From a virus: a DNA stretch of 55,058 nucleotides. Positions 1 to 55,058 of this stretch are shown here, one piece after another (the stretch's first letter is position 1; each line of letters opens with the position of its first letter). A program made the position numbers and the translations under genes. The stretch covers positions 1 through 55,058 of the IMG/VR virus record IMGVR_UViG_3300032116_000257; one strand, 5' to 3'. The notes beneath the pieces are model-generated. The model searched no databases. It worked only from the letters and a program-made list of their open reading frames with translations, and was not told where the DNA came from.

Positions 1-1000
1 TCGTAGTGCCAATCCCTACGTTGCCTGTGTTGGATACATGCAGTCGCGTTGTAGTATTAACAACATCAACAATTTGGAAACTTCCGTCGCTTGCGTTATA
101 ACGATTATACCATTTGAGAGCATTATCTTCAGCGTAAGCGAGCGTTGTATTTGTACCGGCAGCAGAATTAAGGTGCAATAAAGTTTGTGGGCTACTGGTC
201 CCCAGACCTAAGCGGCCACTGGAGTCCAGGCGCATGCGCTCGGCGCCACCTGCGCCAAACTGCATACTTTCAGAGCCAACTGCAGTGAGCACAAGCCTTC
301 CGGCCGCCGATCCATGTGACTGGCCAAATGCAAGAATGCTTGCACCACTGCCTGCATCATCACCACCAGCAACACGAATATATCCAGTAGCGGAAGTATT
401 AAAAACCTCGCCAGTTGAAACTTTGACATTCCCACTCGCATCAACAAACAACCGCCCAGTGCCACCTGTGCTAATGGCCACTTGATCTGCGCCGGGGGAG
501 TAGATGCCTGTGTTGGGGTCAGAAACAAAACTAATCGATGGATTTGCTGCAGTACCCGCCGCAAATACACCCGATGTAATGGTATGAGTACCACCACTGA
601 TATTAGTGAAGTTACCGCTAGTAAAGTTTGCAGTGGTACCAGTAACAGTAACACCTGAAATTTGAGTACTAAAAACACCGGATACAAAATTAGCGGTTGT
701 GCCAGATGTCGTTGTTCCTGTTAATGAGGTAAAACTACCGGTCGTATAAGTTGCTGTTGTTCCCTGAAGAGTAGTACCCGTTAACGAAACAAACGTTCCG
801 CTGGTAAACTGCGCGGTTGTTCCAGTAACGGTAACACCTGAAATTGTTTGGCCTCGTACGGTATTACCAGAGATAGTTCCGGTTACTGTTACGTTTCCTG
901 TAAAAGTAGGATTCTGAACTAACCCAGAAATTGTAACGCTCTTATCAACACCAGCATCGGTGAAAGTAATTGTATCAACTTTAATAGTGCCGTACGCCAT
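1..1000 (-). CDS. Tail-fibre-like beta-repeat protein (3' end outside window)
   Basis: The frame is open from an ATG at 1000 leftward to the window edge, so at least 333 residues are present and the C-terminus is missing. It starts MAYGTIKVDTITF, an N-terminus I associate with cyanophage fibre proteins. Then come short VTG/SGTTA repeats typical of a beta-helical shaft, and near the edge motifs of phage fibre heads (DPNTGIYSPGADQ, then GNVGIGTT). The function is probably host recognition at the virion surface. It is the last gene of a pair of fibre genes on this strand; the next fibre gene ends 36 nt upstream. The exact virion position is inferred only from family resemblance. Confidence 0.8.
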   Translation of the reverse strand, partial: MAYGTIKVDTITFTDAGVDKSVTISGLVQNPTFTGNVTVTGTISGNTVRGQTISGVTVTGTTAQFTSGTFVSLTGTTLQGTTATYTTGSFTSLTGTTTSGTTANFVSGVFSTQISGVTVTGTTANFTSGNFTNISGGTHTITSGVFAAGTAANPSISFVSDPNTGIYSPGADQVAISTGGTGRLFVDASGNVKVSTGEVFNTSATGYIRVAGGDDAGSGASILAFGQSHGSAAGRLVLTAVGSESMQFGAGGAERMRLDSSGRLGLGTSSPQTLLHLNSAAGTNTTLAYAEDNALKWYNRYNASDGSFQIVDVVNTTTRLHVSNTGNVGIGTT

Positions 1001-1036
1001 TTTGTTGTCTCTTTTTGTTTATTTTAGCCGAGAAAA

Positions 1037-2833
1037 TTACGGAAGAATAATTAGTGGGCCTTGGATTACAAACCCACTTGCGCTACCGGAAACAACGCCA
1101 GAACATACGATGGCTGGGGTTGCTCCAGAAGGTGTGGTTACTCTTAACGTCGATCCTGTAATTGACGTAAAAGTACCCGTTGTGCTGCTAACAGTTACTG
1201 CATTAACTGATGTGCCGGTAACCGTAGCGCTTGAAATACTGGTTGCAAAGTTAGCAGTGTTACCTGTAACAGTCGTACCAGAGAGATAAGTAAATATTCC
1301 ACTAGGTGAAACAACATTACTTCCACTGATTGTTCCCGAAGAAACAATGCCCCCTGTGGAAAAAATGCCTGTACCTAATACCGATAAGTTACCGGAAACA
1401 ACGGTGTTAACAAAAACAATGTTTGTAAAAACACCAGATACGGCCGAAATTAATCCGGCTTGCATAGTGTCGCCGGTAATAACAGCTCCACTTACAGTCT
1501 GGAATCTTCCTGACGTACTTAAAACAGTATTGCCAGTGATTGTGGCACCGGACACACTAGTGGTAAATGTACCGACTTGACCCGTTAAGTTTGTTGCAAG
1601 TACTGTGTTACCGGTAACGGTGGCACCTGAAACACTAGTAGTACCAATGACTGTAACGCCTGTGACATTTGTAAATTGACCTGCGTTACCAGTGACCGTT
1701 GCGCCAGAAACACTGGTAGTGCCAATGACGGTGGCGCCTGTGACCGTCGTAAATTGTCCGGCATTACCTGTTACTGTCGTACCCGACACTCTGCCAAAGT
1801 TACCGGTAACCGAAGTGACAGTCCCTGCGTTAACAACGGTACCTGTAACAGTTGCCCCTGATAAGTTTGTAAACGAACCAGAAACTCCCGTTATTGTTCC
1901 AAAGTTACCAGCATCTCCTGTAATTGTTTGACCGGAAATAACCTGGGTAAATACACCAGAAATTCCACTGACATTACCAAAAGCACCCGTATTGCCGGTT
2001 ACTGTTGCTCCCGAAACACGTGTAGTGAATGTTCCGGAAACACCAGTAGCGTTAGATACTAAAAGTGTATTGCCCGTAATTGTGGCACCTGATACCTGAT
2101 TAGTAAAAACCCCTGAAACACCAGAGACTGTTGAGAATTGTGCAGTAATTCCAGTGACTGTTGTTCCTGATAAGGTCCCAGTGACACGTACGCTGCTTGC
2201 AAATTGTGCAATACCCGTGACGGTTAGTCCACTTGCAACAGATAAGTTTCCGCTGACGTCAAGAATGGGTGTTCCTAAAACTTGGAACGTACCGGTGGTT
2301 GCGGCAACGGTTGTTCCTGTGAATGTAGTACCTGTTACGTTGGTAAACGTGCCGTTTGTAAAGAAAGCACTAACACCACTTGTTGTGGTACCAGTAAGAC
2401 TTGTAAAGTTTCCCGTTGAGAAAGACGCAGTAGCTCCTGTCGCCAAAGTTGTGAAGGTACCTGTTACTGCATTGACTTGAGTACCTTGAATAAAGGTGCC
2501 TGTTACGGTGTTGCCACTGATCGTACCGCTGACAGTGGCATTGTTTTGAACAACAATTCCACTAAACGTACTAAGGCCAGACGCAGTTACCGTATTAAAA
2601 CTGGAGTTGCCACTTACTGTTAAGTTGCCAGTGATAGTGACGTTACCGCTAATTAAAGCGCCACTGCCAGGGGCGTAATATAAATCGAGATAATCCCTGA
2701 ATTGAGAAAAGGTAATTTTTTTGTTGCGCAGTGACGGGTCCACCTCAAAAACGTGGACCAGGGTCATGACATCCTGATCTACAATTTCGTTCGCTGCAAT
2801 TGCAGGAAATTCGGTAATACGGCGGTTTGCCAC
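1037..2833 (-). CDS. Tail-fibre-like protein with SGATVTGN tandem repeats
   Basis: This 598-aa protein has a distinct N-terminal domain of about 60 residues (MANRRITEFPAI, then DPSLRNKKITFSQF), seen in cyanophage fibres where it probably docks to the virion. It is followed by about 500 residues of degenerate 20-30-residue repeats rich in SGATVTGN, VSGVF and GTFT. The longest near-exact repeat (VIGTTSVSGATVTGN) occurs twice in a row and is visible in DNA around 1620-1775. Low-complexity T/S/G/V repeats of this kind usually form trimeric beta-helices. It is probably a receptor-binding or spacer fibre. The repeats make the reverse strand look open in several frames; those are shadows. Confidence 0.82.
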   Translation of the reverse strand: MANRRITEFPAIAANEIVDQDVMTLVHVFEVDPSLRNKKITFSQFRDYLDLYYAPGSGALISGNVTITGNLTVSGNSSFNTVTASGLSTFSGIVVQNNATVSGTISGNTVTGTFIQGTQVNAVTGTFTTLATGATASFSTGNFTSLTGTTTSGVSAFFTNGTFTNVTGTTFTGTTVAATTGTFQVLGTPILDVSGNLSVASGLTVTGIAQFASSVRVTGTLSGTTVTGITAQFSTVSGVSGVFTNQVSGATITGNTLLVSNATGVSGTFTTRVSGATVTGNTGAFGNVSGISGVFTQVISGQTITGDAGNFGTITGVSGSFTNLSGATVTGTVVNAGTVTSVTGNFGRVSGTTVTGNAGQFTTVTGATVIGTTSVSGATVTGNAGQFTNVTGVTVIGTTSVSGATVTGNTVLATNLTGQVGTFTTSVSGATITGNTVLSTSGRFQTVSGAVITGDTMQAGLISAVSGVFTNIVFVNTVVSGNLSVLGTGIFSTGGIVSSGTISGSNVVSPSGIFTYLSGTTVTGNTANFATSISSATVTGTSVNAVTVSSTTGTFTSITGSTLRVTTPSGATPAIVCSGVVSGSASGFVIQGPLIILP

Positions 2834-2876
2834 CTATCTACTGCGCAATTCTTTCCTTTATTATAGTGCGGCTTAT

Positions 2877-3173
2877 TTAGCGTACCCTAATCTCAAGACG
2901 TGGCAATAAATTAGTACCCAAGTACCAAAGCCCTTGAATTCCTGTTACAATTCCACAAGAAAGCAATAGTACCAACAACAGTTCTGCCACGGTTAAATTA
3001 CGCCGCACATACACAACTTGCGGCGGCATTTCTACAGGTAGACGTTGAGGCACTGTTTGCTGGATGGCTAGCTCCAGGGCACGTGCTTTCATTTCAGCCA
3101 GCATCTCAGGAGTAATCTGCCCTTCCAGATTCTGTTGCATGGGAGGTTGGCTAGGTGGAATTTGCTCTTCCAT
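2877..3173 (-). CDS. Small single-TM membrane protein
   Basis: I do not recognise the family. The 98-aa product (ATG at 3173; a GTG two codons upstream is also possible) has a Pro/Gln-rich N-terminus, a short helix (EMLAEMKARALELAIQQ), then one hydrophobic segment near residues 65-88 (AELLLVLLLSCGIV) and a basic C-terminal tail. It sits between the fibre genes and a divergent plus-strand operon. Size and topology would fit a lysis accessory (holin or spanin-like) or a virion membrane-contact protein, but no motif decides. Confidence 0.65.
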   Translation of the reverse strand: MEEQIPPSQPPMQQNLEGQITPEMLAEMKARALELAIQQTVPQRLPVEMPPQVVYVRRNLTVAELLLVLLLSCGIVTGIQGLWYLGTNLLPRLEIRVR

Positions 3174-3224
3174 GATCACAAAGTTGTTTACAAAAGACTA
3201 GCATTTAATTGATCGGAGTGCAGC

Positions 3225-3635
3225 ATGCCGTACGGACTACGCAAAGGCTTGGAAGACATTGCCTACGAACTAAAAGGAATCAGGAATATCCTTGGTTCCA
3301 TGTGGCATAGTCGGTACTCAAACGCTGAAACCGATATTGCCAATCCCGAAATGTTTGCAGATGAATACATTTCGACAGAAGAATGCGGCAAGCGTCTAGG
3401 TGTCTCCGATCAAACCATCCGCAACTGGATTGCAATCGGTAGAAAAAACCCTGATAAAGGCTGGGTAGAAGGCATTCATTATGTCAACGTTTCTCCCGAC
3501 GTCCACAAAAAAGCAGTCTTGCGTATTCCATGGAATCGCCTCATTCAATCCTTTGCTAAAAACGAAAACATCAATCTTAAAAACCTGCGTGCGCAGTATC
3601 ACTTATACCATGCAACCAAAGAGGTTCTTGAGTGA
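3225..3635 (+). CDS. Helix-turn-helix DNA-binding protein
   Basis: The 136-aa protein has a clear MerR/excisionase-type helix-turn-helix at about residues 50-72 (STEECGKRLGVSDQTIRNW), followed by a basic stretch and a C-terminal helix. It probably binds DNA as a regulator of this plus-strand cassette. A ribosome-binding site GGAG lies 7 nt before the ATG, which supports this start. It is the first gene of a tight run (3225-5676) with overlapping ends, facing away from the minus-strand fibre genes across a 51-nt gap that must hold any promoter. The target site is unknown. Confidence 0.8.
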   Translation: MPYGLRKGLEDIAYELKGIRNILGSMWHSRYSNAETDIANPEMFADEYISTEECGKRLGVSDQTIRNWIAIGRKNPDKGWVEGIHYVNVSPDVHKKAVLRIPWNRLIQSFAKNENINLKNLRAQYHLYHATKEVLE

Positions 3636-4102
3636 TGGCACATCGTTTCAAGGGAATTGATATCGATGCCATTACTATCGATAACCATGAGGAGCTACTG
3701 CCCAAATCCCTGGCAGATCAAGTGGAAATGTTCTTGCCACCCTGGGGTTCCTTCGATGATGGTTGCTTGCGTCGCTACCTAGAAAACTTAAAAAACTATG
3801 AAGAAGAGGATGCCAACTCTGGTATGACCTTGGCCAATCGATTACGACTGGCATTCAAAGATCTGAACCCAGATACAATCTGCGGTAAATTTCCACAAGC
3901 GGAGTTGCCTCTTAAACGTCGGTTGCGATGTGTTGCCGAGTATTTGATCAGGTCCGGAGAATTTGATAAGGTGCGAGATGAGCAAGGAAAACTCTGCAAA
4001 AAACGCGGCGTGCTTGGCAAGTTGGTTGTCTTGTACCAGCCAACTCCAAAGCTGTTAGAATCTCTGCATCGTCAAGGGTTGTTAAAAAGTGGATCGCCGT
4101 GA
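3635..4102 (+). CDS. Unknown protein of the dcd cassette
   Basis: I do not recognise this 155-aa soluble protein. The ATG overlaps the TGA of the HTH gene (TGATG), so translation is probably coupled. The C-terminal half is basic (LKRRLRCVAEYLIR, then KKRGVLGKLVVLYQPTPKLL) and could be a winged-helix fold, which would suit a DNA-binding role beside the HTH gene. That is a guess from composition. Charged, no signal peptide, no membrane segment. Confidence 0.7.
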   Translation: MAHRFKGIDIDAITIDNHEELLPKSLADQVEMFLPPWGSFDDGCLRRYLENLKNYEEEDANSGMTLANRLRLAFKDLNPDTICGKFPQAELPLKRRLRCVAEYLIRSGEFDKVRDEQGKLCKKRGVLGKLVVLYQPTPKLLESLHRQGLLKSGSP

Positions 4103-4478
4103 GAAATTAATTGCGTCAGTCATTGGTCCTGAGCTAGACGAGACCAAGGCAAAAATGCTTGATACCACTGTCAAGCTCATCCTTGGGGACATGGGCGCAC
4201 AGTACGTTAAGTTTTGGGACGCAGAAGGTCCTGGCGTCTTGGTATTCCAGCCTGACAATAAAGAACGTTCTATATTCTTTTGGACGTTAAAAGAAATTCA
4301 CGCAGCAGAAGAAGATTGCGAACATAACAATAACGGTGATCTTGCCGAAACCTTACGACGCATCCTTGGGGCAGCACAAAAGATTGATCCAATGGAGAAG
4401 GCAGGGTATATCATCAATGATGACAAGGGTCTTCGCTATTTGGAAATAGCGTATAACGACATCGTTAACAATGACTGA
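4089..4478 (+). CDS. Unknown protein of the dcd cassette
   Basis: This 129-aa acidic-to-neutral protein starts at a GTG that overlaps the previous gene by 14 nt. An alternation of strands and helices is visible (YVKFWDAEGPGVLVFQP), but no family motif. It overlaps the next gene by 8 nt, so the four upstream genes of the cassette form one translationally coupled run. Function unknown. Confidence 0.7.
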   Translation: MDRREKLIASVIGPELDETKAKMLDTTVKLILGDMGAQYVKFWDAEGPGVLVFQPDNKERSIFFWTLKEIHAAEEDCEHNNNGDLAETLRRILGAAQKIDPMEKAGYIINDDKGLRYLEIAYNDIVNND

Positions 4479-5070
4479 GAAAGGTATTCGCGGCGTATCT
4501 GCCAGGGTTGAAGGTGCAGAACTTATCACCAACGCAGACTTGGTGCATGCTGCCAACGAACTTTTAGGCGGCATTGACTTGGATGTGGCTAGCTCCAAAG
4601 TTGCCAATGAGTACGTACAAGCGACTGAGTACTACACGCCTGTGGATGATGGGTTAAATAATCAACAATGGTACGGAAGCTGCTATTTGTTTCCACCAGC
4701 GGGATCATACTTCTGGGACCAAAAGAACCAACGGTGGAAGATGACACGCGCTTCGTCGCTGACGTTGACTTCTTCGCATGCCGTATGGTTCCGTCGAATG
4801 TACCATGCATGGCTGGCGGACGAGATTGAGCAAGGGCTTTACTTCAGTAACTGCCCTGACATGATTCGATACGAGCCAAAGATCTTTAAATTTCCTATGT
4901 GCGTTCTACGTACCGTCCCTTACCTGCTCCGTAATCTTGATGGGAATGTAGAGAAAAAACAAACGTGCACGTCTTTCTTGGTCTATCTGCCTCCCAAAGA
5001 TCGCTCAGGAGATGCAGTAGAACACTTCTGTAAAATCTACGGCGAACGTGGCCATCTCCTTGTAGACTGA
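4471..5070 (+). CDS. Dam-like (phage N6-adenine methyltransferase family) protein with altered motif IV
   Basis: The 199-aa protein follows the plan of phage Dam-type methyltransferases (PF05869-like). It has an N-terminal segment (DLVHAANELLGGIDLDVASS, then a YYTPVDDGL loop), a segment where the catalytic NPPY/DPPY normally stands, and a C-terminal region (YEPKIFKFP, then SFLVYLPPKD) usual in this family. The expected N-P-P-Y is here F-P-P-A (LFPPAG), so the aromatic and the Asn/Asp that hold the target adenine are both missing. It may be an inactive relative, a DNA-binding protein, or an enzyme with changed chemistry. It lies between an unknown gene and dcd, in line with a DNA-modification or nucleotide role. 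Confidence 0.6.
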   Translation: MTEKGIRGVSARVEGAELITNADLVHAANELLGGIDLDVASSKVANEYVQATEYYTPVDDGLNNQQWYGSCYLFPPAGSYFWDQKNQRWKMTRASSLTLTSSHAVWFRRMYHAWLADEIEQGLYFSNCPDMIRYEPKIFKFPMCVLRTVPYLLRNLDGNVEKKQTCTSFLVYLPPKDRSGDAVEHFCKIYGERGHLLVD

Positions 5071-5088
5071 ACAAGCTATTGAGGTCTT

Positions 5089-5676
5089 ATGAGCGTCCTG
5101 GCCGATTGGGAAATCAAAGAGCGTGCCGAGAAAGAACAAATGATCGAACCCTTTGTTGATCGTCTGATCAGCAAAGAAGATGGTCGGCGTTTGTTAAGTT
5201 ATGGACTTAGCTCTTACGGATATGACATTCGTTTGTCCCCTAGCCAGTGCCTAATCTTTGGTAAGATTCAAACCGGTGATTGCGATCCAAAGGCCTTTGA
5301 CGAAAGTATTTTAAAGCCTGCGGAACTTCTGGAAGATGAACGCGGCAAATACTTTCTTCTTCCTCCGTATGGGTATTGTTTAGGCGTTGCACAAGAACGT
5401 TTGAAGTTGCCTCGTGATGTCACTGTTGTTGCAGTTGGTAAATCGACGTACGCACGCTCAGGAATTCTAGTTAACATCACGCCCGCTGAAAGTGGGTGGG
5501 AAGGTTACCTGACGCTTGAAATCAGTAATTGCACTGGTTTATTCAATCGTGTCTATGCAAACGAAGGTATCACTCAACTGCTTTTCTACCGTGGCAATCC
5601 TTGTGAAGTCAGCTACCAAGATCGGAAAGGTAAGTATCAAGACCAACCAAATACTGTAGTTTTTCCACAGGTTTAA
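5089..5676 (+). CDS. dcd: dCTP deaminase
   Basis: The enzyme converts dCTP to dUTP, feeding dUMP and then dTMP synthesis. The 195-aa length is usual. The signature GKSTYARSGI and the following SGWEGYLTLEISN carry the conserved serine/arginine and the catalytic glutamate of the TLE(I/F)SN strand. The first position is Lys rather than Arg, a variant I know from cyanobacterial and phage members. It is the last gene of the plus-strand cassette starting at 3225. Its last codons contain one of four TTTTCCACAGG copies in the window. It pairs functionally with ThyX at 51233. Confidence 0.95.
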   Translation: MSVLADWEIKERAEKEQMIEPFVDRLISKEDGRRLLSYGLSSYGYDIRLSPSQCLIFGKIQTGDCDPKAFDESILKPAELLEDERGKYFLLPPYGYCLGVAQERLKLPRDVTVVAVGKSTYARSGILVNITPAESGWEGYLTLEISNCTGLFNRVYANEGITQLLFYRGNPCEVSYQDRKGKYQDQPNTVVFPQV

Positions 5677-5996
5677 CTACGTCCAAACGATTGTTTGGGT
5701 TTGTCTGCATACGCGGTAGATCCTGCACGCCCACCACTGTCACCAGCCGTGGCACTGGTGGGTTCGTTAATCAGTTGGTTCTTTTGATATTTGCCAGCAG
5801 CACGTGCACTCTTCATGAAGCGGTCAACGCGTGCCACTGCTCCTTTTGACGCGGAACCAACGACACCTCGTTCTTGCGGTCGCACGTACCGCAAATCCAC
5901 GTTGTAAGCTCTTCCAGGGTTCAGATCCGTTGGTACCCCAGCAGAAGTGCCGGAGTCCTTGGCTGCGTCGTAAGTCTCTGATCTAAACTTGCTCAT
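5673..5996 (-). CDS. Unknown small soluble protein
   Basis: I do not recognise it. The 107-aa product is basic, rich in Ser/Ala/Gly/Arg and probably disordered (RVDRFMKSARAAGKYQ in the middle). It converges on dcd with a 4-nt overlap of coding ends, and faces away from the gene at 6034 across 37 nt. Composition is like small virion-associated proteins on the same strand. Confidence 0.55.
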   Translation of the reverse strand: MSKFRSETYDAAKDSGTSAGVPTDLNPGRAYNVDLRYVRPQERGVVGSASKGAVARVDRFMKSARAAGKYQKNQLINEPTSATAGDSGGRAGSTAYADKPKQSFGRS

Positions 5997-6033
5997 ACTA
6001 TCATTATAGAAAGGATATATCGCTAAGAAAACA

Positions 6034-6399
6034 ATGCGGCCCTCAATGTTTTTGCAAGAGTTTGCAGCAAATAATGATCAAGTAAAGTGCCGTTGTATTG
6101 GCTTCGAGGATTTTGGTGCACCCCTTGATACCGTAGCCAACGACGTACCTCTTCAAGATATGTATAACACGGGTTTAGTCGCTCCCATGGATGGTATGCA
6201 ACGTAACCCATTGAATATTGAAGGCCAAGGTTTGTACGGTCAGCGTCCAGGCTTAACGGGTTACATTCCTTCCATGGAAGAAGGCATGAAATTATATGGT
6301 GCCACTCCTAAGCCCCCTAGTATTCAAGGTGATATTGAGGGTGAGCCAGATGAGACAGAACTTCTGCTTTCCGCCAAACGCAAAGGCTTGCTGCGTTAA
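6034..6399 (+). CDS. Unknown protein
   Basis: The 121-aa protein has no motif I recognise. It is rich in Gly/Pro/Met in the middle (GQGLYGQRPGLTGYIPS) and acidic near the end. A second ATG four codons in could also be the start. It precedes the DUF3310 gene by 33 nt on the same strand and may be co-transcribed. Confidence 0.6.
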   Translation: MRPSMFLQEFAANNDQVKCRCIGFEDFGAPLDTVANDVPLQDMYNTGLVAPMDGMQRNPLNIEGQGLYGQRPGLTGYIPSMEEGMKLYGATPKPPSIQGDIEGEPDETELLLSAKRKGLLR

Positions 6400-6432
6400 A
6401 TTTGCTAGGCTGTCTCAGTCGGCATTTTTACA

Positions 6433-6759
6433 ATGGACATGTTCCCTCCTGTTGACGTAACCAATGGGTGCGTAGATGGCGTTTGTCCAGTACCCTGGGT
6501 TACTATTAAACCACTTGAAACAACGCCCACAATCAAAGAGGATGTCGTAAATCATCCTTCCCATTACACCGATGGGGGCATCGAATGCATCGAAGCCATT
6601 GAGGCGGCTTTAACCAACGAAGAATTCCGTGGTTACTGCAAGGGAAATAACATAAAGTATATTTGGCGTGAGCGCCACAAAGGCGAGACAGAATCACTGA
6701 AGAAAGCACAGTGGTACCTAGATCGTCTTATTCAATTGGACGAAAGTCAAAAGGGATGA
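6433..6759 (+). CDS. DUF3310 protein (phage T7 gp1.7-related domain)
   Basis: The C-terminal two thirds carry the DUF3310 signature: VNHPSHYTDGGIECIEAIEAA, then YCKGNNIKYIWR and KKAQWYLDRLI. In T7 the related gp1.7 is a nucleotide kinase; whether short DUF3310 proteins like this 108-aa one are enzymes is not settled. With dcd just upstream and ThyX in the right arm, a role in nucleotide metabolism is plausible. The first 35 residues are a low-complexity leader. The gene overlaps the convergent gene at 6747 by 13 nt. Confidence 0.88.
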   Translation: MDMFPPVDVTNGCVDGVCPVPWVTIKPLETTPTIKEDVVNHPSHYTDGGIECIEAIEAALTNEEFRGYCKGNNIKYIWRERHKGETESLKKAQWYLDRLIQLDESQKG

Positions 6760-7043
6760 GCGTAGTGTAAATCGTCGTCATCGTCCGACTCGTCCTGCAT
6801 ACAAGCCAGGGCGAGTTCACTAAGTTCCAACTCACTAGGCAGATCCCACTCGATATCAATCCCTTCAGAACACATGATTTCTTTAACGGCTGCCCATTCC
6901 ATCATCCGTTGGAAATACAGGTTTAACAGTGCCGCCTGCAGTTCTTCCCAACACATCTCCTCTGTTTGCAGCTCAGCTTTACGCATGGCAAACTGAAGTT
7001 CTAAAGGTAATTCAAACTCTTTACGTGTGGATTCGTTCTCCAT
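6747..7043 (-). CDS. Unknown acidic protein
   Basis: The 98-aa product is strongly acidic with a run of Asp near the C-terminus (DESDDDDDLHYAHPF) and amphipathic helices before it. Phage acidic proteins of this size often mimic DNA or inhibit host proteins, but nothing here proves that. It ends inside the 3' end of the DUF3310 gene and is convergent with it. Confidence 0.6.
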   Translation of the reverse strand: MENESTRKEFELPLELQFAMRKAELQTEEMCWEELQAALLNLYFQRMMEWAAVKEIMCSEGIDIEWDLPSELELSELALACMQDESDDDDDLHYAHPF

Positions 7044-7076
7044 GGAAAGCCTGAGTACTGCATTTATTCTAGGACG

Positions 7077-7706
7077 CTAGTCACTTGAAAAGGCAGAGGC
7101 GTCGTCAAGCTTGAAACGGTTAGCAAATTCTGCAAGCGCATAGGGATTGATTGTCGCTTCCAAGGTTCGGATTGCTTCCGTCTCATGGGGCTTTGCACCA
7201 TAGCTTCTGAACGCACGCAGCAGTACGTCTGTGGCAACCCAAGGTTTGGCTTCAACCTCGGCAAGGAATAGGTTGATCTCTTCTCTGCGTCGTTCCAGGA
7301 GGCCACCGATGACTTGGTGATCTGCATCAAAGACCCACCGTGCAATTTCTTCTGTTACGCCAACGTAGTCATCGACTTCAAGACAGTCAATAATGGAGCT
7401 GTACAGAAAACTTTCCCAACCAACCGAATGACAGAACGAAAGTAATGCTTGGTGCATGCACTCGTCCAAGCCTAGGTTCAACTTCAGAAGTTCGGTGTTT
7501 AGAACGGTGAGTTCATCGACAAGATACTCCAGGGCTTTGCGTTGTGTGCAGCACTGGGTTTTCTTTACAACACTGCCGTCAGGATAATACTGTGTACCAA
7601 ATCCAATCGTGTATGGCTCTGCGCCTGTTTGAGGATCTGGATAAGCAAGTTCATTGAAACCTTCGTAACGACAAATTAAATCAATCGCTTGCTTGTAATT
7701 ATCCAT
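7077..7706 (-). CDS. GH24 lysozyme (endolysin)
   Basis: Muramidase that cuts peptidoglycan at lysis. With the start at ATG 7706 the protein has 209 residues. The catalytic triad of T4-type lysozymes is visible as Glu15 (RYEGFNELAY), Asp24 (YPDPQTG) and Thr33 (PYTIGFG); the substrate-groove motif GGLLERRREE is near residue 140. The upstream in-frame extension to 7835 is rejected because it runs antiparallel-free through the separate 40-aa gene at 7744-7866. No signal peptide is seen, so release would need a holin. A perfect 8-bp hairpin (7708-7727) ends one base before the ATG. The last 50 residues are beyond the usual GH24 fold. Confidence 0.92.
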   Translation of the reverse strand: MDNYKQAIDLICRYEGFNELAYPDPQTGAEPYTIGFGTQYYPDGSVVKKTQCCTQRKALEYLVDELTVLNTELLKLNLGLDECMHQALLSFCHSVGWESFLYSSIIDCLEVDDYVGVTEEIARWVFDADHQVIGGLLERRREEINLFLAEVEAKPWVATDVLLRAFRSYGAKPHETEAIRTLEATINPYALAEFANRFKLDDASAFSSD

Positions 7707-7707
7707 A

Positions 7708-7727
7708 GGGGTAACAAGTGTTACCCC
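7708..7727 (-). promoter_or_regulatory. Perfect hairpin abutting the lysozyme start codon
   Basis: Arms GGGGTAAC and GTTACCCC form an 8-bp stem with a 4-nt loop. On the minus-strand mRNA it ends one base before the lysozyme ATG, where a ribosome would normally land. It may repress early lysozyme translation or mark the end of the upstream transcript. There is no U-tract, so it is not a standard terminator. Confidence 0.5.
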
Positions 7728-7743
7728 CAAGTATACATAATTT

Positions 7744-7866
7744 TTACTTGCCTTGGCCGCGAGACAATTTACGTCCGTGGCTAGGACGTGAATGTTTGCC
7801 GTCGCCTTGACAAGTCTTCTTAGGCTTGGACTCAATCAGGATTGCGGTGGACTTGGGCTTTGCCAT
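7744..7866 (-). CDS. Small basic protein (40 aa)
   Basis: The frame reads from ATG at 7866 to TAA at 7744 and encodes a Lys/Gly/Arg-rich peptide starting MAKPKSTAILIESKPKKT and ending GRKLSRGQGK. I recall very similar 40-aa basic proteins in cyanophage structural regions, so this is probably a real gene although short. It may bind nucleic acid or be a virion component. It ends 16 nt before the hairpin that precedes the lysozyme. Confidence 0.72.
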   Translation of the reverse strand: MAKPKSTAILIESKPKKTCQGDGKHSRPSHGRKLSRGQGK

Positions 7867-7903
7867 AGCGGTAAAAACTCAACGCGTTTATCTTAGCCGA
7901 TCT

Positions 7904-8200
7904 TTACCATTTCGTTTTATGCGACCAGTACCTTGCTGACATCTTGTCAGGGTTGGAATCCTGGGCATTATGTCTGGCGTAATAAGATTTCTTACGTGCT
8001 TTATCCTTTGCTGTTGTTGGGTTTTTACCAGCGCCTTCTACGCCTTGTTGACCAAACCTAATGATTTTTTCCTCGCCTCCTTCACATGCTTTGACAACGT
8101 GTGACTTAGTTGCATGACCAGGAGTTTTTCTTGGCTTGTTGCATTCCATGGAATCCTTGTGGATCTTGGCGGCACTAGCTGCTTTTTTGTGCTTACTCAT
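7904..8200 (-). CDS. Conserved cyanophage small basic protein
   Basis: The 98-aa protein contains a conserved block (KSHVVKACEGGEEKIIRFG, then KNPTTAKDKARKKSYYARH and MSARYWSHK) that I recognise from small cyanophage structural-region proteins of unknown function. It is strongly basic. The first 16 residues are a Lys/Ala-rich extension; an internal Met at residue 17 is an alternative start. It ends 38 nt before the 40-aa gene and probably shares its transcript. Confidence 0.75.
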   Translation of the reverse strand: MSKHKKAASAAKIHKDSMECNKPRKTPGHATKSHVVKACEGGEEKIIRFGQQGVEGAGKNPTTAKDKARKKSYYARHNAQDSNPDKMSARYWSHKTKW

Positions 8201-8202
8201 GA

Positions 8203-11037
8203 TTAGTACTTAGGTGTCAGGCCTTTAAAGGCACTGGTAAAACTGCCAAGAAAACCTTGGCCTGACTTTGATTTTGCAGTTACTGTATCTTCGGTATCAT
8301 CGTCGTCATACAAACTGAAATAAGACTTATCTTCTGAAGAAGAGCTTGTTTTCTTTTTAGTTTCTTTAGGTGCTTTCTCATCGGCAGACAACGTTTCAAT
8401 TGCTCCAAGAGCTTCGAATGGATCGCTGTTACTTAATTTACTAAACACACTACCTTCTTTAAACCCTTTACCAGCTTGTGTTAAAAGTTCCATGTCTTCT
8501 CGGTTTACATCCGGCATAAATTCTTTGTAAAAATCATCCTCTGTTCCAGAAAACCCCGCGTTTTTGAACACGTTATAGAGTTCAGTTTCATTTGGGTTAG
8601 TACGCGCCGCAGTGTCTTCAAGACGTTCAATATAGTCTACGCCAAGTTTTTCTTGTGTTACTTTTTCTTTCTTCTCGTTTAGATATTTAATTGCCTCACG
8701 TATCTTTGTTGCTTCTCCCGTTTGGAATGCTTCCTGAATATACTCCTTGACTTCTTCAATTCCCATTTCTTTGCCAGAAAGACCCATGGACTCAAGTACC
8801 TTTTCCCATTCGGCCTTGTTTTTTGTTGGGTCAATTCCCTCTAGCATTTTGTCCGCATACTCTTTAGGCGTAACAAAGTTTAAAAATGACGCGCTACCTA
8901 AATTTACTTTTTCATTTGCAATAGCCGGAAGAATGCTGTCGTCAATAAATGACTGTGCCGCATCTAATGATAACTTATCACGCGCTGGGTCAAAACCTTG
9001 GTGCATTCCATATACTTGGTAATGTAGCTTTGCAAATTGTGATTTATCATTCACGTTATAACCATATAAGTATGCTAACTGGTTCCAGGTGGCTGGAGGA
9101 TTGCTCCCTGGCACGACCTGTTCACCATTCTTTTTTGCTGTTTCCCAATCTTCATTTACTTTTGCTGCTTGTGCAGTATGCTTTTCAATACTTACATCTC
9201 CTCCTGAAGGATTAAAATAAAATTCAGAATCAAAACCAGAATCTCCAGATGATTTAACGGTGTTTAACCATTGTTGAGCACGAAGATCTGCCAGGTTTTT
9301 CAAAGAACTTAATGCGCTTTGTGTTTGAAAAATGTTTTCTTCTCCTTGTGTTACATCCATGTAGCTCATAAACTCTGACATGGAACGAGATGCGTTAAAC
9401 CGTGGGGTTAAATAGCGTTTAACATAGTCGTCTGCAAATTCCTTGTCTGCTACATATTGTTTAGAAGCATCTTGCCAGTCCGAAAAAGTAGCGCCTTCTT
9501 CGTATCGTTTTGTCAAGGTTTCATCAAACCATTTTTGCCAGTTGTAAATTGTATTTGACCTGGAAGGAATTCCAGTAACAGCAGAGAATTGTTTCTCTAA
9601 ACTCTCTTCTGCTTTTTCTTGGTTTTGTCCTCCTAAAGAAAGAATACCGCCTACGCCTGTGTCTCCCAAGAGCGAATTAGAGAGCTCTTGGTTCATGTTA
9701 AAGATTTCACTAAAACCTGGCAAACCACTATAAAAATCAAACTGTTGCTCCTTGGCACGTTGCTTCTTGTATTCTTTTAACGTCTCATTAAATGTATCAA
9801 CGGTTAAAGATCTAAATTTGTCTGCTGCTTCTTGTTCTTTTGGCCCAAGTACTTTACTCAATTTACCTTCGAGTATCGTATCTCCTCGTGACATTTTGAC
9901 TTGGGACCGAATATCTTCTGGCAGTTGTGTAATAGAAGGAATTGCTAAATAGCCACTTGCACGATCTGCAGCATCTGCTGGAGACAACGAAGAAATCCAT
10001 TGCCTCAAAACCTCAGGATCCTGTGCAGCTTCCCATTCTTTTAAATTACTGTAAGAGCCAAGGCCCATGACCTGATCGCGATACAGTTGATACTGCGCAT
10101 CAGTCATTGGGGTTTCTTTGTATCCTTCAGCTTGTTCAGCTTTGGTAACTGCATTACCCCGTTCAGTTTTACCGTTTACAACTGCATAGTTGTACTGTAA
10201 AAAAGTATCTTGGTCATACCTCCCAACTAATGAAACATCTTCGTATAGCTGTCCGCCAATGTTAATATTGCCATTAAGCGCTTCATTCCATTTATTAAAC
10301 GCTTCTTGTCCTTGACCAGTTGTCATGTAATACGCGGGATCAAACGCACCCATTGGCGGTTGATATGCTTTATTACTTGTGGGGTCCCATTTGGAAACTT
10401 TTCCGTAATAGGCATTAACAAGATTTTGCGTTACGCCAGTGTTGCTTAAGATACTTGCTTCCGTTCCGCCCAGGTTGTTTAAAGCAGTTGCAATTGATTT
10501 GAAATCAGTTCCGTCGCTCTTGTTGTATCTATTGGCAAAATCAGTAAACGTTTTTCTTGCGGCTTCTCCCACGGCATTAGTGTTTACAGCGATGCTTCCA
10601 TCGGGATTAATTTTAAATTGAGCGCCCCCTGGTAGAATCCGATATTCTTTATTTCCGCCACGTTTTTCCCAATGGTCGTAGCCAAAACCTTCTTGGGCGG
10701 TTTCATTGGTAATGGGTTTTCCACTGCCGTCTTGATATACGGGTAGTGTTGTATATCCGCCACGTCCTCCTGAGCCTGGTGCATCTGGCAAACCATTTGT
10801 GTTTATAACTTTTGGCGTTAAACGTCCTTCGTTTTTACCACTGTTTTGATAATGGTTGTACCCCCAATCCCATTTTGAAATTCCAGTTCTTCTATTCTCT
10901 GCTTGCCAGGCTTGGCTTAGATCTGACGCTGCATCAACATACTGAGACCAATGAATATTGCTTCTGTCATTCAACCAACTATTGTAATTCTGTGCAATAT
11001 CAGAATACGAAGAAACGTACTTATCAAAAACGCCCAT
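8203..11037 (-). CDS. Large virion protein (944 aa)
   Basis: No enzyme motif is visible. The N-terminal 120 residues and the middle hold related aromatic motifs (WDWGYNHYQNSGKNEGR, FGYDHWEKRGGN, LHYQVYGMHQGFD), which look like diverged copies of a short repeat of the hYxxYGxxEGR kind. The C-terminal 350 residues are helical and charged, ending in an acidic Ser-rich linker (SSSSEDKSYFSLYDDDD). The start at ATG 11037 overlaps the stop of the HNH gene (TAATG); a GTG two codons upstream is also open. Its size and place suggest a tail, adhesion or ejection protein. It is not a typical tape measure: long hydrophobic helices are absent. Confidence 0.8.
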   Translation of the reverse strand: MGVFDKYVSSYSDIAQNYNSWLNDRSNIHWSQYVDAASDLSQAWQAENRRTGISKWDWGYNHYQNSGKNEGRLTPKVINTNGLPDAPGSGGRGGYTTLPVYQDGSGKPITNETAQEGFGYDHWEKRGGNKEYRILPGGAQFKINPDGSIAVNTNAVGEAARKTFTDFANRYNKSDGTDFKSIATALNNLGGTEASILSNTGVTQNLVNAYYGKVSKWDPTSNKAYQPPMGAFDPAYYMTTGQGQEAFNKWNEALNGNINIGGQLYEDVSLVGRYDQDTFLQYNYAVVNGKTERGNAVTKAEQAEGYKETPMTDAQYQLYRDQVMGLGSYSNLKEWEAAQDPEVLRQWISSLSPADAADRASGYLAIPSITQLPEDIRSQVKMSRGDTILEGKLSKVLGPKEQEAADKFRSLTVDTFNETLKEYKKQRAKEQQFDFYSGLPGFSEIFNMNQELSNSLLGDTGVGGILSLGGQNQEKAEESLEKQFSAVTGIPSRSNTIYNWQKWFDETLTKRYEEGATFSDWQDASKQYVADKEFADDYVKRYLTPRFNASRSMSEFMSYMDVTQGEENIFQTQSALSSLKNLADLRAQQWLNTVKSSGDSGFDSEFYFNPSGGDVSIEKHTAQAAKVNEDWETAKKNGEQVVPGSNPPATWNQLAYLYGYNVNDKSQFAKLHYQVYGMHQGFDPARDKLSLDAAQSFIDDSILPAIANEKVNLGSASFLNFVTPKEYADKMLEGIDPTKNKAEWEKVLESMGLSGKEMGIEEVKEYIQEAFQTGEATKIREAIKYLNEKKEKVTQEKLGVDYIERLEDTAARTNPNETELYNVFKNAGFSGTEDDFYKEFMPDVNREDMELLTQAGKGFKEGSVFSKLSNSDPFEALGAIETLSADEKAPKETKKKTSSSSEDKSYFSLYDDDDTEDTVTAKSKSGQGFLGSFTSAFKGLTPKY

Positions 11038-11375
11038 TAGCACTCACCAAAAATAAAAACAGATTGCTGTTGGATCCAGGCTTCAATCCTAGCAAGAGAT
11101 GAAGAAGAAAAAAAAGATTGTCTCTCGTACCACTTCTTCATATCCTCTGATCCTTTGTTTGCGTTACAACGTCTGCAACAAGGAATCAAATTATGTCGAT
11201 TAGAAGAACCCGACTTAAACCTTGGAATAATGTGATCAAGGCTTGACGCCGAGTCACCACAGTATCCGCATTTGTGATCCCAGGCTTCATATATACTTTG
11301 TCTAAAACGTTTTTTGGCAAGCTTTGGAGTTAGTTCAACTAGCAGGGCGAGGGGCTCGTGCTCGTTGCAAAACAT
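11037..11375 (-). CDS. HNH endonuclease
   Basis: The 112-aa protein has a compact HNH domain: a zinc-binding CGYCG, the LDHIIPRF core with the metal-binding DH, then NRHNLIPCCRRCNANKG with the second Cys pair. Free-standing HNH enzymes of this size in structural gene arrays are usually homing endonucleases. It is wedged between two virion genes, with a 1-nt overlap with the large gene that follows. It could also assist packaging, but HNH packaging enzymes normally sit next to the terminase, which is 13 kb away here. Confidence 0.9.
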   Translation of the reverse strand: MFCNEHEPLALLVELTPKLAKKRFRQSIYEAWDHKCGYCGDSASSLDHIIPRFKSGSSNRHNLIPCCRRCNANKGSEDMKKWYERQSFFSSSSLARIEAWIQQQSVFIFGEC

Positions 11376-11410
11376 GCTGTCAATGGCCGTTAACTTATTC
11401 TAAGCTCACC

Positions 11411-12955
11411 TCATGGTTGCGAACGATTGCCATACTGATCAATCATTGTGAAATTTTGTACTTCAATCCGATCTGTTGCAAAGTTAAATAAACGCTGCAA
11501 CATCGGATACACAGATAACGATTGGCAGTTGTAAGGAGGTACATCCATTCTTGACAGTGACTCCCTGGCAAGCTTATCCTTTTTAATTGCGTCTATTTCA
11601 CTATCTGTCTTTGCCACTAGTTGTCTTTCCCATTCAGCCATGCTTTCTATGTCTGTTGGAAAATCAGATGGCTCAGGAGGAAATACGCGATCTGCAAACT
11701 TAAGCGAATAGATATGTTTGCAATAACGCAGCTCGTCTAAAACAGGTGACCATCTGTCTTCAAGAGTTACTAGCGTAATCTGTGGAATGGAACTGCTATC
11801 AAGTGTCTCCGTAACAGACGTATAGTCAGCAAAGGTTGGCATGCCTTCTGCAGAAGAGCCTTGAGTACCGAGGTTATCGGTGCTGCGTGTATAAGTACCG
11901 CCAAAGTCTGCATAAAGTCCTGGGCTGTCCCTCGTCGCATCACGACTGATAACACGATCTGTTGTGACTTGATTCGTCAAATCAAACGAAGGAGGTGCTG
12001 TAATTTCTAATGTGAGATTGATGGAAGGATCTACTTGTGCGGGAGTTTTCAAGATACCATCACGTTTGGTAAGTTCAAAACGACCTGGTTTAACCGTGGC
12101 AATATTAGTGCGTGGAAATAACTTCCTTGGATTCTCCGAGGATACATAGAAGTAGTCTCGCCGTGTAAAGTCTTGGCATGTGCAACTGTATCGCGCACCA
12201 GAGTTTAGATAGCGTCCTGGAGTAAATCCAATAGGTGAAGGAGTTACAAAGTTTTCATCTGGTGTTGCTTGTACGGAACCCGACTTTCGGAACTTAAGAA
12301 TACCAGTGGTTTCGTTGATGTCTAGTAACACTGCGGATACATAGCCGTACCGTGTTTGCGTATTGGGATTGATCGTATCAACTTCAATTAACTCACCACC
12401 GGAAGCAACAATACGATCCTCAAACACTTCCGAGATTAAAGGCTTTTGTCCACCAGGGAAAAAGAATGGTGGTGGCAGTGGGTTTGATGAGCTCCAGGTG
12501 CCTGTCAATTTTACGTACCAATAGTTCTTGTCTTCTGTTACTGATTCAACAGATAAGTTACTGGTGCTTACGGGGTCGGTGTATAAGTCAGTTCTGATGG
12601 CTCCTGCATAGCGCCACAAGCACCAATGCATACCAAGCTCTCGACTCTTCGTTGGGAAGCCAATAAACGCTCCCTGGATAACAATGGGAGGACTAGGAGC
12701 AAATACAACGTCTGGAATATTGTATTCAAACTCGTATGTAAAGTATTGTCCGTTTGAATAGATTTCGTAACCCCTACGCCAACGTGCCCATGCTGACTCC
12801 CTATCAATCGTCCAAATTGAACCAGGGAGTGATCCTTTGGAAAACTCCCCTTGAATTGGTTTTACTTCCTTGGGATTAATCTGATCTTTTACCTTGCCAA
12901 AGTCACCAAAAGAATTTGTTCTTTGTCCGCCGAAAGAGTTGCCTCTCTTTGACAT
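11411..12955 (-). CDS. Probable virion structural protein (514 aa)
   Basis: I do not recognise the family. The protein is rich in Pro, Tyr, Ser and Thr, as in beta-rich virion proteins, and has a basic disordered N-terminus (MSKRGNSFGGQRTNSFGDFG). A curious block near residue 260 reads ARYSCTCQDFTRRDY; the CxC followed by a basic aromatic stretch recalls a SWIM zinc-finger fragment, but no second Cys/His pair is obvious. The last 130 residues are helical. The gene follows the 262-aa structural gene by 2 nt. Confidence 0.7.
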   Translation of the reverse strand: MSKRGNSFGGQRTNSFGDFGKVKDQINPKEVKPIQGEFSKGSLPGSIWTIDRESAWARWRRGYEIYSNGQYFTYEFEYNIPDVVFAPSPPIVIQGAFIGFPTKSRELGMHWCLWRYAGAIRTDLYTDPVSTSNLSVESVTEDKNYWYVKLTGTWSSSNPLPPPFFFPGGQKPLISEVFEDRIVASGGELIEVDTINPNTQTRYGYVSAVLLDINETTGILKFRKSGSVQATPDENFVTPSPIGFTPGRYLNSGARYSCTCQDFTRRDYFYVSSENPRKLFPRTNIATVKPGRFELTKRDGILKTPAQVDPSINLTLEITAPPSFDLTNQVTTDRVISRDATRDSPGLYADFGGTYTRSTDNLGTQGSSAEGMPTFADYTSVTETLDSSSIPQITLVTLEDRWSPVLDELRYCKHIYSLKFADRVFPPEPSDFPTDIESMAEWERQLVAKTDSEIDAIKKDKLARESLSRMDVPPYNCQSLSVYPMLQRLFNFATDRIEVQNFTMIDQYGNRSQP

Positions 12956-12957
12956 GA

Positions 12958-13746
12958 TTAGAAGAAACCGCCTTCAGCGTAGACGTGTGCACCTGGGATG
13001 TATCCAGATGCGTTAGGACCGTCAGGAAACACGCCTACGTACAAACGGTCGCCACGTTCCAGGTAAATACCACGGTTGCGTAACGGAGCACCAGCAGAGA
13101 GCCCTGAGGCGTTACCAGCGGCTGGGTTGGGTGCCGCAAGTTGAGGCATCACATCCGAACAATCAACTTGTTGTGTGTTGGCAGGAACACGCTTGGCAAG
13201 TACAACTTTGTAGTCGCCACTCGCTGGGATAGGCTGCGTGGTACCACGGGTCTGATAGACGACAAATGTTACTTCTGGCTGGTACGGACCAACGGTACCG
13301 CCGTAAGAAAAACCACTTGCGTCAGGCGTCGCAACACCAGAGTACCGAATGGTTCCCATGGTACCGGTAATTGCCGTCGCACCTGTATAGGTGTAGTACC
13401 CAAGTCCACTCTCTGCTGCTGGAGTGTTAAGTCCAGTGGCCGTAATAAAAACAGTCTGGCCACTTACCAGTCGGATGCGTGTGCCAGTGGTTGTGGAATC
13501 AAGGGTGTAGTCAGGATTGCGATAGTAGTCATTACGAACAATAGTGATGGAGTCGACAACACCACCACTATTATTGTCTTCTTGAAGTGCAGCATCCATA
13601 TCGACAAGGATCGAAGGAGCTTGTCCGCCTTGCACAAAGAGTGTGTTAGCGGATGCGCTACCAACGGTCTGAGTCGTGACTCGTACCGAATCAAAAAGAG
13701 GCCTGTCAACTAACAGGGGCTGCTTATTTGTATTTGTCGAAGCCAA
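12958..13746 (-). CDS. Probable virion structural protein (262 aa), TTG start
   Basis: The product begins MASTNTNKQPLLVDRPLFDS and is made of Gly/Thr/Val-rich strands (TGATAITGTMGTIRYSG), ending in LERGDRLYVGVFPDG, a motif style of capsid decoration or tail-surface proteins. The only start that keeps this natural N-terminus is a TTG at 13746; the first internal ATG would remove 49 residues. It is similar in style to the 270-aa protein beside the capsid gene, so a surface beta-sandwich is likely. Confidence 0.7.
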   Translation of the reverse strand: MASTNTNKQPLLVDRPLFDSVRVTTQTVGSASANTLFVQGGQAPSILVDMDAALQEDNNSGGVVDSITIVRNDYYRNPDYTLDSTTTGTRIRLVSGQTVFITATGLNTPAAESGLGYYTYTGATAITGTMGTIRYSGVATPDASGFSYGGTVGPYQPEVTFVVYQTRGTTQPIPASGDYKVVLAKRVPANTQQVDCSDVMPQLAAPNPAAGNASGLSAGAPLRNRGIYLERGDRLYVGVFPDGPNASGYIPGAHVYAEGGFF

Positions 13747-13784
13747 GGGTCTACAGCACTAATATCCACCATTATACCTGAGTT

Positions 13785-14462
13785 TCAATAACCAGGTGTA
13801 GATAATGGATTGGTTATAACACCTAGATTCTTGCTCATGCTACCTAAGAATTCTGCAAATCGTTGACCTGCATTTTTAGGTTGTGGTGCACTTTGCATAG
13901 CTTGCTGCATCAACTTGATACCCATTGCTTCTTCAAGCGTAGGTCCATACACAGGTGCAGAGCCCGCTACTTGTGGTGCTGGCGCTGCGACAGAAGGTTG
14001 TCCGCCAACGTCAAGAGGATCTCCTAACACACGTTGTGCGTTAGCGTATAGATCGCCTCCTTTTCTAAAACGTGGCAATGCCCCACGGACAGATGTACCG
14101 AAAGAATCCTTTGCTTCTAGAGAAACATTTGGATTGCCGCCAAGGACCGTGGCATATGCACGATCAATACCCATGCCTGGTTTAAAACCTCTGTCTTCAA
14201 AATACTTCAAAACAGCAGGCATTTGACCAGCCCTTGTTTGAGGACCAGTAATTCCGTATAGTTTTTGTTCGTTTTGTCCAAACTGAATTAAACCTTTGTG
14301 CCGTCCTCCTGCGCCCCCTACAATGTTAGGATCCATATTCATCCCTGATTCCAGGGATAAAAATGCGCCAAACTCATATGGATCTAAGCCAAGGCGCTTA
14401 GCTCCTTCAAAGATTGCTTGCCTTTCGTTTGTAGGAAGAATTCCAACTCGTGGTGTGGCCAT
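13785..14462 (-). CDS. SLT-like lytic transglycosylase / muralytic virion protein
   Basis: The first 130 residues match soluble lytic transglycosylase-like folds: LSLESGMNMDPN has the probable catalytic Glu of an ESG motif, followed by GRHKGLIQFG, the usual G-L-x-Q-F/N-G partner. The last 90 residues are Pro/Ala/Gln-rich and probably anchor it in the virion. It would open peptidoglycan during genome entry. AAGGA lies about 9 nt before the ATG. It is distinct from the GH24 lysozyme, so the phage has two wall-degrading activities. Confidence 0.8.
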   Translation of the reverse strand: MATPRVGILPTNERQAIFEGAKRLGLDPYEFGAFLSLESGMNMDPNIVGGAGGRHKGLIQFGQNEQKLYGITGPQTRAGQMPAVLKYFEDRGFKPGMGIDRAYATVLGGNPNVSLEAKDSFGTSVRGALPRFRKGGDLYANAQRVLGDPLDVGGQPSVAAPAPQVAGSAPVYGPTLEEAMGIKLMQQAMQSAPQPKNAGQRFAEFLGSMSKNLGVITNPLSTPGY

Positions 14463-14475
14463 GGCAATTAGGTCC

Positions 14476-14622
14476 TTATTCTCCTACCCAATTTGAATCT
14501 GCTTTGAGTCCAGGAATAAAAACAGTCTGTACAGCGGCAACAAGACTGATCTTCGTGGCTAAACGCTTAACAAAATTAGGACAGAGAATCATTGGTTTAA
14601 AAGCAACAACACTGGCCCCCAT
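14476..14622 (-). CDS. Possible small hydrophobic protein (48 aa)
   Basis: The frame runs from ATG 14622 to TAA 14476 and fills most of a 215-nt gap in an otherwise packed operon. The peptide starts MGASVVAFKPMILCP and has a moderately hydrophobic middle (ISLVAAVQTVFIPG). It ends 13 nt before the SLT gene. I do not recognise it. Support comes only from the gap, strand and an intact frame. Confidence 0.42.
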   Translation of the reverse strand: MGASVVAFKPMILCPNFVKRLATKISLVAAVQTVFIPGLKADSNWVGE

Positions 14623-14677
14623 AGATCAAAGATCTGTGTCCAGTAGGTTGGGCTTACATGCTGAGCAATGCCAAAAA

Positions 14678-15661
14678 TCAACGTTTGGTGTATTGGTTTA
14701 AAAGCTCTTGGAACTCTTCTGGACTCATGTTTTTAAAACGAGGATCAGCAAAGTTCACAGGCGGTGCACCTTCTCCACCAATAAAGCTAGGAGATGCGGG
14801 ATTCAACATAGCATCTGCCATTGGTACGGCGGGTGTAGGACCTTGAGTAGCCTGGTTCCAAGTGAACTCAGCTCGATTTTCCAGGGATGGAAGTTCTTGG
14901 ATACCAATACCGCGTTGAATTGCATCGTAGCCAACAGCGCCTGGTTTTACTTTGGAAGCAAGGCCACCAGGGGCGCCATACTTTGCTGCCCAAATTGCCA
15001 TGCCTTGGTCACGTACCTTAGCACGTTCATCAGCAATTGCTTGCTTCTGCATGTCAGGGTTAGCTTTCACCATCGCCTCAACCCTGGCACGCTCCCGTTC
15101 GTACTCACGGTTTTGTGCAGCGTACGGATCAATAGGTGCGAAAGAACCTGCACCGGAAAAGCCACCCCCTCCACCTTGTGCTGCTCCTGGAGAACGTGGT
15201 GCAGTGTCTTGAATAAAACGACCTTGCGTTCCAGGGGTGTTAAGAGAGTTTAAAGTAGCACTACTTCCAGTTCCATTCAATAATTGCCAACCGTAATCAT
15301 CGCCACCCCAATAGACAGGTTTACCGTTTAATACTGCTTGAGTACCAATAGGACGCTGTTGTTGTCCTGGTGGAGATTTAGTCGCCCTTGGAGCACCTCC
15401 ACCTGAGCCAATTACATTTTCAATGCTATTTCCAAGTGCCCCAAGACGTGTGATGATGTTATCTTGTGGGTTGATAACTTGTTGAGTTTGCTCAATAATA
15501 TCAGGAATAGCAAATAACGGGCTTATAAATTTGCCAGCTCCCCTAAGCCCTACGGTTGGTTTTATAGGAATTGCTGCTCGAGCATTTAAACGTTGGCGAG
15601 CAATACTACCGGCATCTTGGCCTTTAGGATTTGCCTGATTAAGAAAATCAAACCAAGCCAT
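14678..15661 (-). CDS. Probable virion protein (327 aa)
   Basis: The start is supported by GGAGGT 5 nt before the ATG. The N-terminus (FDFLNQANPKGQDAGSIARQRL) loosely recalls the MinD-binding end of MinE, probably by chance. Then come a Gly/Pro-rich region with a GGGGG run near residue 165 and a charged helical C-terminus (YEREREARVEAMV-type helix, then NMSPEEFQELLNQYTKR). It is probably a minor virion or internal protein. Function unknown. Confidence 0.7.
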   Translation of the reverse strand: MAWFDFLNQANPKGQDAGSIARQRLNARAAIPIKPTVGLRGAGKFISPLFAIPDIIEQTQQVINPQDNIITRLGALGNSIENVIGSGGGAPRATKSPPGQQQRPIGTQAVLNGKPVYWGGDDYGWQLLNGTGSSATLNSLNTPGTQGRFIQDTAPRSPGAAQGGGGGFSGAGSFAPIDPYAAQNREYERERARVEAMVKANPDMQKQAIADERAKVRDQGMAIWAAKYGAPGGLASKVKPGAVGYDAIQRGIGIQELPSLENRAEFTWNQATQGPTPAVPMADAMLNPASPSFIGGEGAPPVNFADPRFKNMSPEEFQELLNQYTKR

Positions 15662-15663
15662 AA

Positions 15664-16125
15664 TTACCTCCAGACCTCATGTAAATAAATGCGTGAACCA
15701 ACAGCAGTGTCGGCAGGACCAGGTAATGCCTGGATAAATTCAGCACCAGAACGTTCGTAACGATAACGAGCCTGGAACGGATCTTTGTAGTTTGGAACGT
15801 AAAGAATCTGCGCAAGTCGATTGGTTTCGTAGAGATAAATCTCGTCCCAAACCTTCAAAGATTCCCTGGCATTGCTGGAGCGAATCGTACGATCCACATC
15901 ACCAACGATGTTCTCAATGCGAGTAGAAGGCGAAGTAGCAACTTCGGTTTTCTTCTCGGCAGTATCGCAACGACCAAGTTGAATAATAACTTTGTCGTAG
16001 AAGTATGAATCCGGGATGGTGTTCATAGCTTCTTCCAGACGAGCGTAATCGCCCGCTGGTACGGTGACCGTGAAGTAGCCGAGGTGGTATCGGACTCTAC
16101 TTTTATCGAAGTCGCTGAGATGCAC
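15664..16125 (-). CDS. Probable head-tail connector or neck protein
   Basis: The 153-aa protein begins at GTG (MHLSDFDKSRVRYHLGY) and has an all-helical central part (YARLEEAMNTIPDSYFYDK, then RIENIVGDVDRTIR), then a short strand-rich end. I recall similar LSDFD..RVRYHLGY proteins in cyanophage structural operons. Size and context would suit a head-completion protein. It ends 2 nt before the next gene. Confidence 0.65.
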   Translation of the reverse strand: MHLSDFDKSRVRYHLGYFTVTVPAGDYARLEEAMNTIPDSYFYDKVIIQLGRCDTAEKKTEVATSPSTRIENIVGDVDRTIRSSNARESLKVWDEIYLYETNRLAQILYVPNYKDPFQARYRYERSGAEFIQALPGPADTAVGSRIYLHEVWR

Positions 16126-16148
16126 AGCTTAGTTCCGTATGTTTTTTA

Positions 16149-16883
16149 TTATAAGCTCATTGGATTTTGTAGAACTCCAAGGCCTCCCATTGCTTGCATC
16201 ATTTGCTCCATCGTTGCACGATGATCCGTGCGTTGCGGGGGATTAAGTAATTGTTGCATCATTGTTGTTTGCAGTTGATCTTGCATATAACGTTTCAAAA
16301 AATCTTGTCGTGTTTCTGCAGTATTTGCATCAGCAGTAGCACCTGGACTAACAGCTTGACCAGTGGGAACTAAGACTTCTGTTTCTGCTTCAGGGCGATC
16401 AACATTGCCATGGCCAACGCGGAATACAACCTTACCACTAGGATCTAAAGCCTCAGAAAAATATCCATATCCTCCACCACTACCGCGACGAATCTTGCCG
16501 CCTGCAATGCCAGGTATGTAAATAGATGCGTCTTCTACAGCACCTTTATCAAACCTGCTTTTACCTTTAAAAGGTACATAGAAATCAAAAGAATCAAATC
16601 CAGGACTTTGACTATGAGCGTGCGCCGCTGCTGCTCTTTCTAGTAAATCAATTTTATCTGATAGATCTGCTGCTGTATTCCACCTCCTTCCAGCCACTGC
16701 GTTGTTTGAGAATTCTATTTCGCGCCCATGAGAACCGTATTGGTTTGCCAATGCATCCATTGCTTTGACTTTCTCAATAGCAGGGAGCGACTTTAACGCT
16801 TTCCAATCAATGTGATAGGGAGAGCTGCCACCAATTTTATTACTAGGTCCTGTATATCCACTGCGATTAACAGAGTATGCCAT
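16149..16883 (-). CDS. Unknown virion-region protein (244 aa)
   Basis: I do not recognise it. The N-terminal half is helical (SLPAIEKVKAMDALANQYG, then KIDLLERAAAAHAH), the middle is a Gly-rich beta segment (GKIRRGSGGGYGYFSEA), and the end is Gln/Met-rich (LQTTMMQQLLNPP). It is the first gene after a minus-strand terminator, so it probably has its own promoter in the 67-nt gap upstream. Confidence 0.65.
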   Translation of the reverse strand: MAYSVNRSGYTGPSNKIGGSSPYHIDWKALKSLPAIEKVKAMDALANQYGSHGREIEFSNNAVAGRRWNTAADLSDKIDLLERAAAAHAHSQSPGFDSFDFYVPFKGKSRFDKGAVEDASIYIPGIAGGKIRRGSGGGYGYFSEALDPSGKVVFRVGHGNVDRPEAETEVLVPTGQAVSPGATADANTAETRQDFLKRYMQDQLQTTMMQQLLNPPQRTDHRATMEQMMQAMGGLGVLQNPMSL

Positions 16884-16909
16884 GTTGTTTTATTTCTTAT
16901 TTTACGAGC

Positions 16910-16934
16910 AAAAAACCCCCGGTTTCCCAGGGGC
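16910..16934 (-). terminator. Rho-independent terminator
   Basis: Read on the minus strand, CCCC and an inner GG pair with CC and GGGG around a small loop, followed by GG and six T residues. It lies 17 nt after the HhH gene ends and would stop transcripts coming from the capsid genes, separating them from the genes at 16883 and below. Confidence 0.75.
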
Positions 16935-16951
16935 TAGATAGGAGATAAGTA

Positions 16952-17383
16952 TCAAACTCTGATCAAGTCTGCTGCTAAAACCGCGTCCCAATCAACCCGT
17001 TTAATTTGCTTTAACTGTTCAAGATTGTTAAACCTTTCACCCGATAAGGACATCTGAAGATCTTTAATTTCTCGAGCTGTTTTCAATCCGATACCCTTAA
17101 TATGATCAGCGATCATCTGTGGGGTAGCGCCATTGATGTTAAGGCGTGTGTCCGGGGGGAAAGTGCGTGGTTCTTCCTGCGATGCTTTATCTTTCACGCG
17201 AAGAGTTTTTACTTTCTTCGTGGCTTCTTCGTCAGGTGTGAGTTCAGTTTTGTAAGCGGTGTAAAGGCGACCGTCCTGGTCTTTGACCATGAACCAATCG
17301 CCTTGATCCCATTCGCTTACAATCTCAACACGTGCACCTGTCTTTTTATGCTGATAAAGCATATCTGCAGTTGGTGTAGACAT
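16952..17383 (-). CDS. Helix-hairpin-helix protein
   Basis: The C-terminal 65 residues form a ComEA-like HhH domain (LNINGATPQMIADHIKGIGLKTAREIKDL) ending with KQIKRVDWDAVLAADL. The N-terminal 60 residues look like a small beta-barrel (RVEIVSEWDQGDWFMVKDQDG). HhH domains bind DNA backbones non-specifically. It lies between the capsid decoration candidate and a terminator. A 9-bp hairpin directly touches its ATG. Confidence 0.85.
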   Translation of the reverse strand: MSTPTADMLYQHKKTGARVEIVSEWDQGDWFMVKDQDGRLYTAYKTELTPDEEATKKVKTLRVKDKASQEEPRTFPPDTRLNINGATPQMIADHIKGIGLKTAREIKDLQMSLSGERFNNLEQLKQIKRVDWDAVLAADLIRV

Positions 17384-17406
17384 AAGACCAGTTGTTCACT
17401 GGTCTT
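17384..17406 (-). promoter_or_regulatory. Perfect hairpin touching the HhH gene start
   Basis: AAGACCAGT and ACTGGTCTT form a 9-bp stem with a 5-nt loop. On the minus strand its 3' arm is immediately followed by the ATG at 17383. It could limit readthrough or translation from the capsid transcript. It has no T-run in the minus direction; in the plus direction only AGTTT follows. Confidence 0.5.
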
Positions 17407-17418
17407 AGTTTAACCTAA

Positions 17419-18231
17419 TCAGCTAACAACGCGACCAGTGAGGTACATGTCGATATCTTCGTAACCAGGGGCGACATCAGGTTGGATGTAGCACACTTCC
17501 ACAACCAGGTAACCAGCGCGGCTGGCGGCACTGTCAGCAGCAGAAATGTAGAAACCACCAGAAGTCGTGGTGCTATTAGCGGTTTCCTTAGCGAACACTT
17601 TGAAAGTGGTCGAGCTATTCAGCGAGTAGTAAGCGTTACCAGGAAGAGGACCAAGTACGCCAGAGCTCAGAATGAAAGGATTGGTGCCGTAACCAGCAGT
17701 ACCACCAGCAAAGTAAATCTCGCCAGCTTGGGTACCAGATACGGTAGAGGTGAGGTTGGCTTGTGCCACACCTTCACCAACGCCAGAAGCAGCAGTGGGG
17801 CTACCACCATTGCTACGACCAAAGGAGATCACGTTGCCAGTTGCGGCATACACACCAGAAGCAACGGTACCATCCCAACCAGAAGCAACGGAAATCGCAG
17901 TGCGATACACGTAAGCAGGAAGGGTGGAGTTACCAGAGATCACCATGCCGGTGATGTTGGGACGAGTGTCGTCTTGGCGGTAAGGCGAAGGAACGATCAC
18001 ATCAGCGTTAGTGGTGACGGCAAGAGAGCCGGTGCCACCAGAAATGCCTACAACGGGCACATAACCACGCTGCTGGAAGTAACGGTAACCAGGGGTAGCC
18101 AGCACCGAAGTGGGGCCTGCGTTGGAACCAGTATCAGTACCAGCGGCATTAGGGTCGATATTGCGATACCAACCGTTGAGAGCATTATTCCAGTTACCTG
18201 GATAAATCTTTTTAGCCGTTAAATAAGTCAT
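17419..18231 (-). CDS. Probable capsid decoration or minor head protein
   Basis: The 270-aa protein directly follows the capsid gene by 27 nt. It is made almost wholly of Gly/Ser/Thr/Ala-rich strands (VSGTQAGEIYFAGGTAGYG) with an N-terminal MTYLTAKKIYPGNWN and a conserved-looking end (CYIQPDVAPGYEDIDMYLTGR). GGAAAG lies before the ATG. Placement beside the major capsid gene and composition suggest a head decoration protein; that is inference. Confidence 0.7.
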   Translation of the reverse strand: MTYLTAKKIYPGNWNNALNGWYRNIDPNAAGTDTGSNAGPTSVLATPGYRYFQQRGYVPVVGISGGTGSLAVTTNADVIVPSPYRQDDTRPNITGMVISGNSTLPAYVYRTAISVASGWDGTVASGVYAATGNVISFGRSNGGSPTAASGVGEGVAQANLTSTVSGTQAGEIYFAGGTAGYGTNPFILSSGVLGPLPGNAYYSLNSSTTFKVFAKETANSTTTSGGFYISAADSAASRAGYLVVEVCYIQPDVAPGYEDIDMYLTGRVVS

Positions 18232-18258
18232 TTATCTTTCCAGATATGTTTGTTGTTA

Positions 18259-19425
18259 TCAGATGTTGCCGTCATCTTGGATGAAGCTGAACGCGGTCGT
18301 GATGAAATCGGTGTTAAGGATTTCGAAACCAGCGTAAAGTTGCCAAATCAGAATGATGAAGCGGCTGAAGTCGTCGTTGTTGTTGATCAGCACCTGAGCA
18401 TTCGGGCCGCCGATACCAACGCCAACAGCTTGAGGACCGAAGAAGTAACCTTGGGCCACTTCACGAGAAGCATAAGTACCACCAGTGCCATCGAAGGAAG
18501 CACTGATGCTCTTGCTTGGGAAGTTGGTCGACTCGAAGAACTTCACGCCTTCGAACTGAACGCCAGTAGGCATTACAGGTTCACCAGCCAGGAAGTAACC
18601 TTGACCAGCCTGGGGACCCATGTAGAAGCTGGCGTTGTTAGGCATCATGGGATTACCCATGTACATGCCTTGACCAGGGTTACCAGCGTAACGTGCAATC
18701 TCACGGAAGTCAGGATCACGACGCAGGTGCATCATGAAGACGGGATCGCAAATGCAACGATACAGACCATCAGAGAAGGTCGGCACGTTACGCTTACGCA
18801 GGTCCTTAACAACGTTCAGCAGGTCGGTACGAACCTGGAATTGCTGAACATCAGCAGTGTACTCAGTGGCGGTGTAAGCAATACGACCAGAAGAATCTTT
18901 GGTCTTGCCACCAGCAAAGTAGTAACCACCTTGCGAAGTAGAGGCGGCACCATTGGCTTCAGCTTTGGCGAGTTCATCAAGGAACACGCGGTCACGCCAA
19001 CGGCGATAGTCGTCGAGCAGCGTCAAGCTACCGATCGACTGGTGGAACATATTCAGGTTCCCGCTGTCCAAAAGCAGGCGCTGCGCAGTGATCAGCGTCT
19101 CACGCGCAATCTTGAAAGTGCTAGGCTGAGTCGGATCACCCGGATCTGCAGGGCCGGTGTACTCTTTGAGTACCACCAACACCTTTTCCTTTGTGATGTT
19201 GCGGCTGTTGGCAGTACCGATAGTCTGGTCGGACACACGCTCACGGCTGTCCTTGGTACCAGGGGTACCCCAGAACTTATAGCGGTCTAACTGAACGGTT
19301 TGACCAGGCTGCCGAGTAAAGTCATGAACGACCACAGGCTCGACTGCCATTTCTGCGATGTACGCAGGATGGGGACGGTAAAGTTCCGCACCCAAGATTT
19401 TTGGAAAGTCATTATCAATAAACAC
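18259..19425 (-). CDS. Major capsid protein
   Basis: The 388-aa protein has the size and layout of a HK97-fold capsid protein without a long delta domain. An N-terminal GQTVQLDRYKFWG is followed by long helices (FLDELAKAEANG), and a P-domain-like block (RKRNVPTFSDGLYRCICDPVFMMHLRRDP) similar to N4-gp56-type capsid proteins. The start is GTG at 19425 with GGAGG 10 nt before it. The ATG that overlaps the GGAGG leads to a stop after six codons, so GTG is chosen. It sits downstream of portal and scaffold candidates as expected. The opposite strand has a 346-codon open frame that I treat as a shadow. Confidence 0.85.
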   Translation of the reverse strand: MFIDNDFPKILGAELYRPHPAYIAEMAVEPVVVHDFTRQPGQTVQLDRYKFWGTPGTKDSRERVSDQTIGTANSRNITKEKVLVVLKEYTGPADPGDPTQPSTFKIARETLITAQRLLLDSGNLNMFHQSIGSLTLLDDYRRWRDRVFLDELAKAEANGAASTSQGGYYFAGGKTKDSSGRIAYTATEYTADVQQFQVRTDLLNVVKDLRKRNVPTFSDGLYRCICDPVFMMHLRRDPDFREIARYAGNPGQGMYMGNPMMPNNASFYMGPQAGQGYFLAGEPVMPTGVQFEGVKFFESTNFPSKSISASFDGTGGTYASREVAQGYFFGPQAVGVGIGGPNAQVLINNNDDFSRFIILIWQLYAGFEILNTDFITTAFSFIQDDGNI

Positions 19426-19482
19426 TTTGTTTCATCCTCCGTGTGATCGTCTAGGAAGTGTTTGTTATCGGGTAAAAGATTC

Positions 19483-19498
19483 AGACATTTCCATGTCT
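19483..19498 (-). promoter_or_regulatory. Short palindromic hairpin in the capsid leader
   Basis: AGACAT and ATGTCT flank a 4-nt loop (GGAA on the minus strand), about 60 nt before the capsid start in the only 110-nt gap of this operon. It may stabilise the capsid mRNA 5' end or weakly terminate upstream transcripts. No clear -10/-35 pair was recognised beside it. Confidence 0.4.
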
Positions 19499-19535
19499 TA
19501 TCTATTAGAAATTTTAGCAGTTAGTAACTTATTAG

Positions 19536-19982
19536 TTACATATACTGCAAAGTAGGTGTGGCCGTACGTGCCATCAAGGTATTACTGGAGCCATAACGCT
19601 CTGGATCCTCACCTTGAACGACGTTCATAACACCACCACCAATCGTGCCACCAAGTGCACCTGCACCAAGAACACCAATTCCAGTACCAAGTGCAAACTC
19701 AGCTTTAGGACTAGTAGAACCAGCCTTAACAAGTCTGCTCATGTAACCTGGCCCAAGAGTTGCCCCTACTCCTGCACCTAAAGCACCGGCGCCTAACGCT
19801 TCCGCAATTAGACGACCGGGACTTTTTTCTTGTGCTTGGCCGGTAACAACGTTTCCAAGGGTGGCAAGACCTGCAGCAGCGGCACCTGCACCGAGAGTGG
19901 ACAATGTAGGGTCCATTGCTGCATTCATTAATGCCGCTTTACCCTTTGCAAGTAACGGATTGAATTTACCGGCCAGTTTCAT
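19536..19982 (-). CDS. Gly/Ala-rich hydrophobic protein (148 aa)
   Basis: Most of the protein consists of three Gly/Ala-rich hydrophobic stretches with glycine-zipper spacing (GAGAAAAGLATLGN, LGAGALGAGVGATLG, GIGVLGAGALGGTIGGGV). Such segments insert into or cross membranes. Phage proteins of this kind are often ejected internal virion proteins that help DNA cross the envelope. GGAG precedes the ATG by 9 nt. It follows the scaffold candidate by 4 nt. Confidence 0.7.
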   Translation of the reverse strand: MKLAGKFNPLLAKGKAALMNAAMDPTLSTLGAGAAAAGLATLGNVVTGQAQEKSPGRLIAEALGAGALGAGVGATLGPGYMSRLVKAGSTSPKAEFALGTGIGVLGAGALGGTIGGGVMNVVQGEDPERYGSSNTLMARTATPTLQYM

Positions 19983-19986
19983 TGCC

Positions 19987-21033
19987 TCACTCCATCACAA
20001 ACAATTTGTTTGCAACGACTTGAGGTTGAGCTTGATTCAGTAAACGCCAAGCATTTGTGGGGTCCACATCCATTTGGCTCTTAAAGCTGCCCCAGAAATT
20101 TTCAGGACGTTGAGGAGCAGATGCAGAAGGAGGTGCTGGCATGTACGGATTAATAGCTCCCACTGGTGCGGTGCGGTAACCAGGAGTCTCAAGTTCAGAC
20201 TCACTTTCGTACACAGGACACGGACCTTCAGGACCAAAGAACTGCAGTGTGTAATCGCTGAGAACGTCGGGGTTCGTCAGGATCTCGTTATAAGCAAGAT
20301 TCTCTTGGTGCTCGTTAACTGCAAAGTTTGCATATTGAGTCAGCAGTTGATTTGCCTGTTCGTTCTCAACACGCTCGTTAACTGCAAAACTTGCATAATC
20401 AGTTAACAGACCTTGTGCTTGTTGGCCCCATGCAACAGCACTATCCAGCATGCCCTCAAGATTAAGTGCATATTGGTTAAGGATCGCAGGTGCTTCCCAG
20501 CCGTAATTATTGATTACGAACCGGCTTTCGTTGCTTAGATCTAGACGATCCGCCACTGCTTGGCTCAGCTCCTGACTTACGGCCGGAGACGAGGGAATCG
20601 AAGAAGTTTGGGAATAATTGGGCGAGTATGTCTGGTTGGCTTGCCAGGTCTGCGGAGCCGATTGATACGTACTTTGGCCGTTCGTTTGTCCGTAATTGGC
20701 CGGACTGTAGGTCGTCGGTACTGACGGTTGACCCTGGAACGGGGATTGAACTGGGCTGCTCAGAAGGCCCACCACCTTGTTGAATGCCGACTCCCATGGA
20801 TTGCCCGTCGTCTCCGATGGGGATTGGGGGGCGTACTGAGACGGGTTTGATTGGTAATTGGGGGCCGCCTGTGGTACTGCTTGGGGGTAGCTCGTACCCA
20901 CCTGATACGGCACTGGTTGTCCCACTGGAGCTGTCGGTGCTGCTTGGTAGCTCGGCACCACGTAGCTGCTTGGAGCCACCGCTGCCGGAACTTGGCTCGT
21001 CTGTGGGATCGATTGGACGGTAGCGTCCTGCAT
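19987..21033 (-). CDS. Scaffold candidate, N-terminal half overprinted on portal gene
   Basis: The 348-aa protein lies between portal and capsid genes, where scaffolding proteins usually sit. Its first 170 residues are a disordered Pro/Gln/Ser/Tyr-rich tract, and the following 90 residues are helical (ESRFVINNYG, then two related SFAVNERVEN / NFAVNEHQEN segments), as in scaffold cores. The start is well supported by AAGGAG 8 nt before the ATG at 21033. This start lies inside the portal gene, so 527 nt (20507-21033) encode both proteins in different frames. The scaffold label is inferred from place and composition. Confidence 0.75.
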   Translation of the reverse strand: MQDATVQSIPQTSQVPAAVAPSSYVVPSYQAAPTAPVGQPVPYQVGTSYPQAVPQAAPNYQSNPSQYAPQSPSETTGNPWESAFNKVVGLLSSPVQSPFQGQPSVPTTYSPANYGQTNGQSTYQSAPQTWQANQTYSPNYSQTSSIPSSPAVSQELSQAVADRLDLSNESRFVINNYGWEAPAILNQYALNLEGMLDSAVAWGQQAQGLLTDYASFAVNERVENEQANQLLTQYANFAVNEHQENLAYNEILTNPDVLSDYTLQFFGPEGPCPVYESESELETPGYRTAPVGAINPYMPAPPSASAPQRPENFWGSFKSQMDVDPTNAWRLLNQAQPQVVANKLFVME

Positions 21034-22789
21034 AGCTCATCTCCTTTTGTAAAGCTTCTAAAGTTCGATACAGATATGGCGTTAAATCCAATCTTGGATC
21101 CGCAGCCATCGGAAGATCCGGTGCTTGCGGGTGAGGAGTCTGCATCATGCCCCCCACTAGTTTAGAAAATGCAGCGTATGCACCCTGCAATTCGTTCACC
21201 ATCCTGAACGGAAAGCCGGATAGCATCTCCGCTCTTTCCTCATCTGTTTTAGATGGGAAAAGATATTTCAGTGCTTCAATGCTATCAACCCCTAACTCTT
21301 GAAGGTTTCTTACAACAATTGAGTTGTTAAGAATATCTTGCGTCGAGTCCTCGTAAACAGGGCCTAGCCAACGCCATAGAACTGTTATGTCTCCGTCTGG
21401 AATTAACCCCACCACATTAGGCGGAATCATCTGTGTTTCAATGCATGCCATCATGATTTGTTTGAGCTTTTGCTCATACATTTGCATGGCTTGCTTGTAC
21501 ATCTCCTGTTGTTCAGGAGGTGCGCTAGGTTCGAGTGCAATTGGCTTTTCGAGTTTTGCAGCTTGAGCTAGGGTTGTTTTAAAGATCTGTTCTTCTTGGT
21601 AAATAATTAATTCAAAACACCGACAAATACCATGTTCATAAATAGCATTTGCTTTTTTCTTGGTTGTTGCAGCAACACGACCGAACAGTGATTTGTATTC
21701 AGTTGCGGTGACGCCAGCAGAAATAGAAAGCTCGTCAACACCACCAAGTGCCGTACGAATCTCTTCTCGATACTGTCGACCAAATGCGTTTTGGTCTCCC
21801 GTGATTGCGTCGGGAACAATGTAACCAACACGATCGTTTGGCTCCAGGTTCGCAATAACGCGTGGCACTCTGATCTGAGCTTCCATGCCACGACTGACGG
21901 GATCAGCCTTGAACATGGATGCACTCATAGGTGATTGGCTAGCAAACCCTGAGTTAGCGGCAATCGAAGGACGCTGGATCGCCATGTCACCACCGGACTC
22001 CATCAGGTCGGTTTTGGGACGTGATGACAACAGCGTTGGGTTGCCAAAGAACGTGATGTTCTTACGCATCGTACGCATCAATTCATCGTGCGTACAAATG
22101 GCATTGGCTAGTGCATCAAAGTCACCATGTCCTTCTGCAGAGAAGCCCTGAGGATTGTTGGTGATTTCAACACATGGAATGAAGTTGAGTGTATTCGGGA
22201 ACTTCTTGGTATCACCCGTTAAGGTGTACGTAGGCATGTCAAAGTTAAGTTCAGATTCAGAATGAGTCTCTTCAATTGAATCTGCTTTAATTGACAAACG
22301 AATGTATCTCTTTGCTCCAGGGCTGTAAGCGTTGTTAACGCCGGGGGTATTGGTAAGACTCTTCATCTGGATGTCACCAAAGCCATTCATGGCTTTGCGC
22401 ACCTTATAGCTGTAGATGATTACAACTTCGTCCAGTTCGCCATCAACGTTGTAATAGGAACGATATTCGTGTTTACGGAAATAATACAGACGGTAATTGT
22501 TTTTAGTAGGACGGATGTAAAAAAGTCCTTGGCCATCACAGATGAAATACTCCCAAATGGAATCAAGTCTCGTATCAAGCTTGTTGTATTTGCAAACACG
22601 ATCAAGGAAGTCTTTACGTTGTGAACCGAAGTTATCTTGGGATGGGAAGAATTCAACTCCTTGGCGAATACCAAAGAGTTTCATCTGTGCAATATGGGAC
22701 GCGACAATGCCTGTGTCAACGACAACGCCACTATCTCGATCAAGATAAGCGTTGACAATTTCTTGAAGTCTGGCTTTAGCGTCCGCCAT
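20507..22789 (-). CDS. Portal protein
   Basis: The 760-aa protein is a portal by length, position (between terminase and capsid) and content: an N-terminal FGIRQGVEFFPSQ region, a wing/stem region with DPVSRGMEAQIRVPRV, and the clip-and-stem helices (EEQIFKTTLAQAAKLE, then QEMYKQAMQMYEQKLKQ). The last 170 residues are Ser/Gly/Pro-rich and unlike a portal core; they coincide with the region where the scaffold gene starts in another frame. It forms the dodecameric DNA channel at the capsid vertex. No Shine-Dalgarno site is seen. Confidence 0.85.
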   Translation of the reverse strand: MADAKARLQEIVNAYLDRDSGVVVDTGIVASHIAQMKLFGIRQGVEFFPSQDNFGSQRKDFLDRVCKYNKLDTRLDSIWEYFICDGQGLFYIRPTKNNYRLYYFRKHEYRSYYNVDGELDEVVIIYSYKVRKAMNGFGDIQMKSLTNTPGVNNAYSPGAKRYIRLSIKADSIEETHSESELNFDMPTYTLTGDTKKFPNTLNFIPCVEITNNPQGFSAEGHGDFDALANAICTHDELMRTMRKNITFFGNPTLLSSRPKTDLMESGGDMAIQRPSIAANSGFASQSPMSASMFKADPVSRGMEAQIRVPRVIANLEPNDRVGYIVPDAITGDQNAFGRQYREEIRTALGGVDELSISAGVTATEYKSLFGRVAATTKKKANAIYEHGICRCFELIIYQEEQIFKTTLAQAAKLEKPIALEPSAPPEQQEMYKQAMQMYEQKLKQIMMACIETQMIPPNVVGLIPDGDITVLWRWLGPVYEDSTQDILNNSIVVRNLQELGVDSIEALKYLFPSKTDEERAEMLSGFPFRMVNELQGAYAAFSKLVGGMMQTPHPQAPDLPMAADPRLDLTPYLYRTLEALQKEMSYAGRYRPIDPTDEPSSGSGGSKQLRGAELPSSTDSSSGTTSAVSGGYELPPSSTTGGPQLPIKPVSVRPPIPIGDDGQSMGVGIQQGGGPSEQPSSIPVPGSTVSTDDLQSGQLRTNERPKYVSIGSADLASQPDILAQLFPNFFDSLVSGRKSGAEPSSGGSSRSKQRKPVRNQ

Positions 22790-22824
22790 TATTTACTTTG
22801 GTTATTGAGTAATACTAGCAGGTT

Positions 22825-23235
22825 TTAAGAAACCGTCATATTCGAAAAACCTGCGGGTAAAGTGCCGCGATAAAACGTTGCGTTTGCTGCGTTTGCACCG
22901 TTGGGTAGATAGCTCATCGCCGCACCATTCCCTGGGGCACTTGGGTCATAACGCCCACCCATCTGCGCCATAGCGCCGTAAAGATTGCTGGAACCAAACG
23001 GACTACCTGCCATTGGAAGCTGAGGGAATCCTGGGGCTCCTGGCATTGGCTGCGGTTGCCCTGGGCCATAGACGTCATCAATGTTCTTGCGATTCTCACC
23101 GGGAAGAATAGGCTTGTCTTTATTCTTTGCACCCGGAATTTGAAAACGAGGATCAAACGGACTTGCGGCCATTGCTCCTGAATTGCCTAAACCTGTGCCG
23201 TAAAAACCACCGGGCTGCGTGAAATAATTTTGCAC
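22825..23235 (-). CDS. Gly/Pro-rich small protein upstream of portal
   Basis: The 136-aa product starts at GTG and is a low-complexity chain of Gly, Pro, Met and Ala (PQPMPGAPGFPQLPMAG). I do not recognise it. It is probably disordered and virion-associated. It ends 36 nt before portal. Confidence 0.6.
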   Translation of the reverse strand: MQNYFTQPGGFYGTGLGNSGAMAASPFDPRFQIPGAKNKDKPILPGENRKNIDDVYGPGQPQPMPGAPGFPQLPMAGSPFGSSNLYGAMAQMGGRYDPSAPGNGAAMSYLPNGANAANATFYRGTLPAGFSNMTVS

Positions 23236-23263
23236 TCTAAATACTTCCGCTATTGGAACTATT

Positions 23264-23446
23264 CTACTCTTCTATAACTTCGTAGCCAGCGGCATCATTG
23301 ACTTTGGTGATGATAATGCCAGTGCCACGTACATCCCAATTAAGGACGTCGCCTTCTTGCCAGCCAAGCTCTTCGACTACTTCGTCGGGAAACGTGATGT
23401 ACTGGTCTCCGTTCTCATCCTCTTGGACTTCGAGAATGTAACTCAT
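23264..23446 (-). CDS. AbrB/MazE-like (SpoVT-AbrB fold) small protein
   Basis: The 60-aa protein matches the swapped-hairpin AbrB fold: YITFPDEVVEELGWQEGD, then VLNWDVRGTGIIITKVND. Such proteins bind DNA as dimers, as regulators or antitoxins. No toxin-like partner is adjacent. The ATG overlaps the stop of the upstream membrane gene (ATGA), so translation is coupled. Similar stand-alone copies are common in cyanophages. Confidence 0.85.
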   Translation of the reverse strand: MSYILEVQEDENGDQYITFPDEVVEELGWQEGDVLNWDVRGTGIIITKVNDAAGYEVIEE

Positions 23447-23745
23447 TTTGATTCGAGCAATTTCTCCATTAGCTTATCAAGCTTATTGTTGATTTGATTG
23501 AAGTTGTCGTGCATTTGCTGGATTTCTCTTAGGAAGTCTACCTTAAGAACGTAATCTAAAGGCATGCGTTTTAAGTCGTCTTCCAAAACGTCAATCCTTC
23601 GTTTCTGCGAGCCGATGTAATTGAAAGCTTGTTGGATTTGGTCGTTTTGTCTTCCAAGGATTTTACCTGCAACCCAACTGCCACCGGTAATAGCGGATAC
23701 AACGGCCGTTAAACCGATAGCAATGTATTCAGGCCCCACGACCAA
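23443..23745 (-). CDS. Single-TM coiled-coil membrane protein
   Basis: One hydrophobic segment (IAIGLTAVVSAITGGSWVAG, residues 8-27) is followed by a long coiled coil (RRIDVLEDDLKR, then HDNFNQINNKLDKLMEKL). Topology fits a holin-like or spanin-like lysis protein, or a membrane-bound assembly factor beside the terminase. No decisive motif is visible. It is coupled to the AbrB-like gene. Confidence 0.7.
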   Translation of the reverse strand: MVVGPEYIAIGLTAVVSAITGGSWVAGKILGRQNDQIQQAFNYIGSQKRRIDVLEDDLKRMPLDYVLKVDFLREIQQMHDNFNQINNKLDKLMEKLLESK

Positions 23746-23770
23746 ATTCGCTTTTTTCTAATTCTAAGGT

Positions 23771-25297
23771 TCAGTAATCGACGTGGAGTTTTCCTTTGCG
23801 CATTAATCCGTTAATCATCCAGACTAAAGCATCAACGCAGTCATCATGACTGCTGACACCAAAGTTTGTCAGCTCTTCAAACATCGCGGTGAAGTTGCGG
23901 TAGCGATTGAAGATCAGTTTGCGATCCTCAAACAAACCCATACAGCCACGGAAGCGTGCCAATTTATCGGCGCGGAATCCTTTGACGGGATGCCAATTCA
24001 AGTTGTAAAGGCTTTCATTGGTTAAACACACGCGTTTAAAATCGGCCTCCAAAGAAGCCTGGTATTGTACCGCTTCTGAATAAATGTCGCACGTTGAATA
24101 TGTTGGGTAGTAATTGCCATTCTCATCTTGTCCAAGGATATTCCAATCATTGAGGAGTTCTTTGAGAGCATCAAGTTTCTCAAGGTTTCCCATAACACGT
24201 AATCGACGATAGTCGATGACATGAATGCGATCTCCAATGCGACCACCCAATACCATGACGGTGTAGTCATTCTTCTCTTTGGTGCCCGCAGATAAGTCAA
24301 CACCTACAGCAAGACAATCAAATTCAGTTGCAATCTCCGCTTTAACAATCAGTTCTGGTGCCAGAGATAATTCATTCTGCCTGACGACTTGATTCATGTA
24401 CTGGAACGAGAAGGCAATTGGTGCTTGTCGTTTCTTTTCTTTTAAGTAGTCAAGTGACCACATGTCTGGCCAATATGAAACCTCTTCTCCCGTTTTAGGA
24501 TCAGTAAGGATGGCAGATAACACAATCTGAAGCCAGTTGTTTTGTGTGTTAAATGTCGTTGCATGGATGTCATCATGTCTGAAGCGAGTACCAAGGCAGA
24601 TAGCCCTGGCTCCTTCAAACATGGTGGGTGCAATCACAGCATTCCAGTTATCCTGCATCTGTTTACGAATGTCAGGGTTGGAGATGTCTGCGGCAGATTT
24701 AATGGCGTCATCAATGATCACCAGGTGTGAACGCTTGGAGGTCACCGAGCCTTTGAGACCTGCGGCACAGAGTGTAAATTGTTCCTCACCCGTGGTATCA
24801 ATGCCAGCAAACTTGTGATCGATTGACCAGTACTCATTACTGGTTACGTTCTTGAGAAGACGTACGGTTGGAAAGACTTCTTGGTACCGCTTGCTTTCAA
24901 TGATGCGTTTAATGGTCGCCGACTTAGAACGTGCAATGTCAACCGTATAGGAGAGATAAAGAATTTGTAGTGGCTTCTTGGCTTGTGTATGAAGACCAAT
25001 AGCCCATGCCGTGAACAAACCTAAGATTGTGGACTTAGCAGATCCACGTGGTGCCAGAAGATCAACATTGGGTCCTGCAATTTTTAAAAGACACGCACTA
25101 TCTTCGCCTGTAACAAAATGACGATGCCATTCTTTATGATGCTGTGCAGGAGGTTTATCGGCTACGTAATCACAAAAGTATCCAAAGTCTTCTCTTGCTT
25201 TCTTTAGAGACTCAAGATTACGTGGTACACGAATTTGTTGCCTACGTGCAGCAGCTTGCGCGTTACGTCGATATGCAAGATGTTGATATGCAGGCAC
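23771..25297 (-). CDS. terL: Terminase large subunit
   Basis: The packaging motor ATPase and nuclease. Walker A is at residues 81-90 (LAPRGSAKST), Walker B at 191-198 (HLVIIDDA, with Asp-Asp in place of the common Asp-Glu), and the coupling motif GTRFRHDD near 236. The RNase H-like nuclease has Asp in AVGVDLSAG (residue 334) and the C-terminal SSHDDCVDALVWM. The 508-aa length is normal. The start is GTG at 25297. It lies upstream of portal with two small genes between them. Confidence 0.95.
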   Translation of the reverse strand: MPAYQHLAYRRNAQAAARRQQIRVPRNLESLKKAREDFGYFCDYVADKPPAQHHKEWHRHFVTGEDSACLLKIAGPNVDLLAPRGSAKSTILGLFTAWAIGLHTQAKKPLQILYLSYTVDIARSKSATIKRIIESKRYQEVFPTVRLLKNVTSNEYWSIDHKFAGIDTTGEEQFTLCAAGLKGSVTSKRSHLVIIDDAIKSAADISNPDIRKQMQDNWNAVIAPTMFEGARAICLGTRFRHDDIHATTFNTQNNWLQIVLSAILTDPKTGEEVSYWPDMWSLDYLKEKKRQAPIAFSFQYMNQVVRQNELSLAPELIVKAEIATEFDCLAVGVDLSAGTKEKNDYTVMVLGGRIGDRIHVIDYRRLRVMGNLEKLDALKELLNDWNILGQDENGNYYPTYSTCDIYSEAVQYQASLEADFKRVCLTNESLYNLNWHPVKGFRADKLARFRGCMGLFEDRKLIFNRYRNFTAMFEELTNFGVSSHDDCVDALVWMINGLMRKGKLHVDY

Positions 25298-25324
25298 AAT
25301 AAGTAATCAGCTAGTAACTGAATA

Positions 25325-25714
25325 CTACTTCATTCGTTGACGTTTTTGTTTTTCCTCTTCTGTGCTTGGTACTGGCGTGCCTTTTCCAAAGCTGCTTGGT
25401 GCTTGTCTTTGTCCGACATTGGGCTGTTGTCCTGGTTGCGTGCTTCCCGTTCTTTGAGGTGCGCCAGGATTTGGGGAAGCTGTTGGCGGTTGGTTTCCAT
25501 TCTGTTCATTACGTGTTTCTGCAACAGCGCTCAATACTCTTGCGCCTTCGGCTGCAGGACTTTTAGCTTCACCACCAATGGGTGCTCCTTGTAATTCACG
25601 ACGTCCACCAAACCGATTTCGATTCTCCTGCAATCTTTGCACAGCAGCACCAAGGCTACCAGCAAGCATTGCGTCGTTCCCTTGGTCGGTAGTTGGTTGT
25701 GGTGAATTCATCAT
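25325..25714 (-). CDS. Disordered small protein beside terminase
   Basis: The 129-aa protein is rich in Gln, Pro, Gly, Asn and Arg, with a short predicted helix (GSLGAAVQRLQENRNRFG). No family recognised. It is between the large terminase and a candidate small subunit, so a packaging or scaffold accessory role is possible but unproved. Confidence 0.6.
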   Translation of the reverse strand: MMNSPQPTTDQGNDAMLAGSLGAAVQRLQENRNRFGGRRELQGAPIGGEAKSPAAEGARVLSAVAETRNEQNGNQPPTASPNPGAPQRTGSTQPGQQPNVGQRQAPSSFGKGTPVPSTEEEKQKRQRMK

Positions 25715-25728
25715 ATGTGTATTTTAAC

Positions 25729-26355
25729 TTAACTGTCTTCGTACTGCATTTTGGCCCAAATACTCATGGACGCTTCTTCCAAGGGGATTTCAATTGGGTC
25801 ATCTTTGAAGATAATTTGTAATTCACGTAGAGCACGATCTGCACCAGCCATTAGCAATCCTTTGCGATCACGGCTAGATGTGAATAGTTCAATCTGCGCA
25901 ATAGTGCCACGTAATTCTTTTTGCATGCCAGCAATACGTGCCACGCCAGCATCACGTTTGACAACACCGTTATCAACGTCTTCTCGTAACTTACGGATAT
26001 CTTCCTGCATCTCCTCAATTTCATAGAGGAGTTTCTTGCGATGATCCGGCTTTTTGTAATGGGATTTAACCCATAAATCACACGCAGAAATACTACCTCC
26101 ATAGCCAAGGAATCTGGCATAGAGATAGCATTCAATCACCGAGAAAGTTTCCTCGGCAAAACTACAAAACGCATCTTGATCTGAAGACGTTAAGTTGTCG
26201 ACCCATTGGTCAAACAACTCAATATCGATAGCCTCGTTGCGCCTGGTTGTAGTCTCTGGCTTCTTCTGTATCTTTGAATTGCTGGCCTTGCTCTGCGGAA
26301 GTGCGTTGTTCAGACGCACCTTTGCCGATGGTTTCGCGTTCTTGGGTTCCAGCAT
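25729..26355 (-). CDS. Candidate terminase small subunit
   Basis: The 208-aa protein has a basic N-terminal 40 residues, a helical domain (IELFDQWVDNLTSSDQDAF, then FLGYGGSISACDLWVKSHY) that could be a DNA-binding fold, and a long coiled coil (LLYEIEEMQEDIRKLREDV). This domain order suits a small terminase and it lies two genes upstream of terL. The ATG start gives a 137-nt overlap with the previous gene; a later non-ATG start just before IDIELFDQ would remove it. The assignment rests on context. Confidence 0.6.
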   Translation of the reverse strand: MLEPKNAKPSAKVRLNNALPQSKASNSKIQKKPETTTRRNEAIDIELFDQWVDNLTSSDQDAFCSFAEETFSVIECYLYARFLGYGGSISACDLWVKSHYKKPDHRKKLLYEIEEMQEDIRKLREDVDNGVVKRDAGVARIAGMQKELRGTIAQIELFTSSRDRKGLLMAGADRALRELQIIFKDDPIEIPLEEASMSIWAKMQYEDS

Positions 26356-26473
26356 CTTCTAATTTTTTCTTGGAAAAACTATAAGCCACTTCAGCGGCCT
26401 GTCGATATTTGTCAATATCAAACGGGTCGTCCTCAGTTGTTTTATTAACTTGGCCGGGAGGCAACGTTGTCAT
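26219..26473 (-). CDS. Small charged protein (84 aa)
   Basis: The product is hydrophilic with a helical middle (IDKYRQAAEVAYSFSKKKLED) and a Gln/Glu-rich end (EQGQQFKDTEEARDYNQ). No family recognised. It overlaps the terminase small subunit candidate by up to 137 nt in another frame. It lies downstream of two paralogous 58/59-aa genes. Confidence 0.6.
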   Translation of the reverse strand: MTTLPPGQVNKTTEDDPFDIDKYRQAAEVAYSFSKKKLEDAGTQERETIGKGASEQRTSAEQGQQFKDTEEARDYNQAQRGYRY

Positions 26474-26493
26474 GGCTTATAACTGCCTCAAGA

Positions 26494-26670
26494 TTAGAAA
26501 TTAGACATCATGCTAGCGAGACCCTGTTGGAAAATGTCACGACGACCTTCAACAGACTTCTGACGTTGCTGGCGACCTTTAGATGCTTCAAGGCGGTTAA
26601 GAAGAGCCTCAAAATTATTAAGGTCAAAATTAGTGGCGGTATCAGTACCGGTATTTGTAAGAGCGTTCAT
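26494..26670 (-). CDS. Small paralogous protein, copy 1 (58 aa)
   Basis: Reads from ATG 26670 to TAA 26494. It shares with copy 2 the block NFDLNNFE, then LEASKGRQQRQKSVEGRRD and IFQQGLASMMSNF. A basic middle and an amphipathic C-terminal helix are visible. The strong protein conservation with many silent DNA differences between copies shows selection, so both are real genes. Function unknown; structural operon context suggests a small virion or assembly protein. Confidence 0.78.
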   Translation of the reverse strand: MNALTNTGTDTATNFDLNNFEALLNRLEASKGRQQRQKSVEGRRDIFQQGLASMMSNF

Positions 26671-26699
26671 TTTACTCTTTCTTTAATAAAGGTTTAAAA

Positions 26700-26879
26700 T
26701 CAGAAGTTGGACATCATGCTGGCAAGACCTTGTTGGAAGATGTCACGACGACCTTCAACAGACTTCTGACGCTGTTGGCGACCTTTAGATGCTTCGAGAC
26801 GCTGAAGGAGTTGTTCGAAGTTGTTAAGGTCAAAATTAGTAGCAGAATCGCTACCGGTATCAGTGAGAGCGTTAGTCAT
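26700..26879 (-). CDS. Small paralogous protein, copy 2 (59 aa)
   Basis: Reads from ATG 26879 to TGA 26700. It aligns with copy 1 along its whole length with about a dozen substitutions, mainly near the N-terminus. The two copies are 29 nt apart, in tandem. Duplicate dosage or hetero-oligomer formation would explain retention. Confidence 0.78.
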   Translation of the reverse strand: MTNALTDTGSDSATNFDLNNFEQLLQRLEASKGRQQRQKSVEGRRDIFQQGLASMMSNF

Positions 26880-26922
26880 TTGTTATTAACCAATTGTAGG
26901 TCTCTAAGTATTATAAACAGAC

Positions 26923-27906
26923 TTAACCAAAGGCAATACCAAGTAAGTTGTACATCTTCTGATTAGCATCCATCCTGGCGATGTCTTTATCCGCTTCCGT
27001 ACGAAGGCCCATGGTTTTGTAATCCCACTCGCCTTTCTTCTCTACGTTCTTAAGTGAGTAGCTACCTTCAATATCGGCCACGTCTTTCAAGCCAGCGTTA
27101 ATGATCTCCTGAAGCCTAGCTTTTTTATCCCCTTCGATTGTGGCAACTGCAGTGCGCCAGCGCTCTTCGGAATCTGTGGCATACTTGGTTCCTTCAAGAG
27201 TACGGTCGTAGCCGTAATTGGATGCATCTCTTTGAATCTTTGCAATTTCTTCGGCAGATTTTGCGCGAATACGATCGCTTTCTAATCCAAAACCTCCTTG
27301 AAGATCAGCCTTTTCAAGTTCTGTTTTAGAAATTTGTTCCCAGGCAAATAAGCCGCCTCCGTTTGCCTCATCGTTATTAGTAACGCCCCCTGCTTCCGCT
27401 TCTCCAGTTCCACTTGTTACTTGGTTCAGCGTGTCTTTATTTGTTTGATAGTATTGCTTACCGCTGTCAGCTAACTTGATGCCTTTGTCTTCAAGTTTAT
27501 CTTTTAGATCCGCCAAGGATCTACCACTACCCGTTGCAATAGCTTCAAGCTCTTTGGCGCCAGCTTTATTGCCTTTTACTTCGTATTTAACACCACCAAC
27601 CATAATTGTTGTGGTGTTTGATTTATTGTTAGCTTTTGGTTTGTCCTCTTCTTTTTGATTTTGTTTAGTTGACGGAACAATAGGCTGAAGAATAGGTTTA
27701 ACAATAGGTTGGATTGTAGGTTTATTTTGCGCAGGCTTATTAGGCTTGTTGTCCTCCTTCTTGGGTTGGATATTAGGTTTGTTATCAGCAGGCTTATTAG
27801 GCTTGTTATCCTCCTTCTTAGGTTGGATATTAGGTTTGTTTTCAGCAGGCTTGTTAGGCTTGCTCTCCTCTTTCTTAGGTTGGATGTTGGGTTTATTTTT
27901 TGACAT
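26923..27906 (-). CDS. Virion-region protein with Lys/Pro/Asn tandem repeats
   Basis: The first 60 residues are three 19-residue repeats (unit NKPNIQPKKEDNKPNKPA plus one residue), a basic, extended tail. It is followed by a Gly/Asn-rich linker and a 150-residue helical domain (SAEEIAKIQRDASNYGYD, then DKKARLQEIINAGLKDV). Basic repeat tails of this kind may bind packaged DNA. It is a probable internal virion protein, with no recognised family. Confidence 0.7.
   Translation of the reverse strand: MSKNKPNIQPKKEESKPNKPAENKPNIQPKKEDNKPNKPADNKPNIQPKKEDNKPNKPAQNKPTIQPIVKPILQPIVPSTKQNQKEEDKPKANNKSNTTTIMVGGVKYEVKGNKAGAKELEAIATGSGRSLADLKDKLEDKGIKLADSGKQYYQTNKDTLNQVTSGTGEAEAGGVTNNDEANGGGLFAWEQISKTELEKADLQGGFGLESDRIRAKSAEEIAKIQRDASNYGYDRTLEGTKYATDSEERWRTAVATIEGDKKARLQEIINAGLKDVADIEGSYSLKNVEKKGEWDYKTMGLRTEADKDIARMDANQKMYNLLGIAFG
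27731..27901 (-). repeat. Three 57-bp tandem repeats inside a coding region
   Basis: Copies begin at 27731, 27788 and 27845, an exact 57-bp period that keeps frame (19 codons). The copies differ at a few bases. Repeat number is likely to vary between strains by slippage or recombination. Confidence 0.85.
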
Positions 27907-27916
27907 GAGTTATCTC

Positions 27917-28582
27917 CTATGCGCTAGGTAAGTACTTGCTTTGGAATGTACTTGTTGCAGCATTCCCATATCTACCTGTTAGTTTACCAGTACTGTCTCT
28001 TTCAGGTGTACCAAAAATATCAGCAAGTAGCTGTTGGTTCGGCGTCATTACTTTGCCGCTGGCAATCATGTCAGCCTTGAGTAAGTTCTCAAAAGCTGCA
28101 CCGCTTCGAATATTTTCTGCTCTAGCTCGATCAGCAAAACGATCGTAGTCTTCAGGACTGTATCCAATGCCCTGTTGCCGATATAAATTACTAGCAATAT
28201 CTTGGAAGTTATCTCGGTAGTAATCAATAGGTTTGTTATAGCTTTTTGCTAAACGCTTTTGAATAAACTCAGGATTACTAAATGCACCTTCTTGGGCTTC
28301 AAGATAAGCTTCGAATGCACCACGATCACCTGCATCTCTTAAACTCTGTGCTTCACGCAGGATCCTACGTTTTTTAAGAGGAGTAGCACGTACTTGATCA
28401 AGGGCGTAATCTTGAAGCTCTTCTTCCCTTGGTGTCAAGCCGTATTCAAGAGGCTCACCGCCGCCGCCAAATAACCCGCCAAGGCCACCAAGTAGGCCAC
28501 CTGCAGCCGCACCCCAGGGGCCAAGCGACATGCCTGCTAACGCACCACTAGAGGCACCACTTAACCCACCCTGCCAAGACAT
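27917..28582 (-). CDS. Probable internal virion protein (221 aa)
   Basis: A Gly-zipper N-terminus (ASSGALAGMSLGPWG, then GGLLGGLGGLFGGGG) is followed by charged helices (LTPREEELQDYALDQV, then RKRILREAQSL-like). The pattern of a membrane-active glycine-rich head with a helical body recurs in the neighbours at 29147, 29648 and 31888. It suggests a set of proteins ejected with DNA. No family recognised. Confidence 0.68.
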   Translation of the reverse strand: MSWQGGLSGASSGALAGMSLGPWGAAAGGLLGGLGGLFGGGGEPLEYGLTPREEELQDYALDQVRATPLKKRRILREAQSLRDAGDRGAFEAYLEAQEGAFSNPEFIQKRLAKSYNKPIDYYRDNFQDIASNLYRQQGIGYSPEDYDRFADRARAENIRSGAAFENLLKADMIASGKVMTPNQQLLADIFGTPERDSTGKLTGRYGNAATSTFQSKYLPSA

Positions 28583-28625
28583 AATGAACTACGCTCTCTT
28601 TCTTATTATTTTAAAGTGTTAACAC

Positions 28626-29135
28626 TTAGGCGAGGAAACCGGCAAGCTGTCCGTACTGACCAATTGACGCAGGTGTGAGTCCACGTGCTCTGTATTCTTG
28701 TCGAAGATTTGGATCATTGGCACGAAGCTTGGCAATAGTGCGAGGAACTCTAAGTCGATTTGTAATATCTAAATTGTTTTCATATAAAGCAGATCCCCAG
28801 TCGGCATCCCGTTTGTCTGCCATGAAGTCAAGATAATCTTGACCTGCCTGTGTTCCTTGTGCATTGCCAAGTTGATTAAGGAGTGTATTGGCAATGCCAC
28901 CAACAGCTTGCATGCCACCCCAAGAACCTAATCCACCTGCGCCAGGTGCGCTGCCAAACGCGGCTTGTCCTGCTGCGGACCCATCAATACTGGGGAATGA
29001 ACCAAATGTACCCGCTGGTATATCAGCATTAAAAGCTGGAAGATTAAGTTGATCGGGTTTTGGGAAAGAATATTTTCCAGCTAGATCAAAATTACCAAAC
29101 GTACCGGCTGGAATATTGGTGTGCCAATAAGACAT
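28626..29135 (-). CDS. Probable internal virion protein (169 aa)
   Basis: Two copies of the motif IPAGTFG (residues 8 and 39 region) precede a Gly/Ala-rich middle and a basic helical end (RVPRTIAKLRANDPNLRQEYR). It lies between proteins of similar composition. The stop codon is followed by a short AAGTG / CACTT palindrome that may be a weak terminator. Function unknown. Confidence 0.65.
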   Translation of the reverse strand: MSYWHTNIPAGTFGNFDLAGKYSFPKPDQLNLPAFNADIPAGTFGSFPSIDGSAAGQAAFGSAPGAGGLGSWGGMQAVGGIANTLLNQLGNAQGTQAGQDYLDFMADKRDADWGSALYENNLDITNRLRVPRTIAKLRANDPNLRQEYRARGLTPASIGQYGQLAGFLA

Positions 29136-29146
29136 TTTATTTTTCC

Positions 29147-29635
29147 TTAGACGTTAAAATTAATTCTACTGCTAAAGGGTTTGGAAGCCGTATTGCTATT
29201 TTGCATGGCTTGAATAACTGGATTAATAAAGTCAAACTTACGCGCCATTGCTTCACCATATCGGTCAGGCATCTTCAGTACATTGGCAAAGATGTGACCC
29301 TTCATCGCACGTTCAGATGCTTTATCAGCCAGTTGATTCATAGGATCAACATAGGCTTGTGCTTGTAATGCAATAACACGTGGATCATTGGCAAGCATTG
29401 TTTGTACTTGTTGATCCTTGATTAATTTAGAAAATACAGAGGTTGGATCTTTAGGATCAAACGAGTCACCTCCACCGTACTGCGTTTGGTACTCCTTAAC
29501 AATATCTGCATAGCTACCAGCAAGATTTGGATTGCCTGTTGCTTCTCCTGAAGTAGAACGCCAATCACCATAAGGCTGGTTCATGAAACCACCTTGGCCT
29601 CCTCCACCAAATAACCCACCAAAAAATCCTGCCAT
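29147..29635 (-). CDS. Probable internal virion protein (162 aa)
   Basis: Starts MAGFFGGLFGGGGQGG, a glycine-zipper head, then a helical body (TSVFSKLIKDQQVQTMLAND, then ASERAMKGHIFANVLKMPD). Similar head motifs occur in the gene at 27917. It ends 11 nt before the next gene. No family recognised. Confidence 0.65.
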   Translation of the reverse strand: MAGFFGGLFGGGGQGGFMNQPYGDWRSTSGEATGNPNLAGSYADIVKEYQTQYGGGDSFDPKDPTSVFSKLIKDQQVQTMLANDPRVIALQAQAYVDPMNQLADKASERAMKGHIFANVLKMPDRYGEAMARKFDFINPVIQAMQNSNTASKPFSSRINFNV

Positions 29636-29647
29636 TGTTCGTACCTA

Positions 29648-30871
29648 TCAGAAACTAATATTGGGGGCTTGAAGGACTGCGTTGGCGTATGGTGCAGCAG
29701 TCATCATTTGACGCAAGTTGGCACCAGCATTGGCCTGTGCTCCAAGAGCAAGCTTGCCTGTTGTTGCCATGCTACCGAGCATCGCAAAGTTTGCTCCCAT
29801 GCTGTTCATAATTTGCTGCTGGCGCACAACATCATTATTGCGTTGTTGCTCCAACATCGGGAACATCGCCTGCATGTGAGTGCGTTCTTGTTCCAAAGCA
29901 TGGGCCAACATGTCTTTAGCGCCAGAGTTAGCTGCATTCATCAATGCAACATTGCCTTCAAGGCCTACTTTCTGGAGTTGTTCAATGCGACCTAATTGAG
30001 TAGACAGTGCATTAGGATCGCCTTCACCGGTTTCCCGTTGACGTTGTTTTTGTACTGTCTTACCAACTAACTCTTGCGCACCGATGCCAAGTAATGGAGC
30101 TGCTAACTGAAGAGCGGCGCCTTTGCCACCACCTAAAGCACGTCCTGCCGCACGTGTTAAATAAGTAGCACCTAAGCCTGCTCCTGCTCCTGCTGCAACT
30201 GCTTGTGCGGATTGCCCTTCAGTGTAATCTTGGAAGGCACCAAGTGCAGGTGCTAAGTAACCTAAACGGCCAAGATTACGAGTTACAGCTTCTTTGTTAA
30301 GTTCACCACCAAACAAATTACCTAAACTATTTAATGCACCGCCGCGTGCATTGGGATTCGATGGGTCGTTAGGAGGATTGTTCCCGCCACCACCTCCTCC
30401 TCCACCGGGAGGATTAGGGGGATTGCTCCCGCCGCTACCACGGGCACCCATCGCCGGAATAGAACTTTGTCCACCACCACGGCGAGTTTGCTCTGCCAAC
30501 TCTACTTGAGTGCCTGTAATAGGACGCCTTACATCACCAGTCTCGTTACCACGGGCACCCATCGCCGGAATAGAACTTTGTCCACCACCGCGACCACCCG
30601 ACTGTGTAATGCGTGTGTCTTCAGTTGTACCAGTAATACGTGGATCATTCGGAGTATCACCGGTAATCAGGATATTGTTTGCAGTCGTATTAGGAGCACC
30701 ACCTTGAAATAACCCAGCAATGCCTTGGCCTGCTGCGCCAAGAGCTGCCATCACTTGGGCAATTGCATCTGAAGCAAAATTTTGAGCTTCCTGTTGATTG
30801 AAACGAGAAGCGTTGCCACGACGTGAATAATTCTCGTTGTAGTCTCCGCCACTACCTGTTATTAATGCCAT
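29648..30871 (-). CDS. Probable internal virion protein with Gly-rich centre (407 aa)
   Basis: The protein has an N-terminal low-complexity region with the direct repeat GGGQSSIPAMGARG (two copies 37 residues apart), a run of eight glycines, a hydrophobic Gly/Ala middle (AQAVAAGAGAGLGATYL), and a Met/Gln-rich helical end. It would fit an ejected, membrane-active virion protein. No family recognised. Confidence 0.66.
   Translation of the reverse strand: MALITGSGGDYNENYSRRGNASRFNQQEAQNFASDAIAQVMAALGAAGQGIAGLFQGGAPNTTANNILITGDTPNDPRITGTTEDTRITQSGGRGGGQSSIPAMGARGNETGDVRRPITGTQVELAEQTRRGGGQSSIPAMGARGSGGSNPPNPPGGGGGGGGNNPPNDPSNPNARGGALNSLGNLFGGELNKEAVTRNLGRLGYLAPALGAFQDYTEGQSAQAVAAGAGAGLGATYLTRAAGRALGGGKGAALQLAAPLLGIGAQELVGKTVQKQRQRETGEGDPNALSTQLGRIEQLQKVGLEGNVALMNAANSGAKDMLAHALEQERTHMQAMFPMLEQQRNNDVVRQQQIMNSMGANFAMLGSMATTGKLALGAQANAGANLRQMMTAAPYANAVLQAPNISF
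30436..30589 (-). repeat. 43-bp exact direct repeat, two copies
   Basis: Identical 43-bp copies at 30436-30478 and 30547-30589, spaced 111 bp, so the reading frame of the 407-aa gene is kept. Exact DNA identity points to a recent duplication within the coding region. Confidence 0.85.
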
Positions 30872-30902
30872 GTTTACGACTATCTGTTATCAGCTAATTC
30901 TA

Positions 30903-31895
30903 TCACTGCATTTCTTCTGAATATTCAGTGACTGTTGGTAACTTAGGACGATTAGCTTGTGCAATAGCGGCGTTAACTGCCGCGCCTACTGCAGCGCCAG
31001 CAAGTGCACCTGTTGCTCCACCGATCAAACCACGGCGTGTTAATCCGCTGCGCACCGTTTCAGTTGTATGTGAACGATAGCCTTTACCTGGTACTTGTTT
31101 AGACGGTGTGTTGCGAATACCTGCAGCTAAACCAGCAAGACCACCAAGAGCAGTCGTCGCGGTTGCAATGTTAACTGGATAGCCAAGCATACGAGCTTCT
31201 GGAATTCCTTCCAAGTTTTCAGGAGTTACTTTTAAGAGTCCCATGAAGCCGCTATCTTGGTAGTAATTCTGCATGAAGTTTGCATAACGTTCTGGCGTCA
31301 AGCTTGGGATTTCTGCTTTTGCAGTTTCATATTTTAAAGGCGCGCCTTGACGACCAAGGAAGAAACGATCGAATAATTCTTGGACTGGTTGTTCTGTTTC
31401 TCTGCGGTCATCTGCACCTTCAGGTGAATACGTTTGTGCGTACCCAGTGGCACGGAAGGCTTGGCCTGGGTTAAGAATATTAAAAGCACCACTCATGATT
31501 GTGGTTGGGATCGCCACACTTGCAGCCATCAACCCGGTTTTTGTTTTACCTAAATCGCGGTACGCATCTTTACCAACCACCGCTTTCATTGTGTTTTCAA
31601 TACCAGTATCCAATATTGCTAATGGGTGGTTGTAACGCCAATACACACCCCTTGTACCGTCATTAGTTAAATCAGTCGCTAAGCGTGTACCAAAAGCTCC
31701 AATGGCTTGGATGGGTGTTTCTTTTAAGCTAACACCTTGAGCACGCAAAGCTTTGTGATATTTACCAGCAACATTTAATACGCTTGGATAAACTTCTTCC
31801 GCAATACGTGTAGCTTTTTCGCTCTTGCGTGCACCTTCTTTTAATGCTTGAGAAGTATTTGATAGTAGTTGCTGAAACCGATTTGGATTAGACAC
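30903..31895 (-). CDS. Probable internal virion protein (330 aa)
   Basis: Helical N-terminus (SQALKEGARKSEKATRIAEEV), a central globular part (GVYWRYNHPLAILDTG) and a C-terminal Gly/Ala transmembrane-like stretch (LIGGATGALAGAAVGAAVNAA). It overlaps the upstream gene by 8 nt. Composition fits the surrounding set of ejection candidates. No enzymatic motif was seen. Confidence 0.66.
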   Translation of the reverse strand: MSNPNRFQQLLSNTSQALKEGARKSEKATRIAEEVYPSVLNVAGKYHKALRAQGVSLKETPIQAIGAFGTRLATDLTNDGTRGVYWRYNHPLAILDTGIENTMKAVVGKDAYRDLGKTKTGLMAASVAIPTTIMSGAFNILNPGQAFRATGYAQTYSPEGADDRRETEQPVQELFDRFFLGRQGAPLKYETAKAEIPSLTPERYANFMQNYYQDSGFMGLLKVTPENLEGIPEARMLGYPVNIATATTALGGLAGLAAGIRNTPSKQVPGKGYRSHTTETVRSGLTRRGLIGGATGALAGAAVGAAVNAAIAQANRPKLPTVTEYSEEMQ

Positions 31896-32550
31896 CGGCT
31901 ATGCTCCCCATCATTTGTTGAATGTCGCCTAAGTTGGCGTTAACTCTTGTGTTAAACATCTCATCACGCATTGACTGACTGTTGGGCAAGCCATACGATT
32001 GGAACATAGTGCCAGGTGCATAACGACCTGCTAAATCATTTGCATGGTTAATGATCTCACGTTGTTTATTTTGTTGGAGGATTGTAAGAATTTGTTCGTC
32101 AGATAACTGGGCTAACTCCTCGCCCGTCATCTTAGTTAAATCAATATTGTTTGGATCAATATTCTGTTGTGTTCGTTGTGTCTGTTGTTGTGCGTCTTGT
32201 CCGGTTGATTGGAAACCATTAAATAAAGACGGACGACCAAGGGCTGCGCTAACTAAATTACCTGCACCAATAGCGCCCACAACATTGGCTGGAGTCTCCC
32301 ACCCACTGCCTTGATATTGTTTAGTTACTTCGCCGGTTTTTAAATCTTTGATTTCTACATTTCTACCGGGTTTAAGTGCACGTACTCCAGCTACTGCACC
32401 CGCTGATCCCAATACGTCAGCAGCACCATAAAGCAAAGCCGCTGGCAATGAATCACCCGTCGCTAAACTAAGACCCGCACTAATACCTCCGCTTGCCAAG
32501 CCTGGGCGAAGCGCCTCGAGCAATCCTTGGAATAGCTTTCCCTTGGCCAT
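31888..32550 (-). CDS. Probable internal virion protein (220 aa)
   Basis: The N-terminal 60 residues are Gly/Ala/Leu-rich and membrane-like (LASGGISAGLSLATGDSLP), then a Gln-rich linker (DAQQQTQRTQQN) and a helical end with a motif EELAQLSDEQILTILQQN. It overlaps the next gene by 8 nt, suggesting coupled translation. No family recognised. Confidence 0.65.
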   Translation of the reverse strand: MAKGKLFQGLLEALRPGLASGGISAGLSLATGDSLPAALLYGAADVLGSAGAVAGVRALKPGRNVEIKDLKTGEVTKQYQGSGWETPANVVGAIGAGNLVSAALGRPSLFNGFQSTGQDAQQQTQRTQQNIDPNNIDLTKMTGEELAQLSDEQILTILQQNKQREIINHANDLAGRYAPGTMFQSYGLPNSQSMRDEMFNTRVNANLGDIQQMMGSIAGV

Positions 32551-32580
32551 TGGAATATAGTTTTCTTTTATTATAAAGCG

Positions 32581-33183
32581 TTAGGCCTTGGACTCTTTTT
32601 CATCTTTGTCTTCTTTCTTGTTCGCAAGAAGTTGTGCAACTGATTTGTTATCATCTACTTCGTTCTTTGCTTTGGCTTCTGCTTGTGCCATCAGTCGTCC
32701 TTTGGGATCAGGATTTGCAAATGATGGCATTGGGTTCTCACTACGTTCCTCTACCGTAGGACTCAACGCATACATTTCTTTCCACATCGGATTGTAATCT
32801 GGTTGATCTTCTGGAGTTTGTTTAGTATTAGGACGACCGGTATCAAAGTTATAGTCGCGTTGGCGATTAAAAGGTTTACCGATACCAGCGAACACTTCAT
32901 TAGGGATTACACGACCTTCTTCGTCTTGTTTAAATTCAATAAACCCAAGACCTGGGTTTAATCGCTGCTTTCGTGCTGAGATATTTTTCCTGATGTCAGT
33001 TTCGGTAAAACGACCAGGAGAGAACGGTGTCTCAAAACTATCTGCAGGAATAGTAAAGAGATCTGCGTAGCTTAGATTTTTCTTTTTCTCAAAGATATCT
33101 TTTGTAAAGTCAATGTAACGCTGGGGTTCATTCTTGGAAAAGTAGTCACTCCCATGCCCAGCAAGGCGTGAATCTCGTGCCAT
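32581..33183 (-). CDS. Unknown charged virion-region protein (200 aa)
   Basis: A hydrophilic protein with a C-terminal Lys/Glu-rich tail (ANKKEDKDEKESKA). The middle has a conserved-looking NPGLGFIEFKQDEEGRVIP. Its ATG overlaps the TAA of the gene upstream by one base. Function unknown. Confidence 0.65.
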   Translation of the reverse strand: MARDSRLAGHGSDYFSKNEPQRYIDFTKDIFEKKKNLSYADLFTIPADSFETPFSPGRFTETDIRKNISARKQRLNPGLGFIEFKQDEEGRVIPNEVFAGIGKPFNRQRDYNFDTGRPNTKQTPEDQPDYNPMWKEMYALSPTVEERSENPMPSFANPDPKGRLMAQAEAKAKNEVDDNKSVAQLLANKKEDKDEKESKA

Positions 33184-33410
33184 TAATCTTCCTCAGCTTT
33201 ACGATACTTTTTCTTTTTCAATGATACTAAAGTCTTTCGCAAGTTTGCTTGTTTAACGGTGGACTTATCGTAATCCTCTGGATTGGCAAGTACGTTTTCT
33301 TGTAACTGCGCAGTGGTAATTCCTTTTTTAGCTGCTTTCTTGGTGAACGCACCCTTTTTAATTTCAGCCTTGTCAATCCAGTTTTTGTCTTTTTTCTTTT
33401 TATCAGCCAT
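33183..33410 (-). CDS. Small Lys-rich protein (75 aa)
   Basis: The protein is about one quarter lysine, with the block KKGITTAQLQENVLANPEDY in the middle. It recalls a small cyanophage family (KK.WI..AIKKPGAL... type) found in many structural operons. It may bind DNA in the capsid. The ATG is preceded by GGAG within the leader (gtttaatc side), but no perfect spacing was seen. Confidence 0.68.
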   Translation of the reverse strand: MADKKKKDKNWIDKAEIKKGAFTKKAAKKGITTAQLQENVLANPEDYDKSTVKQANLRKTLVSLKKKKYRKAEED

Positions 33411-33450
33411 GATTAAACTCCTTCAGATAATTGCCGTAAAAGTGCTAAGA

Positions 33451-36400
33451 TCAGTATCCCATAAGCCCCAGACGTGGTTGATTGGGATTTAAACGATTCC
33501 GCAGATTGATTTGTTTGATAGTCAAATTAGTAATAGGTCCGGCAACATTTTCCCTTTCAGGCTCAGGGAAAAAGCCTGGTTGATAAACTTCTGCGTTTAA
33601 ACGATTTGGACCAACATTCCTAAACTGCGGTTCAGCACGTACTGGGCCTTGCATTTGAGGTGTTGGTTGACCTGCCGATAAAGCCAGTGGCAACTGATAT
33701 TCTTCGGTTGCCAGGATATTAGGCTGAATGACTACAGGAGAACTTGCAGGCATTGCACGCTCTCGTTGCATTCTGGCCATGTAATTTGCAAGGTTAGTTG
33801 CGTAGACATCTGCTTCGGTAGTACGTGCACGTGCAATAGGCGGAACAACGTTAGAAGGGAAAGCAAGCTGTGTCGGTTCCAAGTTGCGTACGGTTGGTTC
33901 CGGTGTTGGTGCTACTGGACGATTAGATAACAGAGTTGATGGTCCAGAAGTACGTGCGGAAGAAGGTAGCTGTTTATTGGCTCTACGTGCTAATTCATTT
34001 AATGCTACTCCGGTCATAGCATCGGCAACATCTCGTGGATATTTGGCATACACACCTTGAACAGCACGGCTCATATCAATTGCATCTCGTGCTTGTTGTG
34101 TCGGTTCTTGTGTGTACTTATAGGCTTGTGGATCTTCGTACGAACTTGGATAAGTAAAGAATTTAGTAACAGGATTACCTTGTTCATCAACTTCAACTTT
34201 ACGTACACGATGCACAGGTAAAGCGGATTCGGTAGCAGTTGGTGGACGGTTAGCTGCTTCTGTATACTCGCCTTGTTTGGACATTGCAGCAGTACCATAC
34301 TCGGCAAGTTCAGGCCCATAGATACCAATAGATGCCCTGGTATCTAATCCGGCAACACCACCGCGTCCACGTACGTTTACATCCGCACCCATCCGCTTAC
34401 CTGCCAGTTTCTGAACATTTGTTTCACCTGTATCAACATTGACATTGGGAAGAAGAATACGTTCACCGGTATCAGGGTCAATGCCAAGATCACCACCAAT
34501 ATTTACAACAGACTTAGCGCGTCCACCAGAGAGAAGACCACCTGGTACAATTTCGAGTTGCTCTTGTGAAATGTAATTACCAACCGGACGTCCACGCTCA
34601 ATATTAGAAAGCTCACCTTCTTCAACGACCATATTGTCAGGTGCCGTGAGAACAGGGCGAACGACAATACCTTCTTCAACGCCACCCATCAGTTTCTGAG
34701 GAACGGCAGCCCTTCGAATGTTACGTGCGGTTGCTTTCTCTGCACCAGCGAGGCGACGCTCACTCATCTCGTAATTACGCAACGTTTCGTTAATACGTGC
34801 GTCAAGTTCATCTTGAAGATCTAAAGCAACTTCACGTCCACGACTCGCTGTTAAGTAGGCGTCACGTTCTTGCGGACTAGAGAAAGACCTACGTTGTTCG
34901 CCCAGGTCAACAACATCAGCTTGTAAGGCTGCATCACGTGCAACTAAGTTGTCAAGCTCAGTAGCTAAACCAATTTGATTACGTGTTTCTTGTAAACGAA
35001 TATTACCAAGCCAATCTTTATAGCCTTCAACTTTATTTGCTAAGTTTTGTGCAGTATCTTCCATGTACACACCTTCTTTCAAGGATGATACAGGGAATTG
35101 TTCTCCAGCAATCGTAACGGTTCCTTCGTTTAAGTTTTCGAAGAACTGCTCGTTACCTGCTGCGCCAAGTTTAAGTGCGTTACGACGTCTTGTAGCTTTA
35201 GGATCTTCTCGCCATGCTTCAGGACCAAACGCCTCGGCTAATTGGGTTTCTAAGCGCCCAGGGGTACCTGCGTCTGCCATCATCTTCTCGCGTCGTTGCT
35301 GGAGAAAACGTGCTGCCGAACTTTGTCCTAGGTCTGCACCAGGGGCTGTTTGTAGTTCGATAGTGCCGCCAGGAGCAAGGCCCGTACGTGCAGGGCGTAC
35401 GCCTCCAAACTTAAAGCGTTCTCCGGTGCGGAGGTCGTAGCCAATACCTTCAGCCTGATCAATGGGCAGACCATCAGGTAATAATTTGGCGACTGTGTTA
35501 ATTGCTACGTCACTTTCAACACCAGACCATTCGCTGGGATTAGATCCCATCATTGCCTTATAGTCGGCATCAGCTTGTGCATTCAATTGAGCAATTTGGT
35601 TTTTATCCAGGTCTTCGTTACGTGAGAGTTGTTGCCACACACGACCTGTTTGTTGTGCAGCACCAGATTCAACTGCGTCTGTTGCTTGGTTCTGTACTGC
35701 AGGATTACCACCAAAAGCACGTTGGAATTGTTCAAAGCGTGCTTCTTCTGCTTGCTCCAAAGTAAACCCAGTGCTTGCAAGAACTTGCCTTCCAATCTGT
35801 TCGTCTTCTAAAGCGGCTTGACGAATTGATTCTTTTGGATGCGACGAAAGCGGATTCTTGAGATAAAACTCTCTTCCATTATCGTCCATAAGCATAAGTT
35901 CATTATCATATGGATTTCCTGTCAATACATAACCTTGATTACCCAAACCCTTGTGGAAGTCAAGGAATTTACCCTGTGGCTGAGCACGGGTTGTTACTTG
36001 AACAGGAGCAGGAGATTGCGACTCTAAAACGTTAAGATCCACAGTTGCCATTGGAATGGCTGGTCGATCTGATAATGAAGACGCAAATAAACTTCCTTGT
36101 GCAGGTGTTGCAGACAATGGGCGAGATGGTGCCTGCATAATAAATTCACCTGTTTCTTCTGCTAAAGCATTAATAGGCGAACGTAATGCCATCAAAGTTC
36201 CTTGTGTGCCAGGGATTTCAAGTTGGTATGTGCCTTTACGATTTTCTGCTGCTTGCAATAAATTTTTAGTTGCTGCTTGACGGCGTGCATCTGCTACCTT
36301 CCTTGATACCATCTCTTTAGGATCCGGGCGATAAGGTACGTATTCTTCTTCAAAACCTAAGTCTTTACCAGATGTAAGACGATTGGCAAAATTAGTAGGT

Positions 36401-36756
36401 GTAGTTGGCGGTACACTCGGAGGAACATTTGAGTATTGCTCCGGTGCATGTGGAGCAACTGGTCTTGGATTCTCAGTTACACCACGATTGCCCGTAACAC
36501 GAGCAGAACGTGACGGTGGAATATCAACAAGTCCAAAATCACCGGTACGTCGTGCGCCAAGATCAGTCATTTGTACACCACGGGGGCGTTCATTGCGTGC
36601 AGCACGTGTTAATGCCTCTGCCGCCGCACCTTTTCCCTTGAGGTTACGTAATGCGTAGTAGCCACCAGCTCCAGTGAGGGCACCTAAGCCAAGAAGGCCG
36701 GCCATTCCCAAGAGATTAGGACCTTCATTCCGTGATTCGCCGTAATATTCCGCCAT
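33451..36756 (-). CDS. Very large virion protein (1101 aa), ejection candidate
   Basis: The protein begins with a short hydrophobic Gly/Leu segment (LLGMAGLLGLGALTGAGGYY), followed by a long disordered Pro/Arg-rich part, then a helical core between about residues 330 and 750 (QEAEEARFEQFQRAF-like helices, ETRNQIGLATELDNLVARD) and a Pro-rich C-terminus. It is the first gene of the leftward arm. It could be the largest internal virion protein. The lack of long heptad or TM stretches argues against a tape measure. No catalytic motif was recognised. Confidence 0.72.
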   Translation of the reverse strand: MAEYYGESRNEGPNLLGMAGLLGLGALTGAGGYYALRNLKGKGAAAEALTRAARNERPRGVQMTDLGARRTGDFGLVDIPPSRSARVTGNRGVTENPRPVAPHAPEQYSNVPPSVPPTTPTNFANRLTSGKDLGFEEEYVPYRPDPKEMVSRKVADARRQAATKNLLQAAENRKGTYQLEIPGTQGTLMALRSPINALAEETGEFIMQAPSRPLSATPAQGSLFASSLSDRPAIPMATVDLNVLESQSPAPVQVTTRAQPQGKFLDFHKGLGNQGYVLTGNPYDNELMLMDDNGREFYLKNPLSSHPKESIRQAALEDEQIGRQVLASTGFTLEQAEEARFEQFQRAFGGNPAVQNQATDAVESGAAQQTGRVWQQLSRNEDLDKNQIAQLNAQADADYKAMMGSNPSEWSGVESDVAINTVAKLLPDGLPIDQAEGIGYDLRTGERFKFGGVRPARTGLAPGGTIELQTAPGADLGQSSAARFLQQRREKMMADAGTPGRLETQLAEAFGPEAWREDPKATRRRNALKLGAAGNEQFFENLNEGTVTIAGEQFPVSSLKEGVYMEDTAQNLANKVEGYKDWLGNIRLQETRNQIGLATELDNLVARDAALQADVVDLGEQRRSFSSPQERDAYLTASRGREVALDLQDELDARINETLRNYEMSERRLAGAEKATARNIRRAAVPQKLMGGVEEGIVVRPVLTAPDNMVVEEGELSNIERGRPVGNYISQEQLEIVPGGLLSGGRAKSVVNIGGDLGIDPDTGERILLPNVNVDTGETNVQKLAGKRMGADVNVRGRGGVAGLDTRASIGIYGPELAEYGTAAMSKQGEYTEAANRPPTATESALPVHRVRKVEVDEQGNPVTKFFTYPSSYEDPQAYKYTQEPTQQARDAIDMSRAVQGVYAKYPRDVADAMTGVALNELARRANKQLPSSARTSGPSTLLSNRPVAPTPEPTVRNLEPTQLAFPSNVVPPIARARTTEADVYATNLANYMARMQRERAMPASSPVVIQPNILATEEYQLPLALSAGQPTPQMQGPVRAEPQFRNVGPNRLNAEVYQPGFFPEPERENVAGPITNLTIKQINLRNRLNPNQPRLGLMGY

Positions 36757-36863
36757 GTGAGTCCTATCGTCTGATATTTCTATGATATCTGTATTTTAAG
36801 GTGCAAAATTCAAGAAATAACAACGTACGTTAGACTATATACAAGAAAAGTACCAAGAAATCA

Positions 36864-37100
36864 ATGGATCCGGTAGACAGAATGCAACGTGCCGTAGCAA
36901 TGCGTGCCATTGCAAGTAAAACGGCGGATTTAGAGAAGGCAGGTGCTGATCCTGTTACGGTAAAAACGTTTTCTTCGGGTGCATTGCGGGAATTAGCGCG
37001 GCAAGTACCAGATTCCGATAAGTATAAAAGCGCATTCATGGCGGCAAGCAACTTTAAAAACCAGAATTCCAAAATTCCTAACCCTGATTCCAATTTTTAA
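36864..37100 (+). CDS. Small protein diverging from the structural arm (78 aa)
   Basis: Helical, basic-to-neutral protein (MQRAVAMRAIASKTADLEKAG, then SSGALRELARQVPDSDKYK). No family recognised. It starts 107 nt from the divergent 1101-aa gene, so promoters for both directions must lie between. A strong hairpin terminator follows at 37137. Sharing the junction with the leftward arm makes a regulatory role possible. Confidence 0.65.
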   Translation: MDPVDRMQRAVAMRAIASKTADLEKAGADPVTVKTFSSGALRELARQVPDSDKYKSAFMAASNFKNQNSKIPNPDSNF

Positions 37101-37136
37101 TTTTTAATTTTTTAGTAAATAACTAAATCTACGTAA

Positions 37137-37163
37137 AGCCGGGGTAGAATCCCCGGCTATTTT
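37137..37163 (+). terminator. Strong hairpin terminator
   Basis: GCCGGGG and CCCCGGC pair around a 6-nt loop, followed by TATTTTGT. It closes the 36864-37100 transcription unit. In the minus direction TTTA follows, so it may act both ways. Confidence 0.75.
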
Positions 37164-37635
37164 GTCTAAAAACTTGGGCAAACTCCTTGCAGCGTCTACA
37201 CTTTTTGTTGATAGTGTACGACTTTTCGTAAAAATGGCCCCTATATACCCAAAATAGGGAAAATATTTTTCTGACGGTTCTTACAACACCTGTGGGAATG
37301 CGAATGTGCATAGAAAAAAAAGAACGGTGGGTGGGTAGAGAATAAGTTGGAGCGAAGCGGGGGCATGCACGAGTTTTCCACAGGTTTTTCCACAGGCTGC
37401 AACACTTTCAGACAGCGTACGAATCCCTGAGATCCCTTCGCGCGCAATGCTTTTCGGCTACACGGCACTGCGGGAGATACAGAACAGTTCATCGAGAAGC
37501 TCGAGGTAATTGTCACTGTTTCAACACAAGCAAGACAGAAGAGTTAGCAATAGATCCAAGGGTCATTCGTCAAGCTGGACGTTAAACGCAGCCGTTACTT
37601 CTGCGCACGTTAGTCGCAGATCAAGAGGATCAATC
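37164..37635. other. Non-coding replication-origin candidate region
   Basis: About 470 nt without a convincing gene lie where leftward structural and rightward early transcription part. The region holds an AT-rich tract (37240-37270), two tandem TTTTCCACAGG sites (37374, 37386), a degenerate inverted site (CCTGTGGGAAT near 37290), purine-rich runs (37310-37340) and a GC-richer right end. The site sequence matches the cyanobacterial DnaA box TTTTCCACA. Divergent transcription and box spacing of 12 bp suggest an origin. A 91-codon minus-strand frame here is low quality and not called. Confidence 0.5.
37374..37396 (+). promoter_or_regulatory. Two tandem DnaA-box-like sites
   Basis: TTTTCCACAGG occurs at 37374-37384 and again at 37386-37396, 12 bp apart, about one helical turn. 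Both are identical to the DnaA box used in cyanobacterial origins as I know it. Single copies occur at 5661 (end of dcd) and 54009 (start of the GP88-like gene). Confidence 0.55.
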
Positions 37636-37824
37636 ATGATCATCTACTTCACCCTGACTACAGATGAAGCCATCTATCAGTTCCAGGTGAACAAGGAGGA
37701 GAATCTGGTGCGTGTCACCAAGATGATCCTCAAGGCTCAATGCCCAGGAGAGTGGCATCGCTCCACACTCATGACCGTAGACGCAGGGCGCAAGCTCGTG
37801 CGTCAACTACAGAAGACCAGGTGA
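37636..37824 (+). CDS. Small protein, first gene of the right arm (62 aa)
   Basis: The ATG at 37636 is preceded by AGAGGA, one of few plausible ribosome-binding sites in this arm; the longer upstream frame to 37510 has poor composition. The protein (MIIYFTLTTDEAIYQFQVN) looks like a small alpha-beta domain. Function unknown. Its stop codon lies inside the first class A RNA element. Confidence 0.65.
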   Translation: MIIYFTLTTDEAIYQFQVNKEENLVRVTKMILKAQCPGEWHRSTLMTVDAGRKLVRQLQKTR

Positions 37825-37883
37825 GTTATAGCTCCCAAGCCAGGTGCAATGCCTGGCTCTGGTCATTGCCACAATCCAGTGGC
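37815..37883 (+). promoter_or_regulatory. Class A intergenic element 1 (T-arm-like three-way junction)
   Basis: P1 is GACCAG with CTGGTC (37815-37820 / 37859-37864). P2 is GAGT with GCTC around TATA. P3 is AGCCAGG with CCTGGCT (37838-37858) around the 7-nt loop TGCAATG. After ATT comes the hairpin GCCAC / GTGGC (37868-37883), 17 nt before the next ATG. The upstream TGA (37822-37824) falls between P1 and P2. Confidence 0.72.
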
Positions 37884-37900
37884 ATCTACTACCTAACACC

Positions 37901-38092
37901 ATGGGTTTCCGTACATCCCTCGGACGTGCATTCTCTGCAGCTACTCAGGCTGCATCACAAGAGTGGCACGAGTCTCAGCTTGATCGTCGCATCACTGGCG
38001 ACGTCATCCGTTACAACGACCGTCGTATCACTGGCGACTACGCGCCAATCAACCAACGCAACAACTCCCGCGTTACTTATAGCGGGCGCTGA
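37901..38092 (+). CDS. Small protein (63 aa)
   Basis: Starts MGFRTSLGRAFSAATQAASQ and has an internal repeat RRITGDVIRYND / RRITGDYAPINQ near the end. The upstream in-frame extension runs through the RNA element and is rejected. No Shine-Dalgarno site. I do not recognise the family. Confidence 0.65.
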   Translation: MGFRTSLGRAFSAATQAASQEWHESQLDRRITGDVIRYNDRRITGDYAPINQRNNSRVTYSGR

Positions 38093-38149
38093 TCCGTAAG
38101 CGGACAGGGAGGTGCAAGTCCTCCCATCAGCATTGCCACAATCAGTGGC
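38089..38149 (+). promoter_or_regulatory. Class A intergenic element 2
   Basis: P1 is CTGAT with ATCAG (38089-38093 / 38126-38130) and contains the upstream stop TGA. P2 is CCG with CGG around TAAG. P3 is GGGAGG with CCTCCC around TGCAAGT (38113-38119). The ATTGCCACAATC hairpin follows, 18 nt before the next ATG. Confidence 0.74.
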
Positions 38150-38167
38150 ATCTACTCCATACCAACC

Positions 38168-38350
38168 ATGACTCAACAACTAGCTGCCGGCATCATCGCC
38201 GTTGCTACAACCATGGGTATTACTACCCAAGTCACCATCCATCTCCTGGATGTAGCTACGGCTAAGCAATGTCGCACTCATGACTGGCCGGCAACACAAC
38301 ACAGCGCACACATGGAATGGTGCGCAACCAACAACTATCCAACCAACTGA
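38168..38350 (+). CDS. Small membrane or exported protein (60 aa)
   Basis: The first 28 residues are hydrophobic (LAAGIIAVATTMGITTQV), then a Cys/His/Trp-bearing tail (AKQCRTHDWPATQHSAHMEW). It could be a single-TM protein with the tail outside, or exported. Function unknown. Confidence 0.62.
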   Translation: MTQQLAAGIIAVATTMGITTQVTIHLLDVATAKQCRTHDWPATQHSAHMEWCATNNYPTN

Positions 38351-38410
38351 TCCGTCTAAGCGGGTGACCAGGTGCAAACCCTGGTCCAGTTATTGCCACA
38401 ATCCCGTGGC
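38345..38410 (+). promoter_or_regulatory. Class A intergenic element 3
   Basis: P1 is AACTG with CAGTT (38345-38349 / 38387-38391), and the upstream TGA starts within it. P2 is TCCG with CGGG. P3 is GACCAGG with CCTGGTC around TGCAAAC. The GCCAC / GTGGC hairpin is at 38395-38410, 17 nt before the next ATG. All stems differ in sequence from element 2 but keep pairing. Confidence 0.74.
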
Positions 38411-38427
38411 ATCTATCCCATACCAAC

Positions 38428-38628
38428 ATGGCGGACATGCAAATCTTTGCAGTTTACAAAGACAATAGCGACAGGTATATATCTGCTTGGAGAAATTATT
38501 CCGACGCATATGCGGCGGCAGGTGAAATACAAGCTATGGATCCAGAAGCAACTTACTCCGTTCACACTATTGAAGAGGAAGAGTTTTCTGATTTCTGGTT
38601 CCACAATCTACATTTAACACTAGTCTGA
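38428..38628 (+). CDS. Small protein (66 aa)
   Basis: Acidic alpha-beta protein (MQIFAVYKDNSDRYISAW, then AAAGEIQAMDPEATYSVH). No family recognised. It shows the common pattern of this arm: short gene, no Shine-Dalgarno, structured elements at both ends. Confidence 0.65.
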   Translation: MADMQIFAVYKDNSDRYISAWRNYSDAYAAAGEIQAMDPEATYSVHTIEEEEFSDFWFHNLHLTLV

Positions 38629-38680
38629 TGGTGCAGGAGGGGTTCGATTCCCCTCCCAGGCATTGCCACAATCCCGTGGC
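38623..38680 (+). promoter_or_regulatory. Class A intergenic element 4 (canonical T-arm)
   Basis: P3 is GGAGGGG with CCCCTCC around TTCGATT, which is an exact tRNA T-arm loop. P1 is GTCTG with CAGGC (38623-38627 / 38657-38661) and includes the start of the stop TGA. The P2 hairpin is reduced to an 8-nt linker. The conserved hairpin follows at 38665-38680, 19 nt before the next ATG. Confidence 0.74.
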
Positions 38681-38699
38681 ATCCACTCAACACAACACT

Positions 38700-38894
38700 A
38701 TGTATTACATCATCATTGATGGCGTACAACATGGTTTCTCCCTTCAATGGGAAGAAGCACTGATCGAAGCTGCACAACAAGACCACATGCTTAACTCGCC
38801 GGAGTTAAACGACGGCATCCAAGGCACGCATGACGTACAAATCATGTCCTTCCAGGAGATGATGGAGGCCGACGACGTTGTGATGGTCATCTGA
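38700..38894 (+). CDS. Small acidic protein (64 aa)
   Basis: Starts MYYIIIDGVQHGFSLQWEEA; the C-terminus is acidic (MMEADDVVMVI). The longer upstream frame passes through the RNA element and is rejected. No family recognised; it resembles the gene at 38428 in length and style. Confidence 0.64.
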   Translation: MYYIIIDGVQHGFSLQWEEALIEAAQQDHMLNSPELNDGIQGTHDVQIMSFQEMMEADDVVMVI

Positions 38895-38951
38895 CCAGGC
38901 GTGAGCCGGGGCATCGAATGCCCCATACAACTATTGCCACAATCCCGTGGC
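38877..38951 (+). promoter_or_regulatory. Class A intergenic element 5 (cloverleaf-like)
   Basis: GTTGT pairs with ACAAC (38877-38881 / 38927-38931). Inside are hairpins TGGTCA/TGACCA, GGC/GCC around GTGA, and GGGGC/GCCCC around ATCGAAT. This gives a small four-way cloverleaf that overlaps the end of the coding region. The ATTGCCACAATC hairpin follows, 17 nt before the next ATG. Confidence 0.65.
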
Positions 38952-38968
38952 ATCTACTACACAACACC

Positions 38969-39199
38969 ATGTTGATCTACCAGCCTGAGTTTGACACTCG
39001 TCATCGCGTCATCTGGAATGGAGGTGACAGCTCTATGCTTCACTTCCAGAAACTGAAGGACGGCGAATGGAAGTACCTTGATAGCGTGACGTTTATGTCC
39101 ATGCCTACAGGTACCAAAGAACTTCTCTACGAGATGAGAGAGTATTACAACTTCTCTATGACCATGCTCCAGGACATCATGTATGCGATAGCATTCTGA
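38969..39199 (+). CDS. Small protein (76 aa)
   Basis: Starts MLIYQPEFDTRHRVIWN; contains MLHFQKLKDGEWKYL and an amphipathic C-terminal helix. No family recognised. ATG chosen because the upstream frame is the RNA element. Confidence 0.65.
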   Translation: MLIYQPEFDTRHRVIWNGGDSSMLHFQKLKDGEWKYLDSVTFMSMPTGTKELLYEMREYYNFSMTMLQDIMYAIAF

Positions 39200-39200
39200 T

Positions 39201-39272
39201 CCCTGCACTTAACCCTTCCGTTGTGGTATGCATGTACTACGACGGTGGGTTCTCTGCAGGACTCACATCCTG
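39201..39272 (+). promoter_or_regulatory. Class C intergenic element 1
   Basis: AACCC pairs with GGGTT (39210-39214 / 39246-39250), enclosing CCGT/ACGG and GTGGTA/TACTAC. A second hairpin GCAGGA/TCCTGC around CTCACA (39255-39272) ends 23 nt before the next ATG. Element 2 of this class at 39904 has the same plan with changed pairs. Confidence 0.68.
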
Positions 39273-39295
39273 CTCATCAACATCACAGTATTCTT

Positions 39296-39679
39296 ATGTT
39301 CAGCTCCACAATCATTGGCTATGTCACCGACCTCAAGGTGCTCAAGTCCAGGGAAGACGATAGTTATTTCCTGGCGGTAAGTATTGCAGTCAACGATCCA
39401 TTTGGTGGTTCGTGCCGCTTGCGGTTTACGAACAGCAATGGGTTACTTGCTGCATACAACAAGGGCACCTTGGTGACAGGCCATCAGCTCATTCTCACGC
39501 AGTGGAATGTACGCATCAGCACAATCAAGACGCACTACCAGAAGGATGGACAACTAGTGACACTCAAGTACCCTGAGATCAAACTCACAGGTGTACGTGC
39601 CACTATCGGTGCGGCACCAAGGCCCAAGGCTATTGCTGCACCGTCTCAACCTGAGGAAGAAGACTACCTGGACTTCTGA
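39296..39679 (+). CDS. Single-stranded DNA-binding protein candidate
   Basis: The 127-aa protein starts MFSSTIIGYVTDLKVLK and has the strand pattern of an OB fold (DSYFLAVSIAVNDPF, CRLRFTNSNG, LVTGHQLILTQWNVRIS). It ends in a Pro-rich linker and an acidic tip EEEDYLDF, as in SSB proteins whose last residues (DDDIPF in E. coli) recruit partners. It would coat ssDNA in replication. The first 25 residues of the longer frame are the RNA element and are excluded. Confidence 0.72.
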   Translation: MFSSTIIGYVTDLKVLKSREDDSYFLAVSIAVNDPFGGSCRLRFTNSNGLLAAYNKGTLVTGHQLILTQWNVRISTIKTHYQKDGQLVTLKYPEIKLTGVRATIGAAPRPKAIAAPSQPEEEDYLDF

Positions 39680-39707
39680 CACACCATCTAAATCCAACTA
39701 ACAACTC

Positions 39708-39905
39708 ATGTCCAACTCATTCAAAGACTCCTGTGTTGCTCTTGTCATTGGCATTGGTAGTGGCTTACTCCTATCTACTGGAGTACAGAAGCTACTCAAC
39801 CAACACTACGAAGAACACTGCAACGCAAGACCAAACCACAACCTTATACGTACACAAGGACTCTTAGGAGACACATACTACTGTATCCACAGTAAGTACC
39901 TGTAA
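39708..39905 (+). CDS. Single-TM protein (65 aa)
   Basis: One membrane segment (CVALVIGIGSGLLLSTGV, residues 9-26) and a tail with two Cys (EEHCNARPNHNLIRTQG, then YYCIHSKYL) that may form a disulfide in the periplasm. The C-terminal part resembles the tail of the gene at 51027. Function unknown. Confidence 0.65.
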   Translation: MSNSFKDSCVALVIGIGSGLLLSTGVQKLLNQHYEEHCNARPNHNLIRTQGLLGDTYYCIHSKYL

Positions 39906-39971
39906 TCTGCACATAACTCTCCCGGTAGTACACATGTATTGCCGGTGAGTTTTCTGCAGGTCACACCTGCA
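39904..39971 (+). promoter_or_regulatory. Class C intergenic element 2
   Basis: AACTC pairs with GAGTT (39915-39919 / 39947-39951), enclosing CCGGTA/TGCCGG and GTACA/TGTAT. Then TGCAGG/CCTGCA around TCACA, 28 nt before the next ATG. Compared with 39201, the outer and inner stems show paired changes. Confidence 0.68.
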
Positions 39972-39999
39972 CTACACCACACGACACCAAGCTAGTTCC

Positions 40000-40239
40000 A
40001 TGAACTACCAAGCTGTTGAACAACTTCTCACGCAGGATGCTCGCCTGCTTGCCAGAAGAGATGCCCCTGTCATTGATCAAGAACTTGAAGAACAGCGTCA
40101 AGCTGCTCTCGAGATCTTCTTCCAATGGCAGGATGGCATGCGTGAGTACCAAGACCTTATGCCGTTCTGCGTTGTACTTCAACGTAAGGTAGATCTCAAC
40201 AGGGATCTGCTTCGTTGGGAACGCAGGCATGAGGACTGA
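40000..40239 (+). CDS. Small helical protein (79 aa)
   Basis: Nearly all helical and charged (VEQLLTQDARLLARRDAP, then LNRDLLRWERRHED). No family recognised. No Shine-Dalgarno site. Confidence 0.65.
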   Translation: MNYQAVEQLLTQDARLLARRDAPVIDQELEEQRQAALEIFFQWQDGMREYQDLMPFCVVLQRKVDLNRDLLRWERRHED

Positions 40240-40240
40240 C

Positions 40241-40289
40241 TCCTGATTGGAGGGGCTTCGGCCCTTCCCACCAGGACTCAACATCCTGG
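40241..40289 (+). promoter_or_regulatory. Class C-related element with competing pairings
   Basis: A UUCG-capped hairpin GGAGGGGC/GCCCTTCC (40249-40268) is enclosed by TCCTG/CAGGA (40241-40245 / 40272-40276). The same CCAGGA can instead pair with TCCTGG at 40284-40289 around CTCAACA, like the terminal hairpin of class C. The two folds exclude each other. The next ATG is 22 nt on. Confidence 0.58.
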
Positions 40290-40311
40290 ATTCCATTCCA
40301 TTGCATTTAAC

Positions 40312-40587
40312 ATGTCACTAACAGTTGGCAAAGAAGAACTTGACTCTGCAATTGCAGTGTTCAAGATAGAGCATTACTACCTGGAGTTCGATGACAACAT
40401 CGTCTATCTCCATTGGGTAGCGACAACATCCCAAGCTCGTGAGTACATTGATGCATTCCTTGAGTGTCTCGATGTACTAATTGACGAGCGATGGGTAGAT
40501 ACCTACGGTTCGCACGAACAAGGTAACCCTGTTCAGCTACCAGATGAAGACTACATTTGCTGTCGCTATATCCTGGAGACCGTTTGA
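40312..40587 (+). CDS. Small acidic protein (91 aa)
   Basis: Alpha-beta protein with a plausible ferredoxin-like order (FKIEHYYLEFDDNIVYLHW, then ECLDVLIDERWVD). No family recognised. Its stop is 1 nt before the next gene, so translation may be coupled. Confidence 0.65.
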   Translation: MSLTVGKEELDSAIAVFKIEHYYLEFDDNIVYLHWVATTSQAREYIDAFLECLDVLIDERWVDTYGSHEQGNPVQLPDEDYICCRYILETV

Positions 40588-40588
40588 C

Positions 40589-40795
40589 ATGAAGACGATC
40601 TATCGCATGCGTAACGGTTTTATCCAGATGGATTCTTATGGTGAGACTCATAAGTCCAACCATCTATTGAAAGCTGTGGTGGCTGCACTCATACTTGCCG
40701 CTAGCATTAGCACCATCGCAGCACTAGCCAGTAAGTACACGATGCTTGGCCCACAGGGCATCAACGCATCCAAACCGTACGTCATGGGCTACTAG
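40589..40795 (+). CDS. Single-TM protein (68 aa)
   Basis: Basic N-terminus (MKTIYRMRNGF), then a membrane segment (AVVAALILAASISTIAAL) and a short Gly/Pro tail. The start right after the upstream TGA is preferred to an in-frame start inside the previous gene. Function unknown. Confidence 0.65.
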   Translation: MKTIYRMRNGFIQMDSYGETHKSNHLLKAVVAALILAASISTIAALASKYTMLGPQGINASKPYVMGY

Positions 40796-40806
40796 CTAGC
40801 CATACC

Positions 40807-40839
40807 CTGGGCCTTCCTCCATGAGGATATAAGTCCCAG
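40807..40839 (+). promoter_or_regulatory. Class B intergenic hairpin 1 (divergent)
   Basis: CTGGG/CCCAG closes an internal loop (CCTT opposite ATATAAGT) and an inner stem CCTC/GAGG. It matches later class B members in stem and in the TAAGTCCCAG 3' side, with a degenerate left loop. Confidence 0.6.
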
Positions 40840-40864
40840 TCAACCAACCAACTCATCAATCCCC

Positions 40865-41239
40865 ATGCGCAATCGAGTATCTATCGTCAAGGAAGATCGG
40901 ATCTGGCAACTCAGGTGCCAGGGATATGACTACGACTCAATCGGTAGCATTGTCAACTGCAATCCTCGTTACATGACAATTGTATTGCGTCGAGTGAGGC
41001 GTCGTCCTCCGATCGAGAAAGACCCAATCAAACGTGGTCGTCGCAGTAATTTCCTCAGCGATAATCAAGTAGAAGATATTCGTATGCGCAAAGCACAAGG
41101 TGAGACTGCACTATCTATTGCCAAGGACTATCACATTGGTGAGTCAGCGATCTGTAAGATTGCTAACAACGTAACCTATAAGGAACCTGCATACGACAGC
41201 GGCTATAGATATAACTTTACTAATAGGCTCACTCGTTAA
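40865..41239 (+). CDS. HTH protein of phage regulator type
   Basis: The 124-aa basic protein has two helix-turn-helix-like parts: residues 10-40 (KEDRIWQLRCQGYDYDSIGS) and a clearer one near 65-100 (LSDNQVEDIRMRKAQGETA, then LSIAKDYHIGESAICKIAN). The second closely resembles the HTH of the zinc-ribbon protein at 49716. It probably binds DNA; partners unknown. Confidence 0.78.
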   Translation: MRNRVSIVKEDRIWQLRCQGYDYDSIGSIVNCNPRYMTIVLRRVRRRPPIEKDPIKRGRRSNFLSDNQVEDIRMRKAQGETALSIAKDYHIGESAICKIANNVTYKEPAYDSGYRYNFTNRLTR

Positions 41240-41243
41240 TAAC

Positions 41244-41280
41244 ACTAGGCATCCACACCATGTGTGGTGTAAGTCCTAGT
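41244..41280 (+). promoter_or_regulatory. Class B intergenic hairpin 2
   Basis: ACTAGG/CCTAGT outer stem, CAT opposite TGTAAGT (41268-41274), inner stem CCACAC/GTGTGG. Next ATG is 28 nt on. The outer stem differs from other members but stays paired. Confidence 0.72.
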
Positions 41281-41308
41281 CAATTCATTACTCAACTCAA
41301 CTCAAACC

Positions 41309-41665
41309 ATGACGACACAACTAGCCGAGCACATCCAAGTACTTGAAGCTCGCATCAATTGCCTCATCGACAAGCTCCTTGCTAGCTACGCTAAGCGCTA
41401 TGGAGATGGCGGCATTACCTTTGACATTGTTAAAGGTACCAAGTACTACAAACTTATTCAACGTGACGTCAAGCGTTCAGCTATTGACGGCAAGACTGGT
41501 GCATCAGTCCATGCATTTATTGACCGTCAATCTGGCGCTGTCTACAAACCAGCAAGCTGGGCGTCACCAGCTAAGCACGTACGCTACAACCTCATGGACG
41601 ACGTATCGTTTGCCACCTGCATCCAAGATGCTGATTGGGCTGGCTCATATCTGTACATGAAGTAG
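41309..41665 (+). CDS. Conserved phage protein of unknown function (118 aa)
   Basis: The C-terminal half (GASVHAFIDRQSGAVYKPASW, then PAKHVRYNL) matches a small family I recall in phages of cyanobacteria and other bacteria with no assigned role. The N-terminal 40 residues form a helix (IQVLEARINCLIDKLLASY). Acts probably in the cytoplasm. Confidence 0.72.
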   Translation: MTTQLAEHIQVLEARINCLIDKLLASYAKRYGDGGITFDIVKGTKYYKLIQRDVKRSAIDGKTGASVHAFIDRQSGAVYKPASWASPAKHVRYNLMDDVSFATCIQDADWAGSYLYMK

Positions 41666-41671
41666 TCAACA

Positions 41672-41721
41672 CATGGGCATCCACTATTGAGAATTTTAGC
41701 AAGAGTTGTGTAAGTCCCATG
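41672..41721 (+). promoter_or_regulatory. Class B intergenic hairpin 3 (long inner stem)
   Basis: CATGGG/CCCATG outer stem, CAT opposite TGTAAGT (41709-41715). The inner arm is longer (28 nt) and imperfect. It keeps the conserved internal loop although length and stem sequence change. Confidence 0.66.
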
Positions 41722-41749
41722 CTCAACTGTCCACCTACCTCAACTCAAC

Positions 41750-41974
41750 ATGGGCGCACTCATGGAGCAGACTGAAGACAACAAGCGGTATCACCTCATC
41801 ATCAACGTTGATGAGAAGTATGCCATCGTCAACGCACTAGCCTTCTATCATGCACACCACACTCTGGGTGCACTGATGGATGAGGATGAGCGTGAACAAT
41901 ACATGCTCGCATTCCAAGAAGATGGTCCAACCTTTGTTGATTCCTTAGCAACAAAGGTGGCCAATACCTTCTGA
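41750..41974 (+). CDS. Small protein (74 aa)
   Basis: Contains YHLIINVDEKYAIVNALAF and an acidic turn (DEDEREQYMLAFQEDG). No family recognised. A second ATG at residue 5 is possible. Confidence 0.65.
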   Translation: MGALMEQTEDNKRYHLIINVDEKYAIVNALAFYHAHHTLGALMDEDEREQYMLAFQEDGPTFVDSLATKVANTF

Positions 41975-41977
41975 TCA

Positions 41978-42016
41978 CTGGGCAGCACCGACGTAAGTAC
42001 GGTGTGTAAGTCCCAG
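41978..42016 (+). promoter_or_regulatory. Class B intergenic hairpin 4
   Basis: CTGGG/CCCAG outer stem, CAG opposite TGTAAGT (42005-42011), inner stem CACCG/CGGTG. Next ATG 30 nt on. Confidence 0.7.
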
Positions 42017-42046
42017 GCTTTACTGTCTACTTACTTAACTCAAACC

Positions 42047-42238
42047 ATGAGAGACCCTAACTTTATTGACGAGCAACGCAACGCTGACTTGCTTGATGCC
42101 ATGGCTGACATGGCATATGAACAAGAGCAAGCCATGCGTGAATCAGAGGAATTTGAATGGGACGGCATTGAAGAAATTTCAAGCGCCGAACGAAATGCTT
42201 GTGACCATTACAACGAGAGGTACGTAATCAATGACTAA
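42047..42238 (+). CDS. Small acidic protein (63 aa)
   Basis: Helical and strongly acidic (NADLLDAMADMAYEQEQAM, then SEEFEWDGIEEISSAE). Upstream in-frame codons run through the class B hairpin and are excluded. Overlaps the next start by 8 nt. Confidence 0.65.
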   Translation: MRDPNFIDEQRNADLLDAMADMAYEQEQAMRESEEFEWDGIEEISSAERNACDHYNERYVIND

Positions 42239-42656
42239 GTACACACTGCGTCAAGCATGGGAGGACGGTGACATCATCGTCATCCTGATCGCAATCATTT
42301 CAATCATCATCACGGAGTTTGCATCATGTCTTACATCTCAGCACTCAAGAAGTTCTACCCCAAGTCCTACAAAGCACGCTTCGCAATCAATGCCTACAAC
42401 GTGCACAAGTACTTCGAGCACAAAGACCCAACGGTCGTCACGGTCCACGAAACCTACCTCAGGTACGGTGGACCCGAAGAAGGAGGTTGGTACTACACCC
42501 AAGGGGAACCTCTCGTCAGCCACTGCATCTTCTCCAAGAGGCAAGCGGTCCGGGTCTACGTCAAGTACTTCGAAGAGTACGAGATCGAAGGGCAGCCATC
42601 TCTTGGAGATACAACAACTCGATCCAACATCGACATCTGTTTCTCCAACGAACTAG
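42231..42656 (+). CDS. Small membrane ORF, frame open far into next gene
   Basis: The first 33 residues look genuine: MTKYTLRQAWEDGD followed by a hydrophobic segment (IIVILIAIISIIITEFASC). After that the frame enters the 122-aa gene at 42326 and becomes a Ser/Thr-rich read of its codon pattern. There is no stop until 42656. Either a membrane protein with a dual-coded tail is made, or only the coupling of a short peptide matters. The true C-terminus is uncertain. Confidence 0.4.
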   Translation: MTKYTLRQAWEDGDIIVILIAIISIIITEFASCLTSQHSRSSTPSPTKHASQSMPTTCTSTSSTKTQRSSRSTKPTSGTVDPKKEVGTTPKGNLSSATASSPRGKRSGSTSSTSKSTRSKGSHLLEIQQLDPTSTSVSPTN

Positions 42657-42694
42657 CTAAGGCTTACCCTGAATCCCGTCCGTACTACTGCTGA
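42326..42694 (+). CDS. Unknown protein (122 aa) with GC-rich codon use
   Basis: Starts MSYISALKKFYPKSYKARF and contains GPEEGGWYYTQGEPLVSHC and aromatic helices (VRVYVKYFEEYE). Codons end mostly in C or G, unlike neighbours, which leaves the other two forward frames open as well. No family recognised. Codon use suggests recent arrival from another genome. Confidence 0.72.
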   Translation: MSYISALKKFYPKSYKARFAINAYNVHKYFEHKDPTVVTVHETYLRYGGPEEGGWYYTQGEPLVSHCIFSKRQAVRVYVKYFEEYEIEGQPSLGDTTTRSNIDICFSNELAKAYPESRPYYC

Positions 42695-42697
42695 TCA

Positions 42698-42940
42698 ATG
42701 CAAGCAACTGCAACACCTGCACTCAGTATCAACCAACGCAATCTCTATGCGTACTACCTAAATCACAAGAAGAAGTATGGGAACACACCATGCTTCGTAC
42801 CTAAACTTCCATCGCAAAGCTCAAGGCTTGAGCAATATCTCCAGGCCTTGGTGCGACTGGAAGAATACGGATTGATACGTGTAGACAGAAGCAGTGCTAA
42901 CTACACAGCATGGATCATGCTTGCACCCAAGGAGCAATAA
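42698..42940 (+). CDS. Winged-helix-like small protein (80 aa)
   Basis: Helices and a wing-like end (SRLEQYLQALVRLEEYGLI, then RVDRSSANYTAWIML) suggest a winged helix-turn-helix DNA-binding fold, but I recognise no named family. It precedes the largest gene-free gap of the right arm. Confidence 0.6.
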   Translation: MQATATPALSINQRNLYAYYLNHKKKYGNTPCFVPKLPSQSSRLEQYLQALVRLEEYGLIRVDRSSANYTAWIMLAPKEQ

Positions 42941-43427
42941 GCTACGTCGTATAACACTAGCGTTATATCATTCGCTATTTGCGAATGGCGAATAGATTAT
43001 CCCGAGTAATCGAAGTATTGGCATGTATTGGCAATTCTTTGTTGCCAAACAATATTAAGTATTAATACCTACCCATCCCTGGTATGTACCTCTAACTAGT
43101 GGGTATGTACCAGGGATATCCTTCATTCCTATCTATATCTAGTACACACGTACCAAAAATATCTCCTCTTATACCAAGGGATAGTACACATGTACATGGG
43201 GAAGACGGGGGAAACCGTCAATACCATCTTATTCAACAGTGAATACAGTCTTATCTAACCCTCTATAGGGTTTCATACTCTTCTAGAAAGCTGTATGGAT
43301 AAGCTGGTATTCATCCCTTAGGTACCAGGTTTAATACACTTTTTTAACAACGTATGAAACCCTATATCTAAGATAATAAGACGGTATTCACCCTTCTATA
43401 ACACGGTATTCATCCTTTTACCCATCC
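42941..43427. other. Repeat-rich non-coding region
   Basis: Nearly 490 nt without a gene between convergent genes. It holds perfect hairpins ATTCGC/GCGAAT (42970-42986), TTGGCAA/TTGCCAA (43028-43048) and a 10-bp stem ATCCCTGGTA/TACCAGGGAT (43075-43117), repeated GTAC-palindromes (TAGTACACACGTAC near 43140 and TAGTACACATGTAC near 43185), GGTATTCAYCC direct repeats (43304, 43383, 43407), and a long inverted repeat. Such density suggests a cis-acting site, for example for replication, recombination or a strong bidirectional terminator. Confidence 0.6.
43239..43391. repeat. Long imperfect inverted repeat
   Basis: Arms 43239-43278 and 43352-43391 are inverted copies. Both contain GTGAATAC, GTCTTAT and a perfect 15-bp core (TATAGGGTTTCATAC at 43264-43278 against its complement at 43352-43366). 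The central loop is 73 nt and itself repeats GGTATTCATCC. The arms could form a cruciform or a long RNA hairpin. Confidence 0.75.
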
Positions 43428-43676
43428 TCACCCAACCACAGACCTCACCTCAGGTCCAAACCTACGCATCTGATCTAGCATTCTTATCTCTGCTTGTTTG
43501 TTTTGCATTGGAATACTTTCATTCCGTATCACAGATGTCAAGAAGTCCATCACCTTTTCAGGTGGTGGCATGGAACCTTGTGCTTTCATGTACTCTTGCT
43601 TCCATCCCTCAAGGAATGGACTACCACCAACCGCATACCTACCAGCAATTAACATAAGTACAAACTCAGATCTCAT
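43428..43676 (-). CDS. Minus-strand small protein within the right arm (82 aa)
   Basis: The protein looks coding: SPFLEGWKQEYMKAQGSMP, then IRNESIPMQNKQAEIRMLDQM. It is one of few minus-strand genes in this arm. It transcribes toward the repeat-rich gap, which may terminate it. Similar to small packaging or assembly proteins in tone, but no family recognised. Confidence 0.65.
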   Translation of the reverse strand: MRSEFVLMLIAGRYAVGGSPFLEGWKQEYMKAQGSMPPPEKVMDFLTSVIRNESIPMQNKQAEIRMLDQMRRFGPEVRSVVG

Positions 43677-43687
43677 CTAAGTTTAAG

Positions 43688-43726
43688 CCTGGGCATCCAC
43701 ACATTTAGTGTGGTGTAAGTCCCAGG
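43688..43726 (+). promoter_or_regulatory. Class B hairpin 5 (in a 5' leader, not between co-directional genes)
   Basis: CCTGGG/CCCAGG outer stem, CAT opposite TGTAAGT (43714-43720), inner stem CCACAC/GTGTGG around ATTTA. It follows the start of a minus-strand gene, so it cannot be a 3' element; it belongs to the leader of the gene at 43752, 25 nt before its ATG. Confidence 0.75.
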
Positions 43727-43751
43727 GCATCTCCACTTACTCACAACAACC

Positions 43752-44003
43752 ATGCTTGTTTCCAAACTGATTGATCAACTACTTAAAGCACAGAACAAAT
43801 ACGGAGACTTTGACATTTGCGTTTGCGATTCTTCCGAAGCAAACAATGTCGAATCGATTACTGACGGAGTTGAGTTTAACTTTCGTTTGTTTAACGAGAA
43901 AACTTATGAAGAATTACCTGGAATTAGTTTTGAAGAAGAAGAAGAACAAGATGTTGATCACCAAAGTGCTAAGTACTTTGGTGTAATCTTCCGTGACTAC
44001 TAA
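43752..44003 (+). CDS. Small acidic protein (83 aa)
   Basis: Starts MLVSKLIDQLLKAQNKYGDF and contains a repeated-Glu run (FEEEEEQDVDH). The N-terminal pattern KLIDQLLKAQNKYGD.DI is common in phage small proteins that begin a beta-alpha-beta fold. No assigned role. Confidence 0.68.
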   Translation: MLVSKLIDQLLKAQNKYGDFDICVCDSSEANNVESITDGVEFNFRLFNEKTYEELPGISFEEEEEQDVDHQSAKYFGVIFRDY

Positions 44004-44010
44004 TTAATAC

Positions 44011-44038
44011 CTGGGCATCCACATGGTGTAAGTCCCAG
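44011..44038 (+). promoter_or_regulatory. Class B intergenic hairpin 6 (minimal)
   Basis: CTGGG/CCCAG outer stem, CAT opposite TGTAAGT (44027-44033), inner CCA/TGG with a 2-nt cap. Shortest form of the class. Next ATG 30 nt on. Confidence 0.68.
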
Positions 44039-44068
44039 AGTTACACCAACCTCACCTTCAACTCAACC

Positions 44069-44356
44069 ATGGAACAAACCAAGAAGTATCCTGAACTCAC
44101 CTGGACCAAGAACGAGTACCACCAATTGCAGCTAGTACTTGATGCACTCAAAGCCATTTGTGCTCGCGAAGATAAACGTCATCAAATGGACGAGCATCTT
44201 GATCCACACATGCGTAACGTTATCGATGAGGTGATCGGAATGCTGGAAGATGAGATCGACTACGATCCAACACCTAACGAATCTGGAGAACCACCCATGA
44301 CTATGGATGAGATGCACACTGCTGCATGGAAAGAACACCTTGCCATGCATTCATAA
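44069..44356 (+). CDS. Small acidic protein (95 aa)
   Basis: Helical and acidic: YHQLQLVLDALKAICARED, then VIDEVIGMLEDEIDYDP. No family recognised. The stop is followed at once by a three-way junction element. Confidence 0.65.
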   Translation: MEQTKKYPELTWTKNEYHQLQLVLDALKAICAREDKRHQMDEHLDPHMRNVIDEVIGMLEDEIDYDPTPNESGEPPMTMDEMHTAAWKEHLAMHS

Positions 44357-44357
44357 C

Positions 44358-44429
44358 ACCAGGTAGTACATAAGTACTGGCCGTGTATCAGTATCCCTGA
44401 TGCACGGCCTTTACCTTGACTGCCCTGGT
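44358..44429 (+). promoter_or_regulatory. Three-way junction RNA element (single copy)
   Basis: ACCAGG/CCTGGT (44358-44363 / 44424-44429) encloses AGTAC/GTACT around ATAA and a long hairpin GGCCGTG/CACGGCC with inner ATCAG/CTGAT. The next ATG is 30 nt on. It is a different fold from classes A-D but has the same position. Confidence 0.62.
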
Positions 44430-44459
44430 AGACTGACCTAGTTAATCAACTCAATTCAA

Positions 44460-44669
44460 ATGACATCCTCCAACACTCCTCGCATTCCCGACTCTCTTGA
44501 CATGCAACGCTTGCAGGCCATGCAGCTTGTAGCGAAGATGAAGGAATCAGCCGAGAGACATGGCATTGGTTTCATTGGGGGCTTCATTGCTCCCAATGGA
44601 GAGAAATTTGTAATGACAAATATGGATGACGATGATGCCATGGCACTCATGCCGGAGGATCTCAAGTGA
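44460..44669 (+). CDS. Small protein (69 aa)
   Basis: Helical N-terminus (QRLQAMQLVAKMKESAERH) and a short beta part (GGFIAPNGEKFVMTNMDDDD). It is coupled to the next gene by a GTGA overlap. No family recognised. Confidence 0.65.
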   Translation: MTSSNTPRIPDSLDMQRLQAMQLVAKMKESAERHGIGFIGGFIAPNGEKFVMTNMDDDDAMALMPEDLK

Positions 44670-44863
44670 CTAAGAAATCTCCCATTAGTTTTGATCGCAC
44701 CATTCATGGTGTGAACATCACTGAACATGGTATCAAGTCAGTAAGTAAACAGATCAAGCTTGGTCCATTCCAACTGACTGTCAACGCCAGTCCCAATGGC
44801 GTCAAAGGATCAGTCAGTATCCCTGGCACAGGCTTGAGCATTCCAAACATTAAGTTAATCTAA
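44666..44863 (+). CDS. DUF4236-like small protein (65 aa), GTG start
   Basis: The C-terminus (GVKGSVSIPGTGLSIP) has the SIPGTGLS signature of DUF4236-type proteins, and the middle (KLGPFQLTVNASPNG) matches the style of the family. The start is GTG overlapping the upstream TGA, with GGAGG 8 nt before it: one of the few strong ribosome-binding sites in this arm. Function of the family is unknown. Confidence 0.7.
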   Translation: MTKKSPISFDRTIHGVNITEHGIKSVSKQIKLGPFQLTVNASPNGVKGSVSIPGTGLSIPNIKLI

Positions 44864-44867
44864 AGAT

Positions 44868-44895
44868 CTGGGCATCCTTACGGTGTAAGTCCCAC
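44868..44895 (+). promoter_or_regulatory. Class B intergenic hairpin 7
   Basis: TGGG/CCCA outer stem, CAT opposite TGTAAGT (44884-44890), inner CC/GG around TTAC. With its upstream flank it is nearly identical to hairpin 8 at 45255. Next ATG 27 nt on. Confidence 0.68.
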
Positions 44896-44922
44896 ATCCA
44901 ACTTCCATCTCAACATAACACC

Positions 44923-45240
44923 ATGCCTAAGAAACAAGCACTCAATCCTCACTTCCCTACTGGTCCTAGAACTATTACTCTTGATCTGACTGAAGATCAA
45001 TGGTGGGCATTGATTAACATGCTCAGAGCACGCACTGATTTCTATAAGAAGTTGCGGTTTGATCTCATTAGATTAAAGGATGATGGCCTTGAGAAACAAA
45101 TTGATCAGTACACTGAATCCATGGAAGACATTGTATCTATATTGGAATCAGTACAAGAACAAGTAGCACCTTTGTATTACACAAAAGCAAAGCGTGCTGA
45201 GTGGCGTAAGCAACGTATTGATACACCTGATTTCCCATAA
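44923..45240 (+). CDS. Helical protein (105 aa)
   Basis: Contains ITLDLTEDQWWALINMLRA and long charged helices (DGLEKQIDQYTESMEDIVS). No family recognised. Flanked on both sides by the same 40-bp repeat carrying class B hairpins. Confidence 0.68.
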   Translation: MPKKQALNPHFPTGPRTITLDLTEDQWWALINMLRARTDFYKKLRFDLIRLKDDGLEKQIDQYTESMEDIVSILESVQEQVAPLYYTKAKRAEWRKQRIDTPDFP

Positions 45241-45254
45241 GTTAATCTAAAGAT

Positions 45255-45282
45255 CTGGGCATCCTTACGGTGTAAGTCCCAG
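45255..45282 (+). promoter_or_regulatory. Class B intergenic hairpin 8
   Basis: CTGGG/CCCAG outer stem (extended by GA/TC with a mismatch), CAT opposite TGTAAGT (45271-45277), inner CC/GG around TTAC. Next ATG 31 nt on. Confidence 0.7.
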
Positions 45283-45313
45283 GTCTTGTCCACCAACTCA
45301 ATTCAATTCAACC

Positions 45314-45499
45314 ATGGCTACCACAAACACAAACCTCAGCTTGTTTGATCGCATCAATGTTGCACGCTGCGCAATGGAGCGTGCCCATAATAATCATTTT
45401 GATCGCGATCGTTTTGTTAGCGAGTACACAACTGCAAAGATGTGGACTCGTTACAACTGCTACATCTCAACCACCGTTTCATTCGTGGAGCCTGACTGA
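45314..45499 (+). CDS. Small protein (61 aa)
   Basis: Starts MATTNTNLSLFDRINVAR, with a helical middle (NNHFDRDRFVSEYTTAKMW). No family recognised. Its stop overlaps the next ATG (TGATG). Confidence 0.64.
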   Translation: MATTNTNLSLFDRINVARCAMERAHNNHFDRDRFVSEYTTAKMWTRYNCYISTTVSFVEPD

Positions 45500-45759
45500 T
45501 GACTGTCCTTGCTATCGAACACACATCATTCACTGACACTCATGTCACAGTTACAGCAGTTGTTGACGACATGCGCCTACTCTATCGGGCGACTCGCTTC
45601 GAGCCTGAAGAGTGGGCTCCTGCACTGTGCACAACAACTATTGAGTTGGATCCAGAGGAACCGATTCCTCTTGACGAAGATGGCTTCTGCAGCTATCTTG
45701 ATCAGCTCGATCCTCACTGGCAACTTGTTGACAACTCTGACTACGATCTAGATTCATGA
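45499..45759 (+). CDS. Small acidic protein (86 aa)
   Basis: Beta-rich start (MTVLAIEHTSFTDTHVTVT) and an acidic end (DNSDYDLDS). The end of the gene overlaps a gene remnant at 45756. No family recognised. Confidence 0.65.
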   Translation: MTVLAIEHTSFTDTHVTVTAVVDDMRLLYRATRFEPEEWAPALCTTTIELDPEEPIPLDEDGFCSYLDQLDPHWQLVDNSDYDLDS

Positions 45760-45800
45760 TTGGTTTCTCAATTGAATTCAAACGCTGGTACTTAAAATGA
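45756..45800 (+). pseudogene. 5' remnant of a gene split by the homing endonuclease
   Basis: ATG at 45756 opens a 14-codon frame (MIGFSIEFKRWYLK) whose first nine residues equal those of the intact gene at 46315. Its stop overlaps the ATG of the HNH-AP2 gene. It overlaps the upstream TGA as ATGA, the usual coupling in this arm, so this was probably the original start before the endonuclease arrived. Confidence 0.7.
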
Positions 45801-46318
45801 AACACAAACCTATCCCAGAAGAAATTGTTGAATACTTAAAAGTTGATTTAACAATTCCACATGGATTACGTTGGATCAAGCTAGTACCAAACAATAACAG
45901 GTGCAAAGTTGGAGATCCAGCTGGATCAAAATGTTCTAATGGTAAATATAATTTACATTACAAACGAATTAAATACTACAATCATCGAATAATTTTTTAT
46001 CTTCAAAACAATTTAGATCCGGATTATTATCAAGTAGATCATAAGATTCATGATGATAATACAGGAGAACTTCGCTTGGCAACCCATCAGCAAAATCATT
46101 TTAATCGTAGATCTTGTATTGGTTCTTCTTCTAAATACAAAGGCGTTTCATGGCATGCAAAAGACAAACGATGGGAAGCACGAATAGGATTTAACAATGA
46201 AATTATTTACATTGGTAAATACATAAATGAAGAAGATGCTGCAATAGCTTATAACCATGAGGCTATAAAGCTTTTTGGTGATTATGCTTTTATTAACACA
46301 TTAGCAGAATGTCAATGA
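45797..46318 (+). CDS. HNH homing endonuclease with AP2 domain
   Basis: The 173-aa protein has an HNH_3-type core (YYNHRIIFYLQNN, VDHKIHDDNTGELRLAT, QQNHFNRRS) and a C-terminal AP2 DNA-binding domain (SKYKGVSWHAKDKRWEAR, then IGKYINEEDAAIAYNHEA). This architecture is typical of free-standing homing endonucleases. Its bases are much richer in A/T than the flanks. It lies between a truncated and an intact copy of the same gene start, a sign of insertion with part of a foreign target gene. Confidence 0.93.
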   Translation: MKHKPIPEEIVEYLKVDLTIPHGLRWIKLVPNNNRCKVGDPAGSKCSNGKYNLHYKRIKYYNHRIIFYLQNNLDPDYYQVDHKIHDDNTGELRLATHQQNHFNRRSCIGSSSKYKGVSWHAKDKRWEARIGFNNEIIYIGKYINEEDAAIAYNHEAIKLFGDYAFINTLAECQ

Positions 46319-46518
46319 TTGGATTTTCCATTGAGTTTAAAAAGTTTTATTTTGTACTGCGTGGTCCCAAGGGTCGAGTGTATCTGGCAACTGGCTTTGC
46401 TAAACGCATGCCAGTCATAATACTGACCGGTGATTACATACTGGAGCAGTGCATCGGCACATGGCCTGGTGATGAGACTGACGAAGAACTTCTTGATCAG
46501 TTGAAAGACATCCGCTAA
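46315..46518 (+). CDS. Small protein, 5' end replaced at endonuclease insertion (67 aa)
   Basis: Reads MIGFSIEFKKFYFVLRGPKG; ATG overlaps the HNH stop (ATGA). The first 13 codons are A/T-rich with silent differences from the remnant at 45756, while the rest looks native. An ATG two codons earlier also exists. No functional family recognised. Confidence 0.7.
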   Translation: MIGFSIEFKKFYFVLRGPKGRVYLATGFAKRMPVIILTGDYILEQCIGTWPGDETDEELLDQLKDIR

Positions 46519-46528
46519 TTAACCGTCC

Positions 46529-46551
46529 TGGGCATGACGTTAAACTGCCTA
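46529..46551 (+). promoter_or_regulatory. Class D intergenic hairpin 1
   Basis: TGGGCA/TGCCTA stem (one G-U) around TGACGTTAAAC (46535-46545). It is preceded by AACCGTCC and ends 22 nt before the next ATG. Confidence 0.68.
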
Positions 46552-46573
46552 TTCTACTTACTCATTTAACCCA

Positions 46574-46873
46574 ATGGAAATCAATTCTCCAACACCTCCT
46601 TTAGATCTTGTCAATGATTGGATGACACATTGGTATGACGATAACCAAACAGATGACACGCAACCGCTGTATATTGCAACTAAAGCTTCAATGTGGGGCG
46701 CAATCTGGGGTGCTACCAATGCTTTGGAAACAGCCATCCAAGACACGGCACCTGTTCATTGGCGCGTAGCTGGTGGGGCAGAAGATGGCCAACAGGTAGT
46801 ACGTGTTATTGATTTAATGGAATGGCTTGCACAGTTCCGTAAAGAATACGAAGAAAAGATGTCTTGTAATTAA
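46574..46873 (+). CDS. Conserved-looking small protein (99 aa)
   Basis: Trp-rich with the block ATKASMWGAIWGATNALETA and a C-terminal helix (IDLMEWLAQFRKEYEEK). No family recognised. Confidence 0.66.
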   Translation: MEINSPTPPLDLVNDWMTHWYDDNQTDDTQPLYIATKASMWGAIWGATNALETAIQDTAPVHWRVAGGAEDGQQVVRVIDLMEWLAQFRKEYEEKMSCN

Positions 46874-46883
46874 TCAACCGTCC

Positions 46884-46906
46884 TGGACATGACGCTAAAC
46901 TGTCCA
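46884..46906 (+). promoter_or_regulatory. Class D intergenic hairpin 2
   Basis: TGGACA/TGTCCA stem around TGACGCTAAAC (46890-46900), again after AACCGTCC and again 22 nt before the ATG. Relative to hairpin 1 a G-C pair is A-U and a G-U becomes G-C. Confidence 0.7.
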
Positions 46907-46928
46907 TTCCACTTACCTACACTACACC

Positions 46929-48668
46929 ATGCAATTCGCTCTGCCTTCCAATCTTCAGACTGAACTCTTGGCTTATGATCCAAAGCTCAAGGCTTTGGCT
47001 AAGCAAGCCAACAAACCAGAAGCCAAGAAACCGACGTATCCACTTGGCAAGATTCCTTGCTTGATACCAACACACATTGTGCGTGAAGCCGATCAGCAAG
47101 ATGCAATTGCTCAGATCAATCAGCGTCCAGCACCACAGCGTTATCAAGTCTTTACTACACCTGTAGATGTAGCAACACCACAGGCTAGGCTCAAGGTCAT
47201 TGCCATCCTGTATCACTACGAACAGGTGTGGTATGCAGCATGGTTACCTTCTAAGCAAGAGAAGGATCAGTATGTGTACGGTCATGCGTATGCATTCAAG
47301 AACACATCAGCTACACAGAAGACTGCACCAAATTGGATATGGAATAGCAAAGATGATTGCGTTGTCCACGACATTGGTCGTGGCTCACAACTCTTTGTCT
47401 ACACCAATACAGCAACCATAGAAGATATCCGCGAAAAAGATTACGATAGCTGGCGTAGTTATCCATGGCGAGCAGGTAACCTTTACTGCCAGAAGGGTTA
47501 TACAATTCGTGATACTGTTGTTAATGAATTTGATAACAGCCTGCGGGAAAATCTCCCAACATGGGAAGATTCCCGTGGATTGTTTGATCGCATACGCTGC
47601 AAGAATATCTTTGATGCAGCAAACATACCGTCAATGATGTCAAAGCATCTTGATGAAACTCAAGGCTTGACTGTTGATAACTTCATTGCTGCTTCACTTG
47701 CATTCAAAGAAGAACACGGCTATAGCTCATTAACGTATTCTGTTGTCACAAAGATTCAGCACATTGTTACTAAACCTGCCATCAAGAAACTATTGCAAGC
47801 AGAGTTAAACCGTAGCATTGATGCATATAATGATCCCAATAACAAACACCAGCAACCTATTAGGCAAGGCTTTGCAACTTTTGTGCAGATCCTTAACTCA
47901 ATCGAGTGGATTGATTCCATCTGGCCAGACTGCCCTATTGATTACTATCAGACTTATTTCAAAGAACTTAAGTATCTTCGCTTGACTGAAGTGCGTCTAC
48001 GCAGTGGGGCTACACAAGAGCCTTGTTTAATCGACTGGTTACGTGAGCACATGCCTATTGCATCACTGTTTACAATCATGCGTAAGTACTTGGACAAACA
48101 ACTTACTGAATACAATGGTCGCTGGGTTGACAGCGATGTTGGGTACCAGCGTCAACGCTTTGGTGAACTCAACGATACATTCTCCATGATGCTTAAGATC
48201 CTTCATGTTGGTAATACATTGGAGCCACCGAAGCGTTGGCGTCTGACCGAGTTCCATGACTACGTACAATCCGAAGCATGGAAGATCCAGAATCCAAAGG
48301 AGTCCCTACGTCAAGATCTATTTCCTGAACCCATCAAAGTCACACGTCTTGATAGGGTATGGACATTCTTTCAGCCTGTTGACACACATCAACTATCCAT
48401 GTGGGGGCAAGCCGTACGCAACTGCGTTGGCTCTGCATCCCACTATGCGGATGACATCAAGAAACGTAAGCACTTCATTGTGTTATGTATGATTGATAAC
48501 AAGCCCACCTTCACAATTCAATTGGTTGTGGACCAGGGTATGATGTCAGTCAAGCAGATTGCTGGCGTTGGCAATCGCAGTCTTGACTCAATAGAACGCA
48601 ACGATTACACGGAAGCCTTCCGTGAGGTCTTGCAATTGCGTGAATCTGAGCTAAGCTCTAAGAGCTGA
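46929..48668 (+). CDS. PcfJ-like protein
   Basis: The 579-aa protein has a C-terminal PcfJ-like domain (WGQAVRNCVGSASHYADDI, then FIVLCMIDNKPTFTIQLVV and KQIAGVGNRSLDSI), with the conserved NCVG and the Q..G..N features. The N-terminal 400 residues are less conserved and helical. PcfJ domains occur on conjugative plasmids and many phages; the function is unknown. It is the largest gene of the right arm. Confidence 0.85.
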   Translation: MQFALPSNLQTELLAYDPKLKALAKQANKPEAKKPTYPLGKIPCLIPTHIVREADQQDAIAQINQRPAPQRYQVFTTPVDVATPQARLKVIAILYHYEQVWYAAWLPSKQEKDQYVYGHAYAFKNTSATQKTAPNWIWNSKDDCVVHDIGRGSQLFVYTNTATIEDIREKDYDSWRSYPWRAGNLYCQKGYTIRDTVVNEFDNSLRENLPTWEDSRGLFDRIRCKNIFDAANIPSMMSKHLDETQGLTVDNFIAASLAFKEEHGYSSLTYSVVTKIQHIVTKPAIKKLLQAELNRSIDAYNDPNNKHQQPIRQGFATFVQILNSIEWIDSIWPDCPIDYYQTYFKELKYLRLTEVRLRSGATQEPCLIDWLREHMPIASLFTIMRKYLDKQLTEYNGRWVDSDVGYQRQRFGELNDTFSMMLKILHVGNTLEPPKRWRLTEFHDYVQSEAWKIQNPKESLRQDLFPEPIKVTRLDRVWTFFQPVDTHQLSMWGQAVRNCVGSASHYADDIKKRKHFIVLCMIDNKPTFTIQLVVDQGMMSVKQIAGVGNRSLDSIERNDYTEAFREVLQLRESELSSKS

Positions 48669-48677
48669 AGCCACAGC

Positions 48678-48711
48678 AGGGGCATCCTATCCTCGTAAAT
48701 GGGATGCCTCT
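48678..48711 (+). promoter_or_regulatory. Intergenic 10-bp hairpin
   Basis: AGGGGCATCC pairs with GGATGCCTCT (one G-U) around a 14-nt loop. It ends 6 nt before the next ATG. The left arm GGGCATCC echoes the class B left side. Confidence 0.6.
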
Positions 48712-48717
48712 TTACCT

Positions 48718-48927
48718 ATGGACTACACCGATGACCAACTACTTGCCATGGCCATGGCCAACATTGGTGAGTACATTACGGACAACTCACCGCAGTACAT
48801 CTTGATTGAAGAAGATCCTCGCAATGAGGATGACTACGATAGCTGGACTTACGGAATGGAAGTCCTGCCTCAAGATCACACTTGGCAGTCAGATTCAATT
48901 GACGTAAGCCCAAGTGAGGCCGACTAG
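48718..48927 (+). CDS. Small acidic protein whose stop codon lies in the tRNA
   Basis: The 69-aa protein (MDYTDDQLLAMAMANIGEY, then DPRNEDDYDSWTYGMEV) is strongly acidic. No family recognised. Its last three codons and TAG stop (48925-48927) are bases 1-10 of the tRNA, so one transcript cannot yield both the full mRNA and the mature tRNA. Confidence 0.66.
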   Translation: MDYTDDQLLAMAMANIGEYITDNSPQYILIEEDPRNEDDYDSWTYGMEVLPQDHTWQSDSIDVSPSEAD

Positions 48928-48993
48928 CCCAACGGCAGAGGCAAGCGACTTAAAATCGCTACAGTCCCGGTTCGAATCCGGGGTCGGCTACCA
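48918..48993 (+). tRNA. tRNA-Leu(UAA)-like, CCA encoded, short variable loop
   Basis: Acceptor GGCCGAC with GTCGGCT (G1-U72 wobble), T8 A9, D-arm GCC/GGC, anticodon stem AGCGA/TCGCT with loop CTTAAAA (anticodon TAA), variable loop of five bases (ACAGT), T-arm CCCGG/CCGGG with loop TTCGAAT, A73 and encoded CCA at 48991-48993. Leucine tRNAs of bacteria usually have a long variable arm, so this class I body is unusual; I recall similar short forms in some phages. The next ATG is 18 nt after CCA. Confidence 0.9.
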
Positions 48994-49011
48994 ACTCAAC
49001 ACACTACACCA

Positions 49012-49371
49012 ATGGACATCATTCGTTCGATCAAGTGCCTTATTCCTGAGTTCCATGCCTTCAGTGCTGAGGACAGGGGCTATCACGTTGGTGCTACCTG
49101 GACTGACGACCAGGGGTTGCGTGACTATCACAACGTTGAACTCAAGTACACACGCAACTCAGAACGTCTAGCGCTCCAAGGCAAGCAGCAGCCTGATGGC
49201 AGTTGGCTTTACATTGAACCCAATGGTCGTTGCCATGTCATGTCAGCAGAGCGTGCTGCTCACTTCATGGCCCAGGCACAGGCACAAGCTCAGATCCTGG
49301 AACAAATGTTACAGAACATGAACACAGATGGAGGCGATGGAGTGGTAGACACCACTGCGATAACTGTGTAA
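49012..49371 (+). CDS. Small protein (119 aa)
   Basis: The first 80 residues resemble a small alpha-beta fold (MDIIRSIKCLIPEFHAFSAE, then LQGKQQPDGSWLYIEPNG), followed by an Ala/Gln helix (AAHFMAQAQAQAQILEQML). I recall DUF1257-like cyanobacterial proteins with similar layout, but the match is loose. No assigned role. Confidence 0.65.
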   Translation: MDIIRSIKCLIPEFHAFSAEDRGYHVGATWTDDQGLRDYHNVELKYTRNSERLALQGKQQPDGSWLYIEPNGRCHVMSAERAAHFMAQAQAQAQILEQMLQNMNTDGGDGVVDTTAITV

Positions 49372-49395
49372 GATCATCTAGCCAAGGACTACTCA

Positions 49396-49415
49396 GCCCC
49401 TGCGTAAGCGGGGGC
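49396..49415 (+). terminator. GC-rich GNRA-capped hairpin
   Basis: GCCCCTGC pairs with GCGGGGGC (one G-U) around GTAA. It ends 8 nt before the next ATG and is followed by CTTCCTTC, so it may be an intrinsic-like terminator or a translational element. Confidence 0.5.
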
Positions 49416-49423
49416 CTTCCTTC

Positions 49424-49744
49424 ATGACAAACGATTCTATTGATCTTGACCTTGTTGACCAAACCATTGCACTGATACCAGAGCAAGCCTGGACTCAAGT
49501 GAGACAAGCAATTATTACAGCCTTAGTTGATAACATGCCTGGCTTTGCACTTGAGAAGTTGACAGGTACTTATGATGGCTTCGATCGTGCAGAAGAGATT
49601 CTGTATGACTACTATCAACTTCCTGCTTTAAAACAAGATCTTATTGTTGATGCATTCAGTATCATGGGTGCATTCAATTGCCTCGAACTACTTAGCTCAT
49701 TGAATCTTACTGAAGATGAATTGCAGACAATGCAACAGCAGTAA
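49424..49744 (+). CDS. Helical protein (106 aa)
   Basis: Mostly helical (LVDQTIALIPEQAWTQVRQ, then IVDAFSIMGAFNCLELLSS). No family recognised. It overlaps the zinc-ribbon gene by 29 nt. Confidence 0.66.
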   Translation: MTNDSIDLDLVDQTIALIPEQAWTQVRQAIITALVDNMPGFALEKLTGTYDGFDRAEEILYDYYQLPALKQDLIVDAFSIMGAFNCLELLSSLNLTEDELQTMQQQ

Positions 49745-50051
49745 CACACGCGTTACTTGTACTGAACATCTGGGACCTGATGTAACCAAACGCTATTGTC
49801 GTTGTCTTGATTGTGGTTGCAAGTTCCGTACTGTTGAACGGTACGAAGTTGCTAAACCAATTCCATTAAAAGCCTACAAACCTATTGGTACCAGGAATGG
49901 AAACTCTTTCTTGACTGACAATGATGTGTTGATGATTCGTCATCTACATCAGAAAGGATTGAGCAATGGTCAGATAGCAATACGCTATGACACTGCTCGC
50001 AGTACAATCTCACGTATTGTCAACTACAAAACTTACACCAACATCAAATGA
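49716..50051 (+). CDS. Zinc-ribbon plus HTH regulator
   Basis: The 111-aa protein starts with a four-Cys zinc ribbon like that of NrdR (MNCRQCNSSNTR, then YCRCLDCGCKFRTVERYE) and ends with a helix-turn-helix (LTDNDVLMIRHLHQKGLSN, then RYDTARSTISRIVNY). NrdR itself has an ATP-cone instead of the HTH, so this is a different regulator. The HTH resembles that of the gene at 40865. Likely a DNA-binding transcription factor. Confidence 0.85.
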   Translation: MNCRQCNSSNTRVTCTEHLGPDVTKRYCRCLDCGCKFRTVERYEVAKPIPLKAYKPIGTRNGNSFLTDNDVLMIRHLHQKGLSNGQIAIRYDTARSTISRIVNYKTYTNIK

Positions 50052-50377
50052 CACAACAACACCCGATCACCCCACTACCGAAGCTATTCCAGAGGTGGTC
50101 AGAACAGTTTGAAGCAGGGAGACCACTCTATGCAATGTTTGAAGATATTTACAGAGCAGGAGCAGACGCTGAGCTGGAGGCGTGCTGTGAGTGGTTACAG
50201 GATCCTGATCTCAATGTAGACACTTACAAACTCCGCGCCGCACGCCGTCCTCAGCCGCCGAGCCTCAAGGAACAGGCGCTTGCTCTTGTCGAGCAGCACG
50301 AAGATGGTTGGCGACCGTCGCCCAAAGATTGGGACACCCTTCGTCGTGCCCTTGAACAACTTCCCGACAACAACTAA
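50048..50377 (+). CDS. ELEACCEW family protein, copy 1 (109 aa)
   Basis: Starts MTQQHPITPLPKLFQRW and carries ELEACCEWL, then LRAARRPQPPSLKEQALAL. This family is frequent, often in several copies, in Synechococcus genomes and their phages and is of unknown function. It is GC-richer than the flanks. A paralogue lies at 50687. It overlaps the upstream stop by ATGA. Confidence 0.82.
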   Translation: MTQQHPITPLPKLFQRWSEQFEAGRPLYAMFEDIYRAGADAELEACCEWLQDPDLNVDTYKLRAARRPQPPSLKEQALALVEQHEDGWRPSPKDWDTLRRALEQLPDNN

Positions 50378-50385
50378 TTACTACA

Positions 50386-50685
50386 ATGACAACCAAGCGA
50401 CAATTTGATTACAAGATTGGTGACCGTGTTGCTGAACGTCCCAAACCCCATGGGATCTACACAAACAACCAACAAACAAGAGAACGTATCTCTCAATACA
50501 GGAGCCAGCGGTATGGTGAAGTAGTTGGTATCAACTACAAGAACAACTCACGTGGTGCCACCCAAAAGTTCTTGCTTGTTCGTTGGGATCATTTACCTAG
50601 CCCAACTGAACATGCCACTGCACGCATCTGTCCTGTGTCAGCGCTAGAACGTCTGACCAAAGAAGTCCTTGTCCCTGGCGAATGA
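50386..50685 (+). CDS. Small basic SH3-like protein (99 aa)
   Basis: Basic, strand-rich protein (FDYKIGDRVAERPKPHGIY, then RYGEVVGINYKNNS and FLLVRWDHLPSPTEH), a pattern like small Tudor/SH3 barrels. It sits between two paralogues. Function unknown. Confidence 0.68.
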   Translation: MTTKRQFDYKIGDRVAERPKPHGIYTNNQQTRERISQYRSQRYGEVVGINYKNNSRGATQKFLLVRWDHLPSPTEHATARICPVSALERLTKEVLVPGE

Positions 50686-50686
50686 C

Positions 50687-51034
50687 ATGACACAAGAACA
50701 CCCAATCACCCCACCGCCTGAACTGGTGCAGCAGTGGGTAGACGCTTACTTTGGCGGTGGAATCTCCCATGTAGACCTCGCTGCCCAAGCTGCCCAATGG
50801 GGCGCGGACCAGGAGCTGGAGGCGTGCTGTGAGTGGATTGACTCCTTTCAAAACAAATTTGTTTATGCCCATGATCTTCGTCTTGTCCGCCGCCCCAAGG
50901 CGCCGAGCTTGAAGAAACAGGCACTGGAAGCTTTGACATCTGCACCTGGGCCTGACTATCCCATTGTGATGACAATGCTTAACGCTGATCAACATGCCCT
51001 AATCCGCCGCGCCTTAGAGCAACTCGATGACTGA
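50687..51034 (+). CDS. ELEACCEW family protein, copy 2 (115 aa)
   Basis: Starts MTQEHPITPPPELVQQWV with ELEACCEWI, then LRLVRRPKAPSLKKQALEAL and RRALEQLDD at the end. It aligns along its length with copy 1. It directly follows the gene between them by one base. The ATG overlaps no other start; the few codons upstream in frame belong to the previous gene. Confidence 0.82.
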   Translation: MTQEHPITPPPELVQQWVDAYFGGGISHVDLAAQAAQWGADQELEACCEWIDSFQNKFVYAHDLRLVRRPKAPSLKKQALEALTSAPGPDYPIVMTMLNADQHALIRRALEQLDD

Positions 51035-51236
51035 AAACCAAATCCACTTTATACGTGGTTGCTGTACAACAATCCTTGCCTTTGCAGCTACTGGTTTAAT
51101 CGCTGCAATCTTTTTGTCACCTGATGAACCTAAGAACAACTCTAAGTTTGAAGTCATTGATCAGTACGAAGGTTGTTCAGTAATCCGTTACACTGATCCC
51201 ACATCTCGCTGGCATTACTTCCTTAAGTGCTCATGA
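51027..51236 (+). CDS. Single-TM protein with Cys tail (69 aa)
   Basis: Membrane segment near residues 10-30 (CCTTILAFAATGLIAAIFL), then a small globular tail (VIDQYEGCSVIRYTDPTSR, WHYFLKC) with two Cys. The tail resembles a short cyanophage family (EGC.V.R......YFL.C). Coupled by overlaps to the genes on both sides. Function unknown. Confidence 0.7.
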   Translation: MTENQIHFIRGCCTTILAFAATGLIAAIFLSPDEPKNNSKFEVIDQYEGCSVIRYTDPTSRWHYFLKCS

Positions 51237-51874
51237 ACGTACAACTTGTTTGGGCAACGCCCAATGCAGAGGAAATGATCACGCGCATGGCACGCGTCTC
51301 TGCACCAAAGAACCAAGACAACATGGATACCGCACCCAAGTTGTTGCGTTATCTGATTAAACATCAGCACTGGTCACCGTACGAGATGGCCAATCTCTGT
51401 GTTGAAATCAACACAACACGTGCAATCTCACCGCAGATCCTTAGGCATCGTTCCTTCTCATTCCAGGAATTCAGTCAACGTTACGCAGATACCAGTGAAC
51501 TTGGCTCAGCTATTATTCCTCATCTGCGTCGACAAGACTTTAAGAATCGTCAAAACAGTATTGATGATTTGTCTGCTGATGCAATCAGTGGTTATTACCG
51601 CCGCATTAGCAAGTTGTATGAAGACGCTGAACATCTCTACCGCGAGATGGTTAGCAGCGGCGTTGCAAAAGAATGTGCCAGGTCCATCCTGCCACTTTCA
51701 ACACAGACCCGTCTCTTCATGAATGGCACTATCAGATCTTGGATCCATTATCTACAACTGAGGACTCATGAATCAACCCAACTCGAACACAGAGAAATTG
51801 CAGAAACAATTAAAGGAATCTTCTGCAAAGAATTCCCAATCATCGGAGAGGCTGTGTTCTCAACAGATCAATGA
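51233..51874 (+). CDS. thyX: Flavin-dependent thymidylate synthase
   Basis: Makes dTMP from dUMP with FAD, NADPH and methylene-THF. The ThyX motif is at residues 71-84 (RHRSFSFQEFSQRY), and the dUMP-binding end (GTIRSWIHYLQLR) is present. Length 213 aa is normal. ATG overlaps the upstream TGA (ATGA). Works with Dcd (5089) to turn host dCTP into dTTP. Cyanobacteria often carry ThyX, so the gene could be host-derived. Confidence 0.95.
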   Translation: MNVQLVWATPNAEEMITRMARVSAPKNQDNMDTAPKLLRYLIKHQHWSPYEMANLCVEINTTRAISPQILRHRSFSFQEFSQRYADTSELGSAIIPHLRRQDFKNRQNSIDDLSADAISGYYRRISKLYEDAEHLYREMVSSGVAKECARSILPLSTQTRLFMNGTIRSWIHYLQLRTHESTQLEHREIAETIKGIFCKEFPIIGEAVFSTDQ

Positions 51875-51986
51875 TCTGATTGAGAGGTATAAAGAACCAG
51901 AGCAAGCACGCCAGTTCCTTATGGGGGCTGGCATCATTGATGAGAATGGAGACCTCATGCCTCCATATCAAAACACCTCAACCTAA
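51768..51986 (+). CDS. Small protein overlapping thyX (72 aa)
   Basis: The C-terminal half (INDLIERYKEPEQARQFLM, then AGIIDENGDLMPPY) matches a small phage family with motif ARQFL...GIID..G.L...Y of unknown function. The ATG start overlaps thyX by 107 nt in another frame; the N-terminal 30 residues are low-complexity and could be absent if a non-ATG start is used. Confidence 0.66.
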   Translation: MNQPNSNTEKLQKQLKESSAKNSQSSERLCSQQINDLIERYKEPEQARQFLMGAGIIDENGDLMPPYQNTST

Positions 51987-52009
51987 TTAACTATTACCAC
52001 TAATCACCT

Positions 52010-52276
52010 ATGACACGACAACAACTTGTTAATTGTTCCACTGTTACTCAAACAGTATTCGATGCATTCTGGCCACTTGGTATGTATCCAGATGATATGG
52101 ATACTAGCAATCTTGCTTTAGCCTTGCGAGCTGTTGCGGATCAAGTCGTGCCGGATCAACAAGAGCCAGCAAGCTCGCCGCACATGGGAAGTTTTATCTC
52201 TCATGTAAAGTGGAGCCAGTGCCAGACTATTCGCATCCAACTCCTTGCCATTGCTGACGAGCTTGAAGCCCAGTAG
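52010..52276 (+). CDS. Synechococcus-type small protein (88 aa)
   Basis: Contains NLALALRAVADQVVP and IRIQLLAIADELEA, a pattern I know from short proteins multiplied in Synechococcus and its phages. Function unknown. Confidence 0.72.
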   Translation: MTRQQLVNCSTVTQTVFDAFWPLGMYPDDMDTSNLALALRAVADQVVPDQQEPASSPHMGSFISHVKWSQCQTIRIQLLAIADELEAQ

Positions 52277-52285
52277 TCACCTTTA

Positions 52286-52402
52286 CTAAAAGGTTGCAGC
52301 ACTTTGCTTCTTCAGTTCTGTGACGGCATGCTTGGACTCCACATCCTTGCGTGCCAGCTTTTTCTTTTTGTCCACCAGGTAAACGATCAGTGCCTTGTTC
52401 AT
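52286..52402 (-). CDS. Small basic protein (38 aa), strong RBS
   Basis: ATG at 52402 is preceded by GGAGG at 9 nt spacing and overlaps the stop of the upstream minus gene (ATGA). The peptide is basic (YLVDKKKKLARKDVESKH). It is the second gene of a two-gene minus-strand unit inside the plus-strand arm. Function unknown. Confidence 0.68.
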   Translation of the reverse strand: MNKALIVYLVDKKKKLARKDVESKHAVTELKKQSAATF

Positions 52403-52551
52403 TTGATTTGTCCTCCAGTGACGTAAGGAAAGTAGCAGATGTTACGGTAGGTCAGGCAAAGCCATGGACGGTGTGCTAAGTTCCACCATGCCTTGTCTGT
52501 CTTAGCCTGCTCCTCTTGGTTGTATTTGCAACCACGATACGTTAACGTCAT
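52399..52551 (-). CDS. DUF4278-like protein (50 aa)
   Basis: Starts MTLTYRGCKY, the signature of DUF4278, a cyanobacterial family of unknown function. The longer frame to 52623 would need a TTG start and adds unrelated residues, so the ATG at 52551 is chosen. The end (CYFPYVTGGQIK) contains the ribosome-binding site of the next gene. Probably acquired from a cyanobacterial host. Confidence 0.72.
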   Translation of the reverse strand: MTLTYRGCKYNQEEQAKTDKAWWNLAHRPWLCLTYRNICYFPYVTGGQIK

Positions 52552-52625
52552 GGCTTTGGTATCTATTGATACGGAAAGTATATGACGATTGGTGTATATG
52601 ATGTTGTTTACCAGGTAACACAACC

Positions 52626-52817
52626 ATGATTTCTATTTCAGAAACCTGCAAAGAGTTCAACAAAGCAATGGGTATCAAAGGAAGGTTTTTCCTTTTTGTC
52701 CTTGGTTTTGTTGGGTTATTGTTTCCAGGGTGGGTAGCCTACGTTGTTCTCTCTGGTCTTGCTAAATGTACAGAAGATAAAAATATGTATGTACTTTTAA
52801 AACAACTTGCAGACTAA
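52626..52817 (+). CDS. Single-TM protein (63 aa)
   Basis: One long hydrophobic segment (FFLFVLGFVGLLFPGWVAYVV-like, residues 21-43) between charged ends. It diverges from the DUF4278-like gene. A holin-like role is conceivable from size and topology, without other support. Confidence 0.66.
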   Translation: MISISETCKEFNKAMGIKGRFFLFVLGFVGLLFPGWVAYVVLSGLAKCTEDKNMYVLLKQLAD

Positions 52818-52819
52818 CA

Positions 52820-53011
52820 ATGTCTTTTCTTTTGGCTCGTGTCACAGATGAATCTGATCTTCCAGATGATTACTACTCATTTGTCCAACAGTTTACATAC
52901 TGGCAAGGAAGCTACGCTTCTCAACTTGATACGGAATCATTGATGATCTTGCTATGGCAAATGGACAAACGTATTAAAGAGCTTGAGGCAAAGCAAAGTA
53001 ATCTGCAATGA
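52820..53011 (+). CDS. Small protein (63 aa)
   Basis: Contains DDYYSFVQQFTYWQGSYAS and a C-terminal helix (MDKRIKELEAKQSNL). It overlaps the next gene by ATGA. No family recognised. Confidence 0.65.
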   Translation: MSFLLARVTDESDLPDDYYSFVQQFTYWQGSYASQLDTESLMILLWQMDKRIKELEAKQSNLQ

Positions 53012-53304
53012 AAGGATTTAGCTCCACCAAACAACGCACACGTTCATCTAGTTATTGGGTTGCTTCCTACACCAAAGACAATCAGGATGAGCCATTTGGC
53101 ATACACAAAAAAGTTTTGTCTTACAAACCAGGGCAAGACAAAGAACTCTTGATGATTCGTTATTGTAACTCAATTATGAAGATTAACCAAAACATATGGG
53201 AGATCCTGGTCCATCAGGGGCCAGATGATACCCCAGACTCTGGTGACCAAATTGTTTTAAGATTATCAAGAGAAAAGTTCAAGGGCTCTGCTCAAGTAAA
53301 CTAA
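53008..53304 (+). CDS. Small basic protein (98 aa)
   Basis: Strand-rich and basic (SSSYWVASYTKDNQDEPFG, then RYCNSIMKINQNIWEILVH). No family recognised. Coupled to the preceding gene by a 4-nt overlap. Confidence 0.65.
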   Translation: MKGFSSTKQRTRSSSYWVASYTKDNQDEPFGIHKKVLSYKPGQDKELLMIRYCNSIMKINQNIWEILVHQGPDDTPDSGDQIVLRLSREKFKGSAQVN

Positions 53305-53327
53305 CTAGCCATTACCACTAATCCTCC

Positions 53328-53720
53328 ATGAACAAAAGACAAATTGAAATGCTCCGCTTCATCGTTAAACAAGAGATTGAAACTGCTGGCATTGATGGCA
53401 TGGAGCATGGCGCTTGGGGCTGGGCCGAAAAACAGTTAGACAAAAATTGGGAAGAATTCCAGCAATCTTTCACGGATCCCAACGAAATGGAGTACAAATC
53501 TTTTGACTCAATTAAAGAACTTTTTGAGGATCTACATGCGGATGAAAAAATCTATCTAAAAAGGCTTCTTTTAAAAGAAAAAAAAGAAAAGGTCAGTGAG
53601 GATGAAAACGAGCGCCGTTTCAAAGCCTGCCTTGAAGAAATTCGCAAACTTACCCACGCAGATCTTGTCAATCTAATGGGCAAAGAGTGGTTTGAAGACT
53701 ATCGCCGCCAGTTCCAATAG
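53328..53720 (+). CDS. Helical charged protein (130 aa)
   Basis: Helical with a Trp-rich turn (GMEHGAWGWAEKQLDKNWE) and a Lys/Glu helix (RLLLKEKKEKVSEDENERR). No family recognised. Cytoplasmic by composition. Confidence 0.67.
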   Translation: MNKRQIEMLRFIVKQEIETAGIDGMEHGAWGWAEKQLDKNWEEFQQSFTDPNEMEYKSFDSIKELFEDLHADEKIYLKRLLLKEKKEKVSEDENERRFKACLEEIRKLTHADLVNLMGKEWFEDYRRQFQ

Positions 53721-53739
53721 TCGCTTCTCCTAATCACCC

Positions 53740-53898
53740 ATGAAATCACTCGACGACTACACAACGCTCGGCGCAATAGTCTTGGTTTTGATTGTCTTTA
53801 TTGCTCTTGGTATCTGGTGGCTGCCTCAAAAATGGCAGGGCTGCCAGAAACTGTATGACAAAGTGCCTGCCCAGGTTGTTTGTTTCCTGAGCGAGTAA
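53740..53898 (+). CDS. Single-TM protein (52 aa)
   Basis: ATG at 53740 to TAA at 53896. A short N-terminus (MKSLDDYTT), a membrane segment (LGAIVLVLIVFIALGIWWL) and a tail with two Cys (GCQKLYDKVPAQVVCFLSE). I recall near-identical small membrane proteins in cyanophages. The tail Cys pair may be oxidised outside the membrane. Confidence 0.75.
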   Translation: MKSLDDYTTLGAIVLVLIVFIALGIWWLPQKWQGCQKLYDKVPAQVVCFLSE

Positions 53899-53993
53899 GC
53901 ACCTTCACTAATACTCCCGAACGGGAAAATGGACCTGAGCACGTCCTAAAACTACTCATCAGTTTTCCTTATCATTCAACTCAACTCAACACC

Positions 53994-54752
53994 ATGAAAC
54001 TCCTCAAGTTTTCCACAGGTAACGGCAAGCTCAAGAATCGTCTGATCTTCAACATCCCAGCGGGCTATGCATGTCCACACGCTGGTGTCTGTAAGACCAT
54101 GGCTGATCGTGTCACTGGCAAGATCATGGACCTACCTCAGTTCACTGGCACAGAAGCAGATGAGTATCGTTGCTTTGCTGCTATGGCAGAGACCAGGCCA
54201 ACCGTACGTGAAGCTCGTTGGCACAACTGGGATCTGCTGCGTGAGACCATGCATATGAATGGGAATCAAGCCATGCTTTTGCGTGATCTGATCGACCTAT
54301 CACTCTCAATGCAGCCATTGAAGAAGCTGCTTCGGATCCATGAGTCAGGCGATTTCTGGACTGAGAACTACATGCGTGCTTGGATCATGGTCGCACAAGA
54401 GCGTCCTAAGCAAACCTTCTACGCATACACCAAGTCGCTTGGAATGTGGCTGAACCTCAAGGACATCATCCCATCTAACTTTTATCTCACTGCGTCGCAA
54501 GGTGGAACACTCGACTACCTGATCCCCAAGTACCCTGAAGTGTTCCAGCGCATTGCTCATGTGGTCTACACAGAAGAGGAAGCGCAAGAGCGTGGGCTAG
54601 AGATCGATCATGACGACAGCCATTGCCTTGGTGACAAGCCGTTCGCACTCTTGGTTCATGGTTCCCAGAGGGCTGGATCTGATGCCATGAAAGCCTTAAC
54701 GCAACGGAAGAAAGAAGGTAAGTTTGTAGGTTACGGTAAGTCACAAAGGTAG
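53994..54752 (+). CDS. GP88-like protein
   Basis: The 252-aa protein matches the phage gene-88 family (PF17338-like): FSTGNGKLKNRLIFNIPAG, then CPHAGVCKTMADR with the Cys pair, FRCFAAMAE-type segment and RWHNWDLLR, LRIHESGDFW, TFYAYTKS. The family is common in actinophages and cyanophages with no proven function; the Cys pattern may bind metal. The start at 53994 follows an unstructured ACTCAACTCAACACC leader; the longer frame to 53880 overlaps the small membrane gene and is rejected. A TTTTCCACAGG lies at codons 5-9. Confidence 0.85.
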   Translation: MKLLKFSTGNGKLKNRLIFNIPAGYACPHAGVCKTMADRVTGKIMDLPQFTGTEADEYRCFAAMAETRPTVREARWHNWDLLRETMHMNGNQAMLLRDLIDLSLSMQPLKKLLRIHESGDFWTENYMRAWIMVAQERPKQTFYAYTKSLGMWLNLKDIIPSNFYLTASQGGTLDYLIPKYPEVFQRIAHVVYTEEEAQERGLEIDHDDSHCLGDKPFALLVHGSQRAGSDAMKALTQRKKEGKFVGYGKSQR

Positions 54753-54759
54753 TTATCAC

Positions 54760-54792
54760 GATAAGACCTGGTACTATATGCCTGGTCTTATC
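54760..54792 (+). promoter_or_regulatory. Intergenic hairpin (9-bp stem)
   Basis: GATAAGACC pairs with GGTCTTATC around a 15-nt loop that has a GG/CC closing pair. It starts 7 nt after the GP88-like stop and ends 7 nt before the next ATG. Confidence 0.6.
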
Positions 54793-54799
54793 CTGTTCA

Positions 54800-55033
54800 A
54801 TGGCTTACATCATTAGTACGTTGGTGGATGGTGTGCCACACGCCATCCATGCCAATAGTTCCGACTCCAAGTTTGAACTGTTAGCTTTGGATTCTGCTAG
54901 TTCACTTAGTAGAATTTACTCCCATCCTTACCGGGCTGGTGCTTATCAAGTTCTAAGTTGGATCCTGGACAATGAACCCACACTCTCCTGTTATGAGCTC
55001 CAGGTTTCCGATGAAGCCCGGTTCCAAAAATGA
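54800..55033 (+). CDS. Small protein (77 aa)
   Basis: Starts MAYIISTLVDGVPHAIHAN, with an amphipathic middle (FELLALDSASSLSRIYSHP). It resembles in style the genes at 38428 and 38700. It overlaps the start of a partial gene at the edge. No family recognised. Confidence 0.66.
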   Translation: MAYIISTLVDGVPHAIHANSSDSKFELLALDSASSLSRIYSHPYRAGAYQVLSWILDNEPTLSCYELQVSDEARFQK

Positions 55034-55058
55034 ATCTTGGTTAGTCTTTGATATTGAA
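54993..55058 (+). CDS. Start of a possible DNA polymerase / 3'-5' exonuclease (partial)
   Basis: A frame from ATG 54993 (or ATG 55011) is open to the window edge and ends with ESWLVFDIE. The phrase LVFDIE is typical of the first catalytic motif of 3'-5' exonuclease domains (DxE) in family A and B polymerases. Only 16-22 residues are visible, so the call is tentative. It overlaps the previous gene by 23-41 nt. Confidence 0.4.
   Translation, partial: MSSRFPMKPGSKNESWLVFDIE

Follow-up and report, generated by a model that had tools for sequence, protein, structure and literature searches.

Minimal tRNA-like elements between genes of cyanobacterial phages: candidate signals for mRNA punctuation

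Five elements between six small genes

The window analyzed here is the whole stretch of 55,058 nucleotides of a virus record, and the virus is a relative of S-EIV1, a freshwater phage of Synechococcus. At 37.6-39.2 kb it contains six small genes, and five elements are located in the gaps between them (Table 1). All elements have the same plan, i.e., an outer stem P1, a short hairpin P2, and a stem P3 with a loop of 7 nt, followed by one unpaired A and a hairpin that starts with TTGCCAC. For the small genes no PHROG or Pfam match above the cut-off was obtained, and thus the gene functions gave no clue to the elements.

The elements had been proposed in a first-pass annotation of the sequence. 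Their presence at this place was confirmed, they turned out to be strongly conserved, and the P1 pairs and loop sequences listed for them were correct. Folding of the single sequences recovered the P1/P2/P3 plan and the hairpin for elements 1-3. In the case of elements 4 and 5 the lowest-energy fold departed in part from the plan, which is backed for these two by the family alignment.

The hairpin behind the fold had been described as invariant. This is true within the window, where ATTGCCACAAT is present in exactly five copies (37865, 38132, 38392, 38662, and 38933); as many matches, with one mismatch allowed, were reached in only one of 100 shuffles. The invariance does not extend to the relatives, which have TTACCCCCAGCGGAGATGGGTA, TTGCCTCACACTGAGTGAGGC, or other sequences at the same place. 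The distances from the hairpin to the next ATG had been given as 17, 18, 17, 19, and 17 nt. The pattern was verified, but the hairpin had been ended one base too early, and, counted from its last A, the distances for elements 1-5 are 16, 17, 16, 18, and 16 nt, so that the leader has a length of 16-18 nt. The stop codon of the upstream gene was indeed found inside P1 (elements 2-4) or directly behind its 5' strand (element 1); the exception is element 5, in which the 5' strand of P1 falls within the coding sequence and the stop codon is in P2.

The proposed similarity of the P3 loops to the T-loop of tRNAs is good, and it is exact for element 4. The other loops deviate at one position, i.e., position 55 is a G in the TGCAA loops and position 54 is an A in the ATCGA loop. 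A strict pattern of T-loop, 12-bp stack, UU, and hairpin matched only elements 2, 3, and 4 when both strands of the window were scanned, and it matched once in 40 randomized windows. Elements 1 and 5 were missed owing to one extra base in their spacing.

Table 1. Genes, elements, and further intergenic repeats in the window
Feature	Position	Strand	Remarks
Small gene upstream of element 1	37636..37824	+	62 aa; stop 37822-37824 right behind P1 5' strand
Element 1	37815..37864	+	P1 GACCAG/CTGGTC, P2, P3 loop TGCAATG; 13-bp stack; model R1 62.5 bits, E 2.6e-11
Element 1, N73-equivalent A	37865	+	predicted cut 37865/37866, from the putative register
Element 1, hairpin TTGCCACAATCCAGTGGCA	37866..37884	+	predicted 5' end of processed mRNA
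Gene g3	37901..38092	+	63 aa
Element 2	38088..38131	+	P1 GCTGAT/ATCAGC (6) + P3 6 bp, loop TGCAAGT; 12-bp stack; 60.6 bits
Element 2, N73-equivalent A	38132	+	predicted cut 38132/38133
Element 2, hairpin TTGCCACAATCAGTGGCA	38133..38150	+	
Gene g0	38168..38350	+	60 aa; most frequent gene of these arrays
Element 3	38345..38391	+	P1 AACTG/CAGTT (5) + P3 GACCAGG/CCTGGTC (7), loop TGCAAAC; TGA in P1; 93 bits, E 4e-18
Element 3, N73-equivalent A	38392	+	predicted cut 38392/38393
Element 3, hairpin TTGCCACAATCCCGTGGCA	38393..38411	+	
Gene g8	38428..38628	+	66 aa; missing from locus L007, crossover in hairpin
Element 4	38623..38661	+	P1 GTCTG/CAGGC + P3 GGAGGGG/CCCCTCC, loop TTCGATT (exact tRNA T-loop); 53 bits, E 3.4e-9
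Element 4, N73-equivalent A	38662	+	predicted cut 38662/38663
Element 4, hairpin TTGCCACAATCCCGTGGCA	38663..38681	+	
Gene g2	38700..38894	+	64 aa
Element 5	38877..38932	+	P1 GTTGT/ACAAC, two small hairpins, P3 GGGGC/GCCCC, loop ATCGAAT; 26.8 bits, E 0.0025
Element 5, N73-equivalent A	38933	+	predicted cut 38933/38934
Element 5, hairpin TTGCCACAATCCCGTGGCA	38934..38952	+	
Gene g1	38969..39199	+	76 aa; last gene preceded by an element of this class
CTGGGCATCC-hairpin-GGTGTAAGTCCCAG repeat	41243-41282, 41667-41730, 41974-42025, 43687-43735, 44010-44040, 44868-44900, 45250-45290		

Intrinsic terminators (GC stem and T run) were absent from the plus strand of the elements, and a scan for sigma-70-type promoters, which does not cover phage-specific promoters, gave no promoter-like site in 37815-38951.

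Further repeats are present between genes of the window. The second type, CTGGGCATCC-hairpin-GGTGTAAGTCCCAG, is located between small genes and is followed by the same CA-rich leader and then an ATG. In related phages, GTAAGTCC is found just upstream of a tRNA-Leu gene. The third type (39199-39295 and 39905-40000) consists of a long hairpin and then TTCTCTGCAGGACTCACATCCTGC or TTTTCTGCAGGTCACACCTGC, and the fourth (46523-46550 and 46880-46905) has the sequence CCGTCCTGG(G/A)CATGACG(T/C)TAAACTG(C/T)C. The window also encodes a tRNA-Leu(taa) with CCA (48918-48993), which is followed by a CA-rich leader and, 18 nt on, an ATG. Possibly, this tRNA also serves as punctuation.

A covarying RNA family with the geometry of a tRNA

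The elements belong to a widespread family of RNA elements that is new to Rfam. The hairpin pattern was found in 45 stretches of viral contigs, and the pattern of the fold alone, without the hairpin, in more than 119. A covariance model built from 31 type-I elements gave 148 matches in 47 sources. It matched all 26 related phage records that were searched, with one to six copies each; S-EIV1 has two. No family for the elements was found in Rfam, neither with gathering nor with relaxed thresholds, and the first-pass statement that no such family had been described thus holds for Rfam 15 and for the open-access papers searched. The conserved hairpin had no exact match in host genome contigs, and plasmids gave chance matches only.

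Covariation in homologues had been set beforehand as the test for a functional RNA structure, and it was found. In the type-I alignment 96.8% of the pair cells are paired, and two-sided changes occur in all five P1 pairs and in five of the seven P3 pairs. The number of compensatory, two-sided cells was 118, in comparison to 38.6 in shuffles, and the covariation score was 0.443, in comparison to at most 0.124 when the partner was slid. RNAalifold predicted the same structure from this alignment unaided. P2 and the TTGCCAC hairpin are near-invariant in the type-I set and thus contain little covariation information there; in wider relatives the hairpin behind the fold varies widely in sequence, while its pairing is kept. 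The covariation, together with the conserved position in many phages, established that the elements are functional RNA structures. In L081-L112 the alternative hairpin TTACCC-CAGCGGAGAT-GGGTA is often trailed by a second, small hairpin, e.g., CACGGAG..CCGTG, which contains a Shine-Dalgarno-like GGAG and the start codon, and the stem sequences of which vary.

The five elements are not cloverleafs: with Rfam RF00005 or ARAGORN none reached the cut-off for a tRNA with D, anticodon, and T arms, and ARAGORN called none of them a tRNA, while the related element L126 was miscalled as tRNA-???. They do have the dimensions of one half of a tRNA. P1 and P3 together normally form a stack of 12 bp, either 5+7 or 6+6, i.e., the junction slides and the sum is kept. 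In 30 of the 31 sequences, the partner of alignment column 46 is column 26 (5+7) or column 9 (6+6), and never both. The one exception is element 2 of the window, which is misaligned there and is itself of the 6+6 type. The combination of a 12-bp stack, a 7-nt T-loop, and an unpaired base at the place of N73 is exact in elements 2-4, whereas elements 1 and 5 have one base more.

In tRNAs, 20 nt are counted from T54 to N73 when both bases are included. In the family the distance from the first T-loop base to the hairpin was 20 nt in 59 of 78 elements and 21 nt in the remaining 19. An A occupies the N73 position in 132 of 156 elements, and TT comes next in 152 of 156. In the nonredundant cores (n = 26) the respective numbers are 19 for A and 23 for TT, and CC was never found. 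In 23 of the 26 nonredundant elements a TGA begins 2-3 nt inside P1.

The slot upstream of the capsid gene in marine cyanophages

A blast search with one element led to marine T7-like cyanophages. In S-SBP1 an element is located upstream of the major capsid gene, again with the stop codon in P1. The same slot contains an element with a T-loop, about 12 bp, and then TT in P-SSP7, P-SSP2, P-SSP3, S-TIP37, and S-CBP3. MedDCM-S45-C4 and S-CBP42 have kept the loop, the spacing, the A, and the TT, although their P2 is missing or changed. In NATL1A-7 the slot is occupied by an annotated tRNA-Gly without CCA, and TTGGC follows directly behind its N73, i.e., in the same register.

A search with a capsid-slot pattern, which itself presets the register of T-loop and TTGGC, yielded 107 stretches, and the finding is that complete tRNAs satisfy this preset register. 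Among the stretches with a real T-stem, ARAGORN identified eight tRNAs (six Gly, one Cys, and one Met), all of them CCA-less and on metagenomic contigs, and about thirty are minimal elements. Two further cases, L209 and L282, look to us like tRNAs that have lost the D arm. All of these share the same register. Of the 21 contigs checked, 19 contain the gene for the capsid protein shortly behind the slot, and the other two end too soon. True tRNAs were found only in this podovirus slot, and not in the S-EIV1-like arrays. The natural swap with a tRNA is the strongest argument that the fold acts as a tRNA at this place.

Two further features of the slot were observed. About ten cyanopodovirus records (L193, L194, L196, L198, L199, and L203-L207) have a different conserved hairpin at this place, stem-CACCTCAGAGTCGGA-stem, mostly followed by TA and then TTGGC; the loop of this hairpin, UCAGA, may represent a further T-loop-like form. 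In addition, an unannotated short ORF was found in L189 (2399-2507), with equivalents in L192, L208, and L214. Its 3' end encodes a YRGVxY-like motif, and it stops in or beside the pre-capsid element in S-SBP1, P-SSP7, and others.

Possible processing of the elements and alternative explanations

The first-pass annotation had considered punctuation signals cut by RNase P or RNase Z, or modules of translation control. This interpretation was supported in part: punctuation by tRNA-like units is strongly indicated by the ruler of 12 bp plus N73 and by the true tRNAs in the same slot of other phages, and in the window such units do lie at junctions of genes of one transcription direction. We consider it probable that the elements are minimal tRNA mimics that serve as mRNA punctuation, and that the host RNase Z cuts them after the N73 equivalent.

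RNase Z is favored. The constant features of the elements correspond to those of a site for this enzyme. The enzyme cuts directly behind the discriminator base, and CC or CCA at this place blocks it (PMC7479834). The enzyme of B. subtilis contacts the T arm and the acceptor stem, and it does not require the D and anticodon arms (PMC7479834). By sequence, the elements contain the acceptor/T-arm stack and the discriminator base, and in none of the 26 nonredundant elements does CC follow directly behind it. Cyanobacteria possess RNase Z as well as RNase P (PMC10989914).

The proposed mechanism would be as follows. P1 stacked on P3 would copy the helix of acceptor stem and T arm, P3 would bring the T-loop-like loop, the unpaired base would take the site of the discriminator N73, and P2 would stand in for the remainder of the tRNA and be dispensable. 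RNase Z, the host endonuclease for tRNA 3' ends, perhaps together with RNase P, would bind this ruler and cut behind the N73 equivalent. The downstream mRNA would then start with UU and the hairpin, which may shield its 5' end from RNase E/J; an unstructured leader would come next, and then the start codon. In E. coli, an mRNA 5' end of this type, with UU and a hairpin, slows 5'-end-dependent decay. The upstream mRNA would keep its stop codon and end with a tRNA-like fold that may resist 3' exonucleases. A ribosome terminating in P1 would presumably keep the fold open until its departure, and thus the upstream gene could be translated before the cut.

Several observations weigh against punctuation. 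Some RNases Z need a matured 5' end (PMC7479834), while cleavage of P1 by RNase P would be located 2-3 nt before the stop codon in most elements. The extra base of elements 1 and 5, the weak model match of element 5, and the non-canonical position 55 or 54 of the TGCAA and ATCGA loops also count against it, as do the confinement of true tRNAs to the podovirus capsid slot and the podovirus records with a different hairpin there.

The alternative that has to be considered first is that RNase P is the main processing enzyme and cleaves P1 at its 5' base, which would leave the upstream mRNA without a stop codon and the fold as a 5' structure on the downstream mRNA. The tRNA elbow is recognized by both enzymes, and RNase P measures the same stack of T arm and acceptor stem (PMC4810234). 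The true tRNAs of the capsid slot would be its substrates, and RNase P substrates are known among phage and operon RNAs, i.e., the C4 RNA of P1/P7, M3 RNA, and T4 gene 32 mRNA (PMC11143913). However, a 5' cut would yield a non-stop message in 23 of the 26 nonredundant elements, and this position of the TGA makes a 3' cut by RNase Z more plausible than a 5' cut by RNase P. In addition, the constant part of the elements is the 3' side with N73, UU, and hairpin, and RCCA is missing behind the stack. A main role of RNase P is thus unlikely.

Two further explanations are less probable than RNase P. The first is a coupling of translation without any cleavage, in which a ribosome at the P1 stop codon opens P1 and P2, and refolding brings the stop codon near the next start codon for reinitiation. 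The fixed position of the stop codon in P1, the short leader in the window, and the GGAG beside the start codon behind some related hairpins would agree with such a coupling. It leaves unexplained the 12-bp ruler, the T-loop, the N73-UU, and the swap with complete tRNAs, and more than 100 nt separate the element from the start codon behind it in the capsid slot. The second, which we rate as equally improbable, is that the repeats act mainly as DNA, i.e., that the shared hairpins are homology arms for the exchange of cassettes, as in the PeSL cassettes of T4-like phages. The gene order is mosaic, and the arrays of related phages have differing sets of small genes. Gene g8 is missing from locus L007, where the flanks on either side share an overlap of 30 bases that corresponds to the hairpin region. 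The element type usually travels with the gene upstream of the element. This junction and this linkage indicate that units of gene and element are shuffled as cassettes by recombination in the shared hairpin. However, homology arms need neither compensatory changes nor a T-loop nor a constant sum of 12 bp; recombination in the hairpin explains neither the covariation nor the ruler, and the shuffling is probably a by-product.

Least probable of all is an uncut tRNA-like fold that guards 3' ends arising through termination or through a different nuclease, which would suit the stable, GC-rich folds and the nearby stop codon, but not the lack of a terminator-like site or the strict register of the downstream hairpin.

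Punctuation by tRNA-like units would have a close parallel in animal mitochondria, where tRNA-shaped units between the genes of a polycistronic RNA are cut by RNase P and RNase Z, and the real tRNAs in some capsid slots add to the similarity. In contrast, the phage units are mostly mimics of the acceptor/T half with 40-55 nt, they occur in a DNA phage and are immediately followed by a hairpin, and the cleavage is predicted. C4, M3, and T4 gene 32 mRNA likewise are phage transcripts that meet a tRNA-processing enzyme (PMC11143913), but they are single cases, whereas the cyanophage elements form a family that recurs between genes, has a constant 3' register, and is followed by a hairpin. The elements and the PeSL cassettes share that they are repeated intergenic modules tied to gene shuffling. 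PeSL cassettes carry an early promoter, whereas the sigma-70-type scan gave no promoter-like site in the elements. Phage T7 has RNase III sites between its genes. These are also intergenic structures that give rise to discrete mRNAs, and they use a long duplex instead of a tRNA ruler and a T-loop. The tRNA-like structures of plant RNA viruses, the mascRNA of MALAT1, and the TMERs of herpesviruses belong to eukaryotic systems and are found at 3' ends or within non-coding RNAs. Their presumed similarity to the elements is that mimicry of a tRNA recruits RNase P/Z or other tRNA enzymes (in part PMC4810234); the difference is that they do not punctuate between phage genes, as is proposed for the elements.

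A more specific version of the proposal seems to us evenly balanced between true and false. It states that the elements are a dedicated family of mini-tRNAs of cyanobacterial DNA phages, which are cut by the host RNase Z alone and which occur in unrelated lineages, i.e., S-EIV1-like phages from freshwater and T7-like phages from the sea, P-SSP7 among them. They would convert a polycistronic RNA into mRNAs that are led by a hairpin, the capsid slot would grade from complete via degenerate tRNAs to minimal forms of 40-55 nt, and the upstream mRNA would perhaps gain a 3' CCA.

A description of tRNA punctuation in phages was not found in the open-access literature searched, and to our knowledge there is no earlier case of systematic punctuation by tRNA mimics in DNA phages. 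If the proposal is true, it would be the first one, and it would precede the capsid gene of abundant viruses of the ocean, among them the model phage P-SSP7. Because Rfam has no family for the elements, many leaders of cyanophages lack an annotation. The punctuation reading predicts single RNA ends exactly, and it suggests a way in which mRNA levels in such phages could be set post-transcriptionally. For P-SSP7 (AY939843.2; T-loop at L192:545) the predicted 5'-monophosphate end would be located between 20680 and 20681, about 140 nt upstream of the capsid gene, and for NATL1A-7 right after the tRNA-Gly. The natural gradation between complete tRNAs and minimal mimics would also be material for defining the true requirements of the tRNA-processing enzymes.
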